In this document: positions 1 through 64,000 of the stretch, piece by piece
How the letters are laid out: every line of letters begins with the position of its first letter
Numbering within the stretch: the first letter of the stretch is position 1
Assembly (NCBI GenBank): GCA_026004935.1
Contig: BPKC01000001.1
Coordinates: 1,527,491 to 1,591,490, forward strand
Source of the DNA: Rhodothalassiaceae bacterium
GTDB taxonomy: Bacteria > Pseudomonadota > Alphaproteobacteria > Sphingomonadales > Rhodothalassiaceae
Reading direction: 5' to 3'
DNA: 64,000 bases
Made by a program: the position numbers and the translations under genes
Notes under the pieces: generated by a model
Seen by the model: the letters and a program-made list of their open reading frames with translations, nothing else
Told to the model about the DNA's origin: nothing
The model's database searches: none

Positions 1-37
1 AAGGGCGCGTCCGAAGCGCATGCCGCGACCGCCTTTC

Positions 38-1411
38 TCACTGCGGCCGCCGCCGGCCCTTCTCGTTCTTCGCCAGCTCCTCGGCGGCAAGGGAGATGTC
101 CTGGGCGCGCAGCCAGGCCGGCGAGCCCTCGGGCAGCTTCTCCATGGCCTTCTTCGCCATGGCGGCCGCCCGCGCCCCCTGGCCCAGCAGCATGAACCGC
201 TCGGCGCCGGCCAGGGCCGCCTGTCCCTCCTCGCCGAGGCGGGTGTAGACCTCGGCAAGCTGGAACCAGGCGAAGGGATCATGGCGATCCAGCGCCACCG
301 AGCGCGAGAGCACCTCGACGGCCTTGCGGTCGGTTTCCGGTGTCTCCATCGCCACCAGCGCCCGGCCGTAAAGCGCCAGGATGAGGGGCTGATCCGGCGC
401 GAGCTCTGCCGCCCGCGCAAGATCGGCGAGCGATTCCGCCACCCGTCCGTTCTCGAACAGCATCTGGCCGCGGATCTCGTGAAAATACGGATTGTCGGGT
501 TCTGCGGCGATGAGCGCCTCGGCCTCCTCGAGAGATTTCCGCCATTCCAGCATCTTGTTGTAGGCGTAGACGCGCGCATAGCGCGCGGGGATGCTGGTAT
601 CGGAGGGCGGATACTTGCCGAGCGTGGATCGCGCCGGCCAGACATAGCCTTCCAGCTTGGCCTTGATGCGGCGGAACCACTCCTCGAGCTTCGGGTCCGT
701 CGGGGCGTCCCAGAAGGGCGAGGCCTTCAGCTTCGTCTCCAGATTGCTGATGCGCTCGCTCGAAAGGGGGTGGGTGAGCACGTAGGGGTCGAGGCGGTTG
801 CCGTAGCCGACCAGCTCCTGATAGCGGAACTTCTCGAAGATCTCGAGCAGCCCCCGGCCCGACTGGTGCGTCCGGAGCAGAAGATCGGCCGCGGCCTGGT
901 CGGCCGAGGCCTCCTGCACGCGCAGGAAGCGCAGCACCGTGCGCTGGGCCATGCTCTGGCCGCCCATGATGATGCCGGCCCCGGCGTCCGGCGCACCGGC
1001 CGCGATCGCCGCCGCCCCGAGCAGCAGGGACAGGATCGTCATGCTGGTCGCCGGGGTCAGGGCCTCGTCGATGCGCTGGACGTGGCCGCCCAGCATGTGG
1101 CCGGTTTCATGGGCGATCACGCCGACGAGCTGGGAGACGTTGTCCGCCTGGAGCAGGAGACCGGAATGGATGAAAATCGCCTGGCCGCCCGCATAGAAGG
1201 CGTTGAGGGAGGTGTCGTCGACGATGACGATCGTGACGTTGCGCGGATTGAGGCCGCCGGCCGCGAACAGCGGATCGGAGATCCGGTGCAGGAACGCCTC
1301 GGTCTCCGCATCACGCAGGATGCGGATGTTCTGGGCCGAGGCCGTGCCCGCCGCCTGCCACAGCAGGGCGGTCAGCACGATCACCGCCAGATGGCGCAGA
1401 AGCCGCCGCAC
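38..1411 (-). CDS. M48-family periplasmic metalloprotease with TPR domain (BepA/YfgC-like)
   Basis: Predicted periplasmic zinc protease or chaperone of the BepA type, a family involved in outer-membrane protein quality control. I chose a GTG start at 1411 because a GGAGG lies 9 nt upstream and the product then begins with a signal peptide (VRRLLRHLAV, hydrophobic core to about residue 22, cleavage near TASA-Q). HETGH at residues 101-105 and E167 in QEASAD are the expected zinc and catalytic residues. The C-terminal half, from about residue 280, looks like TPR helices. The product is 457 aa, normal for the family. It lies downstream of rne on the same strand with a 139-nt gap. Alternative GTG at 1420. 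Confidence 0.88.
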   Translation of the reverse strand: MRRLLRHLAVIVLTALLWQAAGTASAQNIRILRDAETEAFLHRISDPLFAAGGLNPRNVTIVIVDDTSLNAFYAGGQAIFIHSGLLLQADNVSQLVGVIAHETGHMLGGHVQRIDEALTPATSMTILSLLLGAAAIAAGAPDAGAGIIMGGQSMAQRTVLRFLRVQEASADQAAADLLLRTHQSGRGLLEIFEKFRYQELVGYGNRLDPYVLTHPLSSERISNLETKLKASPFWDAPTDPKLEEWFRRIKAKLEGYVWPARSTLGKYPPSDTSIPARYARVYAYNKMLEWRKSLEEAEALIAAEPDNPYFHEIRGQMLFENGRVAESLADLARAAELAPDQPLILALYGRALVAMETPETDRKAVEVLSRSVALDRHDPFAWFQLAEVYTRLGEEGQAALAGAERFMLLGQGARAAAMAKKAMEKLPEGSPAWLRAQDISLAAEELAKNEKGRRRPQ

Positions 1412-1550
1412 GTCGCTCACCCTCCGCTGGCCGCAAGGACCCCGCTCTGCCCGGGCAATCCGGCCAGAACATGGCAAGCCCCCGCCTTGCACACAAGGGG
1501 CGGGCGGCCGCGATGCGCCGAAACGTCCGGCGCAGGCGGCCGGCGGCGCG

Positions 1551-4289
1551 TCAGATCCCGAGCGCCTTCTGCCACCAGCCCCGCCTGCGCCGGCGGGATT
1601 CGGCCACGCCTTCGGCCTCGCCCCCGGAGGTTTCGGCGGGCTTTCCGGACGCCGCAGCTTCGACATGAGCCTCCACGCCGGTCTCGGCCGCGGTTGCGGC
1701 CGCAACGGCCGCCCGCTCTTCCTCGGCCCCACCGGCATCGGCATCGGCTGCCGCGGCGTCGGGAGGGGCGGGCTGTGCGGGGGCCGGCGCGAGCGCGGCG
1801 TCCTCGGCCTCGTCCGCCACCGCCTGCTTCTTCGTGCTGCGCCGACGGCGGGTCGTGCGCGACCGCTTCGCCGCCGCTTTTGCGGGCGCGGCCTCGTCCT
1901 CGGAGGCCGGCCGTGCCGGCGGGTTCATGTCGGCGGGCGCCTCGCCCTCTGGCGTCTGCGCCGCAGCAGTCTCTTCAGTCGCGCCACGAAAGGAGCGTGA
2001 GGCCGCCTCCCCGGCGGCCTCGGTGGAAGCGGCAGGCGACTCCTCCTTCACCTCCTTCGCATCCCCGGCGCCGGCGGCCGCAGTCGCGTCGTCCGCCCGG
2101 GCGGGCCGGGCCGCGGCGTCCTGCGCGCTTTCGGCCGGCTCCGTCACGGCGGCGGCCTCCTCGCGCGCCCGGTCTTCCGCCCGGCCCGCGCGCGCGCGCC
2201 GGCGTCCGCGGCGTCGGGAGCGGCGCTTCTCGGACGCTTCCTCCTCGGCGCCGGCCGCTTCCGCCACGGCGGGCCCGTCGGCCCCCGCGGGCTGCGCGGC
2301 TCCGGTTGCGGCCTCATCTTCGGGCGATGGCCCGGCCGCGGGTTCGCGGGCGGCTTCGGCGGCCGCATCGGCCGGTGCCCCGGAGGCCGTTCCAGCCGCC
2401 GCCTCTGCCGCCGCCCCGTCCTGACGGCGTGCGGCCGCGCGGCCGCGTCCGCCGCGCCGGCGCCGGCTCCGCCTTTCCGCGCCCTCGCGCCCGGCCCGCT
2501 CCGTCGCCTCGGCCTTCGCTCCGGCATCCCGGGGCCCGGTCCGCCCGGAGGCTTCCGCCGCCTCCTCGTCCGCCATGGCTCGCGCCGCGCCCTCCTGGGT
2601 GGCGGGCCGGTCCTCGGACGGCTCGGCCGGGGTGCTGCGCGGCGTGCGCTCGAGCTGATAGGGTTCCGCCCCCAGGACGTCGGAGGCCTCGATCGTGATC
2701 TTGAGGCCGTACTGGCGCTCGAGATCCGCCAGCGCCGCCCGCTTCTCGTTGAGCAGATAATGGGTGACGTCGGCCGGGGCGCGCACGCGCACGGCCTCCG
2801 AGCGGTCGCGCACCCCCTCCTGCTCGATCGCGCGCAGCACGGTCAGCGCACCCGACTGGACCGAGCGCACCACACCGGCGCCCGCGCAGCGCGGGCAGGT
2901 GATCATGCTGGCTTCCACGAGATTGGGCCGCAGCCGCTGGCGCGACATCTCGAGCAGGCCGAAGCTCGAGATCCGTCCGAGCTGGATGCGCGCGCGGTCG
3001 CTGCGCAGGGCCTCGCGCAGCCGGCGCTCGACGGCGCGGATGTTCTGGCGGTTCTCCATGTCGATGAAGTCGATGACGATGAGGCCCGCAAGGTCCCGCA
3101 ATCTGAGCTGGCGCGCGATCTCCTCGGCCGCTTCCAGATTGGTCTGCAGCGCGGTCTCCTCGATGTGGTGCTCGCGGGTGGCCCGGCCGGAGTTCACGTC
3201 GATGGCCACCAGGGCCTCGGTGGGGTTGAAGACGAGATACCCGCCCGACTTGAGCTGCACGACGGGGCTGTGGATCGCCTCGAGCTGCTGCTCGACCTGA
3301 TAGCGCTGGAACAGCGGAATCGGCTCCTTGTAATGCTTCACCCGGCGCGCATGGCTCGGCATCAGCAGGCTCATGAATTCGCGCGCCGTGCGATAGCCCT
3401 CCTCGCCTTCGACCAGCACCTCCTCGATGTCGCGGGTGTACAGATCGCGGATCGCCCGCTTGATGAGATCGCCCTCCTCGTAGATCAGCGCGGGCGCCAG
3501 CGAGTTGAGCGTCTTCTCACGGATCTCGTCCCACAGCCGCAGGAGATATTCGAAGTCGCGCTTGATCTCGCTCTTGGTGCGGTTGAGGCCCGCGGTGCGG
3601 ATGATCACCCCCATGCCCTCGGGTACCTCGAGGGTGTTGAGGATCTTCTTGAGCTGCCGGCGGTCCTTGGGGTTCGAGATCTTGCGCGAAATCCCGCCGC
3701 CGCGCGGGCTGTTCGGCATCAGCACGCAGTAGCGGCCGGGCAGCGACAGATAGGTGGTCAGCGCCGCGCCCTTCGAGCCGCGCTCCTCCTTGGCCACCTG
3801 AACCAGCAGGATCTGGCGGCGCCGGATCACCTCCTGGATGCGATAGCGCCGGCGCAGGGTACCGGGACGCAGGCTGCGCCGCGGACGGCGCTCCTCCTCG
3901 TCGTCGCCGCCGACGGAGACGACCTCCTCCTCGCCTCCCTCGCCCGCCCGCTCGGCGAGCGCGTCACCCTCGGCCTCCTCGGACTGGGCGTCGGCGCGGG
4001 CCTCCTCTTCCTCCTCCTTGAGCAGCGCCTCGCGGTCCTCGACCGGGATCTGGTAGTAGTCCGGATGGATTTCGCTGAACGGCAGAAAGCCGTGACGATT
4101 GCCGCCGAAATCCACGAAGGCCGCCTGCAGGGAGGGTTCGACCCGCGTGACCTTGGCGAGATAGATGTTGCCCTTGATCTGGCGCTTGGTGACGGACTCG
4201 TAATCGTATTCCTCTACCCGGTTGTTGCGCACGACCGCCACCCGCGTCTCCTCGGGATGGCGGGCGTCGATGAGCATTCTCGTCGACAT
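1551..4289 (-). CDS. rne: Ribonuclease E/G family endoribonuclease (RNase E)
   Basis: Main mRNA-decay and rRNA/tRNA-processing endonuclease and likely scaffold of a degradosome. The 912-aa product starts MSTRMLIDA. It has an S1 RNA-binding domain (about residues 38-180) interrupted by a Glu-rich insert (about 90-140), a pattern typical of alphaproteobacterial RNase E. Catalytic Mg-binding Asp residues are visible as D364 in AIDVNSGR and D407 in DFIDMENR. C465 and C468 in CPRC form the zinc-link. The C-terminal 350 residues are low-complexity Ala/Glu with Arg-rich patches, as expected for a disordered scaffold that binds RNA and partners. A 686-nt gap with a candidate promoter precedes it. Confidence 0.97.
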   Translation of the reverse strand: MSTRMLIDARHPEETRVAVVRNNRVEEYDYESVTKRQIKGNIYLAKVTRVEPSLQAAFVDFGGNRHGFLPFSEIHPDYYQIPVEDREALLKEEEEEARADAQSEEAEGDALAERAGEGGEEEVVSVGGDDEEERRPRRSLRPGTLRRRYRIQEVIRRRQILLVQVAKEERGSKGAALTTYLSLPGRYCVLMPNSPRGGGISRKISNPKDRRQLKKILNTLEVPEGMGVIIRTAGLNRTKSEIKRDFEYLLRLWDEIREKTLNSLAPALIYEEGDLIKRAIRDLYTRDIEEVLVEGEEGYRTAREFMSLLMPSHARRVKHYKEPIPLFQRYQVEQQLEAIHSPVVQLKSGGYLVFNPTEALVAIDVNSGRATREHHIEETALQTNLEAAEEIARQLRLRDLAGLIVIDFIDMENRQNIRAVERRLREALRSDRARIQLGRISSFGLLEMSRQRLRPNLVEASMITCPRCAGAGVVRSVQSGALTVLRAIEQEGVRDRSEAVRVRAPADVTHYLLNEKRAALADLERQYGLKITIEASDVLGAEPYQLERTPRSTPAEPSEDRPATQEGAARAMADEEAAEASGRTGPRDAGAKAEATERAGREGAERRSRRRRGGRGRAAARRQDGAAAEAAAGTASGAPADAAAEAAREPAAGPSPEDEAATGAAQPAGADGPAVAEAAGAEEEASEKRRSRRRGRRRARAGRAEDRAREEAAAVTEPAESAQDAAARPARADDATAAAGAGDAKEVKEESPAASTEAAGEAASRSFRGATEETAAAQTPEGEAPADMNPPARPASEDEAAPAKAAAKRSRTTRRRRSTKKQAVADEAEDAALAPAPAQPAPPDAAAADADAGGAEEERAAVAAATAAETGVEAHVEAAASGKPAETSGGEAEGVAESRRRRRGWWQKALGI

Positions 4290-4844
4290 CTGTTCCTGCT
4301 CCTTGCACGGCCCGGTCCTGCCGGCGCGCGTCCTGTCGCGCCGGCGGCGGCCGTGATCCTGACCGATGGTGTCGTGGACCCGTGGCGGGCGGGACGGATG
4401 GCCGCGCGCTCCGGCCCGCGCGCATGCACGCGCGTGCCCGGATGCGTCCGCCCCGTCTTCGTGATCGCCCCGCTCGCCAATGGCATCACTGTTCCTTGCC
4501 TCCGCCGGACGGCGTCATGCCGCGCGGCATCGGATGCACGGGATCCCGTGCGCCGGAGGCGCGAATGTCGCGGGGAAAGGCAGGCATGCGTGCGTGCCGT
4601 CGTGCCGCCCGTCGTGCCTATGCGCCCGGAAAACGTCCTGCGGGCGGAACCCGTGGCGCGCGTCGTCCTTGCGGGTTCGCGCACATCCGCCCGGCCGGAC
4701 GCATGTCCGAACCTGCCATGCCTCGTCGCGCTCGCCGATCAAGGCAGCGCCCGATGCGGAAGGGGAAGACCGTCGGCTTCACTTGCATTCCGTCGTTCAG
4801 CGGCTCTAAACCTTGATCGCGATACACATTCGGCCTCACGGGGC
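4290..4844 (-). other. Long 5' leader of rne
   Basis: About 550 nt lie between the best promoter candidate and the rne start, with no convincing protein-coding gene on either strand. RNase E genes in other bacteria carry long structured 5' untranslated regions used for autoregulation by cleavage. This leader is inferred to have the same role; I did not identify a specific structure. Confidence 0.45.
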
Positions 4845-4873
4845 AATCTAGTGCCGGTGCCGCGAAAACACAA
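4845..4873 (-). promoter_or_regulatory. Candidate sigma70-type promoter for rne
   Basis: On the minus strand, TTGTGT (4873-4868) and TAGATT (4850-4845) are separated by 17 nt. It is the best match in the rne-amiC divergent region and would start transcription near 4838. Confidence 0.45.
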
Positions 4874-4975
4874 CAAGCTTTGTGGGTTGTGATGCGCCGG
4901 CGTTTTGCGGATTATGCGACAGGATTGCGCATGCGCCCGATGCCGAACCGCAGCAGCAGACGAGACCACGACCCC

Positions 4976-6190
4976 ATGCGCGCGGCGATCGCGGCCATGA
5001 GGCGGGTTGCACTGCTCGTCGCCGTCCTTCTCCTGCGTCCCGTGGACGGGCATGGGGCCGAGGCGCGGGTGGACGGGCTCAGACTCGGCGAGAATCCGGG
5101 GTTCACCCGCTTCGTGATCGACGTCGACCGCCGCATCGCGCCGCAGGTCTTCTTCCTCGACAGCCCCGCGCGGATGGTGGTCGATCTGCCGGAGGTGGAG
5201 TTCACGGGCGACCTCAGGCGCGCGGGAGGACGCGGCCTCGTCGAGGCGCTGCGCTACGGCCTGTTCCGGCCGGGCACCTCGCGCATCGTCCTGGATCTGA
5301 AGGGTCCGGCGAAGCTGATGCGCCAATTCACGCTGCCGCCCGCCGGCACCGGGCGCTACCGGATCGTCTTCGATCTCGCACCCACCGACGCGGCCGGTTT
5401 CGCGCAGCTCGTAGACGCGGCCCGCCCGTCGCCCGCCGCCGGCGCACCGGCCGCAGGCCCGCCCGTGCGGCGCGTGGAGGGCATGCCCGTGCCGGCCCGG
5501 CCCGTCGTCTATCTCGATGCCGGGCACGGCGGCATGGATCCCGGCACCATGGGCGCGCTCGGCGTGCCGGAGAAGGACATCACGCTCGCGGTCGCCCGGC
5601 GCGCCGCCGAGGTGATCAACGCGAGCAACCGCTACCGCGCGCGGCTGACCCGCGACCGGGACGTGTTCCTGCCGCTGCGCGAGCGGATCCGGATCGCGCG
5701 GGCCGGCGGCGCCGATCTCTTCATCTCCCTGCATGCGGATTCGATCCGCAACAGGCGGGTCAGGGGCGCCACGGTCTACACGCTTTCCGAGACGGCCTCC
5801 GATGCCGAGGCCGCGGCGCTCGCCCGGCGGGAGAACAAGGCCGACGTCCTGGCCGGGCTCGAACTGGACCACCAGCCGCCGGAGGTGGCGGACATCCTGA
5901 TCTCGCTGGCGCAGCGCGAAGTCATGAACCGCTCAGCGCATTTCGCGAACCTGCTGGTGCCCGAGCTGCAGCGCCGGGTGCTCGTGCGCTCCAACCCTCA
6001 CCGCTTCGCCGGCTTCGTGGTGCTGAAGGCGCCCGACGTGCCCTCGGTGCTGGTGGAAATGGGCTATCTCTCGAACCGCCAGGATGCCGCCTTCCTGCAC
6101 TCGCGGCGCGGCCGGCAGGAGATCGCGGAGGCCCTTCTTGCGGCCATAGACGGCTATTTCGAGGCGCTCAGACTCGGCCGTCTCGAATAG
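4976..6190 (+). CDS. amiC: N-acetylmuramoyl-L-alanine amidase (AmiC type)
   Basis: Periplasmic zinc amidase that cleaves the peptide from N-acetylmuramic acid in peptidoglycan, used in daughter-cell separation. From ATG 4976 the protein is 404 aa with a signal sequence (MRAAIAAMRRVALLVAVLLL). An AMIN septum-targeting domain follows (about residues 30-135), then the Amidase_3 catalytic domain (about 170-400) with VYLDAGHGG, the Glu of EKDITLA, SLHADS and VEMGYLSN, which supply the zinc ligands and catalytic Glu. In-frame ATGs lie upstream at 4880-4940, so the start is not certain, but this one gives a normal signal peptide. It diverges from rne and is followed by PBP1A. Confidence 0.93.
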   Translation: MRAAIAAMRRVALLVAVLLLRPVDGHGAEARVDGLRLGENPGFTRFVIDVDRRIAPQVFFLDSPARMVVDLPEVEFTGDLRRAGGRGLVEALRYGLFRPGTSRIVLDLKGPAKLMRQFTLPPAGTGRYRIVFDLAPTDAAGFAQLVDAARPSPAAGAPAAGPPVRRVEGMPVPARPVVYLDAGHGGMDPGTMGALGVPEKDITLAVARRAAEVINASNRYRARLTRDRDVFLPLRERIRIARAGGADLFISLHADSIRNRRVRGATVYTLSETASDAEAAALARRENKADVLAGLELDHQPPEVADILISLAQREVMNRSAHFANLLVPELQRRVLVRSNPHRFAGFVVLKAPDVPSVLVEMGYLSNRQDAAFLHSRRGRQEIAEALLAAIDGYFEALRLGRLE

Positions 6191-6279
6191 CCTTGCCTTG
6201 GCCATATTGCGGCCCGATATCGAAGGTCGGCCGCCCCGGGCGGCGACGGAATTGATGAGGACGACGGACGGACCCGCCG

Positions 6280-8811
6280 ATGGCAGGTGAAACCGAAAGC
6301 CCGCAAACCGGAGCCGAGGGGGCGCCGGCCGAGGCCGTACGCCCGCCGCGGCGCTGGCGGCGGCGCATCGCATGGACGGCGGGTCTTGTTGCGCTTGCGG
6401 GCGTGCTCGGTGCGGCCGGCGTGCTCGCGATCCTCGTCATCTACGGGCGCGACCTGCCGGACTATCGCCAGCTCGCCCATTACGAGCCGCCGGTCGCCAG
6501 CCGGCTGTATGCCGCCGACGGCTCGCTGCTGCGCGAATACGCGCGCGAACGGCGTCTGTTCGTGCCGATCGAGGCGATCCCGCGCCCGCTGGTGGCGGCG
6601 TTTCTCTCGGCCGAGGACAAGAACTTCTACGAGCACGGCGGGCTCGACTGGCGGGGGATCATGCGCGCGGCCGTGCTCAACCTGCGCAATCTGCTGACCG
6701 GCCGCCGGCCCATGGGCGGCTCCACCATCACCCAGCAGGTGGCGAAGAACTTCCTGCTGACGAACGAGGTCTCGCTCTCGCGCAAGATCAAGGAGGCGAT
6801 TCTTGCGCTGCGCATCGAGCGGGCGTTCACCAAGGACCAGATCCTCGAGCTCTATCTGAACGAGATCTATCTGGGCGAGGGATCCTACGGCGTCGCCGCC
6901 GCGGCGCTCACCTATTTCGACAAGGCGCTGGACGAGCTGACGCTGCCCGAGATGGCCCTGCTTGCGGCCCTGCCCAAGGCGCCGGCCGCCTACAGCCCCT
7001 GGCGCAATCCGGACCGCGCGCTTGCGCGGCGCAACTGGGTTCTCGATCGCATGTATGAGAACGGCTACATCGACCGCGCGAGCCTCGAGGCGGCGAAGGC
7101 GGCGCCTCTCGCCACCCGCCGCGCCCGGCCCGTCGAGCCCTTCCGCGCCGACTACTTCGAGGAGGAGGTCCGCCGCGAGCTCGTGCGCCGCTATGGCGCG
7201 GACGCCGTCTACAAGGGCGGCCTCGTCGTCCACACCACCCTCGTCCCGCGGCTCGAGACCATCGCCGAGCGGACGCTGCGCCGCGGGCTCATCGCCTATG
7301 ACCGCCGCCACGGCTGGCGCGGGCCGGTGGCCCGGCGCTCGATCGAGGGCGACTGGGCGACGCGGCTCGCCAATGTGCCCGTCGATCCGGGCGTACCGGA
7401 GTGGCGGCTTGCGCTGGTGCACGACGTGCGGGCGGAAGGCGCCGTCGTCGGCTTCAAGGACGGCAGCTTCGGTTTCGTCCCCTTCGAGACCATGCGCTGG
7501 GCGCGGCCCTGGCGGCCGGGCGAGCGGGTCGGACCCGCGCCGAAGGGGCCGGAGGACGTCGTCAATGTCGGCGACGTCATCGTCGTCTCACCGCTGACCC
7601 GCCGCGATCGCGTGGCGATCGCCGGCTTCTTCGACGCGGCCGGCCGGCCGCTTGCGCCCGTGCCGCAGTATGCGCTGGAGCAGATCCCCGAGATCGAGGG
7701 CGCGCTCGTCGCCCTCGACCCGCACACCGGCCATGTGCTCGCGATGGTGGGCGGCTTCTCCTTCGCGCGCTCGCAGTTCAACCGCGCGACCCAGGCGCGC
7801 CGCCAGGCCGGCTCGGCCTTCAAGCCCTTCGTCTACGCGGCGGCGCTGGAGGCCGGGTTTACGCCGTCCTCGCTCGTGCTGGACGCCCCCTTCGTCATCG
7901 ACCAGGGCGACGGCCAGGGCAAGTGGAAGCCGCGCAACTATTCCGGCAAGTTCTACGGCCCGTCCACCCTGCGCCGGGGGCTGGAGCTGTCGCGCAACCT
8001 CATGACGGTGCGCATCGCCCAGTACATCGGCATGGACAGGGTGATCGCCATGGCGCGCCGCTTCGGCCTCGACGACGGGATGGAGCCGACGCTGGCCTAT
8101 GCGCTGGGTGCCGGCGAGGTGACCCCGCTGCAGCTCACCGCCGCCTATGCGATGCTGGTCAACGGCGGCAGGAGGATCGTGCCGACCCTGATCGACCGCA
8201 TCCAGGACCGCCGCGGGAAGATCATCTGGCGCCATGACCGGCGGCCGTGTCCGGGCTGTTCGGCGGTCTTCTGGTCGCCCGGCATGCCGCCGCCCGAGGT
8301 GCCGGACGAGCGCGAGCGGGTGCTCGATCCCCGGATCGCCTATCAGATCGTGCACATGCTCGAAGGCGTCGTCGAACGCGGGACGGGACGGGCGATCCGG
8401 GATCTGCCCTGGCCGCTCGCGGGCAAGACGGGCACGAGCAACGAGGCCATGGACACCTGGTTCGTCGGTTTCTCGCCGGATCTCGTGGTGGGCGTCTTCG
8501 TCGGCTTCGACCAGCCGCGCAGCCTCGGCCCCGACGAGCAGGGCGCCTCCACGGCGGTGCCGGTGTTCAAGGACTTCATGGCCGCCGCACTCGAGGGCAC
8601 GCCGCCCATTCCCTTCCGCATGCCGCCGGGCATCCGGCTCGTGCGCGTGGACGCCGAGACTGGGCTTCCGGCCGCCGCCGACGACGGCCACACCATTCTC
8701 GAGGCCTTCATCCCGGGCACCGAACCGAAGCTGGGCGACCGGCCGGTTCTGGACGGCGCGCTCGCGCTCGACCAGAGCCGGATCAAGAAGGGCACCGGCG
8801 GGCTCTACTAG
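6280..8811 (+). CDS. mrcA: Penicillin-binding protein 1A, bifunctional transglycosylase/transpeptidase
   Basis: Class A PBP that polymerises and cross-links peptidoglycan, anchored in the inner membrane. The product is 843 aa. It has a basic N-terminus and one membrane segment (about residues 32-55), then a GT51 glycosyltransferase domain with catalytic E112 in SAEDKNFYEHGG and GGSTITQQVAKN. An OB-like insert precedes a transpeptidase domain with S512-x-x-K (SAFK), the SRN motif and K716-T-G. It lies 89 nt after amiC on the same strand, so the two are probably co-transcribed as a cell-wall unit. The order rne-amiC-PBP1A is usual in Alphaproteobacteria. Confidence 0.96.
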   Translation: MAGETESPQTGAEGAPAEAVRPPRRWRRRIAWTAGLVALAGVLGAAGVLAILVIYGRDLPDYRQLAHYEPPVASRLYAADGSLLREYARERRLFVPIEAIPRPLVAAFLSAEDKNFYEHGGLDWRGIMRAAVLNLRNLLTGRRPMGGSTITQQVAKNFLLTNEVSLSRKIKEAILALRIERAFTKDQILELYLNEIYLGEGSYGVAAAALTYFDKALDELTLPEMALLAALPKAPAAYSPWRNPDRALARRNWVLDRMYENGYIDRASLEAAKAAPLATRRARPVEPFRADYFEEEVRRELVRRYGADAVYKGGLVVHTTLVPRLETIAERTLRRGLIAYDRRHGWRGPVARRSIEGDWATRLANVPVDPGVPEWRLALVHDVRAEGAVVGFKDGSFGFVPFETMRWARPWRPGERVGPAPKGPEDVVNVGDVIVVSPLTRRDRVAIAGFFDAAGRPLAPVPQYALEQIPEIEGALVALDPHTGHVLAMVGGFSFARSQFNRATQARRQAGSAFKPFVYAAALEAGFTPSSLVLDAPFVIDQGDGQGKWKPRNYSGKFYGPSTLRRGLELSRNLMTVRIAQYIGMDRVIAMARRFGLDDGMEPTLAYALGAGEVTPLQLTAAYAMLVNGGRRIVPTLIDRIQDRRGKIIWRHDRRPCPGCSAVFWSPGMPPPEVPDERERVLDPRIAYQIVHMLEGVVERGTGRAIRDLPWPLAGKTGTSNEAMDTWFVGFSPDLVVGVFVGFDQPRSLGPDEQGASTAVPVFKDFMAAALEGTPPIPFRMPPGIRLVRVDAETGLPAAADDGHTILEAFIPGTEPKLGDRPVLDGALALDQSRIKKGTGGLY

Positions 8812-8835
8812 ATCGGGCGCGATCGCTGCGGGCGC

Positions 8836-9195
8836 TCAGGGACGGCCGGCGAGGATGACGGCGGCCCCCAGCAGCGCGAGGCCCGCACCGGCAAGATCCG
8901 TGGCCCGCAGCGCCTCGCCCTCCACCACCCGCAGCCACGCCAGGGAGGCGGCGATATAGACCCCGCCATAGGCGGCGAAGCTGCGGCCGGCGAAGGCGGC
9001 GGGGCTGCGCGTGAGAAGCCAGGCGAAGGCGATCAGCAGGCCCGAGCCGAGCAGCAGGAACAGCGGCGAGCGTCCCAGCCGCAGGCTCAGCCAGTAGCCG
9101 TAACAGCCGCCGATCTCGCAGAACGCCGCCGCGACGAAGATGGCGAGCCCCTTGAGCGCCGCCAGGACCCGGGGCCACAGGCCGAAAAGTTTCAT
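8836..9195 (-). CDS. YnfA/UPF0060-family small membrane protein
   Basis: A 119-aa inner-membrane protein with four predicted hydrophobic helices. It carries the family-typical first helix with EIGGCYGYW and the AAYGGVYI segment of the third helix. YnfA is related to small multidrug resistance transporters; substrate and role here are unknown. The start at 9195 was chosen because GGGAG sits at good spacing; an earlier in-frame ATG at 9222 lacks this. The gene converges on PBP1A with 24 nt between stops and seems to stand alone. Confidence 0.85.
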   Translation of the reverse strand: MKLFGLWPRVLAALKGLAIFVAAAFCEIGGCYGYWLSLRLGRSPLFLLLGSGLLIAFAWLLTRSPAAFAGRSFAAYGGVYIAASLAWLRVVEGEALRATDLAGAGLALLGAAVILAGRP

Positions 9196-9348
9196 GCCGG
9201 CTTCTCCCGCGATCCGCCTCACCGCCGCGCATCACAGCCGAATCGGCCGGGCGGGACAAGCGGGAATGACGCCCGACGGCGCGGCACCACACGCAGGCAA
9301 GGGGGGCGCCGGGCGGAAGACGGGGAGGAGAGGTCCGGTTCGGGCGGC

Positions 9349-9561
9349 CTAGCGCAGGATCAGGCCGTCGCGCTCGAGACGCTTGCGCTCGGCCTTGCGG
9401 GCGCGGCGGATGGCGGCGGCGCGTTCGCGGGCCCGGCGCTCGGAGGGCTTCTCGTAGAAGCGGCGGCGCTTCATCTCGCGGTAGATGCCCTCGCGCTGGA
9501 GCTTCTTTTTGAGCGCCTTCAGCGCCTGATCGATGTTGTTCTCGCGAACGACGATTTCCAT
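9349..9561 (-). CDS. rpsU: 30S ribosomal protein S21
   Basis: Small-subunit ribosomal protein of 70 aa beginning [20 protein letters not shown], followed by the Arg/Lys-rich helix with [15 protein letters not shown] that is diagnostic of S21. The length matches the family. The start is the ATG at 9561, where S21 homology begins; an upstream in-frame extension to 9624 is not part of the family. Apparently monocistronic, with a promoter candidate at 9634-9662. Confidence 0.96.
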
Positions 9562-9633
9562 GACGGTCCTGACGCTCCCGTTCTGAGACCTGATCCCGTC
9601 CGCCCGGCAGCCCGGGCGGGACATCGGGGCGAG

Positions 9634-9662
9634 CGCTTAGCAGAGCGCGCCCCGCCCCGCAA
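9634..9662 (-). promoter_or_regulatory. Candidate promoter for rpsU
   Basis: On the minus strand TTGCGG (9662-9657), a 17-nt spacer and TAAGCG (9639-9634), giving a leader of about 65 nt. A moderate match to a sigma70-type promoter. Confidence 0.4.
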
Positions 9663-9777
9663 GGGAAAATTGGCGGACCGTGCGGCGCCCCGCCCACGGC
9701 CCGGCAGGCCTGAAAAGTCTTGAAACAACAGGGCTGCCGCGCCAAGAGTGGTGCGGGGCAGGGAAGGGAGAGCGGCG

Positions 9778-10482
9778 ATGCCGATCCGCCTCAATCCGGA
9801 ACTCGACCGCGAGGCGATCGCCCGCGCGCTCGCCCGCGACCGGCGGGCGGTGGTATCGGACGTGTTGACCCCGGACGGCGCCGAGAGGGTGCTGGGCTGG
9901 CTCGAGCGCGAGACGCCCTGGTCGTTCACCTGGTTCGAGGACCGGGCGGCGATCCTGCCCCACGACCGGCTGGAGAGCGTAACGCCGGGCGAATGGCAGG
10001 CTCTGCAGCGGCGCATCTTTCTGCGCGCGCGGGAGGCCTTCGCCTATGCCTACCATGTCTACACCCTGGGCCGGCCGGCCCCGCTTCAACGCCGGGGCGT
10101 GCCGGTGGAAGCCTTTTTCGACTTTCTGAACGGCGAGGAGATGCTGGATTTCATCCGCACGGTCCTGGACGAGCCGGAGGTGAAGGCGGCCGACGCGCAG
10201 GCGACCCGCTTCGGCCCCGGCCAGTTCCTCGGCCTGCACAACGATCTGGCGCCCGGGCACGACCGCCGGGTGGCCTACGTCTTCCAGTTCACCCCGCGCT
10301 GGCGGCCGGACTGGGGCGGCGAGCTGGTCTTCCCGACGACGGAGAGCGGCCGCGGAGAGGTGTTTCTGCCCGGCTTCAACCGGCTTCACCTCTTCCGCGT
10401 GCCGCAGGATCACCATGTCAATGTCGTCGCGCCCTTCGCCGGCGGCTACCGTTATGCGATCTCGGGCTGGTTCACCGCCTGA
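9778..10482 (+). CDS. 2-oxoglutarate/Fe(II)-dependent oxygenase, prolyl-4-hydroxylase-like
   Basis: Predicted non-haem iron dioxygenase of 234 aa. The facial triad is visible: H and D in GLHNDLAPGHD and the distal H in QDHHVNVV. The Arg in GGYRYAISGWF, which would bind 2-oxoglutarate, ends the protein. The double-stranded beta-helix fold (FQFTPRWRPDWGGELVF) resembles prolyl-4-hydroxylase or SM-20-type proteins. The substrate is unknown; modification of a protein residue is one possibility. The start at 9778 follows GGGAGAG; an upstream GTG/ATG is weaker. Convergent with the neighbouring hydrolase gene (20-nt gap). Confidence 0.8.
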   Translation: MPIRLNPELDREAIARALARDRRAVVSDVLTPDGAERVLGWLERETPWSFTWFEDRAAILPHDRLESVTPGEWQALQRRIFLRAREAFAYAYHVYTLGRPAPLQRRGVPVEAFFDFLNGEEMLDFIRTVLDEPEVKAADAQATRFGPGQFLGLHNDLAPGHDRRVAYVFQFTPRWRPDWGGELVFPTTESGRGEVFLPGFNRLHLFRVPQDHHVNVVAPFAGGYRYAISGWFTA

Positions 10483-10502
10483 GGCGGGCGTGCCCGCCGT
10501 CG

Positions 10503-11174
10503 TCAGGGCCGCGCCGCGATGCGCGGGGCCGCCAGCTCCTTGAGGCGGCGGGAGAGATATTCGTCCACCACCGCGTCGAGCTCCTCGAGGCGTCCCTGGA
10601 AGAAGTGGTCGGCGCCTTCGATCACCTTGAGCTCGACGGTGATGCGCTTCTGCTGGCGCAGCTTCTCCAGGAGCTTTTCGACCGCCTCGAGCGGCACGAT
10701 GTCGTCGCGGTCGCCCTGGACGATGAGTCCCGAGGTGGGGCAGGGCGCAAGGAAGCTGAAATCGTAGTGGTTGGCGGGCGGCGCGACCGAGATGAAGCCC
10801 TGGAACTCGGGCCGGCGCATCAGGAGCTGCATGCCGATCCAGGCGCCGAACGAGAACCCGGCGACCCAGGCGAACGGCGCATCCGGGTAGAGGGCCTGGA
10901 GCCAGTCGAGCGCGGCGGCCGCATCCGCCAGTTCCCCCACGCCGCCGTCATAGCGGCCCTCCGAGCGCCCCACGCCGCGGAAGTTGAAGCGCAGCGTCGT
11001 GAACCCGTGGCGCACGAAGGTCTGGTAGAGATGGTAGACGACCTTGTTGTTCATCGTGCCGCCGTACTGCGGATGCGGGTGCAGCACGATCGCCAGCGGC
11101 GCGTTGCGGCTGCGCCCCTGCTGCAGGCGTCCCTCGAGGCGTCCTTCCGGTCCCGCGAAGATGACCTCAGGCAT
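10503..11174 (-). CDS. Alpha/beta hydrolase family protein (COG2945-like)
   Basis: Cytoplasmic alpha/beta-hydrolase of 223 aa. It begins MPEVIFAGPEGRLEG and contains VLHPHPQYGGTMNN, the FRGVGRSEG segment and the nucleophile elbow GFSFGAW with the catalytic Ser. The acid is probably the Asp in VQGDRDDIVP and the base the His in GADHFFQG. The substrate is unknown. In several Alphaproteobacteria a gene of this family lies beside the desulfurase/suf genes, which fits the divergent desulfurases here. The start ATG at 11174 was taken because conservation begins there. Confidence 0.82.
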   Translation of the reverse strand: MPEVIFAGPEGRLEGRLQQGRSRNAPLAIVLHPHPQYGGTMNNKVVYHLYQTFVRHGFTTLRFNFRGVGRSEGRYDGGVGELADAAAALDWLQALYPDAPFAWVAGFSFGAWIGMQLLMRRPEFQGFISVAPPANHYDFSFLAPCPTSGLIVQGDRDDIVPLEAVEKLLEKLRQQKRITVELKVIEGADHFFQGRLEELDAVVDEYLSRRLKELAAPRIAARP

Positions 11175-11311
11175 CGCTGGTCTCCAAGCTGTTCCGTGTC
11201 CCGTTTCCTCCGTCAGCCGGGTCGGCGGGAAGACGGGAAGCCGCCCGGATCCGGCGGCCGGTGCGGTGACCCGGCTGGCGCCCCGGTTCCGGGGCGTCGT
11301 GAAGCGCGCCT

Positions 11312-11339
11312 TATATAGGAGGCGGGCCCCGGCGCACAA
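11312..11339 (-). promoter_or_regulatory. Candidate promoter for the alpha/beta hydrolase gene
   Basis: Minus strand TTGTGC (11339-11334), 16-nt spacer, TATATA (11317-11312). It is the only AT-rich hexamer in this very GC-rich 235-nt divergent region. A weaker rightward TTGACG at 11361 with 17-nt spacing to CATCTT could serve the desulfurase gene. Confidence 0.4.
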
Positions 11340-11409
11340 GCGCGCGCCGGCGGTACGGCGTTGACGGGGGCGCACACGAAGCCCATCTTCGCCGGAGAGT
11401 GCAGCCCCG

Positions 11410-12588
11410 ATGGAGTGGCCATTGCGGGACGGACGGGAAGAACCGGTCTATCTCGACCACAATGCGACGACGCCGCTGCGCGAGGAGGCGCGCGAGGCGG
11501 TGACGGAGGCCGCGGCGCGCTTCGGCAACCCTTCTTCCGTCCACCACTTCGGGCGCGAGGCCCGGGCGATCGTCGAGGACGCGCGCGAGGCGGTGGCGGC
11601 GCTGATCGGCGCGGAGCCCGCCGAGATCGTCTTCACCTCCGGCGGCACGGAGGCCGATGCGCTGGCCGTCCACCAGATCCCGCCCGGCTGCCAGGTGCTC
11701 GCCAGCGCGGTCGAGCATCCCGCGGTGCGGGACAATCTGCGCCGGCGCGAGGACGTCGATCTCGTCTGGCTGCCCGTGGACGGGACCGGCGTGGTGGATG
11801 ACGGGGCGTTCGCGGACGCGCTGGCGGCGCTGGATCCGGACCGGCCGGTCTTCGTCGTTGTCATGCTTGCCAACAACGAGACGGGGGTGGTGCAGCCGGT
11901 CGCGCAGCTCGTGACGCTGGCGCGCGCCGCGCATGGGCGGGTGCTCGGATTTTCCGATGCGGTCCAGGCGGCCGGCAAGCTGCCCGTCGATGTCGGCGGG
12001 CTCGGGGTGCACTATCTCGCCCTGTCCGCCCACAAGATCGGCGGACCGAAGGGGGTCGGCGCGCTCTGGCTGCACCCCGAGGCGCCGTTCGCGCCGCTGT
12101 GGCGGGGCGGCGGCCAGGAGCGGCGCCTGCGCACCGGCACCGAGAACGTCATCGGCATCGCCGGTTTCGGCGCCGCCGCGCGGGCGGTCGGCCGGCGGAT
12201 GGAGGAGGAGGCGCGGCGGCTCGCCCGCCTGCGCGGCAGGCTCGAAGACGGGCTGAGGGCGTTGCGCCCCGATGTCGTGATTCTCGGGGCCGACGCGCCC
12301 CGCGTGCCGAACACCACGCTCTTTGCCGTCCCCGGCACGCGCGCGGAGGTGCTGGTGATGCGCTTCGACCTGGCGGGGGTTGCGGTGAGCACGGGCGCGG
12401 CCTGTTCCTCCGGGCGCACCGAACCCAGCCATGTGGTGGCGGCGATGACGGCCGATCCCGCGATCCGCGAGGCGGCCGTGCGCGTGAGCCTCGGCTGGTC
12501 GACGAGCGAGGACGACATCGACCGCTTCCTCGCCGCCGCCCGCGAGATCCTGGGGGTCGGAGCGCCGACCGATCCGGTCGCGCCGTGA
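11410..12588 (+). CDS. Cysteine desulfurase, NifS/IscS family (first of two)
   Basis: PLP-dependent enzyme that releases sulfur from cysteine as an enzyme-bound persulfide for Fe-S clusters and thio-cofactors. The product is 392 aa. YLDHNATTPL is at the N-terminus, the PLP lysine K209 lies in SAHKIGGPKG, and the catalytic loop Cys C332 is in STGAACSSGRTEPS. The short loop-Cys region and length are typical of the IscS/NifS group rather than SufS. It is separated from a second desulfurase gene by only 14 nt, so the pair is probably one transcript. The two proteins are clearly paralogous but well diverged, so they may serve different acceptors. Confidence 0.93.
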   Translation: MEWPLRDGREEPVYLDHNATTPLREEAREAVTEAAARFGNPSSVHHFGREARAIVEDAREAVAALIGAEPAEIVFTSGGTEADALAVHQIPPGCQVLASAVEHPAVRDNLRRREDVDLVWLPVDGTGVVDDGAFADALAALDPDRPVFVVVMLANNETGVVQPVAQLVTLARAAHGRVLGFSDAVQAAGKLPVDVGGLGVHYLALSAHKIGGPKGVGALWLHPEAPFAPLWRGGGQERRLRTGTENVIGIAGFGAAARAVGRRMEEEARRLARLRGRLEDGLRALRPDVVILGADAPRVPNTTLFAVPGTRAEVLVMRFDLAGVAVSTGAACSSGRTEPSHVVAAMTADPAIREAAVRVSLGWSTSEDDIDRFLAAAREILGVGAPTDPVAP

Positions 12589-12602
12589 AGCGCCGAGGTG
12601 TC

Positions 12603-13796
12603 ATGCCGTCCGCCGTGCGCACGCCCGTCTATCTCGACTACCAGGCGACCACGCCGGTGGATCCCCGGGTCGTCGCGGCCATGCGGCCGTGGCTCGAGGA
12701 GCATTTCGGCAACCCGCATTCCGCCGACCATGTCTTCGGCTGGGTGGCCCATGAGGCGGTGGAGGCGGCGCGCGCCGCCGTCGCGGAGCTGATCAACGCG
12801 CCGGCGCGCGACGTGATCTTCACCTCCGGCGCGACCGAATCGAACAACATGGCGATCCGCGGCGTCTTCGAGGCGGCGTTTCCGGCGCGCGACCATGTCG
12901 TCACCGTCGCCACCGAGCACAAATGCGTGCTCGAGAGCGCGCGGCTTGTCGCGCGGCTGGGCGGGCGGGTGACGATCCTGCCGGTGGACGGCACGGGCCT
13001 CGTCGATCTCGACCGGCTGGCCGATGCCATCGACGACAGGACGGCGCTCGTTTCCGTCATGGCGGTCAACAACGAGATCGGCACGATCCAGCCGCTGGCC
13101 GAGATCGGCGCGCTCTGCCGTGCGCGCGGCGTGCTCTTCCACACCGATGCCGCCCAGGGCTTCGGCAAGATCCCGCTGGATGTGGAGGAGATGCGCATCG
13201 ACCTGATGTCGATCTCCGGCCACAAGATCTACGGGCCGAAGGGGATTGGCGCGCTCTATCTGCGCTCCGCGCGGCCGCGGGTGCGCATCCGGCCGCTGAT
13301 CCTGGGCGGCGGGCAGGAGCGCGGGCTGCGCTCGGGCACGCTCGCGCCTCATCAATGCGCGGGCCTGGGCGAGGCGGCGCGGATCGCTGCGCGCGAGATG
13401 GACCGGGACGCCGCCCATGCCCGCACCCTGTTCAGGCGTCTGTGGGCGGGGCTCGAGAAGGCGGTGCCGGGCATCGTGCTCAACGGCCATCCGGAGCGGC
13501 GCTGGTGGGGCAATCTCAACGTCACGGTGCCCGACCTGCGCGCCGAGGAGCTGATGGCGCGGCTGCCGGATCTTGCGATCTCGAGCGGGGCCGCCTGCGG
13601 CTCGGGCTCCGGCGAGCCGTCCTACGTGCTGCAGGCGATCGGCCGCAGCCGGGAGGAGGCGGAGCGTTCGCTGAGACTGGGCTTCGGGCGGTTTACGACG
13701 GAAGCCGAAATCGACTTCGCCGTCGCGCGCATCGCCGAGGCGGTCGAGGCCGCCCGCCGCACCGGCACCGCGGCGCTGGCTCGCGACCCGCGCTGA
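12603..13796 (+). CDS. iscS: Cysteine desulfurase, IscS-like (second of two)
   Basis: A 397-aa PLP-dependent cysteine desulfurase beginning MPSAVRTPVYLDYQATTPVD. K208 in SGHKIYGPKG binds PLP and C332 in SSGAACGSGSGEPS forms the persulfide, at the same position as in the upstream paralogue. The ATG at 12603 follows a GAGG and lies 14 nt after the previous stop. In many Alphaproteobacteria such desulfurases lead into sufBCD, but here the gene is followed directly by a palindromic repeat array and no suf genes are present in the window. Which desulfurase supplies the bulk Fe-S pathway cannot be told from sequence. Confidence 0.93.
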   Translation: MPSAVRTPVYLDYQATTPVDPRVVAAMRPWLEEHFGNPHSADHVFGWVAHEAVEAARAAVAELINAPARDVIFTSGATESNNMAIRGVFEAAFPARDHVVTVATEHKCVLESARLVARLGGRVTILPVDGTGLVDLDRLADAIDDRTALVSVMAVNNEIGTIQPLAEIGALCRARGVLFHTDAAQGFGKIPLDVEEMRIDLMSISGHKIYGPKGIGALYLRSARPRVRIRPLILGGGQERGLRSGTLAPHQCAGLGEAARIAAREMDRDAAHARTLFRRLWAGLEKAVPGIVLNGHPERRWWGNLNVTVPDLRAEELMARLPDLAISSGAACGSGSGEPSYVLQAIGRSREEAERSLRLGFGRFTTEAEIDFAVARIAEAVEAARRTGTAALARDPR

Positions 13797-15160
13797 GGTC
13801 GGTCATCGGTCATCGGTCGTCAGTCATCAGCGATCGGCATCGCGCCTGCCGCCCGCCGGCTCTCCTTCTTCGCCACGCGGTGGCACAATGTTCCCTCGTC
13901 ACCCGCCGGCCTGACCGGCGGGTCCAGCGGGCGGCGGGGACAATCGCCGGTGCCGGAGCCGTCACGCATGGAGGCTGGATTCGCCGCTTTCGCGGCGAAT
14001 GACGAAAAAGAGCGTCACCCGCCGGCCCTCTCCCTTCGTCCCCCGCCGGCTTGACCGGCTGGTCCGCTCCCTTTCCCTCGTCACCCGCCGGCTTGACCGG
14101 CGGGTCCAGCGGACGGCGGGGCCAACGCCCTGCGCCGGTGCGGGCGTCACCGCCTCATGGGTTCGCCGGTCAAGCCGGCGAACGACGCGAAGGGGGAGCA
14201 TCACCCGTCGGTGCGCCCCGCGGACGTCGGACGCGAGGTTGACCCGTGGGCTCGTATTCCCATCGTCACCCGCCGGCTTGACCGGCTGGTCCGCTCCCTT
14301 TCCCTCGTCACCCGCCGGCTTGACCGGCGGGTCCAGCCGCCGGCGGGGCCAACGCCCTGCGCCGGTGCGGGCGTCACCGCCTCATGGGTTCGCCGGTCAA
14401 GCCGGCGAACGACGCGAAGGGGGAGCATCACCCGTCGGTGCGCCCCGCGGACGTCGGGCGCGAGGTTGACCCGTGGGCTCGTATTCCCATCGTCACCCGC
14501 CGGCTTGACCGGCTGGTCCGCTCCCTTTCCCTCGTCACCCGCCGGCTTGACCGGCGGGTCCAGCCGCCGGCGGGGCCAACGCCCTGCGCCGGTGCGGGCG
14601 TCACCGCCTCATGGGTTCGCCGGTCAAGCCGGCGAACGACGCGAAGGGGGAGGGACGCCCGTCAGTGCGCCCCGCGGACGTCGGACGCGAGGTTGACCCG
14701 TGGGCTCGTATTCCCATCGTCACCCGCCGGCTTGACCGGCGGGTCCAGCCGACGGCGGGGCGAATTGCCGGCGCCGGAGCGGGCACGCCTGGCGGCTGGA
14801 TTCGCCGCTTTCGCGGCGAATGACGAAAAAGAGCGTCACCCGCCGGCACATTATTCTCTCGTCACCCGCCGGCTTGACCGGCGGGTCCAGCGGACGGCGG
14901 GGCCAACGCCCTGCGCCGGTGCGGGCGTCACCGCCTCATGGGTTCGCCGGTCAAGCCGGCGAACGACGCGGGGGGGGCGCGCCGGCTTGTCTTCCGTGTC
15001 TGAAGACTGATGACTGATGACTGATCACCGATGACCGGCAAGGTTCGCCGTTCGCGCGGGCGCACGGTGTGCGGGAACCGTCCGGCGGCGGGAGTCCCCC
15101 GGCGTCGCGCATGTCGCGAACGGGGGCCGGCGAGCGATGCCGGCGAGACGGCACGGGTGT
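13797..15160. repeat. Palindromic repeat array A (227-bp tandem unit)
   Basis: Non-coding region between convergent iscS and dnaJ. It is packed with palindromes of the form CGTCA-stem-TCCAGC (stem CCGCCGGCTTGACCGGCGG) and their inverted partners (stem TTCGCCGGTCAAGCCGGCGAA or TTCGCCGCTTTCGCGGCGAA). A 227-bp unit is tandemly repeated about three times: the same TTGACCGGC core occurs at 14051, 14278, 14505 and 14732. The edges (13799-13840 and 15000-15040) carry TCATCAG/TGATGACT-type microrepeats. Open frames across it are products of the repeats and have no protein similarity. Confidence 0.9.
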
Positions 15161-16312
15161 CTAGTGGACGCTGCGGTCGGAGCCGAGGTCGTGGAAGAAT
15201 TCCTTGAGACGCGCGAAGAAACCGGTGGATTCGGGCGAATGCGTCTCCTCGCCGAGCTCTTCGGCGAGCTGGCGCACGAGCTCCTTCTGGCGGCGCGTGA
15301 GGTTGACGGGAGTCTCGACGCGGACCTCGACGATGAGATCCCCGCGCACGCCCGTCTCGAGCTCGGGCATGCCCTTGCCACGCAGCCGGAAGCGCTTGCC
15401 GGTCTGGGTGCCCTCCGGGATCTTCACGCGCGTGCGGCCGCCGTCCAGCGTCGGGATCTCGATCTCGCCGCCGAGGATCGCCGTCGTCATCGGCACCGGC
15501 ACGCGGCAGAACAGATGCGCCCCGTCGCGCTCGAAGATGGGATGGGGCCTGACCGCGACGAAGATGTAGAGATCGCCCGGCGGTCCGCCTTTGAGCCCCG
15601 CGCTGCCCTCGCCGGCGAGCCGGATGCGGGTGCCGGTGTCGACACCGGCGGGAATGTTGACGGCGATGCTGCGCGTCTTCTCGTTCAGGCCGCGCCCGGC
15701 GCAGTCGGGGCAGGGATCGCCGATCACATGGCCGGCGCCGCCGCAATGCGGACAGGTCTGCTCGAGCATGAAGAAGCCCTGGCGGTGCCGCAGCCGGCCG
15801 TGGCCATGGCAGGTGGGACAGACCTGCGGGCGCGAGCCGGCGCGCGCGCCGGAGCCGCCGCAGGACTCGCAGCTGACGAGGCTGTTCAGACGGATCGTCT
15901 TGCGCACGCCGGTGAAGGCCTCCTTGAGGGTGAGCTCCACCTCCACCTTGTGGTCGGCGCCGCGGCGGCGGTGGCCGCGGGCGCGCCGGCCGCCCATCAT
16001 CTCGCCGAAAAACTGCTCGAAGATCTCGGAGAAGCTGTCCGCATCGAAGCCGCGCGCAAAGCCGTCAAAGCCGGGGCCCGGGCCGCCGTTCATGAAGGCG
16101 GCATGACCCATGGCGTCATAGGCCGCGCGCTTCTTTTCGTCCTTGAGAACCTCGTAGGCGGCGTTGATCTCCTTGAAGCGGGCCTCCGCATCCGGATCGC
16201 CCGGGTTGCGGTCGGGATGGTATTTCAGCGCGAGCTTGCGGTAGGCCTTCTTGATGGTCTCGGGGTCCGCGTCGCGGGGAACGCCCAGGACCTCATAGAA
16301 ATCCCTCTGCAT
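15161..16312 (-). CDS. dnaJ: Chaperone protein DnaJ (Hsp40)
   Basis: Co-chaperone that delivers clients to DnaK and stimulates its ATPase. The product is 383 aa from ATG 16312 ([18 protein letters not shown]). The J domain contains HPD in [11 protein letters not shown] Gly/Phe segment follows (about residues 75-115), then four CxxCxGxG zinc repeats ([32 protein letters not shown]) and the C-terminal substrate-binding beta domains. A GTG four codons upstream (16324) is possible. It follows dnaK on the same strand with a 185-nt gap that holds a strong hairpin. Confidence 0.97.
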
Positions 16313-16448
16313 GCCGCCGTCCACGCCTCAGCCTTTCGCGAGGCCCGCTCCCCGGGCCGCCTGTTGCGCGCCAATCGCACCCTTCTATGGTGACGCCCGC
16401 CCCAAATTTCCAGAGGGCCGCGGCGCCTCGGCGGATGCCGGAACGCGA

Positions 16449-16479
16449 GGGGCGCCGAACCGTTCCGGCCCGGCGCCCC
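16449..16479. terminator. Hairpin in the dnaK-dnaJ intergenic gap
   Basis: A perfect 9-bp stem, GGGGCGCCG (16449-16457) with CGGCGCCCC (16471-16479), around a 13-nt loop. No T-tract follows on the minus strand, so it is more likely an mRNA-stabilising or partially attenuating hairpin between dnaK and dnaJ than a full intrinsic terminator. Confidence 0.45.
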
Positions 16480-16497
16480 CGCGATCGTCCCGTCCCG

Positions 16498-18411
<1,914 letters not shown>

Positions 18412-18606
18412 GTTCCGATCCTCCTCGGTGTGCACAGATCCTGTTTCATGCCGGGCCGGTCGCCGACGGCCGCGGGGCGCACGCCTCCGGCCCTTCCGGT
18501 CCGCTCGGTCGCCCGGCCCCGCTCATGGATGCGAACGCAGCCGGCCGGCCCTTTGTTCTGCGCGCGGCCCCGTGCCGGGCATCCGTGGGCCTCGTGTCGG
18601 CGCACT

Positions 18607-18635
18607 AGATGGGCGCCGCGGCGCCGGGCTGCAAG
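18607..18635 (-). promoter_or_regulatory. Candidate sigma32 (heat-shock) promoter for dnaK
   Basis: On the minus strand CTTGCAG (18635-18629), a 14-nt spacer and GCCCATCT (18614-18607) closely match the RpoH consensus CTTGAAA-N(13-16)-CCCCATNT. It sits just after the grpE stop, giving dnaK a leader of about 190 nt. No CIRCE inverted repeat was seen here. Confidence 0.55.
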
Positions 18636-18638
18636 GGG

Positions 18639-19280
18639 TCACGCCTCGGTGTCGAGCCGCGCGCCTTCCTCACCCGCCTGCTCGCCCTCGCCGCGCGGCT
18701 GGCGGGCGACCGCGACCATGGCGGGCCGCAGCAGCCGCTCGTCGAGCACGTAGCCGGTCTGATAGACCTCGGCGATGGTGCCGGGCTCGCGCTCGGCGGT
18801 CTCGACCTCGGCCACCGCCTGCTGCGTCGTGTGATCGAAGCGCTCGCCGGGCTCGGGGGCCACGCGGCGCACGCCATGGCGCTCGAAGACCGAGAGCAGC
18901 TCGCGCTCGGTCATCTCGACGCCGTCGATCAGCGCCTTGAACGCGGCGTTCTCGCGCGCCTCGGCCGGCACGGCTTCCAGTGCGCGCCGCAGATTGTCGG
19001 CGACCGGCAGGAGATCGCGGGCGAACGCCGCGATGGCGTATTTCGCGATCTCGGCCTTCTCGCGCTCGGTGCGCTTCAGGACGTTCTGCACCTCGGCCTT
19101 CGCGCGCAGCAGATGATCGCGCAGGGTCTCCACCTCCGCCTGCAGCTCTTCCAGCGAGCGCTCGGCCTCGGCCTCTTCGGCGGTGGCCTCTTCACCGCCC
19201 GCCGCCTCCCGGGGCGTCGTCCCGGGCTGCTCCGGCCCGCCGCGCGCGCCGTCGGTCTTCCTTTCCTCGTCCGCGCTCAT
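18639..19280 (-). CDS. grpE: Nucleotide exchange factor GrpE
   Basis: Releases ADP from DnaK. The product is 213 aa with a long acidic, Pro/Gly-rich N-terminus (about residues 1-45). The coiled-coil dimer helix follows (SLEELQAEVETLRDHLLRAK), then the conserved KRTEREKAEIAKYAI, DLLPVADNLRRAL and the C-terminal beta wing ending in EVYQTGYVLDERLLRPAMV. It lies 39 nt after hrcA and is probably co-transcribed with it. The C-terminal tail past the wing (QPRGEGEQAGEEGARLDTEA) is variable in the family. Confidence 0.96.
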   Translation of the reverse strand: MSADEERKTDGARGGPEQPGTTPREAAGGEEATAEEAEAERSLEELQAEVETLRDHLLRAKAEVQNVLKRTEREKAEIAKYAIAAFARDLLPVADNLRRALEAVPAEARENAAFKALIDGVEMTERELLSVFERHGVRRVAPEPGERFDHTTQQAVAEVETAEREPGTIAEVYQTGYVLDERLLRPAMVAVARQPRGEGEQAGEEGARLDTEA

Positions 19281-19319
19281 GCCTTGCCTTCCGTCTGCCT
19301 CGTTACCGGTCCATGATCC

Positions 19320-20357
19320 TCACACGATGCGGCTCATCACCTGCGCGGTGTAGTCCACGACGGGCACGATCCGCGCATAGTTGATGCGCATCGGTCCGAT
19401 CACGCCAACGACGCCGACGACGCGATGTTCCGAATCGCGGTAGGGCGCCACCACCAGCGACGAGCCGGACAGCGAGAACAGCTCGTGCTGGGCGCCGATG
19501 TAGATCTTCACGCCCTCGCCGGCCTCGGCGGATTCGAGCAGCTTCACGAGATCGCGCCGCGTCTCCAGATCCTCGAGCAGCCGCCGCACGCGCTCGAGAT
19601 CCTCGAGCGCCTTGACGTCGTCGAGAAGATGCTGATGGCCGTGGACGATGAGCAGCGGCAGCTCGTCCTTCTCGCCCGCCCAGACCGCAAGTCCCCGCTC
19701 CACGACCCGCGCCGCGCAGGCATCGAGCTCCCGGCGCACCGCCTCGATCTCGCGCTGGACGGTCTCCACCGCCTCCTTGATCGTGCGGCCCTGGAAGCGG
19801 GCGTTGAGATAGTTCGCCGCCTGCACCAGCGCGCCGGCGGGCAGTCCCGGCGGCAGGTCGATGATGCGGTTCTCGACCTGGCCGTGCTCCTCCACCAGCA
19901 CCGCGAGCGCGCGGTTGCCCGTCAGCGGCACGAATTCGATGTGGCGGATCGGTGCATCGATCTTCGGGGCGGTGACCAGACCGGCCGCGCGCGCCAGCCC
20001 AGAGACGACGCGGCTCGCCTCCTCCAGCACCTCCTCGCGCGGGCGGCCGGAGGAGGCGCACTGCTCCTCGATCTTCCGGCGATCCTCATCCGTCAGCTCG
20101 CGCACCTCCATCATGCCGTCGACGAAGAGCCTGAGCCCGAGCTCCGTCGGCAGTCGGCCGGCGGAGGTGTGCGGCGAGTAGATGAGGCCCAGCTCCTCCA
20201 GATCCGCCATGACGTTGCGGATCGAGGCGGGGGAGAGATCGACGCCCGGCTTGCGCGAGATCGTGCGCGAGCCCACCGGCTCCCCGTGCTCGAGGTAGCC
20301 TTCGACGATATGCCTGAAGATCAGCCGCGCCCGCTCGCTCAGATCCTCGATCGTCAT
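19320..20357 (-). CDS. hrcA: Heat-inducible transcription repressor HrcA
   Basis: Winged-helix repressor of class I heat-shock genes that binds CIRCE sites. The product is 345 aa. The N-terminal DNA-binding domain has LIFRHIVEGYLEHGEPVGSR and SIRNVMADLEELGLIYSPHT. It is followed by the HrcA GAF-like dimerisation domain, ending GPMRINYARIVPVVDYTAQV. No CIRCE sequence (TTAGCACTC-N9-GAGTGCTAA) is visible upstream of hrcA, grpE, dnaK or dnaJ, so its targets (probably groESL) are elsewhere. It diverges from rph. Confidence 0.96.
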   Translation of the reverse strand: MTIEDLSERARLIFRHIVEGYLEHGEPVGSRTISRKPGVDLSPASIRNVMADLEELGLIYSPHTSAGRLPTELGLRLFVDGMMEVRELTDEDRRKIEEQCASSGRPREEVLEEASRVVSGLARAAGLVTAPKIDAPIRHIEFVPLTGNRALAVLVEEHGQVENRIIDLPPGLPAGALVQAANYLNARFQGRTIKEAVETVQREIEAVRRELDACAARVVERGLAVWAGEKDELPLLIVHGHQHLLDDVKALEDLERVRRLLEDLETRRDLVKLLESAEAGEGVKIYIGAQHELFSLSGSSLVVAPYRDSEHRVVGVVGVIGPMRINYARIVPVVDYTAQVMSRIV

Positions 20358-20480
20358 CGGGCGGTTCCCGCATTCAACCGGTCTCGCAGGAAGGGCGGCC
20401 GCGCGCCGGCGGCGTCGCGGCCCCGCCCCATGTAGGTGGGCGGACGGCGGGCGTCAATCGGCGCACGGGCCGCGGTCCGC

Positions 20481-20509
20481 TTGTCAAGGCCGGGTCCCCC
20501 GGCTAGGAG
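20481..20509 (+). promoter_or_regulatory. Candidate promoter for rph
   Basis: TTGTCA (20481-20486), 17-nt spacer, TAGGAG (20504-20509), giving a leader of roughly 40 nt before the rph ATG at 20556. The -35 match is good and the -10 is modest. Confidence 0.4.
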
Positions 20510-20555
20510 GGGCGCCGGGACGACACGGTTTTTTCGGCTGTGAGGGAGCGATGCC

Positions 20556-21275
20556 ATGCGGCCATCCGGACGCGCGCCCGACGAGATGCGGCCACTCGCC
20601 TTCATTCCGGGTTTCGCCAAGCACGCGGAAGGATCCTGTCTCGTGAAATTCGGCGACACCCATGTCCTGTGCACCGCGACCCTGGAGCAGCGGGCGCCGG
20701 GCTGGCTGCAGGGCACGGGCAAGGGCTGGATCACGGCCGAATACGGCATGCTGCCGCGCGCAACCCACGAGCGCACCGAGCGCGAGGCGGCGCGCGGGCG
20801 CCAGTCCGGCCGCACGCAGGAGATCCAGAGGCTGATCGGCCGGGCGCTGAGGGCCGTGGTGGATCTGGAGAAGATCGGCGAGCGGCAGATCCGCATCGAC
20901 TGCGACGTGCTCCAGGCCGACGGCGGCACACGGACGGCGGCGATCTCCGGCGGCTTCGTCGCGCTCCATGAGGCGCTGCGCTTCATGAAGGACGCGGGGC
21001 TGATCGAGACCATCCCCGTGCGCGAGACGGTGGCCGCCGTCTCCTGCGGGATCGTGGACGGCGAGCCCGTGCTCGACCTCGACTACGCCGAGGACAGCGC
21101 CGCCGAGACCGACGCGAACTTCGTGCTGACCGGCTCGGGCCGGATCGTCGAGATCCAGGCGACCGCCGAGCGGGAACCCTTCGACGAGGAGACCTTCCTG
21201 CGGCTCCTGCGGCTGGCGCGCATCGGCTGCGACGAGATCACGAAGGCGCAGAAGCAGGCGCTGGGGCTGCGATGA
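20556..21275 (+). CDS. rph: Ribonuclease PH
   Basis: Phosphorolytic 3'-5' exoribonuclease that trims tRNA 3' ends. The product is 239 aa, beginning [20 protein letters not shown]. It carries the family core [55 protein letters not shown] and [17 protein letters not shown]. It overlaps the next gene by 4 nt (ATGA), so rph-rdgB-hemW form one translationally coupled operon, an arrangement common in Alphaproteobacteria. Nothing unusual in length or motifs. Confidence 0.97.
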
Positions 21276-21937
21276 CGGCGCAGGTCTCAAGCCCCCCGTT
21301 TGCCGATCTCGCCGCGCGGCTGCGGCGCGACGGGCTCGTGATCGCCAGCCACAACCCCGGCAAGGTCCGCGAGATCGCGGAGCTGCTGGATCCCTTCGGC
21401 ATCGCCGTGCGGTCGGCGGGCGAGCTGGGTCTGCCCGAGCCTGACGAGACGGGCGCAAGCTTCGCCGAGAACGCGCGGATCAAGGCGGAATCGGCGGCGC
21501 GCGCCGCCGGCCTTCCGGCGCTGGCGGACGACTCCGGGCTTGCGGTCGCGGCGCTCGGCGGCGCGCCCGGGATCCATTCGGCGCGCTGGGGCGGGCCGGA
21601 ACGCGACTTCGCGCTGGCCATGCGCCGGGTGTGGGAGGCGCTGGAAGAGCTGGGTCGGCGCGGGGAGGACGGCGGGGTGCCACGGGATGCCGCCTTCATC
21701 TGCGCGCTGGCGCTGGCGCTTCCGGAAGGCCCCACCCATGTGTTCGAGGGGAGGGTGGACGGCGAGATCGTCTGGCCGCCGCGCGGCGGCAGGGGCTTCG
21801 GCTACGATCCGATCTTCGTGCCGCGCGGGCATGCGCTCACCTTCGGCGAGATGGAGCCGGCCGCCAAGCATGCCATCAGCCACCGCGCCGACGCCTTCCG
21901 CAAGCTGGTGGCGGCGCTCTTCGGCGCGCGGGGATGA
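21272..21937 (+). CDS. rdgB: RdgB/HAM1 family dITP/XTP pyrophosphatase
   Basis: House-cleaning enzyme that hydrolyses non-canonical purine nucleotides (dITP, XTP) to monophosphates. The product is 221 aa. Motifs are [11 protein letters not shown] near the N-terminus, the metal/substrate segment [16 protein letters not shown] and ADDSGLAV. The C-terminal signature is [14 protein letters not shown] followed by TFGEM and [11 protein letters not shown]. It starts within the rph stop (ATGA) and ends within the hemW start (ATGA), indicating tight coupling. Confidence 0.96.
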
Positions 21938-23172
21938 CGGCCGGGGCACCGGCCCGCCCGGCGGCCGCAGCCGGGGCGGATGCGGACGCCGTGCTCGCGG
22001 CGCTTGATCCGGCGCCGGTCGTCGGGGTCTACATCCACTGGCCCTTCTGCGTGACCAAATGCCCCTATTGCGACTTCAACAGCCATGTCGCGCGCACGGG
22101 CGGTCCTGAGCAGTGGGCCGCCGCCTACCGCCGGGCGATCGCGGCCTGGCGCGCGCGGCTGCCCGGGGCGCGTCTCGCATCCGTCTTCTTCGGCGGCGGC
22201 ACGCCGAGTCTGATGCCGGTGGAGGTGGTGGGCGCGGTGCTCGACGCCCTCGTCGCGGCCTTCCCGCCGGTGGACGGGAGGGTCGAGGTCACCCTCGAGG
22301 CCAATCCGACGAGCGTGGAGGCCCGGCGCTTTGCGGGCTACCGCGCGGCCGGCGTGAACCGGGTCTCGCTCGGCATCCAGGCCCTCGACGATGCGGCCCT
22401 GCGCCTTCTGGGCCGCCCGCATGACCGCGCCGAGGCGCTCGCCGCCTTCGCCGTCGCCGCGCGGCATTTCGCGCGCGTGAACATCGACCTCATCTACGCC
22501 CGCCCGGGCCAGACGCCGGGCGCCTGGGTGCGCGAGCTCGAACACGCCCTGGGGCTCGGGGCCGGGCACATGTCCTGCTACCAGCTCACCCTCGAGCCCG
22601 GCACGCGCTTCTGGTCGCTCGCCCGGCGGGGGCGGCTCGCGCTTCCCGACGGCGAGGCGACGGCGCGGATGTTCGCGTTCACCCGCGCGCGGCTCGCGGA
22701 TGCGGGTCTGCCGGCCTACGAGGTCTCCAACCACGCCCGGCCGGGCGAGGAGTGCCGCCACAATCTCGTCTACTGGCGCTACGGGGCCTGGATCGGCATC
22801 GGCCCCGGCGCCCACGGCCGCCTGCCGCTCGTGGCGCCGGGCGCGATGCTGGCCACCGCGGCGCTGCGCGATCCCGCCGCCTGGCTCCGCTCGACCTTCT
22901 CCGGCGACGGGCTGGCGCTCGCCTCCCTGGAACCGCTCGAGCCGGCGACCGCCGCGCGCGAGGCGCTGCTGATGGGCCTGCGGCTCGCCGAGGGGGTGGA
23001 CCTGGCGCGGCTTGAAGCGCGCTTCGGCCTGAGTGCCTCGCAGATGCTGGACGTTGCGCGCGCAAGGGCGCTCGCCGCCGAGGGCCTCGTGCGTCTTGCC
23101 CGCGGGCGCCTTGCCGTGAGCGAGCGGGGCGTCGCGCTTCTCGACCGCCTGCTTGCGGAGATCGTCCGCTGA
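21934..23172 (+). CDS. hemW: Radical SAM family haem chaperone HemW
   Basis: Radical-SAM protein of the HemN-like group, 412 aa from the ATG at 21934 that overlaps the rdgB stop. The cluster motif CVTKCPYC directly follows [16 protein letters not shown], the [11 protein letters not shown] segment and SLGIQALDD follow, and the C-terminal HemW domain has [19 protein letters not shown]. Length and the lack of the HemN N-terminal extension favour HemW, a haem-delivery protein, over coproporphyrinogen dehydrogenase; older annotations call it HemN. It is followed by repeat array B. Confidence 0.92.
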
Positions 23173-23189
23173 CGGGCGTCCGCCTTCGC

Positions 23190-24386
23190 CGGCCGGCACC
23201 CGTTGTTGGTCACCCGCCTACGCCCCATCACGTCACCCGCCGGCTTGACCGGCGGGTCCAGCGGGAAGCGGGGGCGGCCGCAAGCGCCGGGCTCGTCCTT
23301 GGCGGCGGCTGGATTCGCCGCTTTCGCGGCGAATGACGAAAAAGGAGAGCGTCACCCGCCGGCGTCCTTTCTTCGTCACCGGCCGGCTTGACCGGCGGGT
23401 CCAGCGGAAGGCGGGGACAGCCGCAAGCGCCGGGCTCCTCCTTGGCGGCGGCTGGATTCGCCGCTTTCGCGGCGAATGACGAAAGAAGAAAGCGTCACCC
23501 GCCGGCGTCCTTTCTTCGTCACCCGCCGGCTTGACCGGCGGGTCCAGCGGGAGGCGGGGGCGGCCGCAAGCGCCGGGATTGTCGTCATGGGCGGCTGGAT
23601 TCGCCGCTTTCGCGGCGAATGACGAAAGAAGAAAGCGTCACCCGCCGGCGTCCTTTCTTCGTCACCCGCCGGCTTGACCGGCGGGTCCAGCCGGCGGTGG
23701 AGCCAACCCCGGTACCCGTGCCGCGTTCACCGCCTCATGGGTTCGCCGGTCAAGCCGGCGAACGACGCGTAAAGGGAGGGCATCCGTCGGTGCCTACTCC
23801 CAATCGTCACCCGCCGTCACCCTTTCTTCGTCACCCGCCGGCTTGACCGGCGGGTCCAGCCGGCGGTGGAGCCAACCCCGGTACCCGTGCCGCGTTCACC
23901 GCCTCATGGGTTCGCCGGTCAAGCCGGCGAACGACGAGAGAAAGGAGCGTCACTGCCGGCTTGTCTCCCGTTTCTGATGACTGATGACTGATCACCAACG
24001 ACCGGCCGGGTTCGCCGGTCAAGCCGGCGAACGACGCGTAAAGGGAGGGCATCCGTCGGTGCCTACTCCCAATCGTCACCCGCCGGCTCGACCGGCGGGT
24101 CCAGCCGGCGGTGGAGCCAACCCCGGTACCCGTGCCGCGTTCACCGCCTCATGGGTTCGCCGGTCAAGCCGGCGAACGACGAGAGAAAGGAGCGTCACTG
24201 CCGGCTTGTCTCCCGTTTCTGATGACTGATGACTGATCACCAACGACCGGCCGGGTTCGCCGGTCGAGCCGGCGAACGACGCGGGGGGTGCGCCGGCCTG
24301 TCTTCGGTATCTGAAGACTGGTGACTGATCACCGGCGACCGGCAGCGCTCGCCGGTCAAGCCGGCGAACGACGCGAAAGGAGAGGG
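23190..24386. repeat. Palindromic repeat array B (143-bp and 245-bp units)
   Basis: Between convergent hemW and eno. The palindrome CGTCAC-CGCCGGCTTGACCGGCG-GTCCAGC starts at 23231, 23374, 23517 and 23660, an exact 143-bp period. Each is followed by the inverted partner with stem TTCGCCGCTTTCGCGGCGAA. From about 23830 a second unit of about 245 bp is duplicated; for example GAGCGTCACTGCCGGC occurs at 23945 and 24190. TGATGACTGATGACTGATCA microrepeats occur near 23980 and 24220. No coding potential beyond repeat-derived frames. Confidence 0.9.
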
Positions 24387-24540
24387 CACCACCCGCGCGC
24401 GCGTGCTCTTGGCCCGTCGAAGGTGGCCGTCCCGCGCCCCAGCTCGCACCACCCGCGCGCGCGTGCTCTTCTCGTCTGCCCGCCGGTCCAGTCGTCTGCG
24501 CGCCGGTCCGGCCTTGCGGTGCCGGCGATGGATGACCGGC
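24387..24540. repeat. 24-bp direct repeat pair downstream of eno
   Basis: CACCACCCGCGCGCGCGTGC followed by TCTT occurs at 24387-24410 and again at 24447-24470, 60 bp apart, each containing an alternating CG run. The rest of this gap up to the enolase stop shows no gene and no clear terminator. Confidence 0.7.
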
Positions 24541-26167
<1,627 letters not shown>

Positions 26168-26171
<4 letters not shown>

Positions 26172-26992
26172 GCGTCGGCGGCCGATGGTGTCTTTTCCCG
26201 CTCGCGGGCTTCAAGAGCGCGCTCGGCGATCGCAAAGAAGCTCGGATTGTCGACATCGATGGGACCGTAGGGGAAGGGCTGGTCGATGATCGCCGCGCTC
26301 ACCCCGAGATTGCGGCCGACGCGGCAGATGAGGCCGGAAAGCGTCGTCGCCTTCAGCTTGTAGAGCAGGAAGGGCATGAGCCCGCAGCTCTTCAGGATCC
26401 GCCAGTGGCGCTTGCCGAACTGGCCGCCGGAGCGGAACACCTCGGCGGCCTTGAGCGCCCGCTCGTTGCGCAGCCCGTAAAGGTTCGTGGCCGACCAGCC
26501 GCCGTCCTTGAGGCGATGATAGGCGAGCCCGACCTCGGGGAACGCGCTTTTCACCACCTCCTCGCGGGTGAACCCGATCGCGACATCCTCGTGCCCGGCA
26601 AGGAACGCGTCGACGAACTGGCGCACGAGCTCGGGCGTCTGGAGCGCATTGTCGCCGGTCAGCACCAAGAGGGGGAAGGGTTCCGGCATGGCGCGCACGG
26701 CCGCGAGCACGGAGTCGGCCAGATTGCCTTCGGACCGGACCCAGCGGATGCGCCCCTCGTCCAGCCAGGCCTTCAGCCGCTCCGTGGCCCGGAGCAGGTC
26801 GGCGCTTTCGATCGAGATCCAGATGTCGGCGACGACGCCGCTGTCGATGAGCGAGTCGATCACCCGCTCCAGCATCACCCTGCCCGCGATCGGCGCAAGG
26901 CATTTGTGGGACACCCCGGCCTGGCGCGCCACCGGATCGTCCGCCCCCTTGCGGCTTGCCGCCAGCACCAGCGCCTTCACCTTCTCGGTCAT
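26168..26992 (-). CDS. MobA-like nucleotidyltransferase family protein
   Basis: A 274-aa protein with an N-terminal NTP-transferase fold: VKALVLAASRKG, then HKCLAPIAGRVMLERVI, where the Lys and Pro resemble the sugar-nucleotide transferase KPL/I motif. LVLTGDNALQTP supplies the metal-binding Asp region. The C-terminal part (KRHWRILKSCGLMPFLLYKL) is specific to this subgroup. The substrate is unknown; sugar-phosphate or polar head-group cytidylyltransfer are possible. I chose ATG 26992, where homology starts and GGGAG lies upstream; ATG 27037 would overlap nothing useful. It sits between an MmgE/PrpD gene and a small membrane-protein gene in the eno operon. Confidence 0.72.
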
Positions 26993-27044
26993 GACTACCG
27001 CCGCTCCCGCCTCGCCCGTCAGGGTCCCGGTCCGCATGCCGCCG

Positions 27045-28478
27045 CTAAAGCGCGCAGGCGAGCGGCGCCATCAGGGTTCCGACGTGATCCAGCTCGCGCA
27101 GTTCTTCCAGCGCGGCGCGCACCCACTTGATGCGGTCCGGCGACAGCACGCCGGTCACGCATTCCTCGAACTTCTGCCAGTAGACCTTGTCGGGGAAGGG
27201 CTTCCACTTGGACCCTTCCGGCCATTCGCGCTCCTCGACGAGCTCGCGCCCGTCCGCAAGCCGCACGGTGACCTTCGTCGGCGTCTCGCCCTCGAGACCC
27301 TCCACCGGTTCGCGCACCACCTTCGCCATCGCCGCGCGCACCGCCGGATCCCGGACCGCCTCGTCGGTGAACTCGGGAATTCCGGCCCGGCCGCGCACCA
27401 AGAGCGTCGCGAGCGCATATTCCATGGAAAACTTCGCCTGCAGGCCCGTCTGCGGGTCCGTATACATCAGGTTGTTGAGATGCACCGCCGGCGCCCGCAC
27501 CGTGATCCGCTCCACCTCCTCGGCCCGGAAGCCGTGCGTGGCGATCAGGTGGAGGAGGGCGTCCATCGCCCGGTGGGCGCTGCCGCAGTTCGGGAAGCGC
27601 TTCACCCGGAAGCCGTGCTCCAGGATCAGCAGCGGCTCGCCGACCTTCGCGGTCTCGAAACGCATGGTCTGGCCGTGGTCGATGTGGGTGAGGCCGGCCC
27701 GCAGCTCCTCGAAATCGGGCCCGACCATCAGCCGCTGCATGCCCTGGGGGCCGTCGAGCACCCCGAGCCCCGCCGTGAGCCCGCCTTCGGCGAGCCGCGC
27801 GGCGATGATCCCGGCCTTGGCCGCAAGGCCCGCATGCAGCGGCTTCGTCATGGTGCCGAACTGCGACATGAAGCCGGAGGCCTGGGAGACGGCGATCGAG
27901 AGCGCATGGGCCGCGCGCCCGGCGTCCAGCCTGAGCAGCCGCGCGCAGGCGGCGGCCGCGCCGATCGCGCCGGTGGTGGCCGTCGCATGCCAGCCGCGGT
28001 TCCTGTGATACGGGTTGATGCCCTGGCCGACGCGCCCCTGGATCTGCAGGCCGACGATGTAGGCGTCGAGCGCGTGGCTGCCGCCGAGCCCCAGCTCCTC
28101 CGCCAGCGCCAGGATCGCCGGCACCAGCACCGTCGTCGCATGCGCCTTGGGCGGGTCGAAGTTGTCGTCATAGTCGAGCGCGTGGCCCGCCGTGCCGTTC
28201 ACGAGCGCCGCCCAGGGCGCGGCGAGCTTCACCGGGTGGCCGACCGCGGTGGACGGGCCGAGGCCCCAGCGCGCCGCCGTCTCGCGGGTGATGCGGGCGG
28301 CCGGCTCGCGCGCCCCGGCGATGGTGACCGCGATCTGGTCAATGAACTCGCGATGCGCCGAATGCCAGGCCCCCTCCGGCCAGACCGGCGGCACGCTCGC
28401 GATCCAGGAGCCGAAGGCGGAGAGGGGATCGGTTCCGCCGCCCGCCGGCTCGGTCCTCCGCTCTGAAGCCGTCGTCAC
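27045..28478 (-). CDS. MmgE/PrpD family protein
   Basis: A 477-aa protein of the 2-methylcitrate dehydratase (PrpD/MmgE) superfamily, which also holds cis-aconitate decarboxylase and other lyases or epimerases. GTAGHALDYDDNFDPPKAHA carries the family HALDYDD active-site region, and GWHATATTGAIGAAAA and GTMTKPLHAGLAAKAG are the other conserved blocks. The GTG at 28478 is preceded by GGGAG, and homology begins soon after it. No prpB/prpC neighbours are present, so a methylcitrate-cycle role is not supported; the actual substrate is unknown. It is the first gene of the leftward operon leading to eno. Confidence 0.82.
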   Translation of the reverse strand: MTTASERRTEPAGGGTDPLSAFGSWIASVPPVWPEGAWHSAHREFIDQIAVTIAGAREPAARITRETAARWGLGPSTAVGHPVKLAAPWAALVNGTAGHALDYDDNFDPPKAHATTVLVPAILALAEELGLGGSHALDAYIVGLQIQGRVGQGINPYHRNRGWHATATTGAIGAAAACARLLRLDAGRAAHALSIAVSQASGFMSQFGTMTKPLHAGLAAKAGIIAARLAEGGLTAGLGVLDGPQGMQRLMVGPDFEELRAGLTHIDHGQTMRFETAKVGEPLLILEHGFRVKRFPNCGSAHRAMDALLHLIATHGFRAEEVERITVRAPAVHLNNLMYTDPQTGLQAKFSMEYALATLLVRGRAGIPEFTDEAVRDPAVRAAMAKVVREPVEGLEGETPTKVTVRLADGRELVEEREWPEGSKWKPFPDKVYWQKFEECVTGVLSPDRIKWVRAALEELRELDHVGTLMAPLACAL

Positions 28479-28686
28479 GCTGCTCTCCCTGTCACCTCGG
28501 CCGCCGCGCGGCGCCCGCGGCGCCGGATGGGGCGGCGGGTCCGGTCCGCATGTCCGGCGCGTCATATAGACCCTGGGTTCCGTCAGGAAAAGGCTTGACG
28601 GCACCCCTTCGGGCCTGCCCCAATCCGGCCACAGTTGCACCCCACATAGGCGGCGCTGCGGGGTGCCAAGGGATGAACGCGCGGAC

Positions 28687-29796
28687 ATGACGGCTCTCTT
28701 TGCGCTTCCGGATCACGAGGTGGTGCGCGGTCTTCTGCCGGACATCGCCGGGCGCCGGCTCGACCGCGAGGCGGCCCGGCGGCGCATTCTGGCGTCGCGC
28801 GGCGTCGTGCCGGCCGCGATCGACCCGCGCGGGCAGGGCGCCGTCTACTGGATCGACATCGGCGATCACCGCTTCCGGCATTGGCAATACGTCTTCACGA
28901 TCGACCACCTGGCGCGCAGCGGCGGCATCCGGGACCATTTCTCCTCGCCCGTCGAGCTGCTGGACGAGGATGAGCTGTTTAAGGACGCCGTGCCGGTGGC
29001 CGGGCTGATCTTCCATGTCTCGCGCTGCGGCTCCACATTGGTGACCAAGGCGCTCGGCCGTCTCGACCGTCATGTGATGATCTCGCAGGGTGCGCCTCTG
29101 CAGCGCGGCTTCTGGGCGCACGCGACCGCGGGCTGGACGCGTCCGCTCGGGCGCGACGACATGACGCTGCGGCGGCTGCGCAATCTCGTGCGCGCGATGT
29201 GCCGGCGCCGGCATCCGGAGGAAGAGCGGGCCTTCGTCAAGTTCATCAGCTGGAACACGATCCATGCCCGGGAGATCCGCGCCGCGCTGCCCGGCGTGCC
29301 GGCGATCTTCCTCTACCGCGATCCCGTGGAGGTGATCGCCTCCGTGCGCCGCGACACGACGGCGGTCTTGGAGGCGCGCGGCACGGGGCTGGACAGGGTG
29401 CTCACCGGGCTCGACGAGGCGTCGCTCGCCGACCTCGATGAGGTGACGTATCTCGCCCACTGCTACCGGCGCTATTTCGAGGTGGCGGCGGCCGAGGCGG
29501 GCGAAGGCTTTGCGCTGCTGAACTACCGGGATCTGTCGGCCGAGCGCTTCGGCGACGTTCTGCGCGCGGCCTTTGGACTCGATTTCGCCGCCGAGGAACT
29601 GGCGGAGATGCGTGCGCAGTTTGCCGTCCATTCCAAGGACGACAGCGGCCGGCGGAGCTTCAAGGACGACCGGGCGGCAAAGCAGGCGGCCTTGAATCGC
29701 GACGAAAAGGCCGTTATTCGCGAGATTTGCGGCTGCGCGATGGCGGCGCTGGAGGAACATCCGGCAAATCTGTACGCCCGCAGACGGGCGGCGTGA
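28687..29796 (+). CDS. Sulfotransferase-family protein
   Basis: Predicted PAPS-dependent sulfotransferase-like protein of 369 aa. GLIFHVSRCGSTLVTKAL resembles the 5'-phosphosulfate-binding P-loop, AIFLYRDPVEVIASVRR the 3'-phosphate-binding strand-helix, and LLNYRDLSAERF the late conserved segment. The N-terminal about 100 residues, with WIDIGDHRFRHWQY, resemble a small extra domain found in some alphaproteobacterial homologues. The acceptor is unknown. It is followed 37 nt later by a glycosyltransferase gene, suggesting a shared glycan or cell-surface product. ATG 28687 was preferred over GTG 28663. Confidence 0.75.
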   Translation: MTALFALPDHEVVRGLLPDIAGRRLDREAARRRILASRGVVPAAIDPRGQGAVYWIDIGDHRFRHWQYVFTIDHLARSGGIRDHFSSPVELLDEDELFKDAVPVAGLIFHVSRCGSTLVTKALGRLDRHVMISQGAPLQRGFWAHATAGWTRPLGRDDMTLRRLRNLVRAMCRRRHPEEERAFVKFISWNTIHAREIRAALPGVPAIFLYRDPVEVIASVRRDTTAVLEARGTGLDRVLTGLDEASLADLDEVTYLAHCYRRYFEVAAAEAGEGFALLNYRDLSAERFGDVLRAAFGLDFAAEELAEMRAQFAVHSKDDSGRRSFKDDRAAKQAALNRDEKAVIREICGCAMAALEEHPANLYARRRAA

Positions 29797-29833
29797 GGAA
29801 CACGCGGCAATATTCGGGAAGGACCGGGAGACG

Positions 29834-30583
29834 ATGACGGTGCTGGCATTTCCGCGGCTGGTCTCGGTGATCATGCCCAACTACAACTACGGCCGCTTCA
29901 TCGCGCACGCGATCGAGAGCGTCATCCAGCAGGACTACCGGCCGATCGAGCTGATCGTGATCGACGACGGCAGCACCGATGACTCGCTCGAGCGCATCGC
30001 CACCGCCCTGGAGCGTCCGCACGAGCTCTCGCGCGCCGAGGTCGTGGCGTTCCCCGAGAACCGCGGCAAGATCGCGGCGATGAACCGCGGCATCGAGCTG
30101 GCCTCGGGCGAATACAGCATCATCCTGGACGCCGATGACTTCCTGTCCAAATCCTATGTCAGCCGCTGCGTGGCGGAGCTCGAGAAGGCCCGCGCCGAGG
30201 ACGAGACGATCGGCTTCGTCTATACCGACTGCAACCTCATCTCCGAGCATGGCGACTATCTGGAGCGCGGGCGCTCGACCGCCTTCGATCCGGCGCTGAT
30301 CGAGCACTACAGCTTCATTCCCGAGCCGGCCGTGGTGCTGACCGAGGCGCTCAGGGCCTGCTGGCCCTATGACGAGACGATCCGCCGCGGCACCAAGCAT
30401 CACAAGTGGCGCCGGGTCATCGAGGCGGGCTGGGCCGGCCGGCATCTGCCGGAGCCGCTGTTCTACTACCGCATGCACGGGCAGAACCTGTCCGGCATCG
30501 GCAACCGCGTGCTCGGCGAGATCCGCGGCGGCCGCCAGGGCGAACGGATCCTCTCCGGCTACTGGCCGACGCAGGCGCGCTGA
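29834..30583 (+). CDS. Glycosyltransferase family 2 protein
   Basis: A GT-A fold glycosyltransferase of 249 aa. The N-terminus VSVIMPNYNYGRFIAHAIES, the nucleotide-binding IELIVIDDGSTDDS and the metal-binding DADDF (YSIILDADDFLSKSY) are all classic for family 2. The donor and acceptor sugars cannot be inferred. There is no membrane segment, so it is likely cytosolic or peripheral. It directly follows the sulfotransferase-family gene and may act on the same product. Confidence 0.88.
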   Translation: MTVLAFPRLVSVIMPNYNYGRFIAHAIESVIQQDYRPIELIVIDDGSTDDSLERIATALERPHELSRAEVVAFPENRGKIAAMNRGIELASGEYSIILDADDFLSKSYVSRCVAELEKARAEDETIGFVYTDCNLISEHGDYLERGRSTAFDPALIEHYSFIPEPAVVLTEALRACWPYDETIRRGTKHHKWRRVIEAGWAGRHLPEPLFYYRMHGQNLSGIGNRVLGEIRGGRQGERILSGYWPTQAR

Positions 30584-30727
30584 GCCCGCAGGCCGCCTTC
30601 CGCGCCACGGGCTGCGGGATCCGACCACCGGCAGAGCGCAAGAGCGCCCCGGCGGGCCGCACAAGCCGCTTGCGCCGGGCGCGCGCATGTGATTCCATGC
30701 CCTGAAATGGCGAAAGGCGTGGATGAC

Positions 30728-31051
30728 ATGCGCTGGCAGATGCGCGGCATGCTCTGGCCCCTGATCCTGCTGATCCTGCTCGGCTATTTCGGGCATCTCG
30801 CCTGGCAGGGCCGCGCCGGGCTGGCCGAGCAGCGGGCGCTCGCGGCGCGGGCGGCGGCGCTGAAGATGCGGCTGGCCGAACTGCGGGCAGAGCGGGCGCG
30901 GCTCGAGGCCCGTGTCGCGGCGATGCGCCCGCGCAGCCGGGATCTCGACCTGCTCGACGAGGTCGCCCGCCGCAATCTCGGGTATCTGCGTCCCGACGAG
31001 CGCGTCATCGTCGTGCCGCCCGCCGAGCCGGCCGCAGCCGCCGCGCGCTAG
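30728..31051 (+). CDS. ftsB: FtsB/DivIC-family septum formation initiator
   Basis: A single-pass cell-division protein of 107 aa. It has a short cytoplasmic N-terminus, one membrane helix (about residues 8-28, GMLWPLILLILLGYFGHLAW) and a periplasmic coiled coil rich in Ala/Leu/Arg (about 33-75). It ends with the conserved DLDLLDEVARRNLGYLRPDE block of the FtsB/DivIC family, which joins FtsL and FtsQ in the divisome. Position just upstream of pdhA is common in Alphaproteobacteria. The start is uncertain: ATGs at 30689, 30707 and 30728 are all in frame, and I took the one nearest the membrane helix. Confidence 0.87.
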   Translation: MRWQMRGMLWPLILLILLGYFGHLAWQGRAGLAEQRALAARAAALKMRLAELRAERARLEARVAAMRPRSRDLDLLDEVARRNLGYLRPDERVIVVPPAEPAAAAAR

Positions 31052-31127
31052 GCCGGTGTGAGCTGCGCCGTGCGGCCGGCGCAAGGCTGATCTGCACGCC
31101 GGGCCGGGTCAAGGCCGCCCAAAGCCT

Positions 31128-31156
31128 TTGAAATTCCGCCCCGAAGCCGATAAGGA
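31128..31156 (+). promoter_or_regulatory. Candidate promoter for pdhAB
   Basis: TTGAAA (31128-31133), 17-nt spacer, TAAGGA (31151-31156), 75 nt before the pdhA ATG. A good sigma70-type match in otherwise very GC-rich sequence. Confidence 0.5.
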
Positions 31157-31229
31157 GGGATGCGCCCGGGGGCCGGGCGCGGGCCGGGCTGATGCGGTCC
31201 GCAGGCGAGGACAGACACGGGCAGGACGC

Positions 31230-32411
31230 ATGGCGGGCAACGACAGGGGCGCGGGCACGGGTCGGCCCGGCAAGCGCGCGGCGAAGACGGCCGCGACGAA
31301 AAAGGGCGCGGCGAAGAAGGCCGCCGTCGCGCTGAAGCCCGGGCACGACCATCGGGACCCCTACGCCCATCTCTTCCGCGACGAATACCATCGCGAATAC
31401 GACGCCTCGCGCGAGGAGATGCTCGGCTTCTACCGGGACATGCTGCGCATCCGCCGCTTCGAGGAAAAGGCGGGCCAGCTTTATGGCCTCGGCCTTATCG
31501 GCGGGTTCCTGCATCTGTACATCGGCCAGGAGGCGATCGCCGTCGGCTTCGAGCGCGCGAGTGCCGAGCAGGACCGGGTCGTGACGGGCTACCGCTGCCA
31601 CGGCCATGCCCTCGCCGCCGGCTGCAGCGCGCGCGAGCTGATGGCGGAGCTCACGGGCCGTGCCGCGGGCCTGTGCAAGGGCAAGGGCGGCTCGATGCAT
31701 CTGTTCGCCGCGGGCCGGCGCTTCTACGGCGGCCACGGCATCGTCGGCGCACCGGCGCCGCTCGGCACCGGCCTCGCCTTCGCCGCCAGATACCGCGGCG
31801 AGGATGCCGTCTCGCTCACCTTCTTCGGCGACGGCGCCGCCAACCAGGGCCAGGTCTACGAGAGTTTCAACATGGCCGTGCTGTGGAAGCTGCCGGTCGT
31901 CTACATCATCGAGAACAACCACTACGCGATGGGCACCTCCGTCGACCGCGCATCGGGCCAGAAGGATCTGCACAAGCGCGGCGAGAGCCTCGGCGTGCCG
32001 GGGATGCTGGTGGACGGCATGAACATCTTCAAGGTCCGCGCGGCCGCGGAAGAAGCGATCGGCTACGTGCGCTCGGGCCGCGGGCCGATCCTGGTCGAGG
32101 TCAAGACCTACCGCTACCGCGGCCACTCCATGTCGGATCCCGCGAAATACCGCCCGCGCGAGGAGGTGGAGGAGGTGCGCGCCCACCACGACCCCATCGA
32201 CTTCCTGCGTCTGCGCATGCTGGAGGCCGGGATCGCGGAGGACGAGATCAGGGCCATCGAAAAGGAGGTGAAGGCCGAGATCGAGGACGCCGCAGATTTC
32301 GCCCGCAACGCGTCCGAGCCGGAGCTTGAGGAACTCTATCGCGACGTCTGGGTGGGAGAGGCGGAGCCGCTGCCGCGCTGGCCCGCGCTGGTGACGGACA
32401 AAGGGATCTAG
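31230..32411 (+). CDS. pdhA: Pyruvate dehydrogenase E1 component, alpha subunit
   Basis: Thiamine-diphosphate decarboxylase subunit of the pyruvate dehydrogenase complex. From ATG 31230 the product is 393 aa. The first about 45 residues are Lys/Ala-rich and disordered. The E1-alpha core follows with [31 protein letters not shown], the [11 protein letters not shown] segment, and the ThDP/Mg motif [28 protein letters not shown] is the conserved late motif. It lies 14 nt before pdhB. The Lys/Ala-rich N-terminal extension is longer than in many homologues. Confidence 0.96.
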
Positions 32412-32425
32412 GGGGAGCGGGCGCC

Positions 32426-33832
32426 ATGCCGATCACGATCACGATGCCGGCGCTTTCACCGACGATGGAGAAGGGCACGCTGGCGCGCTGGCTCGTGAAG
32501 GAGGGGGACGAGGTGCGCGCGGGCGACGTGATCGCGGAGATCGAAACCGACAAGGCGACGATGGAGGTGGAGGCGGTGGACGAGGGTCGGGTCGGCCGTC
32601 TTCTGGTGGCGGAGGGCACGGAGGACATTCCGGTCGGCGAGCCGATCGCGATCCTCCTGGAGGAGGGCGAGGACGAGAGCGCCCTCGATGAGGCCGCCGC
32701 GGCACCGGCCCCGAAGGCCGAGGCGGCGCCCGCGGAGCCGGCCAGTGGCGCGCCGGCGCGGGGCGAGGCCGCGCCGCGCCCGGAACCCGCTCCCCGCGTG
32801 GAGCCCGCCCCGCGTGCGGACGAGCCCGACATTCCGCCCGGCACGCCGATGCGCAAGATGACGGTGCGCGAGGCCTTGCGCGATGCGATGGCGGAAGAGA
32901 TGCGCCGGGACGAGCGGGTGTTCCTGATGGGCGAGGAGGTCGCCCGCTACCAGGGCGCCTACAAGGTCAGCCAGGGCCTGCTCGACGAGTTCGGCGAGCG
33001 GCGCGTGATCGACACGCCGATCACGGAATACGGCTTTGCGGGACTCGGCGTGGGGGCCGCCTTCGCCGGTCTGCGCCCGATCGTCGAGTTCATGACCTTC
33101 AACTTCGCCATGCAGGCGATCGACCACATCGTCAATTCCGCCGCCAAGCAGCGCTACATGACCGGCGGCGGCATCGAGGTGCCGATCGTCTTCCGCGGAC
33201 CGAACGGCGCCGCCGCGCGGGTCGCCGCCCAGCATTCCCAGAACTACGCCGCCTGGTATGCGCAGGTGCCCGGCCTCAAGGTGATCGCGCCCTATACGGC
33301 CGCCGATGCCAAGGGCCTTCTGAAGGCCGCGATCCGCGATCCCAATCCGGTGGTCTTCCTCGAAAACGAGATCCTCTACGGCCACAGCTTTCCGGTGCCC
33401 GAGGTGGAGGACTGGGTGGTGCCCATCGGCAGGGCCCGCATCGCGCGGGAGGGCTCGGATGTCACCATCGTCGCCTATTCGATCGCCATGGATGCGGCGC
33501 TCAAGGCCGCCGAGGCGCTGGCGGCGGAGGGGATCGAGGCGGAGGTCATCGATCTGCGCACGCTCAGACCTCTCGACATGGACACGGTGATCGCCTCGGT
33601 GAAGAAGACCAACCGCTGCGTCATCGCGGAAGAGGGCTGGCCCGTGTGCTCGATCGCCTCCGAGGTCTCGGCGCGGCTGATGGAGGAGGCCTTCGACTGG
33701 CTGGACGCCCCCGTCCTGCGCTGCACCGACGCGGATACGCCCACGCCATACGCCGCCAATCTCGAGAAGGCCTGGCTGGTCAGCGCTGACGACGTGATCC
33801 GCGCCGCCCGCGCGGTGTGCTACCGCCGGTGA
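32426..33832 (+). CDS. pdhB: Pyruvate dehydrogenase E1 component, beta subunit with N-terminal lipoyl domain
   Basis: A 468-aa protein. Residues 1-77 form a biotinyl/lipoyl domain with the lipoylated Lys in [17 protein letters not shown]. An Ala/Pro linker follows (about 90-135), then the E1-beta domain from [14 protein letters not shown], with the ThDP-contacting [16 protein letters not shown] and [20 protein letters not shown]. Fusion of a lipoyl domain to E1-beta is a known alphaproteobacterial trait. The lipoyl-coding DNA is almost identical to that of pdhC 6.5 kb away. The gene is followed by repeat array C rather than pdhC, so the complex is encoded in two separated parts. Confidence 0.96.
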
Positions 33833-34980
33833 CCGCCCATCCGTCACCGGCCAACGGCCTTCGCTCATCAAGAGGAGAGGGCGGGCCGGCGCGGCCGCTC
33901 CGCATTCCGATCGCCGAAGACCGGCGACCGACGACCGATCGCTGAACCGTCGCGCGCCCGCTTGACCGGGGAACCCTTCCAGTCGTCGGTCATCGGTCAT
34001 CAGTGTTCAGTTTCATCTTGGGGACGGACGCACGGGCGGTGCCGCCTTCCCCGACGCGTCGTTCGCCGGCTTGACCGGCGAACGCAGCCGGCGGTGGTGA
34101 CCATCCCGGCTTTGGCGGTTGGCCCTGCTGCCCGCTGGATCCGCCGATCAAGTCGGCGGATGACGGAGAAAGCCAGCACGGAGCCGCCGGTCAAGCCGGC
34201 GGGTGACGAAGAGAGAGTGCCGCCGGGTGACGCTCTCTTTGTCGTCATTCGCCGCGAAAGCGGCGAATCCAGCGGCCGCGGGCAACGATCACTTCGCTTG
34301 GGGTTGGCCCCCCATCCGGCTGGACCCGCCGGTCAAGCCGGCGGGTGACGAAGAGAGAGAGTGCCGGCGGGTGACGCTCTCCTTTTCTCGTCATTCGCCG
34401 CGAAAGCGGCGAATCCAGCCGGCGGTGACGGCAGCTCCGACGCTCGCGGTTGGCCCCGCATCCGGCTGGACCCGCCGGTCAAGCCGGCGGGTGACGAAGA
34501 GAGAGAGTGCCGCCGGGTGACGCTCTCTTTCTCGTCATTCGCCGCGAAAGCGGCGAATCCAGCCGGCGGTGACGGCAGCTCCGACGCTCGCGGTTGGCCC
34601 CGCATCCGGCTGGACCCGCCGGTCAAGCCGGCGGGTGACGAAGAGAGAGAGTGCCGCCGGGTGACGCTCTCTTTCTCGTCATTCGCCGCGAAAGCGGCGA
34701 ATCCAGCCGGCGGTGACGGCAGCTCCGACGCTCGCGGTTGGCCCCGCATCCGGCTGGACCCGCCGGTCAAGCCGGCGGGTGACGAAGAGAGAGAGTGCCG
34801 CCGGGTGACGCTCTCTTTCTCGTCATTCGCCGCGAAAGCGGCGAATCCAGCCGGCGGTGACGGCAGCTCCGACGCTCGCGGTTGGCCCCGCATCCGGCTG
34901 GACCCGCCGGTCAAGCCGGCGGGTGACGAAGAGAGAGCGCCGGCGAGTGACGAGGAGGAAGGTGCCGACGGGTGACGATG
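33833..34980. repeat. Palindromic repeat array C (144-bp unit)
   Basis: Between pdhB and a co-oriented beta-barrel gene. From 34321 a unit of about 144 bp is repeated; TGGACCCGCCGG starts at 34321, 34467, 34611, 34755 and 34899. Each unit carries one palindrome with stem CCGCCGGTCAAGCCGGCGG and one with stem TTCGCCGCGAAAGCGGCGAA in inverted orientation. The copies are nearly identical, suggesting recent amplification. 33960-34320 holds more diverged versions, including an ATCCGCCGATCAAGTCGGCGGAT stem and GGTCATCGGTCATCAG microrepeats. 33833-33960 shows no gene. Confidence 0.9.
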
Positions 34981-35145
34981 GAGGGTGCAAGCGGTGCGTC
35001 CCGATTTTCGCCACAAACGGATGCGACGGAATGCCGCGTCAGCCCGCTGCGGCGGCGTCACGGTGGCGACGGCGCATGGGGGAGGCGGGCTCTCCCGGCG
35101 ATCCGCAGCGGCGTGATGCGGGGCGGTCAACGAGGGGGACGGACC

Positions 35146-35832
35146 ATGCGGGATGTGGGGTTCGCGTGGACCGGGTGCGGCCGGAAGCGGCACGAGGGGC
35201 GGATGGCCGCGGCAATGCTCGCGGCCGCGATCGGGCTTGGCGGTCTCTGTGGCGGCGGCGCGGTCGCCGAGGATGCGGGCGATGACGACGCCCCCTATCC
35301 GCCGAGCTGGCATTTCAGCGGTTTCAGCATCGGCATCGGCGGGGGAGTTGCGCATGTCCGCGCCCGCGGGGCGACGGGCGGTGTTGCCATAAAGGGCGAT
35401 GTGACCGACGGCGACGGATGGCTCTTCCTGAACTGGAATCTCCGGCTCGACCATCACTGGCTGTTGGGGGCCGATCTGGAATTCACGCTGGGGGCGGACA
35501 CGCTCGAAATCTTCGGGCCCGACGCGCGGGTTCCCGACGAGTGCTTCCCCTTTTGTGCCGGGGGGAACATCAGCCTGCGGGTGAGCTACGCCTACACCGA
35601 CCGTCTGGCCGCCTACGTCCGCGCGGGTTACGCGGGCACGGAGGTGGCCAACGCCGGTTTTGACGGCGGGCAGATTGCGGCCGGCGGCGAGTGGCGCCTG
35701 ACGGGCGGCTTGGCCCTCAGGGGTGAACTCGCCTACGGCGTCTTCGAAAACCGGCGTTTTTCGACCGTCGATCTCGATATCCGGCGGCCCAGACGTTTCT
35801 TCGCGGGGCTGGCTGCCCTGTACCGCTTCTAG
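35146..35832 (+). CDS. Outer-membrane beta-barrel protein of unknown function
   Basis: A 228-aa secreted protein. The basic N-terminus and hydrophobic stretch (about residues 20-42, AAAMLAAAIGLGGLCGGGAV) form a signal peptide, and an Ala-Glu-Asp boundary suggests cleavage near AVA-ED. The mature part alternates aromatic and polar residues (GFSIGIGGGVAHV, WRLTGGLALRGELAYGVF) and ends with LYRF, a C-terminal Phe typical of BamA-dependent barrels. It looks like a small 8-stranded OMP_b-brl type barrel. Two Cys (DECFPFC) may form a disulfide in a loop. An alternative ATG at 35203 also has a good ribosome-binding site. Converges on gyrA. Confidence 0.75.
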   Translation: MRDVGFAWTGCGRKRHEGRMAAAMLAAAIGLGGLCGGGAVAEDAGDDDAPYPPSWHFSGFSIGIGGGVAHVRARGATGGVAIKGDVTDGDGWLFLNWNLRLDHHWLLGADLEFTLGADTLEIFGPDARVPDECFPFCAGGNISLRVSYAYTDRLAAYVRAGYAGTEVANAGFDGGQIAAGGEWRLTGGLALRGELAYGVFENRRFSTVDLDIRRPRRFFAGLAALYRF

Positions 35833-35866
35833 AACGGGTCCTCCTTCCGCGATCGGCTGCGGGTGT

Positions 35867-38572
35867 TCACGAGGCGGGGCCGTCCGCCGCCTCCTCCCCG
35901 TCCTCGTCGGCATCCGCCTCGGCGATGCGGGCGACGGAGACGACCCGCTCGTCCTCGCCGATCCGGAACAGGGTGACCCCCTGGGTCGCGCGCCCCATGA
36001 TCCGGATGTCGGAGACGGGGATGCGGATCATCTTGCCCCGGTCGGTCACCAGCAGAAGCTGGTCGCCGTCGCGCACGAGCCGCGAGGCCACCACCGGCCC
36101 GTTGCGCGCGGAGGTGACAATGTTGACGATTCCCGACCCGCCGCGGTGCGTCGTGCGGTACTCATAGGCCGAGCTGCGCTTGCCGTAGCCGTTCTCGGTC
36201 ACGGTGAGCACGAATTCCTCGGCCGCCGCCAGCTCCGCCACCCGCTCGGGGGCAAGCCCGACATCGGCCGGGTCCGGCCGGTCTTCGCCGCTCTTCCACG
36301 GCGCGACCTTCAGATACGCGTCCCGCTCATCCGGATCGAGATGGAGCCCCGAGAGGATCGACAGCGAGATCACGGCATCGCCTTCCTCCAGCTTCATGCC
36401 GCGCACGCCGACCGCCGTGCGGCCCTTGAAGACGCGCACATCCGAAACCGGAAAGCGGATGCACTTGCCGCCGCGCGCCGCCAGCAGCACGTCCTGATCC
36501 TCCCGGCAGACGGCGACCCCCACGAGCTGGTCGTCGGATCCCTCCTCGAAGCGGATCGCGATCTTGCCGACGGACGGCACATTCACGAAATCCGACAGCC
36601 GGTTGCGCCGCACGTAGCCGTTGCGGGTGGCGAACATCACGTGGAGCTCGTCCCAGCTCGCCTCGTCCTCCGGCAGGGCCATCAGGCTCGTGATCGTCTC
36701 GCCTTCGGCCAGCGGCAGCAGATTGACCAGCGCCTTGCCGCGCGCCTGCGGGGCGCCCAGCGGCAGCTTCCAGACCTTGAGCTTGTAGACCTGCCCGGCG
36801 GACGAGAAGAACAGGATCGGCTGGTGAGTGTTGGCGACGAAGACGCGGGTGACCACGTCCTCATCGCGGGTCGCCATCCCGGCGCGGCCCTTGCCGCCGC
36901 GGCGCTGCTCGCGATAGGCGGCGAGCGGCGTGCGCTTGATGTAGCCGTTGTGGGTGACGGTGACCACCATGTCCTCGCGGGCGATCAGCGCCTCCTCGTC
37001 GATCTCGGCGAGCTCCTCGGTCGAGATCTCCGTGCGCCGCGCATCCGCATACTTCTCGCGCACGGCCTGAAGCTCCGCCTTCAGTACGGCGAGCAGCTTG
37101 TCGCGCGAGCCCAGGATCGCGAGATACTCGGCGATCTTCCCGGCGAGTTCCTCCAGCTCGCGGCCGATCTCCTCGCGCCCGAGCTGGGTGAGCCGGTGCA
37201 GCCTGAGTTCCAGGATCGCCTTCACCTGCGCCTCGGACAGCCGGTAGCGCCCGTCTTCGAGCGCACGGCCGCTGTGGTCCTCCACGAGCTTCAGATAGGG
37301 CGCCACCACCGCGGCGTCGAAGCTGCGCGCCAGCAGGGCCTCGCGGGCCTCCGCGGGCGAGGAGGCGGCGCGGATGATCGCGACCACCTCGTCCAGATTG
37401 CTGACCGCGATCACGAGCCCGAGCGCCAGATGGGCCCGCTCGCGCGCCTTGGCCAGCTCGAATTTCGTCCTCCTGACAATGACTTCCTCACGGAATCTGA
37501 GAAAGGATTTGAGGATCTCGGCGATCCCCATCTGGCGCGGCCGGCCGCCGTCGAGCGCCAGCATGTTGATGCCGTAGGAGACCTGGACCGGCGTGTACCG
37601 GTAGAGCTGGTTCAGGACGACGTCGGCCACCGCATCGCGCTTGAGCTCGATCACGACGCGTACGCCGCGCCGGTCGGATTCGTCGCGCAGATCCGCGATG
37701 CCCTCGATGCGCCTGGATTTTACGGCATCGGCGATCTTCTCGATCATCGCCGCCTTGTTGACCTGATAGGGCACCTCGGTGATCACGATCGCCTCGCGCC
37801 CGCGCACCTCTTCGACATGCGTGCGCGAGCGGATGACGATCGAGCCGCGGCCTTCCGCATAGGCCTTCAGAATGCCGGCCCGGCCCATGATGATGCCGCC
37901 GGTCGGAAAATCGGGGCCGGGCAGGCGCTCCATGATCTCGGCCAGCTCCGCATCCGGCCGGTCCACCAGCAGCAGGGCGGCGTCGATCACCTCGCCGAGA
38001 TTGTGGGTGGGAATGTTGGTGGCCATGCCGACGGCGATGCCGGCCGCACCATTGACCAGAAGATTGGGAAAGCGCGCCGGCAGCACCTCCGGCTCCTGTT
38101 CGGAGCCGTCGTAGTTGGGCCGGAAGTCCACCGTGTCCTTGTCGATGTCGGCGAGCAGCTCGGCGGCCGCCCTGGCGAGCCGCGCCTCCGTGTAGCGCAT
38201 GGCCGCCGGCGGGTCGCCGTCCATGGAGCCGAAATTGCCCTGGCCGTCGATGAGCGGCAGACGCATGGCGAAGTCCTGGGCCATGCGCACGAGCGCATCG
38301 TAGATCGCCGCGTCCCCGTGGGGGTGATACTTGCCCATCACGTCGCCGACGATGCGGGCCGATTTGCGGTAGGGCTTCGACCAGTCGTAGCCGTTCTCGT
38401 ACATGGCATAGAGAATGCGGCGGTGGACGGGTTTGAGTCCGTCGCGCACGTCGGGCAGCGCGCGCGCCACGATCACGCTCATCGCGTAATCCAGGTAGCT
38501 GCGCTCGAGCTCGTCCTCGATCGCAACCGTCGGGATCGGCGCACCGGCCGCGGGCGGTGTGATCTCGTTCAC
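35867..38572 (-). CDS. gyrA: DNA gyrase subunit A
   Basis: Type II topoisomerase subunit that breaks and rejoins DNA; 901 aa from a GTG at 38572 with GGGAAG upstream. The breakage-reunion domain includes [19 protein letters not shown], the active-site Tyr Y127 in [10 protein letters not shown] and the QRDR segment [17 protein letters not shown]. The C-terminal beta-pinwheel contains the GyrA-box ([12 protein letters not shown]), which separates it from ParC. The residue equivalent to E. coli Ser83 is Ala88; Asp87 is conserved as Asp92. The gene lies leftward between pdhB and pdhC, splitting the pdh genes. Confidence 0.96.
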
Positions 38573-38902
38573 GGAAGGGCTTCCCGTCTTCGTCTGTCGT
38601 GGACCGGATGTCGCGGCGGTCGTCTCGCGGCCCGCGCGGCGAGGGGCCCGCGCGGCGGCCGGCGTGGCCGCGACCCGGGGTCCTTCTTGCACGAATGCGC
38701 AAGCCCCGGCAAGCGGAAGGGGCCCGTCGCGGCGGGGCGCAGGGGCCAGCCATGCGCGGGATGCAGGGCTGGGCGGTCCGCGATGTCGATTGAGCTTGCC
38801 CGGTGATTGTGCAAAAAGGGCGCGGGACCGCCGCCGCCGCGGCCGGCAGGCGGCAGGGATCCGTCGCCTGCCGGGCGGGCAGAGCAGGGGAAGGAATCGC
38901 CG
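38573..38902. other. Divergent gyrA-pdhC intergenic region
   Basis: 330 nt between the divergent starts of gyrA and pdhC with no gene seen. An AT-richer patch near 38770-38820 is the likeliest promoter zone for both directions, but no hexamer pair is convincing. GCAGGGGAAGG before 38903 is a strong ribosome-binding site for pdhC. Confidence 0.4.
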
Positions 38903-40255
38903 ATGCCGATCACGATCACGATGCCGGCGCTTTCACCGACGATGGAGAAGGGCACGCTGGCGCGCTGGCTCGTGAAGGAGGGGGACGAGGTGCGCGCGGG
39001 CGATGTGATCGCGGAGATCGAAACCGACAAGGCGACGATGGAGGTGGAGGCGGTGGACGAGGGTCGGGTCGGCCGTCTTCTGGTGGCGGAGGGCACGGAG
39101 GACATTCCGGTCGGCGAGCCGATCGCGATCCTCCTGGAGGAGGGCGAGGACGAGAGCGCCCTCGATGAGGCCGCCGCGGCACCGGCGAAGAGCGAACGGC
39201 CGGCCGAGGAAAAGCCGGCGGAGATCGAGATCGGCCATCGCGTCACACGCAAGGAGCAGCCGGCATCCGAGCAGGCCGAAGCAGCGCAGGCCGTTTCCCC
39301 GCCGACACCCGCAGCTCCGATGTCCCGGGCAGGTGATGGCGGGAGCGCCGAGGAGGGGCGGATCTTCGCCTCCCCGCTCGCCCGGCGGCTGGCGAAGCAG
39401 CTGGGCGTCGATCTTGCCGCGGTCAAGGGAAGCGGGCCGCGCGGCCGGATCGTGGCGGCCGACGTCGAGGCGGCTGCCAAGGGCCGCGCCGCTCCCGAGC
39501 GCCCCATGGCGGCACCGGCCGCCGCCGCGGTGCCGGCGCCGGAAGGCTTCACGCCGCCGGCGGACGTGCCGTACGAGGAGGTGCGGCTCAGCTCCATGCG
39601 CAAGGTCATCGCCCGGCGGATGACCGAGTCCAAGACGCAGGTGCCGCATTTCTATCTCACCATCGACATCGAGGTGGACCGGCTGCTCGCCGTGCGCCGG
39701 GAGCTCAACGGGCGGCTGGCGGAAGACGGGCTCAAGATCTCCGTCAACGACTTCATCATCCGCGCCGCCGCCCTCGCCCTCAGGAAGGTGCCGGAGGCGA
39801 ACGTCATGTTCGCGGGCGACCGGATCCTGCGCTTCAAGCGGGCCGACATTTCGGTGGCGGTCGCCGTCGAGGGCGGGCTCGTGACCCCGGTGGTGCGCGC
39901 GGCCGACACCAAGGGGCTGGCCGAGATCGCGCGCGAGATGAAGGAGCTGGTGGAGAAGGCGCGGACCGGCAGGCTGCTGCCGGAGGACTATCAGGGCGGC
40001 ACCTTCTCCATCTCCAATCTCGGCATGTTCGGCATCAAGGAATTCGAGGCCGTCATCAACCCGCCGCAGGGGGCGATTCTGGCCGTCGGCATGGCCGAGA
40101 AGCGCCCGGTCGTGCGCGATGACGCGCTCGCCATCGCGACGGTCATGACCTGTACGCTCTCGGTCGACCACCGCGCGCTGGACGGCGCGATCGGCGCGCG
40201 CTTCCTGCAGGCTCTCAAAGGTCTGCTGGAAGATCCGCTCACGATGCTGCTCTAG
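38903..40255 (+). CDS. pdhC: Dihydrolipoyllysine-residue acetyltransferase (pyruvate dehydrogenase E2)
   Basis: Core of the pyruvate dehydrogenase complex that moves acetyl groups from lipoyl to CoA. The product is 450 aa with one lipoyl domain (residues 1-77, Lys in [10 protein letters not shown]). A linker and the peripheral-subunit-binding domain follow (about 150-185, [36 protein letters not shown]). The catalytic domain starts at [20 protein letters not shown] and includes the catalytic HRALDG ([16 protein letters not shown]). The first 284 nt match pdhB at all but one base. It is followed by lpdA (37 nt), lipA and coq10 on the same strand. Confidence 0.96.
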
Positions 40256-40292
40256 TTGCCGAGCAGCTCATCCCAGCGAGACGGGAGACATC

Positions 40293-41699
40293 ATGGCCGA
40301 AGACGCCTTCGATCTCGTCGTGATCGGTGCGGGCCCCGGCGGCTATGTCGCCGCGATCCGCGCCGCCCAGCTGAAGCTGAAGACCGCGATCGTCGAGCGC
40401 GAGCATCTCGGCGGCATCTGCCTCAACTGGGGCTGCATCCCCACCAAGGCGCTGCTCAGGACGGCCGAGATCGCGCATCTTGCGCGCGAGGCCGGTGCCT
40501 TCGGGCTGAAGCTGAAGGAGCCGGAAATCGACTGGCCGGCGGTGGTCAGGCGCTCGCGGGCCGTCGCCGCCCAGCTCAATGCCGGGGTCAAGACGCTGCT
40601 GAAGAAGAACGGCGTCACCACGATCATGGGCACGGCGCGGCTGGCCGCCCGCCATCTGGTGGTGGTGAGCGATGAGAAGGGCGGCGAGCGGCGGCTCAGG
40701 GCCCGCCACGTGATCCTCGCCACCGGGGCGCGGGCGCGCGCGCTGCCCGGCATCGAGCCCGACGGCCGGCTGATCTGGACCTACAGGCACGCGCTGGCGC
40801 CGGAGACGCTTCCGAAGTCCCTCGTCGTCGTCGGCTCGGGGGCGATCGGCTCGGAATTCGCGAGCTTCTATGCCGACATGGGCGCGGAGGTGACGCTGGT
40901 CGAGCTGCTCGACCGGATCCTGCCGCAGGAGGACGCGGAGGTCTCCGAATTCGTCCGCAAACGCTTCGAGAAGCGCGGGATTGTGGTCAGGACCGGCACG
41001 ACGGTCAAAAAGGCGACGCCGAAGGGCGACGGGCTTGCGGTCACGCTCGCGCCCGCCGGCGGCGGCAAGGAGGAGACGATCACGGCGGCGCGCATGATTC
41101 TCGCCGTCGGGATCACCGGCAATGTCGAGGATCTGGGGCTGGAAGCGATCGGCATCCGCGTCGAGCGCGGCCATGTCGTCGTCAATGAATGGGCGGAGAC
41201 CGGCGTGCCCGGCATCTACGCCATCGGCGATCTCGCCGGCCCGCCCTGGCTCGCCCACAAGGCCAGCCACGAGGGCATCATCGCGGTCGAGCGCATCGCC
41301 GGGGTGAAGGGCGTGCATCCGCTGCGCACCGACCGCATCCCCGCCTGCACCTTCACCCGCCCCCAGGTCGCATCGCTGGGGCTGACCGAGGAGAAGGCGA
41401 AGGAGCAGGGCATCCCGGTGCGCGTCGGCCGCTTCCCGCTCATCGGCAACGGCAAGGCGCTGGCGATCGGCGAGCCGGAAGGCTTCGTCAAGACCGTCTT
41501 CGACGCGAAGACCGGGGCGCTGCTGGGCGCGCACATGGTGGGGCCCGAAGTCACCGAGATGATCCAGGGCTTTGCCATCGCCATGGGACTGGAGACGACC
41601 GAGGCCGAGCTGATCGAGACCGTCTTCCCGCACCCGACCGTCTCGGAGGCGATGCACGAGAGCGTGCTTGCCGCCTACGGCCGCGTCATCCATATCTGA
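40293..41699 (+). CDS. lpdA: Dihydrolipoyl dehydrogenase (E3)
   Basis: FAD-dependent disulfide reductase that reoxidises dihydrolipoamide and makes NADH. The product is 468 aa. The FAD site is [16 protein letters not shown] and the redox disulfide is C43/C48 in [17 protein letters not shown]. The NAD site is [23 protein letters not shown] is also contacted by [18 protein letters not shown], and the catalytic His-Glu pair is in [10 protein letters not shown]. It lies 37 nt after pdhC, as usual in pdh operons, and upstream of lipA, so lipoate synthesis and use are grouped. Confidence 0.96.
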
Positions 41700-41739
41700 C
41701 CGGATCCGGCAACCGTCAAAGCAGGAAAGCCGCACCAGC

Positions 41740-42669
41740 ATGAGCGAGGTCACTCCCATCAAGCGTGAGCGCCCGGGGCCGCGCAAGCCGCCGTGGATCC
41801 GCGTCAAGGCGCCGACGTCGCCCGCCTATGCCGAAACGCGCCGGCTCATGCGCCGCCTCAACCTGCACACGGTCTGCGAGGAGGCGGCCTGCCCGAACAT
41901 CGGCGAGTGCTGGGCGGGCCGGCATGCGACGGTGATGATCCTGGGCGAGATCTGCACCCGCGCCTGCGCCTTCTGCAACGTCAGGACCGGCATGCCGGGG
42001 CCGGTGGACCCGCTGGAGCCGGTGCATGTGGCGGAAGCCGCGGCCGAGCTGGGCCTGAAGCATATCGTCATCACCTCGGTGGACCGCGACGATCTGCCCG
42101 ACGGCGGCGCGCGGCAGTTCGTGCGGGTGATCGAGGAGCTCAGGGCCAGAACGCCCGAGACCACGATCGAGGTGCTCACCCCCGACTTCCGCAACAAGCC
42201 TGGGGCGCTCGAGATGGTGGTCGCCGCCCGGCCCGACGTCTTCAACCACAACCTGGAGACGGTGCCGCGGCTCTATCCGACGATCCGCCCCGGGGCGCGG
42301 TATTTCCATTCGCTGAGGCTGCTCGCGCGGGTGAAGGAGCTCGATCCGGCGATCTTCACCAAGTCCGGCATCATGGTCGGGCTGGGCGAGGAGCGCCAGG
42401 AGGTGCTGCAGGTGATGGACGACATGCGTGCGGCGGATGTCGATTTTCTCACCATCGGCCAGTATCTCCAGCCCACGCCGCGCCATGCGCCGGTGGCGCG
42501 CTATGTGACGCCGGACGAATTCCGCAGCTACGAGCAGATCGCGCGCGCGAAGGGCTTCCTCATGGTCTCCGCCTCGCCGCTCACGCGCTCGAGCTATCAT
42601 GCCGGAGAGGACTTCGCGCGGCTCAAGGCGGCGCGGGCCGAACGGCTGAAGGCGGCGGAAGAGGGCTGA
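41740..42669 (+). CDS. lipA: Lipoyl synthase
   Basis: Radical SAM enzyme that inserts two sulfurs into octanoyl chains on lipoyl domains, needed by PdhB, PdhC and other 2-oxoacid dehydrogenases. The product is 309 aa. The auxiliary cluster motif is [12 protein letters not shown] and the radical SAM motif is [17 protein letters not shown] and [17 protein letters not shown] are conserved blocks, and [14 protein letters not shown] is the C-terminal segment with the cluster-binding Ser. The start at 41740 gives normal family length. Co-directional with lpdA (40-nt gap) and coq10 (6-nt gap). Confidence 0.97.
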
Positions 42670-42675
42670 GGCATC

Positions 42676-43161
42676 GTGCATCGGCATGCCGAGCGCCGGC
42701 ATCTGCCCTATCCGCCCGAGGCGGTGTTCGACCTCGTGGCCGATGTCCGCCGCTATCCCGAGTTCCTGCCGTGGCTGCGCGCGGCCCGCGTCTACAACGA
42801 GCGCCCCGACGGCTTCGATGCGGATCTCGTCGTCGGCTTCAAGTTCTACACGGAACGCTTTACCTCGCGCGTGCATCTGGAGCGGCCGCGGCGGATCCAT
42901 GTGGACTACATCAAGGGGCCGCTGAAGTATCTCCACAACGAATGGCGCTTCGCGCCGGCGGATGACGGCGGCACCATCGTCGATTTTTCGGTGGAATTCG
43001 CATTCCGCTCACCGGTGTTCGAGAAGCTGATGGGCGCGGTGTTCACGGAGGCCGTGCACCGCATGGTCGCCTCCTTCGAGGCGCGCGCCCGTGAGCTCTA
43101 CGGGCCGGCGGCACCGCAGGGCCGGCCCGCCTGGCCGGTCGACGGCCGCCGCAGCCGGTGA
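42676..43161 (+). CDS. COQ10/RatA-like ubiquinone-binding START-domain protein
   Basis: A 161-aa SRPBCC/START-domain protein (polyketide cyclase fold), similar to the COQ10 family that binds ubiquinone and supports respiration. It starts with a GTG at 42676 preceded by GAGG. Conserved positions include the N-terminal PYPPEAVFDLVADVRRYPEF, GPLKYLHNEWRF and FSVEFAFRSPVF. It lies 6 nt after lipA, an order common in Alphaproteobacteria. Bacterial relatives are sometimes annotated as ribosome-association toxin RatA, but the respiratory role is better supported in this context. It converges on leuB with 3 nt between them. Confidence 0.85.
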   Translation: MHRHAERRHLPYPPEAVFDLVADVRRYPEFLPWLRAARVYNERPDGFDADLVVGFKFYTERFTSRVHLERPRRIHVDYIKGPLKYLHNEWRFAPADDGGTIVDFSVEFAFRSPVFEKLMGAVFTEAVHRMVASFEARARELYGPAAPQGRPAWPVDGRRSR

Positions 43162-43164
43162 CGC

Positions 43165-44244
43165 TCAGGCGGCGGGGGCCGGCTGGGAGACGCCTGCCAG
43201 CCGCTCGATGACGGCATCGGTCACCGCGGCCGTATCCGCCTCTCCCCCCAGGTCCGCCGGCAGCACCCCGTCGCCGAGCGCGCGCGCGACCGCCTCGTCC
43301 ATGATCCGCGCGAGATCGGGCCGCCCAGCGCTCCATTCGAGCATGAGGGCAAGCGAGCCGATCATGCCGAGGGGATTGGCGATGCCGCGCCCGGCGATGT
43401 CGGGGGCCGAGCCGTGGACCGGCTCGTAGAGGCCGGGCGCGCCGTCCTCGCCGAGGGAGGCGGAGGGAATGAGGCCGATGGAGCCGGCCAGCACGCTCGC
43501 CTCATCCGTCAGGATGTCGCCGAAGAGGTTCTCGGTGACGATCACGTCGAAGGCGCGCGGCTCCTTGATGAGCCGCATGGCGGCGGCGTCCACGAGCTGG
43601 ACGTCGAGCGCGACATCCGGGAACTCCGCGGCGAGGATCCGCTCCGTGACGCGCCGCCAAAGCCGGCTGGTCTCCAGCACATTGGCCTTGTCGACGAGGG
43701 TGAGCCGGCTGCGGCGGCCGCGGGCAAGCCGGGCCGCCAGCCGCACCACGCGCGCCACCTCCTCTTCGGTGTAGCGGCAGACGTCATAGGCGCCCCGGCC
43801 ATCCTGGCCCTTTTCGCCGAAATAGAGTCCGCCGGTGAGCTCACGCACGAAGAGAATGTCGACGTCCCGCAAAAGCTCGGCCTTGAGCGGCGCGCGATCG
43901 GCGAGCGCGCGATGGCAGCGGATGGGGCGCAGGTTCGCGAAGACGCCGAGCGCCCGGCGCAGCTGCAGCAGACCGCGCTCGGGTCTCAGGTGGCCGGGCA
44001 GCCCGTCCCACGCCGGCCCGCCCACCGCACCGAGCAGCACGGCGTCCGCCTCGAGCGCGGCCTCGAGCGTGCGGTCGGGCAGGGGCACACCTTCCGTTTC
44101 GATCGCCGCACCGCCGACCAGCTCCTCGCGCCAGGAAAAGCGCCATCCGGATTTCAGCGCGAGCGCGTTGAGCACCCGGCGCGCGGCGGCCATCACCTCA
44201 GGGCCGATGCCGTCACCAGGCAGCGCCAGGATCCGGAAGGTCAT
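43165..44244 (-). CDS. leuB: 3-isopropylmalate dehydrogenase
   Basis: NAD-dependent oxidative decarboxylase of leucine synthesis. The product is 359 aa. It begins MTFRILALPGDGIGPEVMAA and contains the leucine-pathway segment LLQLRRALGVFANLRP, the catalytic Tyr region GGLYFGEKG, the Lys in TLVDKANVLETSRLWR, and metal-binding Asp residues in VTENLFGDILTDEAS. EPVHGSAPDIAGRGIANPLG contributes NAD binding. It is the last gene of the ilvD-leuB operon, 45 nt after ilvE. leuC and leuD are not in the window. Confidence 0.96.
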   Translation of the reverse strand: MTFRILALPGDGIGPEVMAAARRVLNALALKSGWRFSWREELVGGAAIETEGVPLPDRTLEAALEADAVLLGAVGGPAWDGLPGHLRPERGLLQLRRALGVFANLRPIRCHRALADRAPLKAELLRDVDILFVRELTGGLYFGEKGQDGRGAYDVCRYTEEEVARVVRLAARLARGRRSRLTLVDKANVLETSRLWRRVTERILAAEFPDVALDVQLVDAAAMRLIKEPRAFDVIVTENLFGDILTDEASVLAGSIGLIPSASLGEDGAPGLYEPVHGSAPDIAGRGIANPLGMIGSLALMLEWSAGRPDLARIMDEAVARALGDGVLPADLGGEADTAAVTDAVIERLAGVSQPAPAA

Positions 44245-44289
44245 GCTGCGGTCCTCCCTTGCTTGTTCGTGGTTCCCGCGCCGTGCCCG

Positions 44290-45258
44290 TCACTCCGCCT
44301 GGCGCGCGGCCGCCTGCTGGGGCAGCGGCGTGACCTCGGCCTCCAGCGGCTCGAGCCAGCCCCAGCGGTCGGCGGTGCGGCCGTCGAAGAGGCCGAAGAA
44401 GGCGTCCTGGATGCGGCGCGTGATCGGCCGGCTGCCGTCGCCCACCGGGATCCGGTCGACCGAGCGGATCGGCGTCACCTCGGCGGCCGTGCCGGTGAAG
44501 AAGAGCTCGTCGGCGATGTAGAGCATCTCGCGCGGGATGGGCTGCTCGATCACCTCGATCCCCATCTCGCGCGCGAGCGTGATCACGGTGTGCCGGGTGA
44601 TGCCGGCCAGGATGGAGGCGGCGGCCGGCGGCGTGTAGATGCGCCCCTCGCGCACCACGAAGATGTTCTCGCCCGCGCCCTCGCTCACCAGGCCGTCGTG
44701 GGACAGCCCGATGCCTTCCGCAAAGCCGCGGGATTTCGCCTCGAGCGAGATCAGCTGGCTGGAGAGATAGTTGCCGCCCATCTTGAGCCCGGCCGGGACC
44801 GTGCCGGGCGCGACCCGCCGCCAGCTCGACACGCACACGTCGATGCCGTTCTTCAGCCCCTCCTCGCCGAGATAGGCGCCCCAGGGGAAGGCCGCGATCG
44901 CGACGTCGATCCGGCACCCCGCGCCGATGACGCCGATCCCGCCGTAGCCCTTGAAGGCGATGGGCCGCACATAGGCGCTGGTGAGATCATTGACGCGGAT
45001 CACCTCCTTGGCCGCGGCGACGAGGGCCGGCGCGTCATAGGGAATCTCGATCCCGTAGACGCGCGCCGCATGGTACATGCGCCGGATGTGGTCGGTGAGC
45101 CGGAAGACCCGGGGGCCCAGATGCGTCTCGTAGCAGCGGATGCCCTCGAAGACGGAGGAGCCGTAGTGCAGGGCGTGGCTCAGCACATGGACGGTCGCCT
45201 CCTTCCAGGGGACGAGGCGGCCGTTCATCCAGATCCAGTCGGTTTCGGCGATCGGCAT
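44290..45258 (-). CDS. ilvE: Branched-chain amino acid aminotransferase
   Basis: PLP enzyme of fold type IV making valine, leucine and isoleucine from their keto acids. The product is 322 aa. It has WIWMNGRLVPWKEATVHVLS, HALHYGSSVFEGIRCYET and the PLP Lys in NYLSSQLISLEAKSRGFAE, with the usual Lys in the SSQ(L)-x-x-K region. GLVSEGAGENIFVV and EVTPIRSVDRIPVG are the late cofactor-binding motifs. It lies between leuA (23-nt gap) and leuB in the same operon. Length is normal for the class. Confidence 0.95.
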   Translation of the reverse strand: MPIAETDWIWMNGRLVPWKEATVHVLSHALHYGSSVFEGIRCYETHLGPRVFRLTDHIRRMYHAARVYGIEIPYDAPALVAAAKEVIRVNDLTSAYVRPIAFKGYGGIGVIGAGCRIDVAIAAFPWGAYLGEEGLKNGIDVCVSSWRRVAPGTVPAGLKMGGNYLSSQLISLEAKSRGFAEGIGLSHDGLVSEGAGENIFVVREGRIYTPPAAASILAGITRHTVITLAREMGIEVIEQPIPREMLYIADELFFTGTAAEVTPIRSVDRIPVGDGSRPITRRIQDAFFGLFDGRTADRWGWLEPLEAEVTPLPQQAAARQAE

Positions 45259-45281
45259 GGCGACAGGGTCCCTTCACTTGG

Positions 45282-46885
<1,604 letters not shown>

Positions 46886-46889
<4 letters not shown>

Positions 46890-47194
46890 GCGGCTCCCAT
46901 GGCATTCTCACCCACAAATCCCGGACGCGGCGCCCCGGCGAAGACCGGCGCGCCGGGTTCCGCACCCTCGATCGCGCGCACGCACAGCAGGCGGTTGAGC
47001 TGCGCGCGCAGCACCTCCAGCCGCGGCCGCGACCAGGGCTGCGGCTCTACCGCCACGATCAGCCGCTGGCCGCTGTTGCCGGCCGGCATCAGCGTTGCCG
47101 CCTGGATGCGCCAGCCGCGGCGTTCGATCAGCCCCAGCACGCGCAGCACGGCGCCGTGGGAATGATCGATCTCGATCGTCAGCGTCTCGGTCAT
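46886..47194 (-). CDS. ilvM: Acetolactate synthase small subunit, short ACT-domain (IlvM-like) form
   Basis: Regulatory subunit of acetohydroxyacid synthase. The product is only 102 aa with a single ACT domain ([26 protein letters not shown], then [11 protein letters not shown]), closer to enterobacterial IlvM (about 87 aa) than to the usual IlvH/IlvN of about 160 aa. It overlaps both neighbours by 4 nt (ATGA), so it is translated with ilvB and leuA. The short form may alter valine feedback. The call rests on position and the ACT pattern; another ACT-domain role is unlikely. Confidence 0.85.
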
Positions 47195-48918
47195 CGGCCT
47201 TCTCCTTTGAGACCTTCGAGCATCTCGTCGTTGCGCGCGCCGGGCGGGACCAGCGGCCAGACGTTCTCATCCGGGTCGATCTTGACATGCAGCAGCGCCG
47301 GTCCGCGCTGGGCGAGCAGCCAGTCGAGCGCGGCCTCCGCCCTCTCGCGCCGGTCCAGCGTCCGGGCGGCCAGGCCGAAGGCGCGCGCCAGGGCCGCGAA
47401 GTCCGGATTGTCGTCGAGAGAGACCTGGCTGCGCTTGCCGGCGAAGAAGAGGTCCTGCCACTGCCGGACCATGCCGAGCGACTGGTTGTCGATGAGCAGG
47501 ATCTTGAGCGGCAGGCGGTAGCGCACGAGGGTCGCGAGCTCCTGGATGTTCATCATGATAGAGCCGTCGCCGGTGACCGTGACGACGGTGGCGTCCGGCT
47601 CGGCGAAGAGCGCGCCGATCCCGGCGGGGATGCCGAAGCCCATGGTCCCGAGCCCGCCGGAGGTCAGATGCGCCTCCGGGCGCGGCAGACGGCAGTGCTG
47701 GGCCACCCACATCTGGTGCTGGCCGACGTCGCAGGTGATGATGATGTCGTTGCCCCCCTTCTCGGCGAGGCGTTTGAGCAGATGCGGGGCGTAGACGCCC
47801 GTGCCGGGCGCGTCGTAGCGGAAGGCGTGGAGACGCTTCCATTCGGCGACCTGTTCCTGCCAGGGGCCGATGGGCAGCTCCTCGACGTCGAGGGCGTCCA
47901 GCGCCCCGCCGAGATCGCCGAGAACCGCGAGATCCACGCCCTTGATCTTGCCGATCTCGGCCGGGTCCCGGTCGAAATGGATGATCCGGGCCTTCGGCGC
48001 GAATCCGTCGACGCGCCCCGTCGCGCGGTCGTCGAAGCGGGCGCCGAGCGCGATCAGCAGGTCGCATTCCTGCACCGCGAGATTGGCGGCGCGGGTGCCG
48101 TGCATCCCGAGCATGCCGAGAAAGAGCGGATGATCCGGGTCCGGCGCCCCGAGGCCCTTGAGCGTCGCCACCGCCGGGATGCCGCTGCGGCGCATGAAAT
48201 CGCGCAGGGCCGGCACCGCGCGCGCCAGCGCGACGCCCCCGCCGACATAAAGCAGCGGCCGGCGGGCGCGGCGGATCATCTCGCCCGCACGCGCAAGCTC
48301 GGCGGGGTCGGGCGCCGGCGGCCGCTCCGGCAGCGCGACGGGCGGATGCTCGGGAAGCGGGATCGCCGTCTGCGCGACGTCCTTCGGCAGATCGATCAGC
48401 ACGGGGCCCGGGCGGCCGCTCGTCGCGATCCGGAAGGCCTCGGCGACGACGTCGGGCACGTCGGCCGGATCGGTGACGAGATAGCTGTGCTTGACCACCG
48501 GCAGGGTGATCCCGAACATGTCGACTTCCTGGAAGGCGTCGGTGCCGATGAGCGCGAGCGGCACCTGGCCGGTGATCGCCACCACCGGCACGCTGTCCAT
48601 GAAGGCGTTGGCAAGCCCGGTGACGAGATTGGTCGCGCCGGGGCCGGATGTCGCCAGACAGACGCCGACCCGGCCCGCCACCCGCGCATAGCCGTCGGCG
48701 GCCAGCGCCGCGCCCTGCTCGTGGCGGGTGAGCACGTGCTGGAAACGGGCGTCGAGCAGGGCGTCATAGACCGGCATGATCGCGCCGCCCGGGTAGCCGA
48801 AGACGACCTCCACCCCCTGCGCCTCCAGCGCGCGCACGAGCGCATGCGCCGCCGGCCGCACCGGCCGGGGAGGCGGGGGTTCGAGGGGCGCTCCGTCTGC
48901 TGCCGCCGCCGATCGCAT
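47191..48918 (-). CDS. ilvB: Acetolactate synthase large subunit
   Basis: ThDP- and FAD-dependent enzyme making acetolactate and acetohydroxybutyrate, the shared entry step for branched-chain amino acids. The product is 575 aa. It has [19 protein letters not shown], the ThDP-activating Glu in [15 protein letters not shown] and [18 protein letters not shown]. The FAD domain includes [11 protein letters not shown], and the ThDP-Mg motif is [14 protein letters not shown]-x4[14 protein letters not shown]. It lies between ilvC (30-nt gap) and ilvM (4-nt overlap). Pairing with a short ilvM-like subunit makes it resemble the IlvGM type. Confidence 0.95.
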
Positions 48919-48948
48919 CGCCTGCCGTTTCCCGCCTTCCGCCGTTGA

Positions 48949-49998
48949 TCAGGCCGCCGCCGGATCCTGCGCGGGCGCCTCCTCGGCGCGCGCCGTCTGC
49001 TCGTTGTGGTCGGCCGAAAGCCAGCCCATGCGCGCGCGCAGTTCGGCACCCACCTTCTCGATCGGATGCGCGAGATCCTTCTCCCACAGCGCGTGGTAGC
49101 GCGGCCGGCCGGCCTGGTTTTCGAGGATCCAGTCGCGCGCGAAGGCGCCGGAGCGGATGTCGTCGAGCACCTCGCGCATGCGCCGCTTCACATGCTCGTC
49201 GATGACCCGGGGGCCCGAGACGAAATCGCCGTATTTCGCGGTCTCGGAGACGAAGTGGAGCATCTTCTTCAGGCCGCCCTCCTGCATGAGATCGACGATG
49301 AGCTTGAGCTCGTGCAGGCATTCGAAATAGGCGACCTCGGGCCGGTATCCCGCTTCCACGAGCGTCTCGAAGCCCTTGATGACGAGTTCGGAGACGCCGC
49401 CGCACAGCACCGCCTGCTCGCCGAAGAGATCGGTCTCGGTCTCCTCGCGGAAGCTCGTCTCGATGACGCCGGCGCGCGTGCCGCCGATGCCCCGGGCATA
49501 GGCGAGCGCCTTCGCGAAGGCCTCGCCGCTCGCATCCTGGTGCACCGCCGCAAGGCACGGCACGCCGCGCCCCTGCTCGTACTCGCGGCGCACGAGGTCG
49601 CCCGGACCCTTCGGGGCGACGAGGATGACGTCGATGTCGCGCGGCGGCACGATGCGCCGATAGAGGATCGTGAACCCGTGGGCAAAAAGCAGCGTGGCAC
49701 CGGGTTTGAGGGCGGGGGCGATGGATTCGGCGAACACCGCCTCCTGCGCCATGTCGGGCACCAGCATGGCGATGAGATCCGCCCCGTCCGCCGCCTCCCG
49801 CGGTTCGGCGACGGTCAGCCCGTCGGCCTTCGCCCGCTGCCAGCTCGCCCCGCCCCGACGCAGGCCGACGACGACATCGAAGCCGGAATCGGCGAGGTTC
49901 AGCGCGTGCGCGCGGCCCTGGCTGCCGTAGCCGATGACGGCTATGCGGGCACCCGCCAGCGGGTTCGCCTTCACGTCCGCGTCGGTGAAGATCTTCAT
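48949..49998 (-). CDS. ilvC: Ketol-acid reductoisomerase
   Basis: NADPH-dependent isomeroreductase of valine/isoleucine synthesis. From ATG 49998, with GAGAGGAG upstream, the product is 349 aa, the class I (short) form. The Rossmann motif is [20 protein letters not shown], and [11 protein letters not shown] forms the phosphate-binding loop with Arg and Ser typical of NADPH use. [14 protein letters not shown], the [12 protein letters not shown] metal site and [18 protein letters not shown] are conserved. The gap to ilvD contains a palindromic repeat unit that also forms the end of ilvD. Confidence 0.96.
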
Positions 49999-50055
49999 GC
50001 GGTCATCTCCTCTCATGCCGTTTCCTGAAGGGCGGTTCGCCTGCATCCCTCTTTT

Positions 50056-50166
50056 CGTCATCCGCCGGCTTGACCGGCGGATCCAGCGGCCGGCGGGAGC
50101 GGTTCCCCGGCCGCCGCCAGCGCCTCGGCGGCCGGCTGGGCCCGCCGATCAGGTCGGCGGGCGACG
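50056..50166. repeat. Single REPIN-like unit overlapping the ilvD 3' end
   Basis: A pair of inverted palindromes. The first, 50056-50087, is CGTCAT-CCGCCGGCTTGACCGGCGG-ATCCAGC. The second, 50135-50166, is GCTGGG-CCCGCCGATCAGGTCGGCGGG-CGACG. They are separated by 47 nt. This is the same unit that is amplified in the six arrays but here as one copy inside an operon. Its CGTCA end supplies the ilvD stop codon (TCA read as TGA). Confidence 0.85.
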
Positions 50167-51932
50167 CCAGGAGGGGGCGGTCCCTCACCGGCGCTGCGGC
50201 CGGCTGCCTCGGAAGCCTCGTCGCCGGACGCGAGGGGGATCGTCACGGCGCCATCGGCCGCGCTCGCGACATCGCGCGCGTATTTCGCGAACACGCCGGT
50301 GAGCGCCCGCCGCGGGGCCGGGGCGGGCGTGCGGGCTGCCAGATCCGCATCGACATCGAGGCGGCGGCGGGCGATGTCGATGGTGATACGGTCACCGTCG
50401 CGCAAGCATGCGAGCGGCCCGCCGGCCGCCGCCTCGGGGGCGACATGGCCGACCATGATCCCGTGGGTTGCGCCCGAGAACCGGCCGTCGGTGACGAGCG
50501 CCACGCTCTCGCCCAGCCCCCGGCCCTGGATGGCGGCGGTGACCGCCAGCATCTCGCGCATGCCGGGCCCGCCCTTCGGCCCCTCGAAGCGGATGACGAC
50601 GACATCGCCGGGTCCGATGCGCCCGTCCTGGACGGCGGCGAAGGCTTCTTCCTCGCTGTCGAAGACCCGTGCGGGACCGGAAAAGGAATCGGCATCGACA
50701 CCGGCGAGCTTCGCCACCGCGCCGTCGGGTGCGAGATCGCCGAAGAGGATGGCGTAGCCGCCGCGGGGCTTGAGCGGGTCGGCGAGCGGGCGGATGACGT
50801 CCTGCTCCCCGGCGGGGCGCAGCGTGGAGCGGGCCGCCTGGAACAGGCTCTCGCCCGTCACCGTCGGCACGTCGGCGAGATGGCCGGCCTCGGCGAGTTC
50901 GGCAATGAGCAGGGGGCTTCCTCCCGCCGCGAAGAAGTCCACCGCCGTGTAGCGGCCGGCGGGCTTGAGATCGGCGATCACGGGGGTTGCGGCGGCGACC
51001 CGGTCGAAATCGGCAAGCTCGAGCCGGACGCCGGCCTCGCGGGCGATGGCGAGCAGGTGGAGCACGAGATTGGTGGAGCCCGCGGTGGCCGCGCCGACGG
51101 CGATCGCATTGAGGAGCGCCTCGCGGGTGAGAAACCGCCGCGCGCTCACGCCTGCGCGCAGCATCCGCATCAGCTCGCGCCCGCAGCGGGCGGCCACGCA
51201 GGGTTTTTCGGGATGGGTGGCCGGCACGTCGTTCGCCCCCATCGGCGACAGGCCCATGGCGGTGAGCGCGAGCGCCATGGTGTTGGCCGTGAACTGGCCG
51301 CCGCAGGCGCCGGCCCCGGGACAGGCCGCACGCTCGATGGCGAGAAGCTCGTCTTCGTCGATGCGGCCTTCGGCGGCCGCGCCCACGGCCTCGAAGACGT
51401 CCTGGATGGTGAGCCGGCGGCCGTTGAGCTCGCCGGGTGCGATCGAGCCGCCGTAGAGGATGATGCCGGGCAGATCGAGGCGCGCGAGCGCCATGGCGGC
51501 GGCCGGGATCGTCTTGTCGCAGCCGACGATCACCGCCACCGCGTCGAGGCAGTGGCCGCTGACGGCCAGCTCGATGGAATCGGCGATGACCTCGCGCGAG
51601 ATCAGCGAGGCGCGCATGCCGGGCGTGCCCATCGCGATGCCGTCGGTCACCGAGATGGTGTTGAAGCGGAAGGGCGTGCCGCCGGCCGAGCGGATCGCAT
51701 CCGCCAGCGGCACGGCCAGCGTGTCGAGATGGATGTTGCAGGGGGTCACATCCGTCCAGCAGGTGACGACGCCCACATAGGGCCGCTGCAACGCCGCATC
51801 GTCCAGCCCCGTCGCCCGCAGCATCGCGCGTGCCGGCGCGCGGCTGCGCACCGCCGCGCTGCGAAGCGCGGTCTGCGATCCGCCGGCCGCGTCTTCTTCA
51901 GGCCTCCCACCTAGGCGTCTGTCCTCCGTCAT
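50058..51932 (-). CDS. ilvD: Dihydroxy-acid dehydratase with repeat-encoded C-terminal tail
   Basis: Fe-S enzyme that dehydrates dihydroxy acids to the 2-oxo acids of valine, isoleucine and leucine. The product is 624 aa from ATG 51932. The cluster Cys motifs [21 protein letters not shown] and [14 protein letters not shown] are present, with the late [20 protein letters not shown] block. The family core ends near [16 protein letters not shown]. About 55 further residues follow, and the last 34 or so are encoded by a palindromic repeat unit, including the stop. It is the first gene of the seven-gene ilv-leu operon and lies behind an attenuator-like leader. Confidence 0.93.
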
Positions 51933-52029
51933 CGTCCGTCCGTTCCTGCCCTGACCAGCCTTGCGTCCCCCTGTTTCTTGACAGCCGAGGCGCCGGATCC
52001 GCTCCTGCGGGGCTTTCGCCACCCCTTCC

Positions 52030-52061
52030 AAAAACGAACCCCCGCGAGGGCTTCGCGGGGG
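52030..52061 (-). terminator. Intrinsic terminator/attenuator before ilvD
   Basis: On the minus strand a perfect 9-bp stem, CCCCCGCGA (52061-52053) with TCGCGGGGG (52047-52039), around a 5-nt loop. It is followed by TTCGTTTTT (52038-52030). It lies between the leader peptide stop and ilvD. The 5' arm can instead pair with the end of the leader-peptide coding region, giving an antiterminator. Confidence 0.75.
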
Positions 52062-52113
52062 CCGGGGTTGCTCGGTGCTGCTCGTCGATCGCGCACTACA
52101 GGCCCCGGCCACC
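52057..52113 (-). promoter_or_regulatory. Predicted antiterminator pairing of the ilvD leader
   Basis: On the minus strand GGTGGCCGGGG (52113-52103), coding the Gly-Gly-Arg-Gly end of the leader peptide, is complementary at 10 of 11 positions to CCCCGGCCCCC (52067-52057). The latter includes five bases of the terminator's 5' arm. A ribosome stalled in the leucine-codon run would leave this pairing free, and one reaching the stop would block it. Confidence 0.6.
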
Positions 52114-52263
52114 TCCAATCAGAAGCAGCCCCAGAAGCGTTACCAGCAGCAGCGTCCATGCCGCCGGGATCTCGAGGGAAAGCACGGCTGCGCGCGGGCT
52201 CGCCCGCCCGTGGGGACGGCGCGGGCGTCCGCTCTCATCGATATGCTGCGTTGCACACATCAT
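52096..52263 (-). CDS. Leucine-rich leader peptide of the ilv-leu operon
   Basis: A short reading frame on the minus strand ends in [20 protein letters not shown] and then GGGRGL-stop. The run [12 protein letters not shown] has eight Leu, one Val and one Ile in twelve residues. This is the composition expected of an attenuation leader peptide sensing the operon's own products. The start is uncertain: an ATG at 52263 is almost at the predicted transcription start (a leaderless 55-aa form), and a GTG at 52185 would give a typical 29-aa peptide but has no clear ribosome-binding site. The stop (52096-52098) is followed by the terminator hairpin and then ilvD. Confidence 0.7.
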
Positions 52264-52270
52264 GGCGCCC

Positions 52271-52298
52271 AATTTACGCAAGTTTCCTTCCCTGTCAA
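52271..52298 (-). promoter_or_regulatory. Strong candidate promoter of the ilvD-leuB operon
   Basis: On the minus strand consensus TTGACA (52298-52293), 16-nt spacer, TAAATT (52276-52271). It is the best sigma70-type promoter in the window and lies in one of its most AT-rich patches. Predicted start near 52264, about 330 nt before ilvD. Confidence 0.65.
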
Positions 52299-52407
52299 CA
52301 CCAAAATCGCAAAAAGATTACGGCGCGCCGACAGGATCCTTCGCACGGCCTGCCGGGGTCCGTCCCCTCCCGGGACACAGGGCGGCTTGGCCGGCAAATC
52401 CTTTTCC

Positions 52408-53790
52408 TCATCAGTCATCGATCATCAGTCATCGGTCATCAGTCATCGGTCATCAGTCATCGGTCAGCGGTGATCGGTTTGATGCTCGTGCAGAACGCAC
52501 GGCGGGTGACGCCCCTCCCTCTGCGTCGTTCGCCGACTTGATCGGCGAACCCAGCCGCCATGCGTGACGTCTTCAACGCTTGGGGTCGCTCGGCTTCCCG
52601 CTGGACCCGCCGGTCAAGCCGGCGGGTGACGAAAACATGGCACCGGCGGGTTACGCTCGCCATCCCGCTCACTGATGACTGACGACGAAGACCGATCACT
52701 GAATCGTCGTTCGCCGACTTGATCGGCGAACCCAGCCGCCATGCGTGGCGCCTCCGACGTCTGTGGCTGCTCGGCTTCCCGCTGGATCCGCCGGTCAAGC
52801 CGGCGGGTGACGAAAACATGGCACCGGCGGGTGACGCTCGCCATCCCGCTCACTGATGACTGACGACTGAAGACCGATCACTGAATCGTCGTTCGCCGAC
52901 TTGATCGGCGAACCCAGCCGCCATGCGTGGCGCCTCCGACGTCTGTGGCTGCTCGGCTTCCCGCTGGACCCGCCGGTCAAGCCGGCGGGTGACGAAAACA
53001 TGGCACCGGCGGGTGACGCTCGCCATCCCGCTCACTGATGACTGACGACGAAGACCGATCACTGAATCGTCGTTCGCCGACTTGATCGGCGAACCCAGCC
53101 GCCATGCGTGGCGCCTCCGACGTCTGTGGCTGCTCGGCTTCCCGCTGGATCCGCCGGTCAAGCCGGCGGGTGACGAAAAAATGGCATCGGCGGATGACGC
53201 TCGCCATCCCGCTCACTGATGACTGACGACTGAAGACCGATCACTGAATCGTCGTTCGCCGGCTCGACCGGCGAACCCGGCTGGCAGGGGGGGGCAACCC
53301 CGGCGGCAATGATTGGCCTCGCCGCCGGCTGGACCCGCCGGTCAAGCCGGCGGGTGACGAGGGAATATTGCGCCAGCGGGTGACGCTCGCCATCCCGGTC
53401 ACTGATGACTGACGACTGGCGACCGATCACTGAATCGTCGTTCGCCGACTTGATCGGCGAACCCAGCCGCCATGCGTGACGTCTTCAACGCTTGGGGTCG
53501 CTCGGCTTCCCGCTGGACCCGCCGGTCAAGCCGGCGGATGACGAAAAATGGCACCGGCGGATGACGCTCGCCATCCCGCTCACTGATGACTGACGACTGA
53601 AGACCGATCAATGAATCGTCGTTCGCCGACTTGATCGGCGAACCCAGCCGCCATGCGTGGCGCCTCCGACGTCTGTGGCTGCTCGGCTTCCCGCTGGATC
53701 CGCCGGTCAAGCCGGCGGATGACGACAGGAAACCGCGGGCGGATGACGAGGGGAGACGGTGCCGGCGGATGGCGAGAAAAGAGCGTACCG
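52408..53790. repeat. Palindromic repeat array D (about 182-bp unit) with 14-bp microrepeats
   Basis: Between ilvD and cfa (both leftward). 52408-52463 holds four copies of a 14-bp unit TCATCAGTCATCGG. From 52524 the palindrome CGTCGTTCGCCGACTTGATC (core stem TTCGCCGACTTGATCGGCGAA) recurs at 52524, 52705, 52887, 53068, 53250, 53436 and 53617, a period of 181-186 bp. Each is followed by the inverted CCGCCGGTCAAGCCGGCGG palindrome and an ACTGATGACTGACGAC motif. The copy at 53250 has a different stem (GGCTCGACC) and spacer, so it was replaced or is older. Confidence 0.9.
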
Positions 53791-53833
53791 GCGGATGATG
53801 GCGGGACAGGGTGCCGGCAGGGGGACGTGGCAT

Positions 53834-55057
53834 TCAGTTCGCCTCGACGGGATGGGCCGCCTCGAAGGCGGTGATGTAGTCGCGGGTGAGCGGCACGGCG
53901 TCGACGGCGGGGCTCATCTGCGCCTGGGCCACGACGTGGCCGCCGTGGCGGAAGGCCATCTCGGAGCCTGCGAGATAGAACTCCCACATGCGGCAGAAGC
54001 GCTCGTCATGGAGCGCCGCCATCCGGTCCCAGGCCGCCTTGAAGCGCCGGCGCCAGTGGGCGAGGGTCTTCGCATAGTGCAGGCGCCAGATCTCGAGATC
54101 CGTGAGATACAGGCCCGCCCGCTCGATGTGGGGCTGGAACTCGGACACGGCCGGAATGTAGCCGCCGGGGAAGATGTACTTGGCGATGAAGGGGTTGGTG
54201 ACGCCCGGCCCGTCCGCGCGCGCGATGGTGTGCAGCAGCGCGATGCCGTCATCCACGAGCAGCGTGCGCAGCCGGCGGAAGAAGGTGCCGTAGAAGCCGA
54301 CGCCCACATGCTCGAACATGCCGACGGATACGATGCGCTCGAACGGCCCCTTCGTTTCCCGGTAGTCCTCCAGCCTGATCTCGACCCGGTCCTCCAGCCC
54401 CTCGCGCCGCACCCGCTCGCGGGCCCAGGCGGCCTGTCGTTCGGACAGGGTGATACCGACCACCCGTGCGCCCAGCCTCTTGGCGAGGTAGATCGCCATG
54501 CCGCCCCAGCCGCAGCCGATGTCCAGCACGCGCATGCCCGGCTCGATCAGCAGCTTTGCGGCGATGTGGCGCTTCTTCTGCTCCTGGGCGCGCTCGAGGC
54601 TGTCGTCGTCGCGGATGAAATAGGCGCAGCTGTACTGGCGGTCCGAGTCGAGGAAGGTGGCGTAGAGTTCGTCGGACAGATCGTAGTGATGGTGGACGTT
54701 GCGCCGGGCGCGCGGGCGCACGTTCCACTGCTGCAGCCGCCTGAGCAGCCGCCGCAGCCCGCGCAGGAAACGCGCGCTCGCCGGATCGCCCCTGAATGCG
54801 CTGCCCATGTTGCGGCCGATGAGGTCCAGGAGATCGGCGATCTCGCCCTCTTCCATGACCAGCCGGCCGTCCATGTAGGCCTCGCCGAGCGCCAGATGGG
54901 GATCCAGCGCGATCCGCCAGGCGGCCGCGCGGTCGGTGATGCGGATCGCGACCGGCCGGCCGCCGCCGTCCCCGAAGCGATGGCGTGCCCCGTGCCAGTC
55001 CACGACGGTCAGATCGCCCTCGCGGACCAGGCGGTCGAGAATGCCGAACAGCATCAT
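53834..55057 (-). CDS. cfa: Cyclopropane-fatty-acyl-phospholipid synthase family protein
   Basis: SAM-dependent methyltransferase that converts unsaturated acyl chains of membrane phospholipids to cyclopropane forms. The product is 407 aa from the ATG at 55057 (GGAGG 8 nt upstream). The small N-terminal domain is about residues 1-120. Then come HHHYDLSDELYATFLD, the SAM site VLDIGCGWGGMAIYLAKRLG, SVGMFEHVG and the FIAKYIFPGGYIP block. The conserved Cys/Trp motif RFCRMWEFYL lies near the C-terminus. It follows array D and diverges from bfd. It could be a related mycolate-type methyltransferase, but CFA synthase fits best. Confidence 0.92.
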   Translation of the reverse strand: MMLFGILDRLVREGDLTVVDWHGARHRFGDGGGRPVAIRITDRAAAWRIALDPHLALGEAYMDGRLVMEEGEIADLLDLIGRNMGSAFRGDPASARFLRGLRRLLRRLQQWNVRPRARRNVHHHYDLSDELYATFLDSDRQYSCAYFIRDDDSLERAQEQKKRHIAAKLLIEPGMRVLDIGCGWGGMAIYLAKRLGARVVGITLSERQAAWARERVRREGLEDRVEIRLEDYRETKGPFERIVSVGMFEHVGVGFYGTFFRRLRTLLVDDGIALLHTIARADGPGVTNPFIAKYIFPGGYIPAVSEFQPHIERAGLYLTDLEIWRLHYAKTLAHWRRRFKAAWDRMAALHDERFCRMWEFYLAGSEMAFRHGGHVVAQAQMSPAVDAVPLTRDYITAFEAAHPVEAN

Positions 55058-55173
55058 CGCGCCAGCCTCCAGCCCCTTCGCGCGCATTCTAGCACGGGAT
55101 GCGGGAGCGAGGCGAGAGCCGTGGATGCGCGATTTTTCGCTCTTGACAAGCATTCGCAAAAGCGGCATGGGGA

Positions 55174-55200
55174 GGATGCAAATGCGATCCGTTCGCATGT
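55174..55200. promoter_or_regulatory. Fur-box-like palindrome upstream of bfd
   Basis: AAATGCGATCCGTTCGCATG includes the perfect inverted repeat ATGCG-N7-CGCAT. Its layout resembles alphaproteobacterial Fur/Mur-type operators, and it lies about 60 nt before bfd, an iron-regulated gene in other bacteria. A TTGACA at 55143-55148 lies just upstream. Confidence 0.4.
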
Positions 55201-55250
55201 GACGCGGGCGCCGAACCGGGCGTATCCGTCGGAAGAAGAAGGCGCGGGCC

Positions 55251-55514
55251 ATGTATCTGTGCGTCTGCCAGGCGATCCGGGAAGCGGACATCGATGAGGC
55301 CGCGGCCGCCGGTCTGCGCCCGCGCCGCGCGCGCGAGCTGTTTCTTGCGCTCGGCAAGCGGCCGCAGTGCGGCGTCTGCCTCAGGCATGTCCAGGACCGG
55401 CTGAACCGGATGGGCCACGGCGAAGCCGCGGCCGGCCGCGCGCAGCCGACGGCGGCGGAGTTTCCCGCGACGCCGGCCTGCGTGCCGGATGCCGCGCGCG
55501 AGGAGGCCGCCTGA
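55251..55514 (+). CDS. bfd: Bacterioferritin-associated ferredoxin
   Basis: An 87-aa [2Fe-2S] protein that helps release iron from bacterioferritin. It starts MYLCVCQAIREADIDEAAAA, and the cluster Cys are the CxC pair in LCVC and the CxxC pair in QCGVC (about residues 4, 6, 39, 42). The core family is about 65 aa. The extra C-terminal Ala/Pro-rich tail (about 25 residues) is poorly conserved. No bfr gene is adjacent. A Fur-like palindrome upstream suggests induction under iron limitation. Confidence 0.87.
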   Translation: MYLCVCQAIREADIDEAAAAGLRPRRARELFLALGKRPQCGVCLRHVQDRLNRMGHGEAAAGRAQPTAAEFPATPACVPDAAREEAA

Positions 55515-55589
55515 GCACACCGGCTGGCCGCGCCTTCTGCCACCCCATGTCCCGCGCCGGCCTGCGGGGCGGGAGCCGCGGGCCGGGTC

Positions 55590-56475
55590 ATCCGCCACCG
55601 GCTCACGGGTTCGCCGGTCGAGCCGGCGAACGACAATTCAGTGAACGGTTATCGGTCATCAGTCATCAGCGGCCGAGATGGCAAGCGCCACCCGCCGGCA
55701 CATTATTTTTTCGTCGCCCGCCGACTTGCTCGGCGGGTCCGTCTCCTTAACACGTCACCCGTCGGCTTGACCGGCGGGTCCAGCGGCAAGCGGACCCATT
55801 CGCAAGCGCCGGCGCGGTCACGCCTGGCGGCTGGATTCGCCGCATTCGCGGCGAATGACGAGAAAGAGGACGTCACCCGCCGGCTCGACCGGCGGGTTCG
55901 CTTCCTTTCCCTCGTCACCCGCCGGCTTGACCGGCGGGTCCAGCGGGAAGCGAACCAATCCTCGGTACCGGAGTCATCGCGCCTGGCGGCTGGATTCGCC
56001 GCATTCGCGGCGAATGACGAGAAAGGGGACGTCACCCGCCGGCTTGACCGGCGGGTTCGCTTCCTTTCCCTCGTCACCCGCCGGCTTGACCGGCGGGTCC
56101 AGCGGGAAGCGGACCAATCTTCGGTGCCGGAGTCATCGCGCCTGGCGGCTGGATTCGCCGCATTCGCGGCGAATGACGAGAAAGAGGACGTCACCGGCCG
56201 GCATCCTCTCTCTTCGTTACCCGCCGGCACTCTTTCTCCTCGTCACCCGCCGGCTCGACCGGCGGGTCCAGCGGGAAGCGAACCACTCTTCGGTGCCGGG
56301 GTCATCACGCCTGGCGGCTGGATTCGCCGCATTCGCGGCGAATGACGAGAAAGAAGACGTCACCCGCCGGCTCGACCGGCGGGTTCGCTTCCTTTCCCTC
56401 GTCACCCGCCGGCTTGACCGGCGGGTCCAGCGAGCGGCCGCGCCAATCACGGGCGGCGGGATCCCCTGCCATGCG
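55590..56475. repeat. Palindromic repeat array E (159-bp unit)
   Basis: Between convergent bfd and copA. The palindrome CGTCACCCGCCGGCTTGACC (core stem CCGCCGGCTTGACCGGCGG) followed by GTCCAGC recurs at 55913, 56072, 56241 and 56400, mostly a 159-bp period. The inverted partner has stem TTCGCCGCATTCGCGGCGAA, a loop variant (CATT for CTTT) unique to this array. A third palindrome, ending GGCGGGTTCGC instead of GGGTCCAGC, is also amplified. A GGTCATCAGTCATCAG microrepeat lies at about 55652-55672. Confidence 0.9.
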
Positions 56476-56482
56476 GGCCGGT

Positions 56483-58807
56483 TCAGCCGGCCGGCGACTC
56501 GCCCTCGAGATCGAGCCGCAGGCGGTTGAGCCTGAGCGCGTTGCCGACGACCGAGACGGACGAGAAGCTCATGGCGGCCGCCGCGATCATGGGGTTCAGC
56601 AGCAGCCCGGTCCAGGGATAGAGCACGCCGGCGGCGATCGGCACGCCGAGGGCATTGTAGGCGAAGGCGAAGAACAGATTCTGGCGGATGTTGCGCATGG
56701 TCGCGCGTGCAAGGCGCACCGCCCGCCAGACGCCGGTGAGATCATTGGCGAGCAGCGTCACGTCGGCGCTCTCGATCGCGACATCGGTGCCCGAGCCCAT
56801 GGCGATGCCGACATCGGCCGCGGCCAGCGCCGGCGCGTCGTTGATGCCGTCGCCCGCCATCGCGACGCGATGGCCCTGCTGCTGGAGCTCCTTGACGATG
56901 CCGGCCTTGTCCTCCGGCGAAACGCCGGCGAACACCCGTTCGATTCCCACCTGCCGGGCGACGGCGCGCGCCGTCGGCTCCTGGTCGCCGCTCGCCATGA
57001 TCACGGCAATCCCGAGCCGCTTCAAGGCCGCGACGGCGGCGCGGCTGGTGGGGCGGACGGGATCGGTGATCGCAAGCCAGGCGGCGGGTCTGCCGTCGAC
57101 GGCGACAAGCACCACCGTGGCGCCCGACCGGCGCTGTTCCTCGATCCCGGGCGAGCCCGCCATCAATTCCTCGCCGTCGGCACCCGTTTCCGCGGCGACA
57201 AAGGAGGGCTTGCCGATCGCCAGCCGCCGGCCGTCAACCACGCCGCGGATGCCGGCGCCCGTGACGTTTTCCACCTCCTCCGGTTCGGCGAGCGCGAGTC
57301 CCCGCTCGCGCGCGGCCGCCACCAGCGCGAGCGAGAGCGGATGGCTGCTGGCCCGCTCGAGACTCGCGACGAGCCGCAGCAGCTCGTCCTCGCCCACGTC
57401 CGCCTCGTCCAGAAGGCCGAGCGCGGCGAGCCGCGGCCGGCCTTCGGTGATCGTGCCCGTCTTGTCCACGACCACGGCGGTGACCTTCTCCAGCCGCTCG
57501 ATCGCCCGGGCGTTGCGGATGAGCACGCCGTGCTGCGCGCCCTTGCCGGTCGCCACCATGATCGACATCGGCGTGGCCAGCCCCAAGGCGCAGGGGCAGG
57601 CGATGATCAGCACCGCCACGGCGTTGACGAGCGCATGGGCGAGCCGCGGATCCGGCCCCCACAGCCCCCAGACGATGAAGGTGACGATGCTCACAAGGAC
57701 GACGACGGGGACGAAGACGGCCGCCACCCTGTCCGCCAGCGCTTGGATCGGGGCACGCGAGCGCTGGGCCTCGGCGACCAGCTGCACGATGCGGGCCAGC
57801 ACGGTGTCGGTGCCGACGCGCTCGGCCTTGATCACGATGCTGCCGCGCAGGACGACGGTGGCCCCCGTCACGGTGTCGCCGGGACCCTTCTCCGCCGGGA
57901 TCGGCTCGCCCGTCACCATGGATTCGTCGATGACGGCGGTGCCCTGGACGATGCGGCCGTCGACCGGGATCTTCTCGCCCTCGCGCACGCGCAGCCGGTC
58001 GCCCACCCGCACGTCCGCCACCGGTACCACCTCGTCGCTGCCGTCGGCGCGGATGCGCACGGCTTCGGGCGGGGCGAGCGACAGCAGCGCGCGGATGGCG
58101 CCCGAGGTGCGGTGCCGGGCCCTGAGCTCCAGCACCTGGCCGAGCAGGACCAGCGTCGTGATCACGGCGGCCGCCTCGAAATAGACGGGCACAGAGCCGT
58201 CCGCCTCGCGGAAGGCCGGCGGGAAGATCCCGGGCCAGAGCGCCGCGACGAGGCTGTAGGTCCAGGCCACCGCAACCCCGAGGCCGATCAGCGTGAACAT
58301 GTTGAGATTCAGCCCCTTGAGCGACTTGACGGCGCGCACGAAGAAGGGCCAGGCGCCCCAGAGCACCACGGGGCTGGCGAGCAGAAGCTCGAGGAGATGC
58401 TGCGCGCGGCTGTCGAGCCCGAGCCAGGCCGCGACCGGCAGGCCCACCCAGGGCCCCATCGCGATCAGAAGAAGAGGAACGGAGAGAACGGCGCTCACCA
58501 CGAAGCGCCGCCACATCATCCGGTATTCGGCATCCTCCTCAAGATCCGCCTGCGCCAGCGCCGGTGCCAGCGGCTCCAGCGCCATGCCGCAGATCGGGCA
58601 GCTGCCCGGGCCCTTCTGGCGCACCTCGGGATGCATCGGGCAGGTGTAGATGGCGTCGGGATCGGCGGGCGCGGCCCGGCCATGGTGATGGTCATGGTAA
58701 TGATGACAGAAATGGGGCATGGTTGCCGGCATGATCGTCGTGGCCGGCATCCGCGCGCGGCTGGCGGTCGTGATGGTGGCAGGCGCGTGGCACGCCGTCT
58801 TCCTCAC
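56483..58807 (-). CDS. copA: Copper-translocating P1B-type ATPase
   Basis: Inner-membrane copper exporter of 774 aa. A His-rich N-terminus (CHHYHDHHH) leads into a heavy-metal-binding [22 protein letters not shown] domain. Transmembrane helices follow, with the actuator motif [15 protein letters not shown] and the copper-site CPC in IIACPCALG. The phosphorylation site is [12 protein letters not shown], and SSHPLSLAL and [16 protein letters not shown] follow, with NAYN/MSS-type signatures in the last helices ([30 protein letters not shown]). The start is unclear. The frame opens at a GTG at 58807 without a good ribosome-binding site, whereas a well-placed ATG at 58868 lies in another frame and joins this one only if a single base is removed at 58714-58717. 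Confidence 0.92.
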
Positions 58808-58868
58808 GGGCGGCTCCGGTCCTGGTCGACGGCGTGTCCATGCCGGTGGGGTGGTCGTGGTTCGTCAT
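58692..58868 (-). CDS. His-rich open frame overlapping the copA start (probable frameshifted copA N-terminus)
   Basis: A 58-codon frame from ATG 58868, preceded by AAGGGACG. It encodes [31 protein letters not shown] and then [10 protein letters not shown]-stop. The His/Asp richness is what is expected of a CopA metal-binding N-terminus. Removing one base from the four-C run (plus strand GGGG at 58714-58717) would continue it as [18 protein letters not shown] into the copA frame. It is either a true short frame, a phase-variable homopolymer, or an assembly error. Confidence 0.6.
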
Positions 58869-58912
58869 GATCGTCGTCCCTTGCGGCGGTGCGGATCCAT
58901 GCGATAGGCTAT

Positions 58913-58939
58913 TTGTCACATACGGGTATAGGGTATCAT
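58913..58939. promoter_or_regulatory. Divergent copA-csoR promoter/operator region
   Basis: The inverted repeat ATAC (58920-58923), GGGTATAGG centre, GTAT (58933-58936) is the style of G-rich site bound by CsoR/RcnR-family repressors. It overlaps a rightward TTGTCA (58913-58918) and TATCAT (58934-58939). A leftward TTGATT (58958-58953) with 17-nt spacing to TACCCT would be covered by the same site. Confidence 0.5.
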
Positions 58940-58970
58940 GCTCGCGGCGTGAAATCAAGGAGACCTTCTC

Positions 58971-59252
58971 ATGGCGGGCAGCCAGCTCAGAACGAAGGAC
59001 AAGCTCAACCGGCTGCGGCGCATCGAGGGGCAGGTCCGCGGCCTGCAGCAGATGGTGGCCGACGACCGCTATTGCATCGACATCCTCACGCAGCTCCAGG
59101 CGGTGAAGGCGGCGCTGACCAGGGTCGAGCTGATGGTGCTGGAAGACCACATGCGCAGCTGCATCCGGGCAAGCCTCGCCTCCCCCGACGAGGCCGACCG
59201 CGAGGCCAAGATCGCCGAGCTCGTGACGCTTCTTACCCGCGCGCTGCGCTAG
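58971..59252 (+). CDS. csoR: CsoR/RcnR/FrmR-family metal-sensing transcriptional repressor
   Basis: An all-helical repressor of 93 aa that loses DNA affinity on binding Cu(I) or another ligand. It begins MAGSQLRTKDKLNRLRRIEG, with GQVRGLQQMVADDRYCIDIL supplying the first Cys and VLEDHMRSCI supplying the His and second Cys, the Cys-His-Cys pattern of copper-type CsoR. It starts at ATG 58971 with AAGGAG upstream. The divergent position to copA strongly suggests it represses copA. FrmR-type aldehyde sensors lack this full triad. Confidence 0.88.
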   Translation: MAGSQLRTKDKLNRLRRIEGQVRGLQQMVADDRYCIDILTQLQAVKAALTRVELMVLEDHMRSCIRASLASPDEADREAKIAELVTLLTRALR

Positions 59253-59279
59253 GCCCGCTCCCGGCCTGCCGGCCGGGAC

Positions 59280-59960
59280 GCTCTCCTCTTTCGTCATTCG
59301 CCGCGAAAGCGGCGGATCCAGCAGGCGGTGAAGGCGATCCGTGTGCTGGTGAGCGGCCCGGCTGCCCGCTGGATCCGCCGATCAAGTCGGCGGATGACGA
59401 GGTGAGGGGCTGGACCCGCCGGTCGAGCCGGCGGGTGGCGAGAAAATAGTGTCCCGGCGGGTGAGGACATGAGAACGTGGCGGGGCTGATGCGCAGGGAA
59501 AAGGCGCCGGCGGGTGACGTTCCCGCCTTCGCGTCGTTCGCCGACTTGATCGGCGAACCCATGAGCCGGTGACGCCCGCACCGGCGCAGGGCGTTGGCTC
59601 CGCCGTCGGCTGGACCCGCCGGTCGAGCCGGCGGGTCACGACTGGGGGGTGCGCGACGGCGGGCGACACCGTCTCATACGCGTCGTTCGCCGGCTTGACC
59701 GGCAAACCCATGAGACGGTGACGCCGGCACCGGCACAGGGCGTTGGCTCCGCCGTCGGCTGGACCCGCCGGTCGAGCCGGCGGGTGACGCCTTCTTTTTC
59801 TCGTCGTTCGCCGCGAAAGCGGCGAATCCAGCCGACGGTGAAGGCGATCCCGGTGCTGGTGGGCGGCCCGGCTGCCGGTTGGATCCGCCGATCAAGTCGG
59901 CGGATGACGAGGGAAGGGTTGGACCCGCCGGTCGAGCCGGCGGGTGACGAATAAGAGAGG
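59280..59960. repeat. Palindromic repeat array F
   Basis: Between convergent csoR and korB. It is a less regular array. A unit of about 170 bp (CGTCATTCGCCGCGAAAGCG..., an ATCCGCCGATCAAGTCGGCGGAT palindrome, then CCGCCGGTCGAGCCGGCGG) is present at 59294-59455 and again at 59801-59950. Between them lie two copies of a unit of about 180 bp with CGTCGTTCGCC palindromes and CCCATGAGnCGGTGACGCC spacers (about 59535 and 59685), also found in arrays A and B. No coding potential was recognised. 59961-60117, up to the korB stop, shows no feature. Confidence 0.85.
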
Positions 59961-60117
59961 GACGGCCCGTGACGACAAAAAACGAACAGGCGGCGGGCGA
60001 TGGAGAAACGGACGCAGCGCCGCGGGCAGAAAGGCCGTCGTGGAGACGAACCGGAGGGCCGGCAGGTCCCGAAGACACGGCCGCGGGCGGCCGCGCCGCG
60101 GGCCGAGGACGCGTCGC

Positions 60118-61176
60118 TCAGGCCGCCGGTTCGGGGTGCACGCCCTCCTTGCCGACGGTCCAGACGTGGCCGCGGCGGATCCAGGCGGCGAAATCGGGCC
60201 GGCCCGTCTTTTCGCGGATCTCCGCAAGCTGGCGGTTGAACGCCTCCTCGTAGGCGTCGCGCGGATCCCGGTAGATCACGCCGATCGCGACGGGGAAATC
60301 CGGGCCCTCCATCTCGATCAGCATCTGCGCGAGATGGGGATTGGTCTCGTCATGCACGAGGATGTCGGACTCCGAGACCCCGTCCTTGCCGATCTCGACC
60401 ACCTCGAGCCGGCAGCGCGCGGGATCGACCCTGAGCCCCCGGTTGCGGGCCGCGCCGAAGATCAGCGGTTCGCCGTGGCGGACCTCGATCGTGCGCTCGG
60501 CGCGCACCTCGCGCGCGGCGAAATCGTCGAACACCCCGTCGTTGTAGACGATGCAGTTCTGGAAGATCTCGACGAAGGCGGCACCGGGATGCGCATGCGC
60601 GGCTTTCAGCACCTCGGGCAGGTGGCTCTGGTGGGTGTCGATGCTGCGGGCGATGAAGCTCGCCCGCGCACCGAGCGCGAAGGCGCAGGCGCTCACCGGC
60701 GTGTCGATCGAGCCGTAGGGCGTGGACGGCGAGCGCGTGCCGCGGGCCGAAGTGGGCGAATACTGGCCCTTGGTCAGCCCGTAGATCTCGTTGTTGAAGA
60801 GCAGGATCTTGAGGCCGACGTTGCGGCGGAGCGCATGCAGCAGGTGGTTGCCGCCGATCGACAGGCCGTCGCCGTCACCCGTGACCACCCACACGTCGAG
60901 CGCCGGATTGACGAGCTTGATGCCGGTCGCGATCGCCGGCGCGCGGCCGTGGATGGTGTGAAAGCCGTAGGTGGCCATGTAGTAGGGAAAGCGCGACGAG
61001 CAGCCGATGCCGGAGACGAACACCGTCTTCGCCGGATCCGCGCCGATCTCGGCGAGCGTGCGCTGGACGGACTTGAGGATCGCATAGTCCCCGCAGCCCG
61101 GGCACCAGCGCACCTCCTGGTCCGAGGCGTAGTCCTTCGCGGTGAGCTTCAAGGGCATCTCGTTCATGGCATTCAC
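60118..61176 (-). CDS. korB: 2-oxoacid:ferredoxin oxidoreductase, beta subunit (KorB-like)
   Basis: ThDP-binding subunit of a 2-oxoacid (probably 2-oxoglutarate) ferredoxin oxidoreductase. The product is 352 aa. The Fe-S/ThDP start motif is EVRWCPGCGDYAILKSVQ, followed by VSGIGCSSRFPYYMATYGFH and the ThDP-Mg motif VVTGDGDGLSIGGNHLLHAL, which ends in FNNEIYGLTKGQYSPTS. The ATG overlaps the korA stop by 4 nt (ATGA). Substrate choice between 2-oxoglutarate and pyruvate or branched 2-oxoacids rests on overall similarity to KorB and is not proven. Confidence 0.92.
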   Translation of the reverse strand: MNAMNEMPLKLTAKDYASDQEVRWCPGCGDYAILKSVQRTLAEIGADPAKTVFVSGIGCSSRFPYYMATYGFHTIHGRAPAIATGIKLVNPALDVWVVTGDGDGLSIGGNHLLHALRRNVGLKILLFNNEIYGLTKGQYSPTSARGTRSPSTPYGSIDTPVSACAFALGARASFIARSIDTHQSHLPEVLKAAHAHPGAAFVEIFQNCIVYNDGVFDDFAAREVRAERTIEVRHGEPLIFGAARNRGLRVDPARCRLEVVEIGKDGVSESDILVHDETNPHLAQMLIEMEGPDFPVAIGVIYRDPRDAYEEAFNRQLAEIREKTGRPDFAAWIRRGHVWTVGKEGVHPEPAA

Positions 61177-63060
61177 TCCGCCGCCTGCGGGGTCTCGCCG
61201 GCCGCCGCCTCGGTGATCGCCGCCAGCACCTCGCGCACCTTGAAGGGCTGGCCGGCGACCTTGTTGAGCTGGCGCACCGGGATGAGGAAGCGGTCGCGCA
61301 GAAGGGTCGCGAGCTGGCCCATGTTGAGCTCGGGCACCAGCACCCGGTCGAAGCGGGAGAGCAGCGTGCCGAGGTTCTTCGGCATCGGATTGAGGTGGCG
61401 CAGGTGGATGTGGCTGACCTCCAGCCCCTGCGCACGCGCCAGCCGCACCGCCTGGTCGATCGCCCCGAAGGTGGATCCCCAGCCGACCACCGCAAGCCGC
61501 CCGTGATCGGGCCCGAAGGAGACCTGCTGCTCGGGAATGAAGTCCGCCACCCGCGCGATCTTCGCGGCTCTGAGCTCCGTCATCTTCTGGTGGTTGGCGG
61601 GATCATAGGAGATGTCGCCGGTCTCGGCCGACTTCTCGAGCCCGCCGATGCGGTGCATCAGCCCCGGCATGCCGGGCACCACCCAGGGGCGCGCCAGCGT
61701 CTCCGGGTCGCGCATGAAGGGGTTGAAGGGCGGCGTGATGCTGCCCGGCGCCGGCTTGCGGTTCGCGATCGCGGGCAAAGCGTCGAGATCCGGCAGCCGC
61801 CAGGGTTCCGCGGCATTGGCGATGTAGCCGTCGGTGAGCAGGATCACCGGCGTCATGAACTGCAGCGCGATCCGCACCGCCTCGATCGCGACATCGAAGC
61901 AGTCGCCCGGGGTCGAGGCCGCGAGCACCACGAGCGGCGCGTCGGCGTTGCGGCCGAAGACGGCCTGGTAGAGGTCCGACTGCTCCGTCTTGGTGGGCAG
62001 GCCGGTGGACGGTCCGCCGCGCTGGGAATTGATGACGACGAGCGGCAGCTCGACGGCGATCGCAAGGCCCAGCGCCTCGGTCTTGAGGGCGATCCCGGGC
62101 CCCGAGCTCGAGGTAACCCCGATGGCGCCCGCATACGACGCACCGATCGCGGCGCAGATGGCGGCGATCTCGTCCTCGGCCTGGAAGGTCTCCACCCCGA
62201 AGGCCGGCATGCGCGCGAGTTCATGCAGGATCGGCGAGGCCGGCGTGATGGGATAGGAGCCGAAGAACACCGGCAGATCCGCCTTGAGCCCGGCCGCGAC
62301 CAGCCCCCAGGCGATGGCCTGGGAGCCCGTGATCGTGCGGTACTCGCCGGGCTCCACCGGCGCCGGCGCGACGCGGTAGCGCGGAATGTGGAAGCCGAGC
62401 TCCGCGGTCTCGCCGAAGGCGTGGCCGGCGTTCAGCGCCGCGATGTTGGCGTCGCGGATCTGCGGATCGTTCGCGAACTTGGCATGCGAGCCAGTCGATC
62501 ACCGGCTTGCGCGGCCGCGTGAACATCCACAGGACGAGGCCCAGCGTCCACATGTTCTTGCAGCGCAGGGCCTCCTTGTTGGACAGCCCGAAGTCCTTCA
62601 CCGCATCGAGGGTGAGCTTCGAGATGTCGATGGCGAGCACCTGGTACTTGCTCAGCGTCTCGTCGGTAAGGGGGTTCGTCTCGAAGCCCGCCTTCTGCAG
62701 GTTGCGGGTGGTGAAGGCGCCGGTGTCCACGATCACCAGCGCCCCTTCGCGCAGGGCCGGAAGATTGACCTTGAGCGCGGCCGGATTGAGGGCCACCAGC
62801 ACGTCCGGCTCGTCGCCGGCGGTGAGCACCGAGCCCGAGCCGAACTGGATCTGGTAGGCGGAGACGCCGAACGTCGTGCCCGCGGGCGCGCGGATCTCCG
62901 CCGGATAGTCGGGGAAGGTGGCAAGATCGTTGCCGGCCAGCGCCGTCGCCGAGGCGAACTGGGTGCCGGTGAGCTGGATCCCGTCGCCCGAATCCCCCGC
63001 AAAGCGCACGACCACGCGGTCGAGCGCCGCCAGTTCCCGAGAGGGCAATCCGCTGTCCAT
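61173..63060 (-). pseudogene. korA: 2-oxoacid:ferredoxin oxidoreductase, fused gamma-alpha subunit (KorA-like), frameshifted
   Basis: The N-terminal gamma domain (from ATG 63060: VVVRFAGDSGDGIQLTGTQF, PAEIRAPAGTTFGVSAYQIQ) and the alpha domain (TITGSQAIAWGLVAAGLKAD, YPITPASPIL, SSSGPGIALKTEALG, INSQRGGPSTGLPTKTEQSD) lie in two frames. The frames meet at about 62486-62493, after KPVIDWLA. Removing one base there gives a continuous 628-aa protein, the normal size for fused KorA, and restores AKFANDPQIRDANIAALNAG-type sequence. No other damage is visible, so this may be a sequencing error rather than a true pseudogene. Upstream of korB with a 4-nt overlap. Confidence 0.85.
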
Positions 63061-63234
63061 GATGGTTCGCCGGTCCTCGCCATTCATCGCCCCGGCGCCC
63101 GTGCCGCCCCGGAGCCGATTCACCCGTGGCGCGGCGCAGGGCCGCTGTCAAGGCCGCCGCATTTCAACAGGCCGCCGCCGCGCGCGCAAGAAAAAGCGCC
63201 TGCCGGCTCGCGAAAGCCCGGCTTAACCGCCCGC

Positions 63235-63603
63235 TCACGCGGCCGCGCCGCCGCCACCGCGCAGCCTTGAGAGCAGATGGCGCCGCCCGAGCCTTCCCGC
63301 AAGCCCGCCTTCCGGAGTCATGGACTTGTAGAGGCCGCGCTCTTCGGGCAGATAGCCGATGCGGCGCGTCTGGTTGAGCGGCTCGGGATCTCCGAAGACC
63401 GCGCGCGTGCCCGCGTCCGGGCGCAGGATCCCGAGCGCGATCCTGATCGCGGTGGTCTTGCCGGCGCCGTTGGGCCCCAGAAAGCCCAGGATCTCGCCGG
63501 CCCGTGCCTCAAGCGAGATGTCGGCCACCGCCTCGGTGCTTCCGAATCGCTTGGCGATGTGCGAGAGTCGCAGGACGGGATCGGTCATGACCGAAGAGCG
63601 CAT
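63235..63603 (-). pseudogene. Truncated ABC transporter ATP-binding protein
   Basis: From ATG 63603, which has a strong GAGGAAGGGGG ribosome-binding site, the frame encodes 122 aa. It has the start of an ABC ATPase: VLRLSHIAKRFGSTEAVADI, Walker A GPNGAGKTTAIRIALG and the Q-loop region RRIGYLPEERGLYKSMTP. Homology then stops and the last about 24 residues (EGGLAGRLGRRHLLSRLRGG) are unrelated. The signature LSGGQ, Walker B and H-loop are absent, so it cannot be a working ATPase. It looks like a remnant left by a deletion. The related family is the ABC-2 type (NatA-like) exporters. Confidence 0.8.
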
Positions 63604-64000
63604 CAGCCCCCCTTCCTCACCTTCGGCCGCGCCTGTTTCGGCGCCGACGCCTGCCACGGACGGTGCGGGCGCATCAAGGGCGGCGGACGCCGGGGCGCAG
63701 CAGGCGGTGGCCCTGACGCTGCATCATGCGCTGTTCGACGCCCCCTCGCTCTATGTCCGCATCCTGCTTGCCGAGAAGGGGATCGCCGCCGCGCTCCGGC
63801 GCGAGAAGCCGTGGGAGCGGCCGGACCACATTCTGCGGCACGCCCCGGACGGGCGTCTGCCCGTGCTCATGGATGGCCGGCGGGGGCTCGCCGATGCGGT
63901 GGCCATCGGCGAATACGTCGAGGAACGCTGGAGCGAACCGCCGCTCATGCCGACAGACCCGGCCGCGCGCGCGGAAGTGCGCCGGCTCGTGCAGTGGTTC
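63587..64000 (+). CDS. Glutathione S-transferase family protein (partial, runs off the window)
   Basis: An open frame from ATG 63587 to the window end (138 codons) overlaps the divergent ABC remnant by 17 nt. After a Pro/Ala-rich N-terminal stretch of about 40 residues it has a thioredoxin-fold GST N-domain: VALTLHHALFDAPSLYVRIL, LAEKGI, then GRLPVLMDGRRGLADAVAIG with the cis-Pro and the glutathione-binding acidic/Ala residues. EYVEERW and RAEVRRLVQWF follow at the start of the helical domain. The true start may be further in. The substrate is unknown. Confidence 0.75.
   Translation, partial: MTEERISPPSSPSAAPVSAPTPATDGAGASRAADAGAQQAVALTLHHALFDAPSLYVRILLAEKGIAAALRREKPWERPDHILRHAPDGRLPVLMDGRRGLADAVAIGEYVEERWSEPPLMPTDPAARAEVRRLVQWF

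Follow-up and report, generated by a model that had tools for sequence, protein, structure and literature searches.

A short direct repeat at positions 52408-52463 of the window (the whole stretch of 64,000 nucleotides analysed here) lies beside arrays of palindromes and raises the question of what it is to them: a free companion, an element that is read by a protein, a former target, or a part of the palindromic elements themselves. The sequence-only reading had counted four perfect or near-perfect 14-bp copies, and this count is correct, as TCATCAGTCATCGG occurs exactly at 52422, 52436 and 52450 and with one mismatch at 52408. TRF describes 52408-52478 as a 7- or 14-bp array. Matches to the 14-mer with at most two mismatches number 32 in the window against an expectation of 0.52 (100 shuffles, maximum 3), and the further heptad sites reported earlier (about 13800, 15005, 23980, 24220, 33985, 52670-53600 and 55655) are all among them. 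In the host genome (2.91 Mb), TCATCRGTCATCRG is found exactly 91 times, whereas the reversed pattern, which served as a control, is found 0 times. A bias towards one replication strand was considered and rejected, with 51 forward and 40 reverse matches and a weak sampled GC skew.

The repeat is cleanest in the phase TCRGTNA, which is the TCATCAG/TCATCGG of the earlier reading in a shifted phase. The commonest units are TCGGTCA, TCAGTCA, TCAGTGA and TCGGTGA; since our tract finder imposes part of the core, these frequencies are partly built in and are no proof of constraint. Long tracts of other heptad variants were observed at one locus (L069, 1031-1114 and 5768-5886), i.e., a TCTTCGG type and alternating TAATCGG/TGATCGG.

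Heptad tracts and CGTC-tagged REPs

Judged by their sequence, the palindromes are members of the super-family of CGTC-tagged REPs. They are built from CGTC, a 9-bp stem (a length demanded by the caller), a loop of 4 or 5 nt in the aligned composites and a tail with the consensus CCAGC. Two REP patterns gave 637 and 524 matches in the host genome, and among 39 other genomes only G018 matches the first of them, with two matches. For genome-wide counts we used 39 evenly spaced 20-kb stretches (780 kb, referred to as the sample), in which 257 REPs were called. The first stem pairs of the four main types, taken over 263 REPs of sample and window, comprise 100 AT, 107 AC and 56 GT. Neighbouring REPs up to 250 bp apart were regarded as pairs; the sample holds 53 head-to-head, 66 tail-to-tail, 25 tail-to-head and 25 head-to-tail pairs.

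CGTC REPs were described by Di Nocera et al. 2013 (PMC3733652), and our comparison covers the accessible part of that paper. The published elements have the CGTC tag, a 9-bp stem, a loop of about 4-5 nt and a CCA tail, they form heterodimers with conserved spacers in head-to-head pairs, no transposase is dedicated to them, and the mechanism of their spread is left open. Tag, stem, loop, CCA tail, heterodimers and conserved head-to-head spacers are common to both sets. In contrast, the published REPs are mostly head-to-head dimers and rarely tail-to-tail, whereas here tail-to-tail pairs are at least as frequent. Their stems start with A-T pairs, while many stems here start with ACCC or GTTC and depart from this typical opening. 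Finally, some spacers here are heptad tracts, while the words "heptamer" and "heptanucleotide" are absent from the text of PMC3733652 as far as accessible.

In the window, the focal tract comprises 10 units at 52408-52477 (feature 52408-52480, forward strand) and is followed by a type III-like spacer (52481-52523, forward strand), which to the eye is like the type III spacer elsewhere in the genome and leads to the REP head at 52524. On the 5' side of the tract there is only a doubtful REP: the faint REP-like DNA at about 52371-52400 scores 14, under the 99% null of 17, and is only a suggestion. The array that starts at 52524 (52524-53724, 14 REPs called) consists of units of about 181 bp with heptads between successive units, all on the reverse strand. 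Tracts at 52665-52685 (in the first unit) and 53028-53048 are each followed by a 2-bp deletion; those at 52850-52884, 53213-53247 and 53399-53433 are of type I with the REP head 2 bp away; and the one at 53580-53607, also of type I, has a degenerate first unit and the REP head 9 bp away. Another array (55712-56426, 12 REPs called) is accompanied by a forward tract at 55638-55672, which adjoins a REP with the altered tag GACA. The array at 13897-14968 (15 called) has a tract at either edge: on the left, 13799-13840 (forward) starts 2 bp past the stop codon of a class-V aminotransferase, and on the right, 14997-15031 (reverse) points back into the array, its own 5' flank being REP-like. Tracts of type II, i.e., linked to a REP tail, lie on the reverse strand at 23971-23991, 24216-24236 and 24308-24328 within the array at 23231-24373 (14 called). 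At 33909-34928 (14 called), a reverse tract (33904-33938) and a type III-like forward tract (33986-34013) form an inverted pair around a degenerate REP.

The claim that heptads travel with the palindrome arrays holds genome-wide. The sample holds 22 tracts with a length of 21 bp or more (16 clusters); every one of them has a REP no farther than 300 bp away, and for 20 the distance is at most 100 bp. As tracts and REPs are both intergenic, the intergenic background near REPs was measured as well: according to rough gene calls, a REP is no farther than 300 bp away for 16% of the intergenic bases, and among the 266 intergenic regions with a length of 100 bp or more, 26 contain a REP. One Markov-shuffled copy of the sample yielded no heptad tract. 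A looser count (14-mers with at most two mismatches) gave 44 tracts. A CGTC hairpin lies within 300 bp for 25 of them (4.4 expected) and within 100 bp for 21 (2.1 expected); the remaining 19 are single 14-mers farther off. How common the heptads are away from the palindromes depends on the word chosen. TCATCGG is about equally common there (1.2-fold density near REPs), while TCATCAG is enriched 6.4-fold near REPs and TCAGTCA, the tandem phase, 72-fold. The values of TCATCGG and TCATCAG as single words thus indicate that the tandem form is what matters.

Geometry and descent of the composites

The geometry was studied on 99 tracts with distinct surroundings, where copies identical over 60 nt on each side had been dropped. 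These tracts were drawn from loci chosen by their heptads, from the sample and from the window, and further places exist in the genome. Every one of the 99 lies within 300 bp of a CGTC hairpin, and the arrangement is directional. Read along the TCRGTNA strand, a hairpin is found within 25 bp on the 5' side in 61 tracts and on the 3' side in 2. Distances to the 5' hairpin fall into a few classes, with 33 tracts at 2 bp, 12 at 11 bp, 10 at 9 bp, 5 at 18 bp and 1 at 20 bp. An alignment-based test agrees, placing REP-like DNA directly 5' of 75 tracts and directly 3' of 5. On the 3' side, 74 tracts are followed by a hairpin at 100 bp or less, which in 70 of these cases faces the tract head-first.

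The common unit along this strand is a REP head, a REP tail or a gene boundary, then 3 to 17 heptads, then a spacer, then the CGTC head of the next REP. The heptads are often offset by 2 bp from a REP head or by 11 bp from a REP tail, and the spacer before the next head measures mostly 26-99 bp and is common to several loci. The heptads are a polar part of REP composites and not a free companion. BIMEs of enterobacteria are likewise mosaics of REPs and fixed spacer motifs, but REP type and spacer motifs probably differ from those found here.

Through their spacers, the distinct composites with a close REP on both sides (30 of type I, 16 of type II/III) can be aligned and are thus of common descent. 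Heptad stretches of 26 bp were measured in three type III composites, and one of 54 bp, longer by four units, in another.

The distribution over REP types is uneven. Among distinct REPs of sample and window, heptads accompany 12 of 52 heads with GTTCG stems against 2 of 140 with ACCCG or ATCCG, and 4 of 42 tails against 0 of 126, with ATTCG types left out of these counts. Heptads thus belong mainly to one REP subfamily, the one with GTTCG stems. By orientation, they are held by 9 of the 53 head-to-head and 4 of the 25 head-to-tail pairs of the sample, and by none of the 66 tail-to-tail and 25 tail-to-head pairs.

The earlier statement that the heptads are not explained by the stems is mostly right, with an exception that concerns five places. 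There, a single REP (one of them degenerate) is flanked on both sides by heptads in inverted orientation, 40-58 bp apart. One of these places (L080:1430-1560), folded as DNA, forms a 16-bp heptad stem beneath the REP hairpin (-35.7 kcal/mol, z = -6.2).

Gene boundaries and heptads in other genomes

REP-like DNA on the 5' side is absent from 24 of the 99 tracts. In 15 of these, a same-strand stop codon (ORF of at least 150 aa) lies within 60 bp of the tract start. The other nine comprise three with a shorter ORF, two with stops 84 and 114 bp away, and four where no ORF was found, one of which starts 9 bp past tRNA-His. The stop codon stands in the phase of the heptads in 9 of 14 cases (P = 2.5e-5, a second tract behind the same stop being excluded), in a test that was conceived after the distances had been seen; variants give 8 of 13 without one negative distance (P = 1.1e-4) and 9 of 15 with the second tract included (P = 5.4e-5). 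At 13799, the stop codon is not in phase with the heptads. With a second gene caller (like the first, a rough script), same-strand stops were found at 12 tracts and opposite-strand gene starts at 6 of 18 on the 5' side, and genes on the 3' side of 3 tracts; at L044, what is a stop for the first caller is an opposite-strand start for the second. Enrichment between convergent genes was also considered and discarded, as it is not significant (16 loci, P = 0.22).

Outside the host, heptads occur without the hairpins. The four-unit heptad pattern is present in 3 of 398 genomes of the phylum, host included. In G001, a draft of the same genus and the nearest genome, heptad tracts without a CGTC hairpin within 300 bp are found, some near contig ends, and tracts without such a hairpin also occur in G005 from the family and G012 from the order. 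In total, we examined 16 tracts at twelve loci from G001, G005, G012, G241, G249 and three named genomes. No CGTC-tagged hairpin with a perfect stem of at least 8 bp was found within 300 bp of any of these 16 tracts, while 6 of them have a same-strand stop codon within 15 bp of their start or overlapping it. Three stretches of the named collection, from a Verrucomicrobiales MAG, an Alphaproteobacteria MAG and Marinobacter zhanjiangensis, carry GACG together with heptads and no CGTC hairpin beside them.

Two contigs of G001 deserve a remark. L125 (contig C334), 8206-8237, is a heptad tract without a nearby CGTC hairpin, located between two blocks lying 1.4 Mb apart in the host. L123 (contig C291), 1-110, starts inside a CGTC REP; G001 REP counts are thus unreliable, 0 matches to one REP pattern are no proof of absence, and assemblies such as this draft may undercount CGTC REPs. 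As a direct empty site for 52408, G001 was rejected, as it shows a synteny break there: homology to the window extends up to about 52320 and is followed by another gene, presumably leuD, while the cfa match is on a different contig (52320-53834 compared with C109 and C13).

Viral contigs are a further source, with at least 120 heptad-bearing stretches. The first 80 of these loci contain 131 heptad matches, none of which has a CGTC hairpin at 150 bp or less. Where a tract has a neighbouring gene on each side, the one on the 5' side is usually the closer (81 of 116 tracts, P = 2.3e-5, with related contigs not fully removed). Genes within 30 bp number 75 on the 5' side, with 46 same-strand stops and 29 opposite-strand starts, and 37 on the 3' side; a weak phase with the stop codon is seen in 9 of 39 non-negative distances (P = 0.095). 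The gene boundary is thus the general rule, while phase with the stop codon characterises, so far, the present genome. Three loci on contigs filed as viral (L168, L174 and L198) carry 5-8 matches to the four-unit pattern per about 9-11 kb, some of them within one tract.

Heptamer repeats as such are known; the comparison again covers the accessible parts of the papers. The Xanthomonas GGGANTN repeats (PMC4692102) consist of heterogeneous 7-bp units, are mostly intergenic, often occur as convergent pairs and lie nearer to their 5' neighbouring ORF, at 28 nt on average. Our edge tracts resemble them in 5'-ORF proximity and convergent pairs, but most tracts here adjoin REPs (75 of 99), the unit is TCRGTNA instead of a G-rich one, and no REP composite appears in that text as accessible. 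TAACTGA heptamers were reported from Beggiatoaceae, cyanobacteria and Bacteroidetes (MacGregor 2015, PMC4679880), and TAACTGA read on the other strand gives TCAGTTA, which TCRGTNA includes. In the BOGUAY genome most of them stand shortly before a start codon, and TGACTGA is not repeated there, according to the same source. In contrast, the units here are mixed, mainly TCGGTCA and TCAGTCA, 75 of 99 tracts lie beside REP-like DNA, and the edge tracts lie mostly beside same-strand stops and in some cases beside opposite-strand starts. TCRGTNA heptads as CGTC REP spacers were not reported in the literature searched, which was text only and included few subscription journals, and the word "heptamer" is absent from the accessible part of the RepRanger paper (PMC12306157). 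CGTC REPs and heptamer repeats are each already published, and for their combination no report was found in these sources.

Origin and possible roles of the heptads

Weighing these observations, we lean towards the heptads being a module that forms edges and spacers in composite CGTC-REP elements, a structural or passenger component and not a binding site that the REPs need. The heptads would have begun as an independent class of intergenic microsatellites starting at gene boundaries; they are taken as independent because relatives and viral contigs carry them without CGTC hairpins nearby. They may later have been captured, mainly by one REP lineage with GTTCG stems. Whatever moves CGTC REPs would then have spread copies of whole composites through the genome and also produced tandem duplicates of them, while the number of heptads may change in 7-bp steps by slipped-strand copying. 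An edge module with variable copy number, preferred direction and repeatable junctions would offer a testable handle on the spread of CGTC REPs. Several findings stand against it. Zero copying events or empty sites were seen, and the length difference comes from four composites. The core is met again in unrelated genomes, a recurrence that would not be expected from plain slippage, with the finder imposing part of that core. A clean link to stop codons is contradicted by opposite-strand starts, 6 of 18 here and 29 of 75 in viral contigs, and these cases slightly weaken the module reading.

We regard it as unlikely that TCRGTNA tracts beside REPs are instead a recognition element, read by a protein that binds DNA or RNA or by the machinery behind REP movement. 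The spacing of 2 bp to the REP head in 33 of 99 tracts would suit such a reader, and so would the recurrence of one core, free at a single position, at numerous unlinked sites and in distant bacteria, although the searches themselves required this core. Fixed spacing is equally expected from the common descent of the composites, and REPs are mostly without heptads, as 156 of 169 neighbouring pairs in the sample lack them. The second recognition element that the sequence-only reading had proposed would have to be reconciled with heptads in just 13 of these 169 pairs.

It was also proposed that the heptads are a former target, i.e., that the tracts are insertion sites of REP composites. Heptads without nearby CGTC hairpins in G001 (genus), G005 (family) and G012 (order), and also outside these groups, are in agreement with this part of the proposal, as are tracts at array edges adjoining genes. 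The inverted heptads at the five two-sided places are not, since insertion into a tract would leave one direction, and neither are the 3' spacers common to several composites. In its simple form the reading fits poorly, and we give it a low probability.

We are just as doubtful about an action as RNA, by which the heptads would link a stop codon to the following REP hairpins at the 3' end of an mRNA. The 15 of 24 tracts without REP-like 5' flank that lie behind a same-strand stop codon are compatible with such a linker. One singly flanked composite, folded as DNA, also has its heptads mostly unpaired in the centroid, while in its minimum-energy structure they are partly paired (z = -2.0). REP-like DNA on the 5' side of 75 of the 99 tracts speaks against the linker, and so does the lack of any match to Rfam families in the window.

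One 7-bp core is found repeatedly in distant bacteria, oriented in a similar way towards the neighbouring genes, and random slippage by itself offers no obvious account of this. As a bolder extension of the module reading, TCRGTNA could be a widespread polar microsatellite that has its start at gene boundaries, often at a stop codon, and extends outward through something more specific than random slippage, e.g., 3'-end addition that is templated or primed; the end at the gene boundary would, in this genome, also be the joining end of mobile CGTC-REP composites. We hold this to be rather improbable. If true, a gene-boundary end serving as joining end would explain how CGTC REPs spread without a transposase of their own.

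As regards enzymes that might move the arrays, the profiles PF01797 (Y1, IS200/RAYT) and PF01548 (IS110) gave zero matches in the host genome. One reverse transcriptase was considered and set aside as array mover, being a single RVT_1 match with no link to the arrays shown. It is encoded by an ORF of 340 aa with a YADD motif (C1:1060040-1060600 of the host genome; L256:1219-2241), and by its sequence it looks retron-like.
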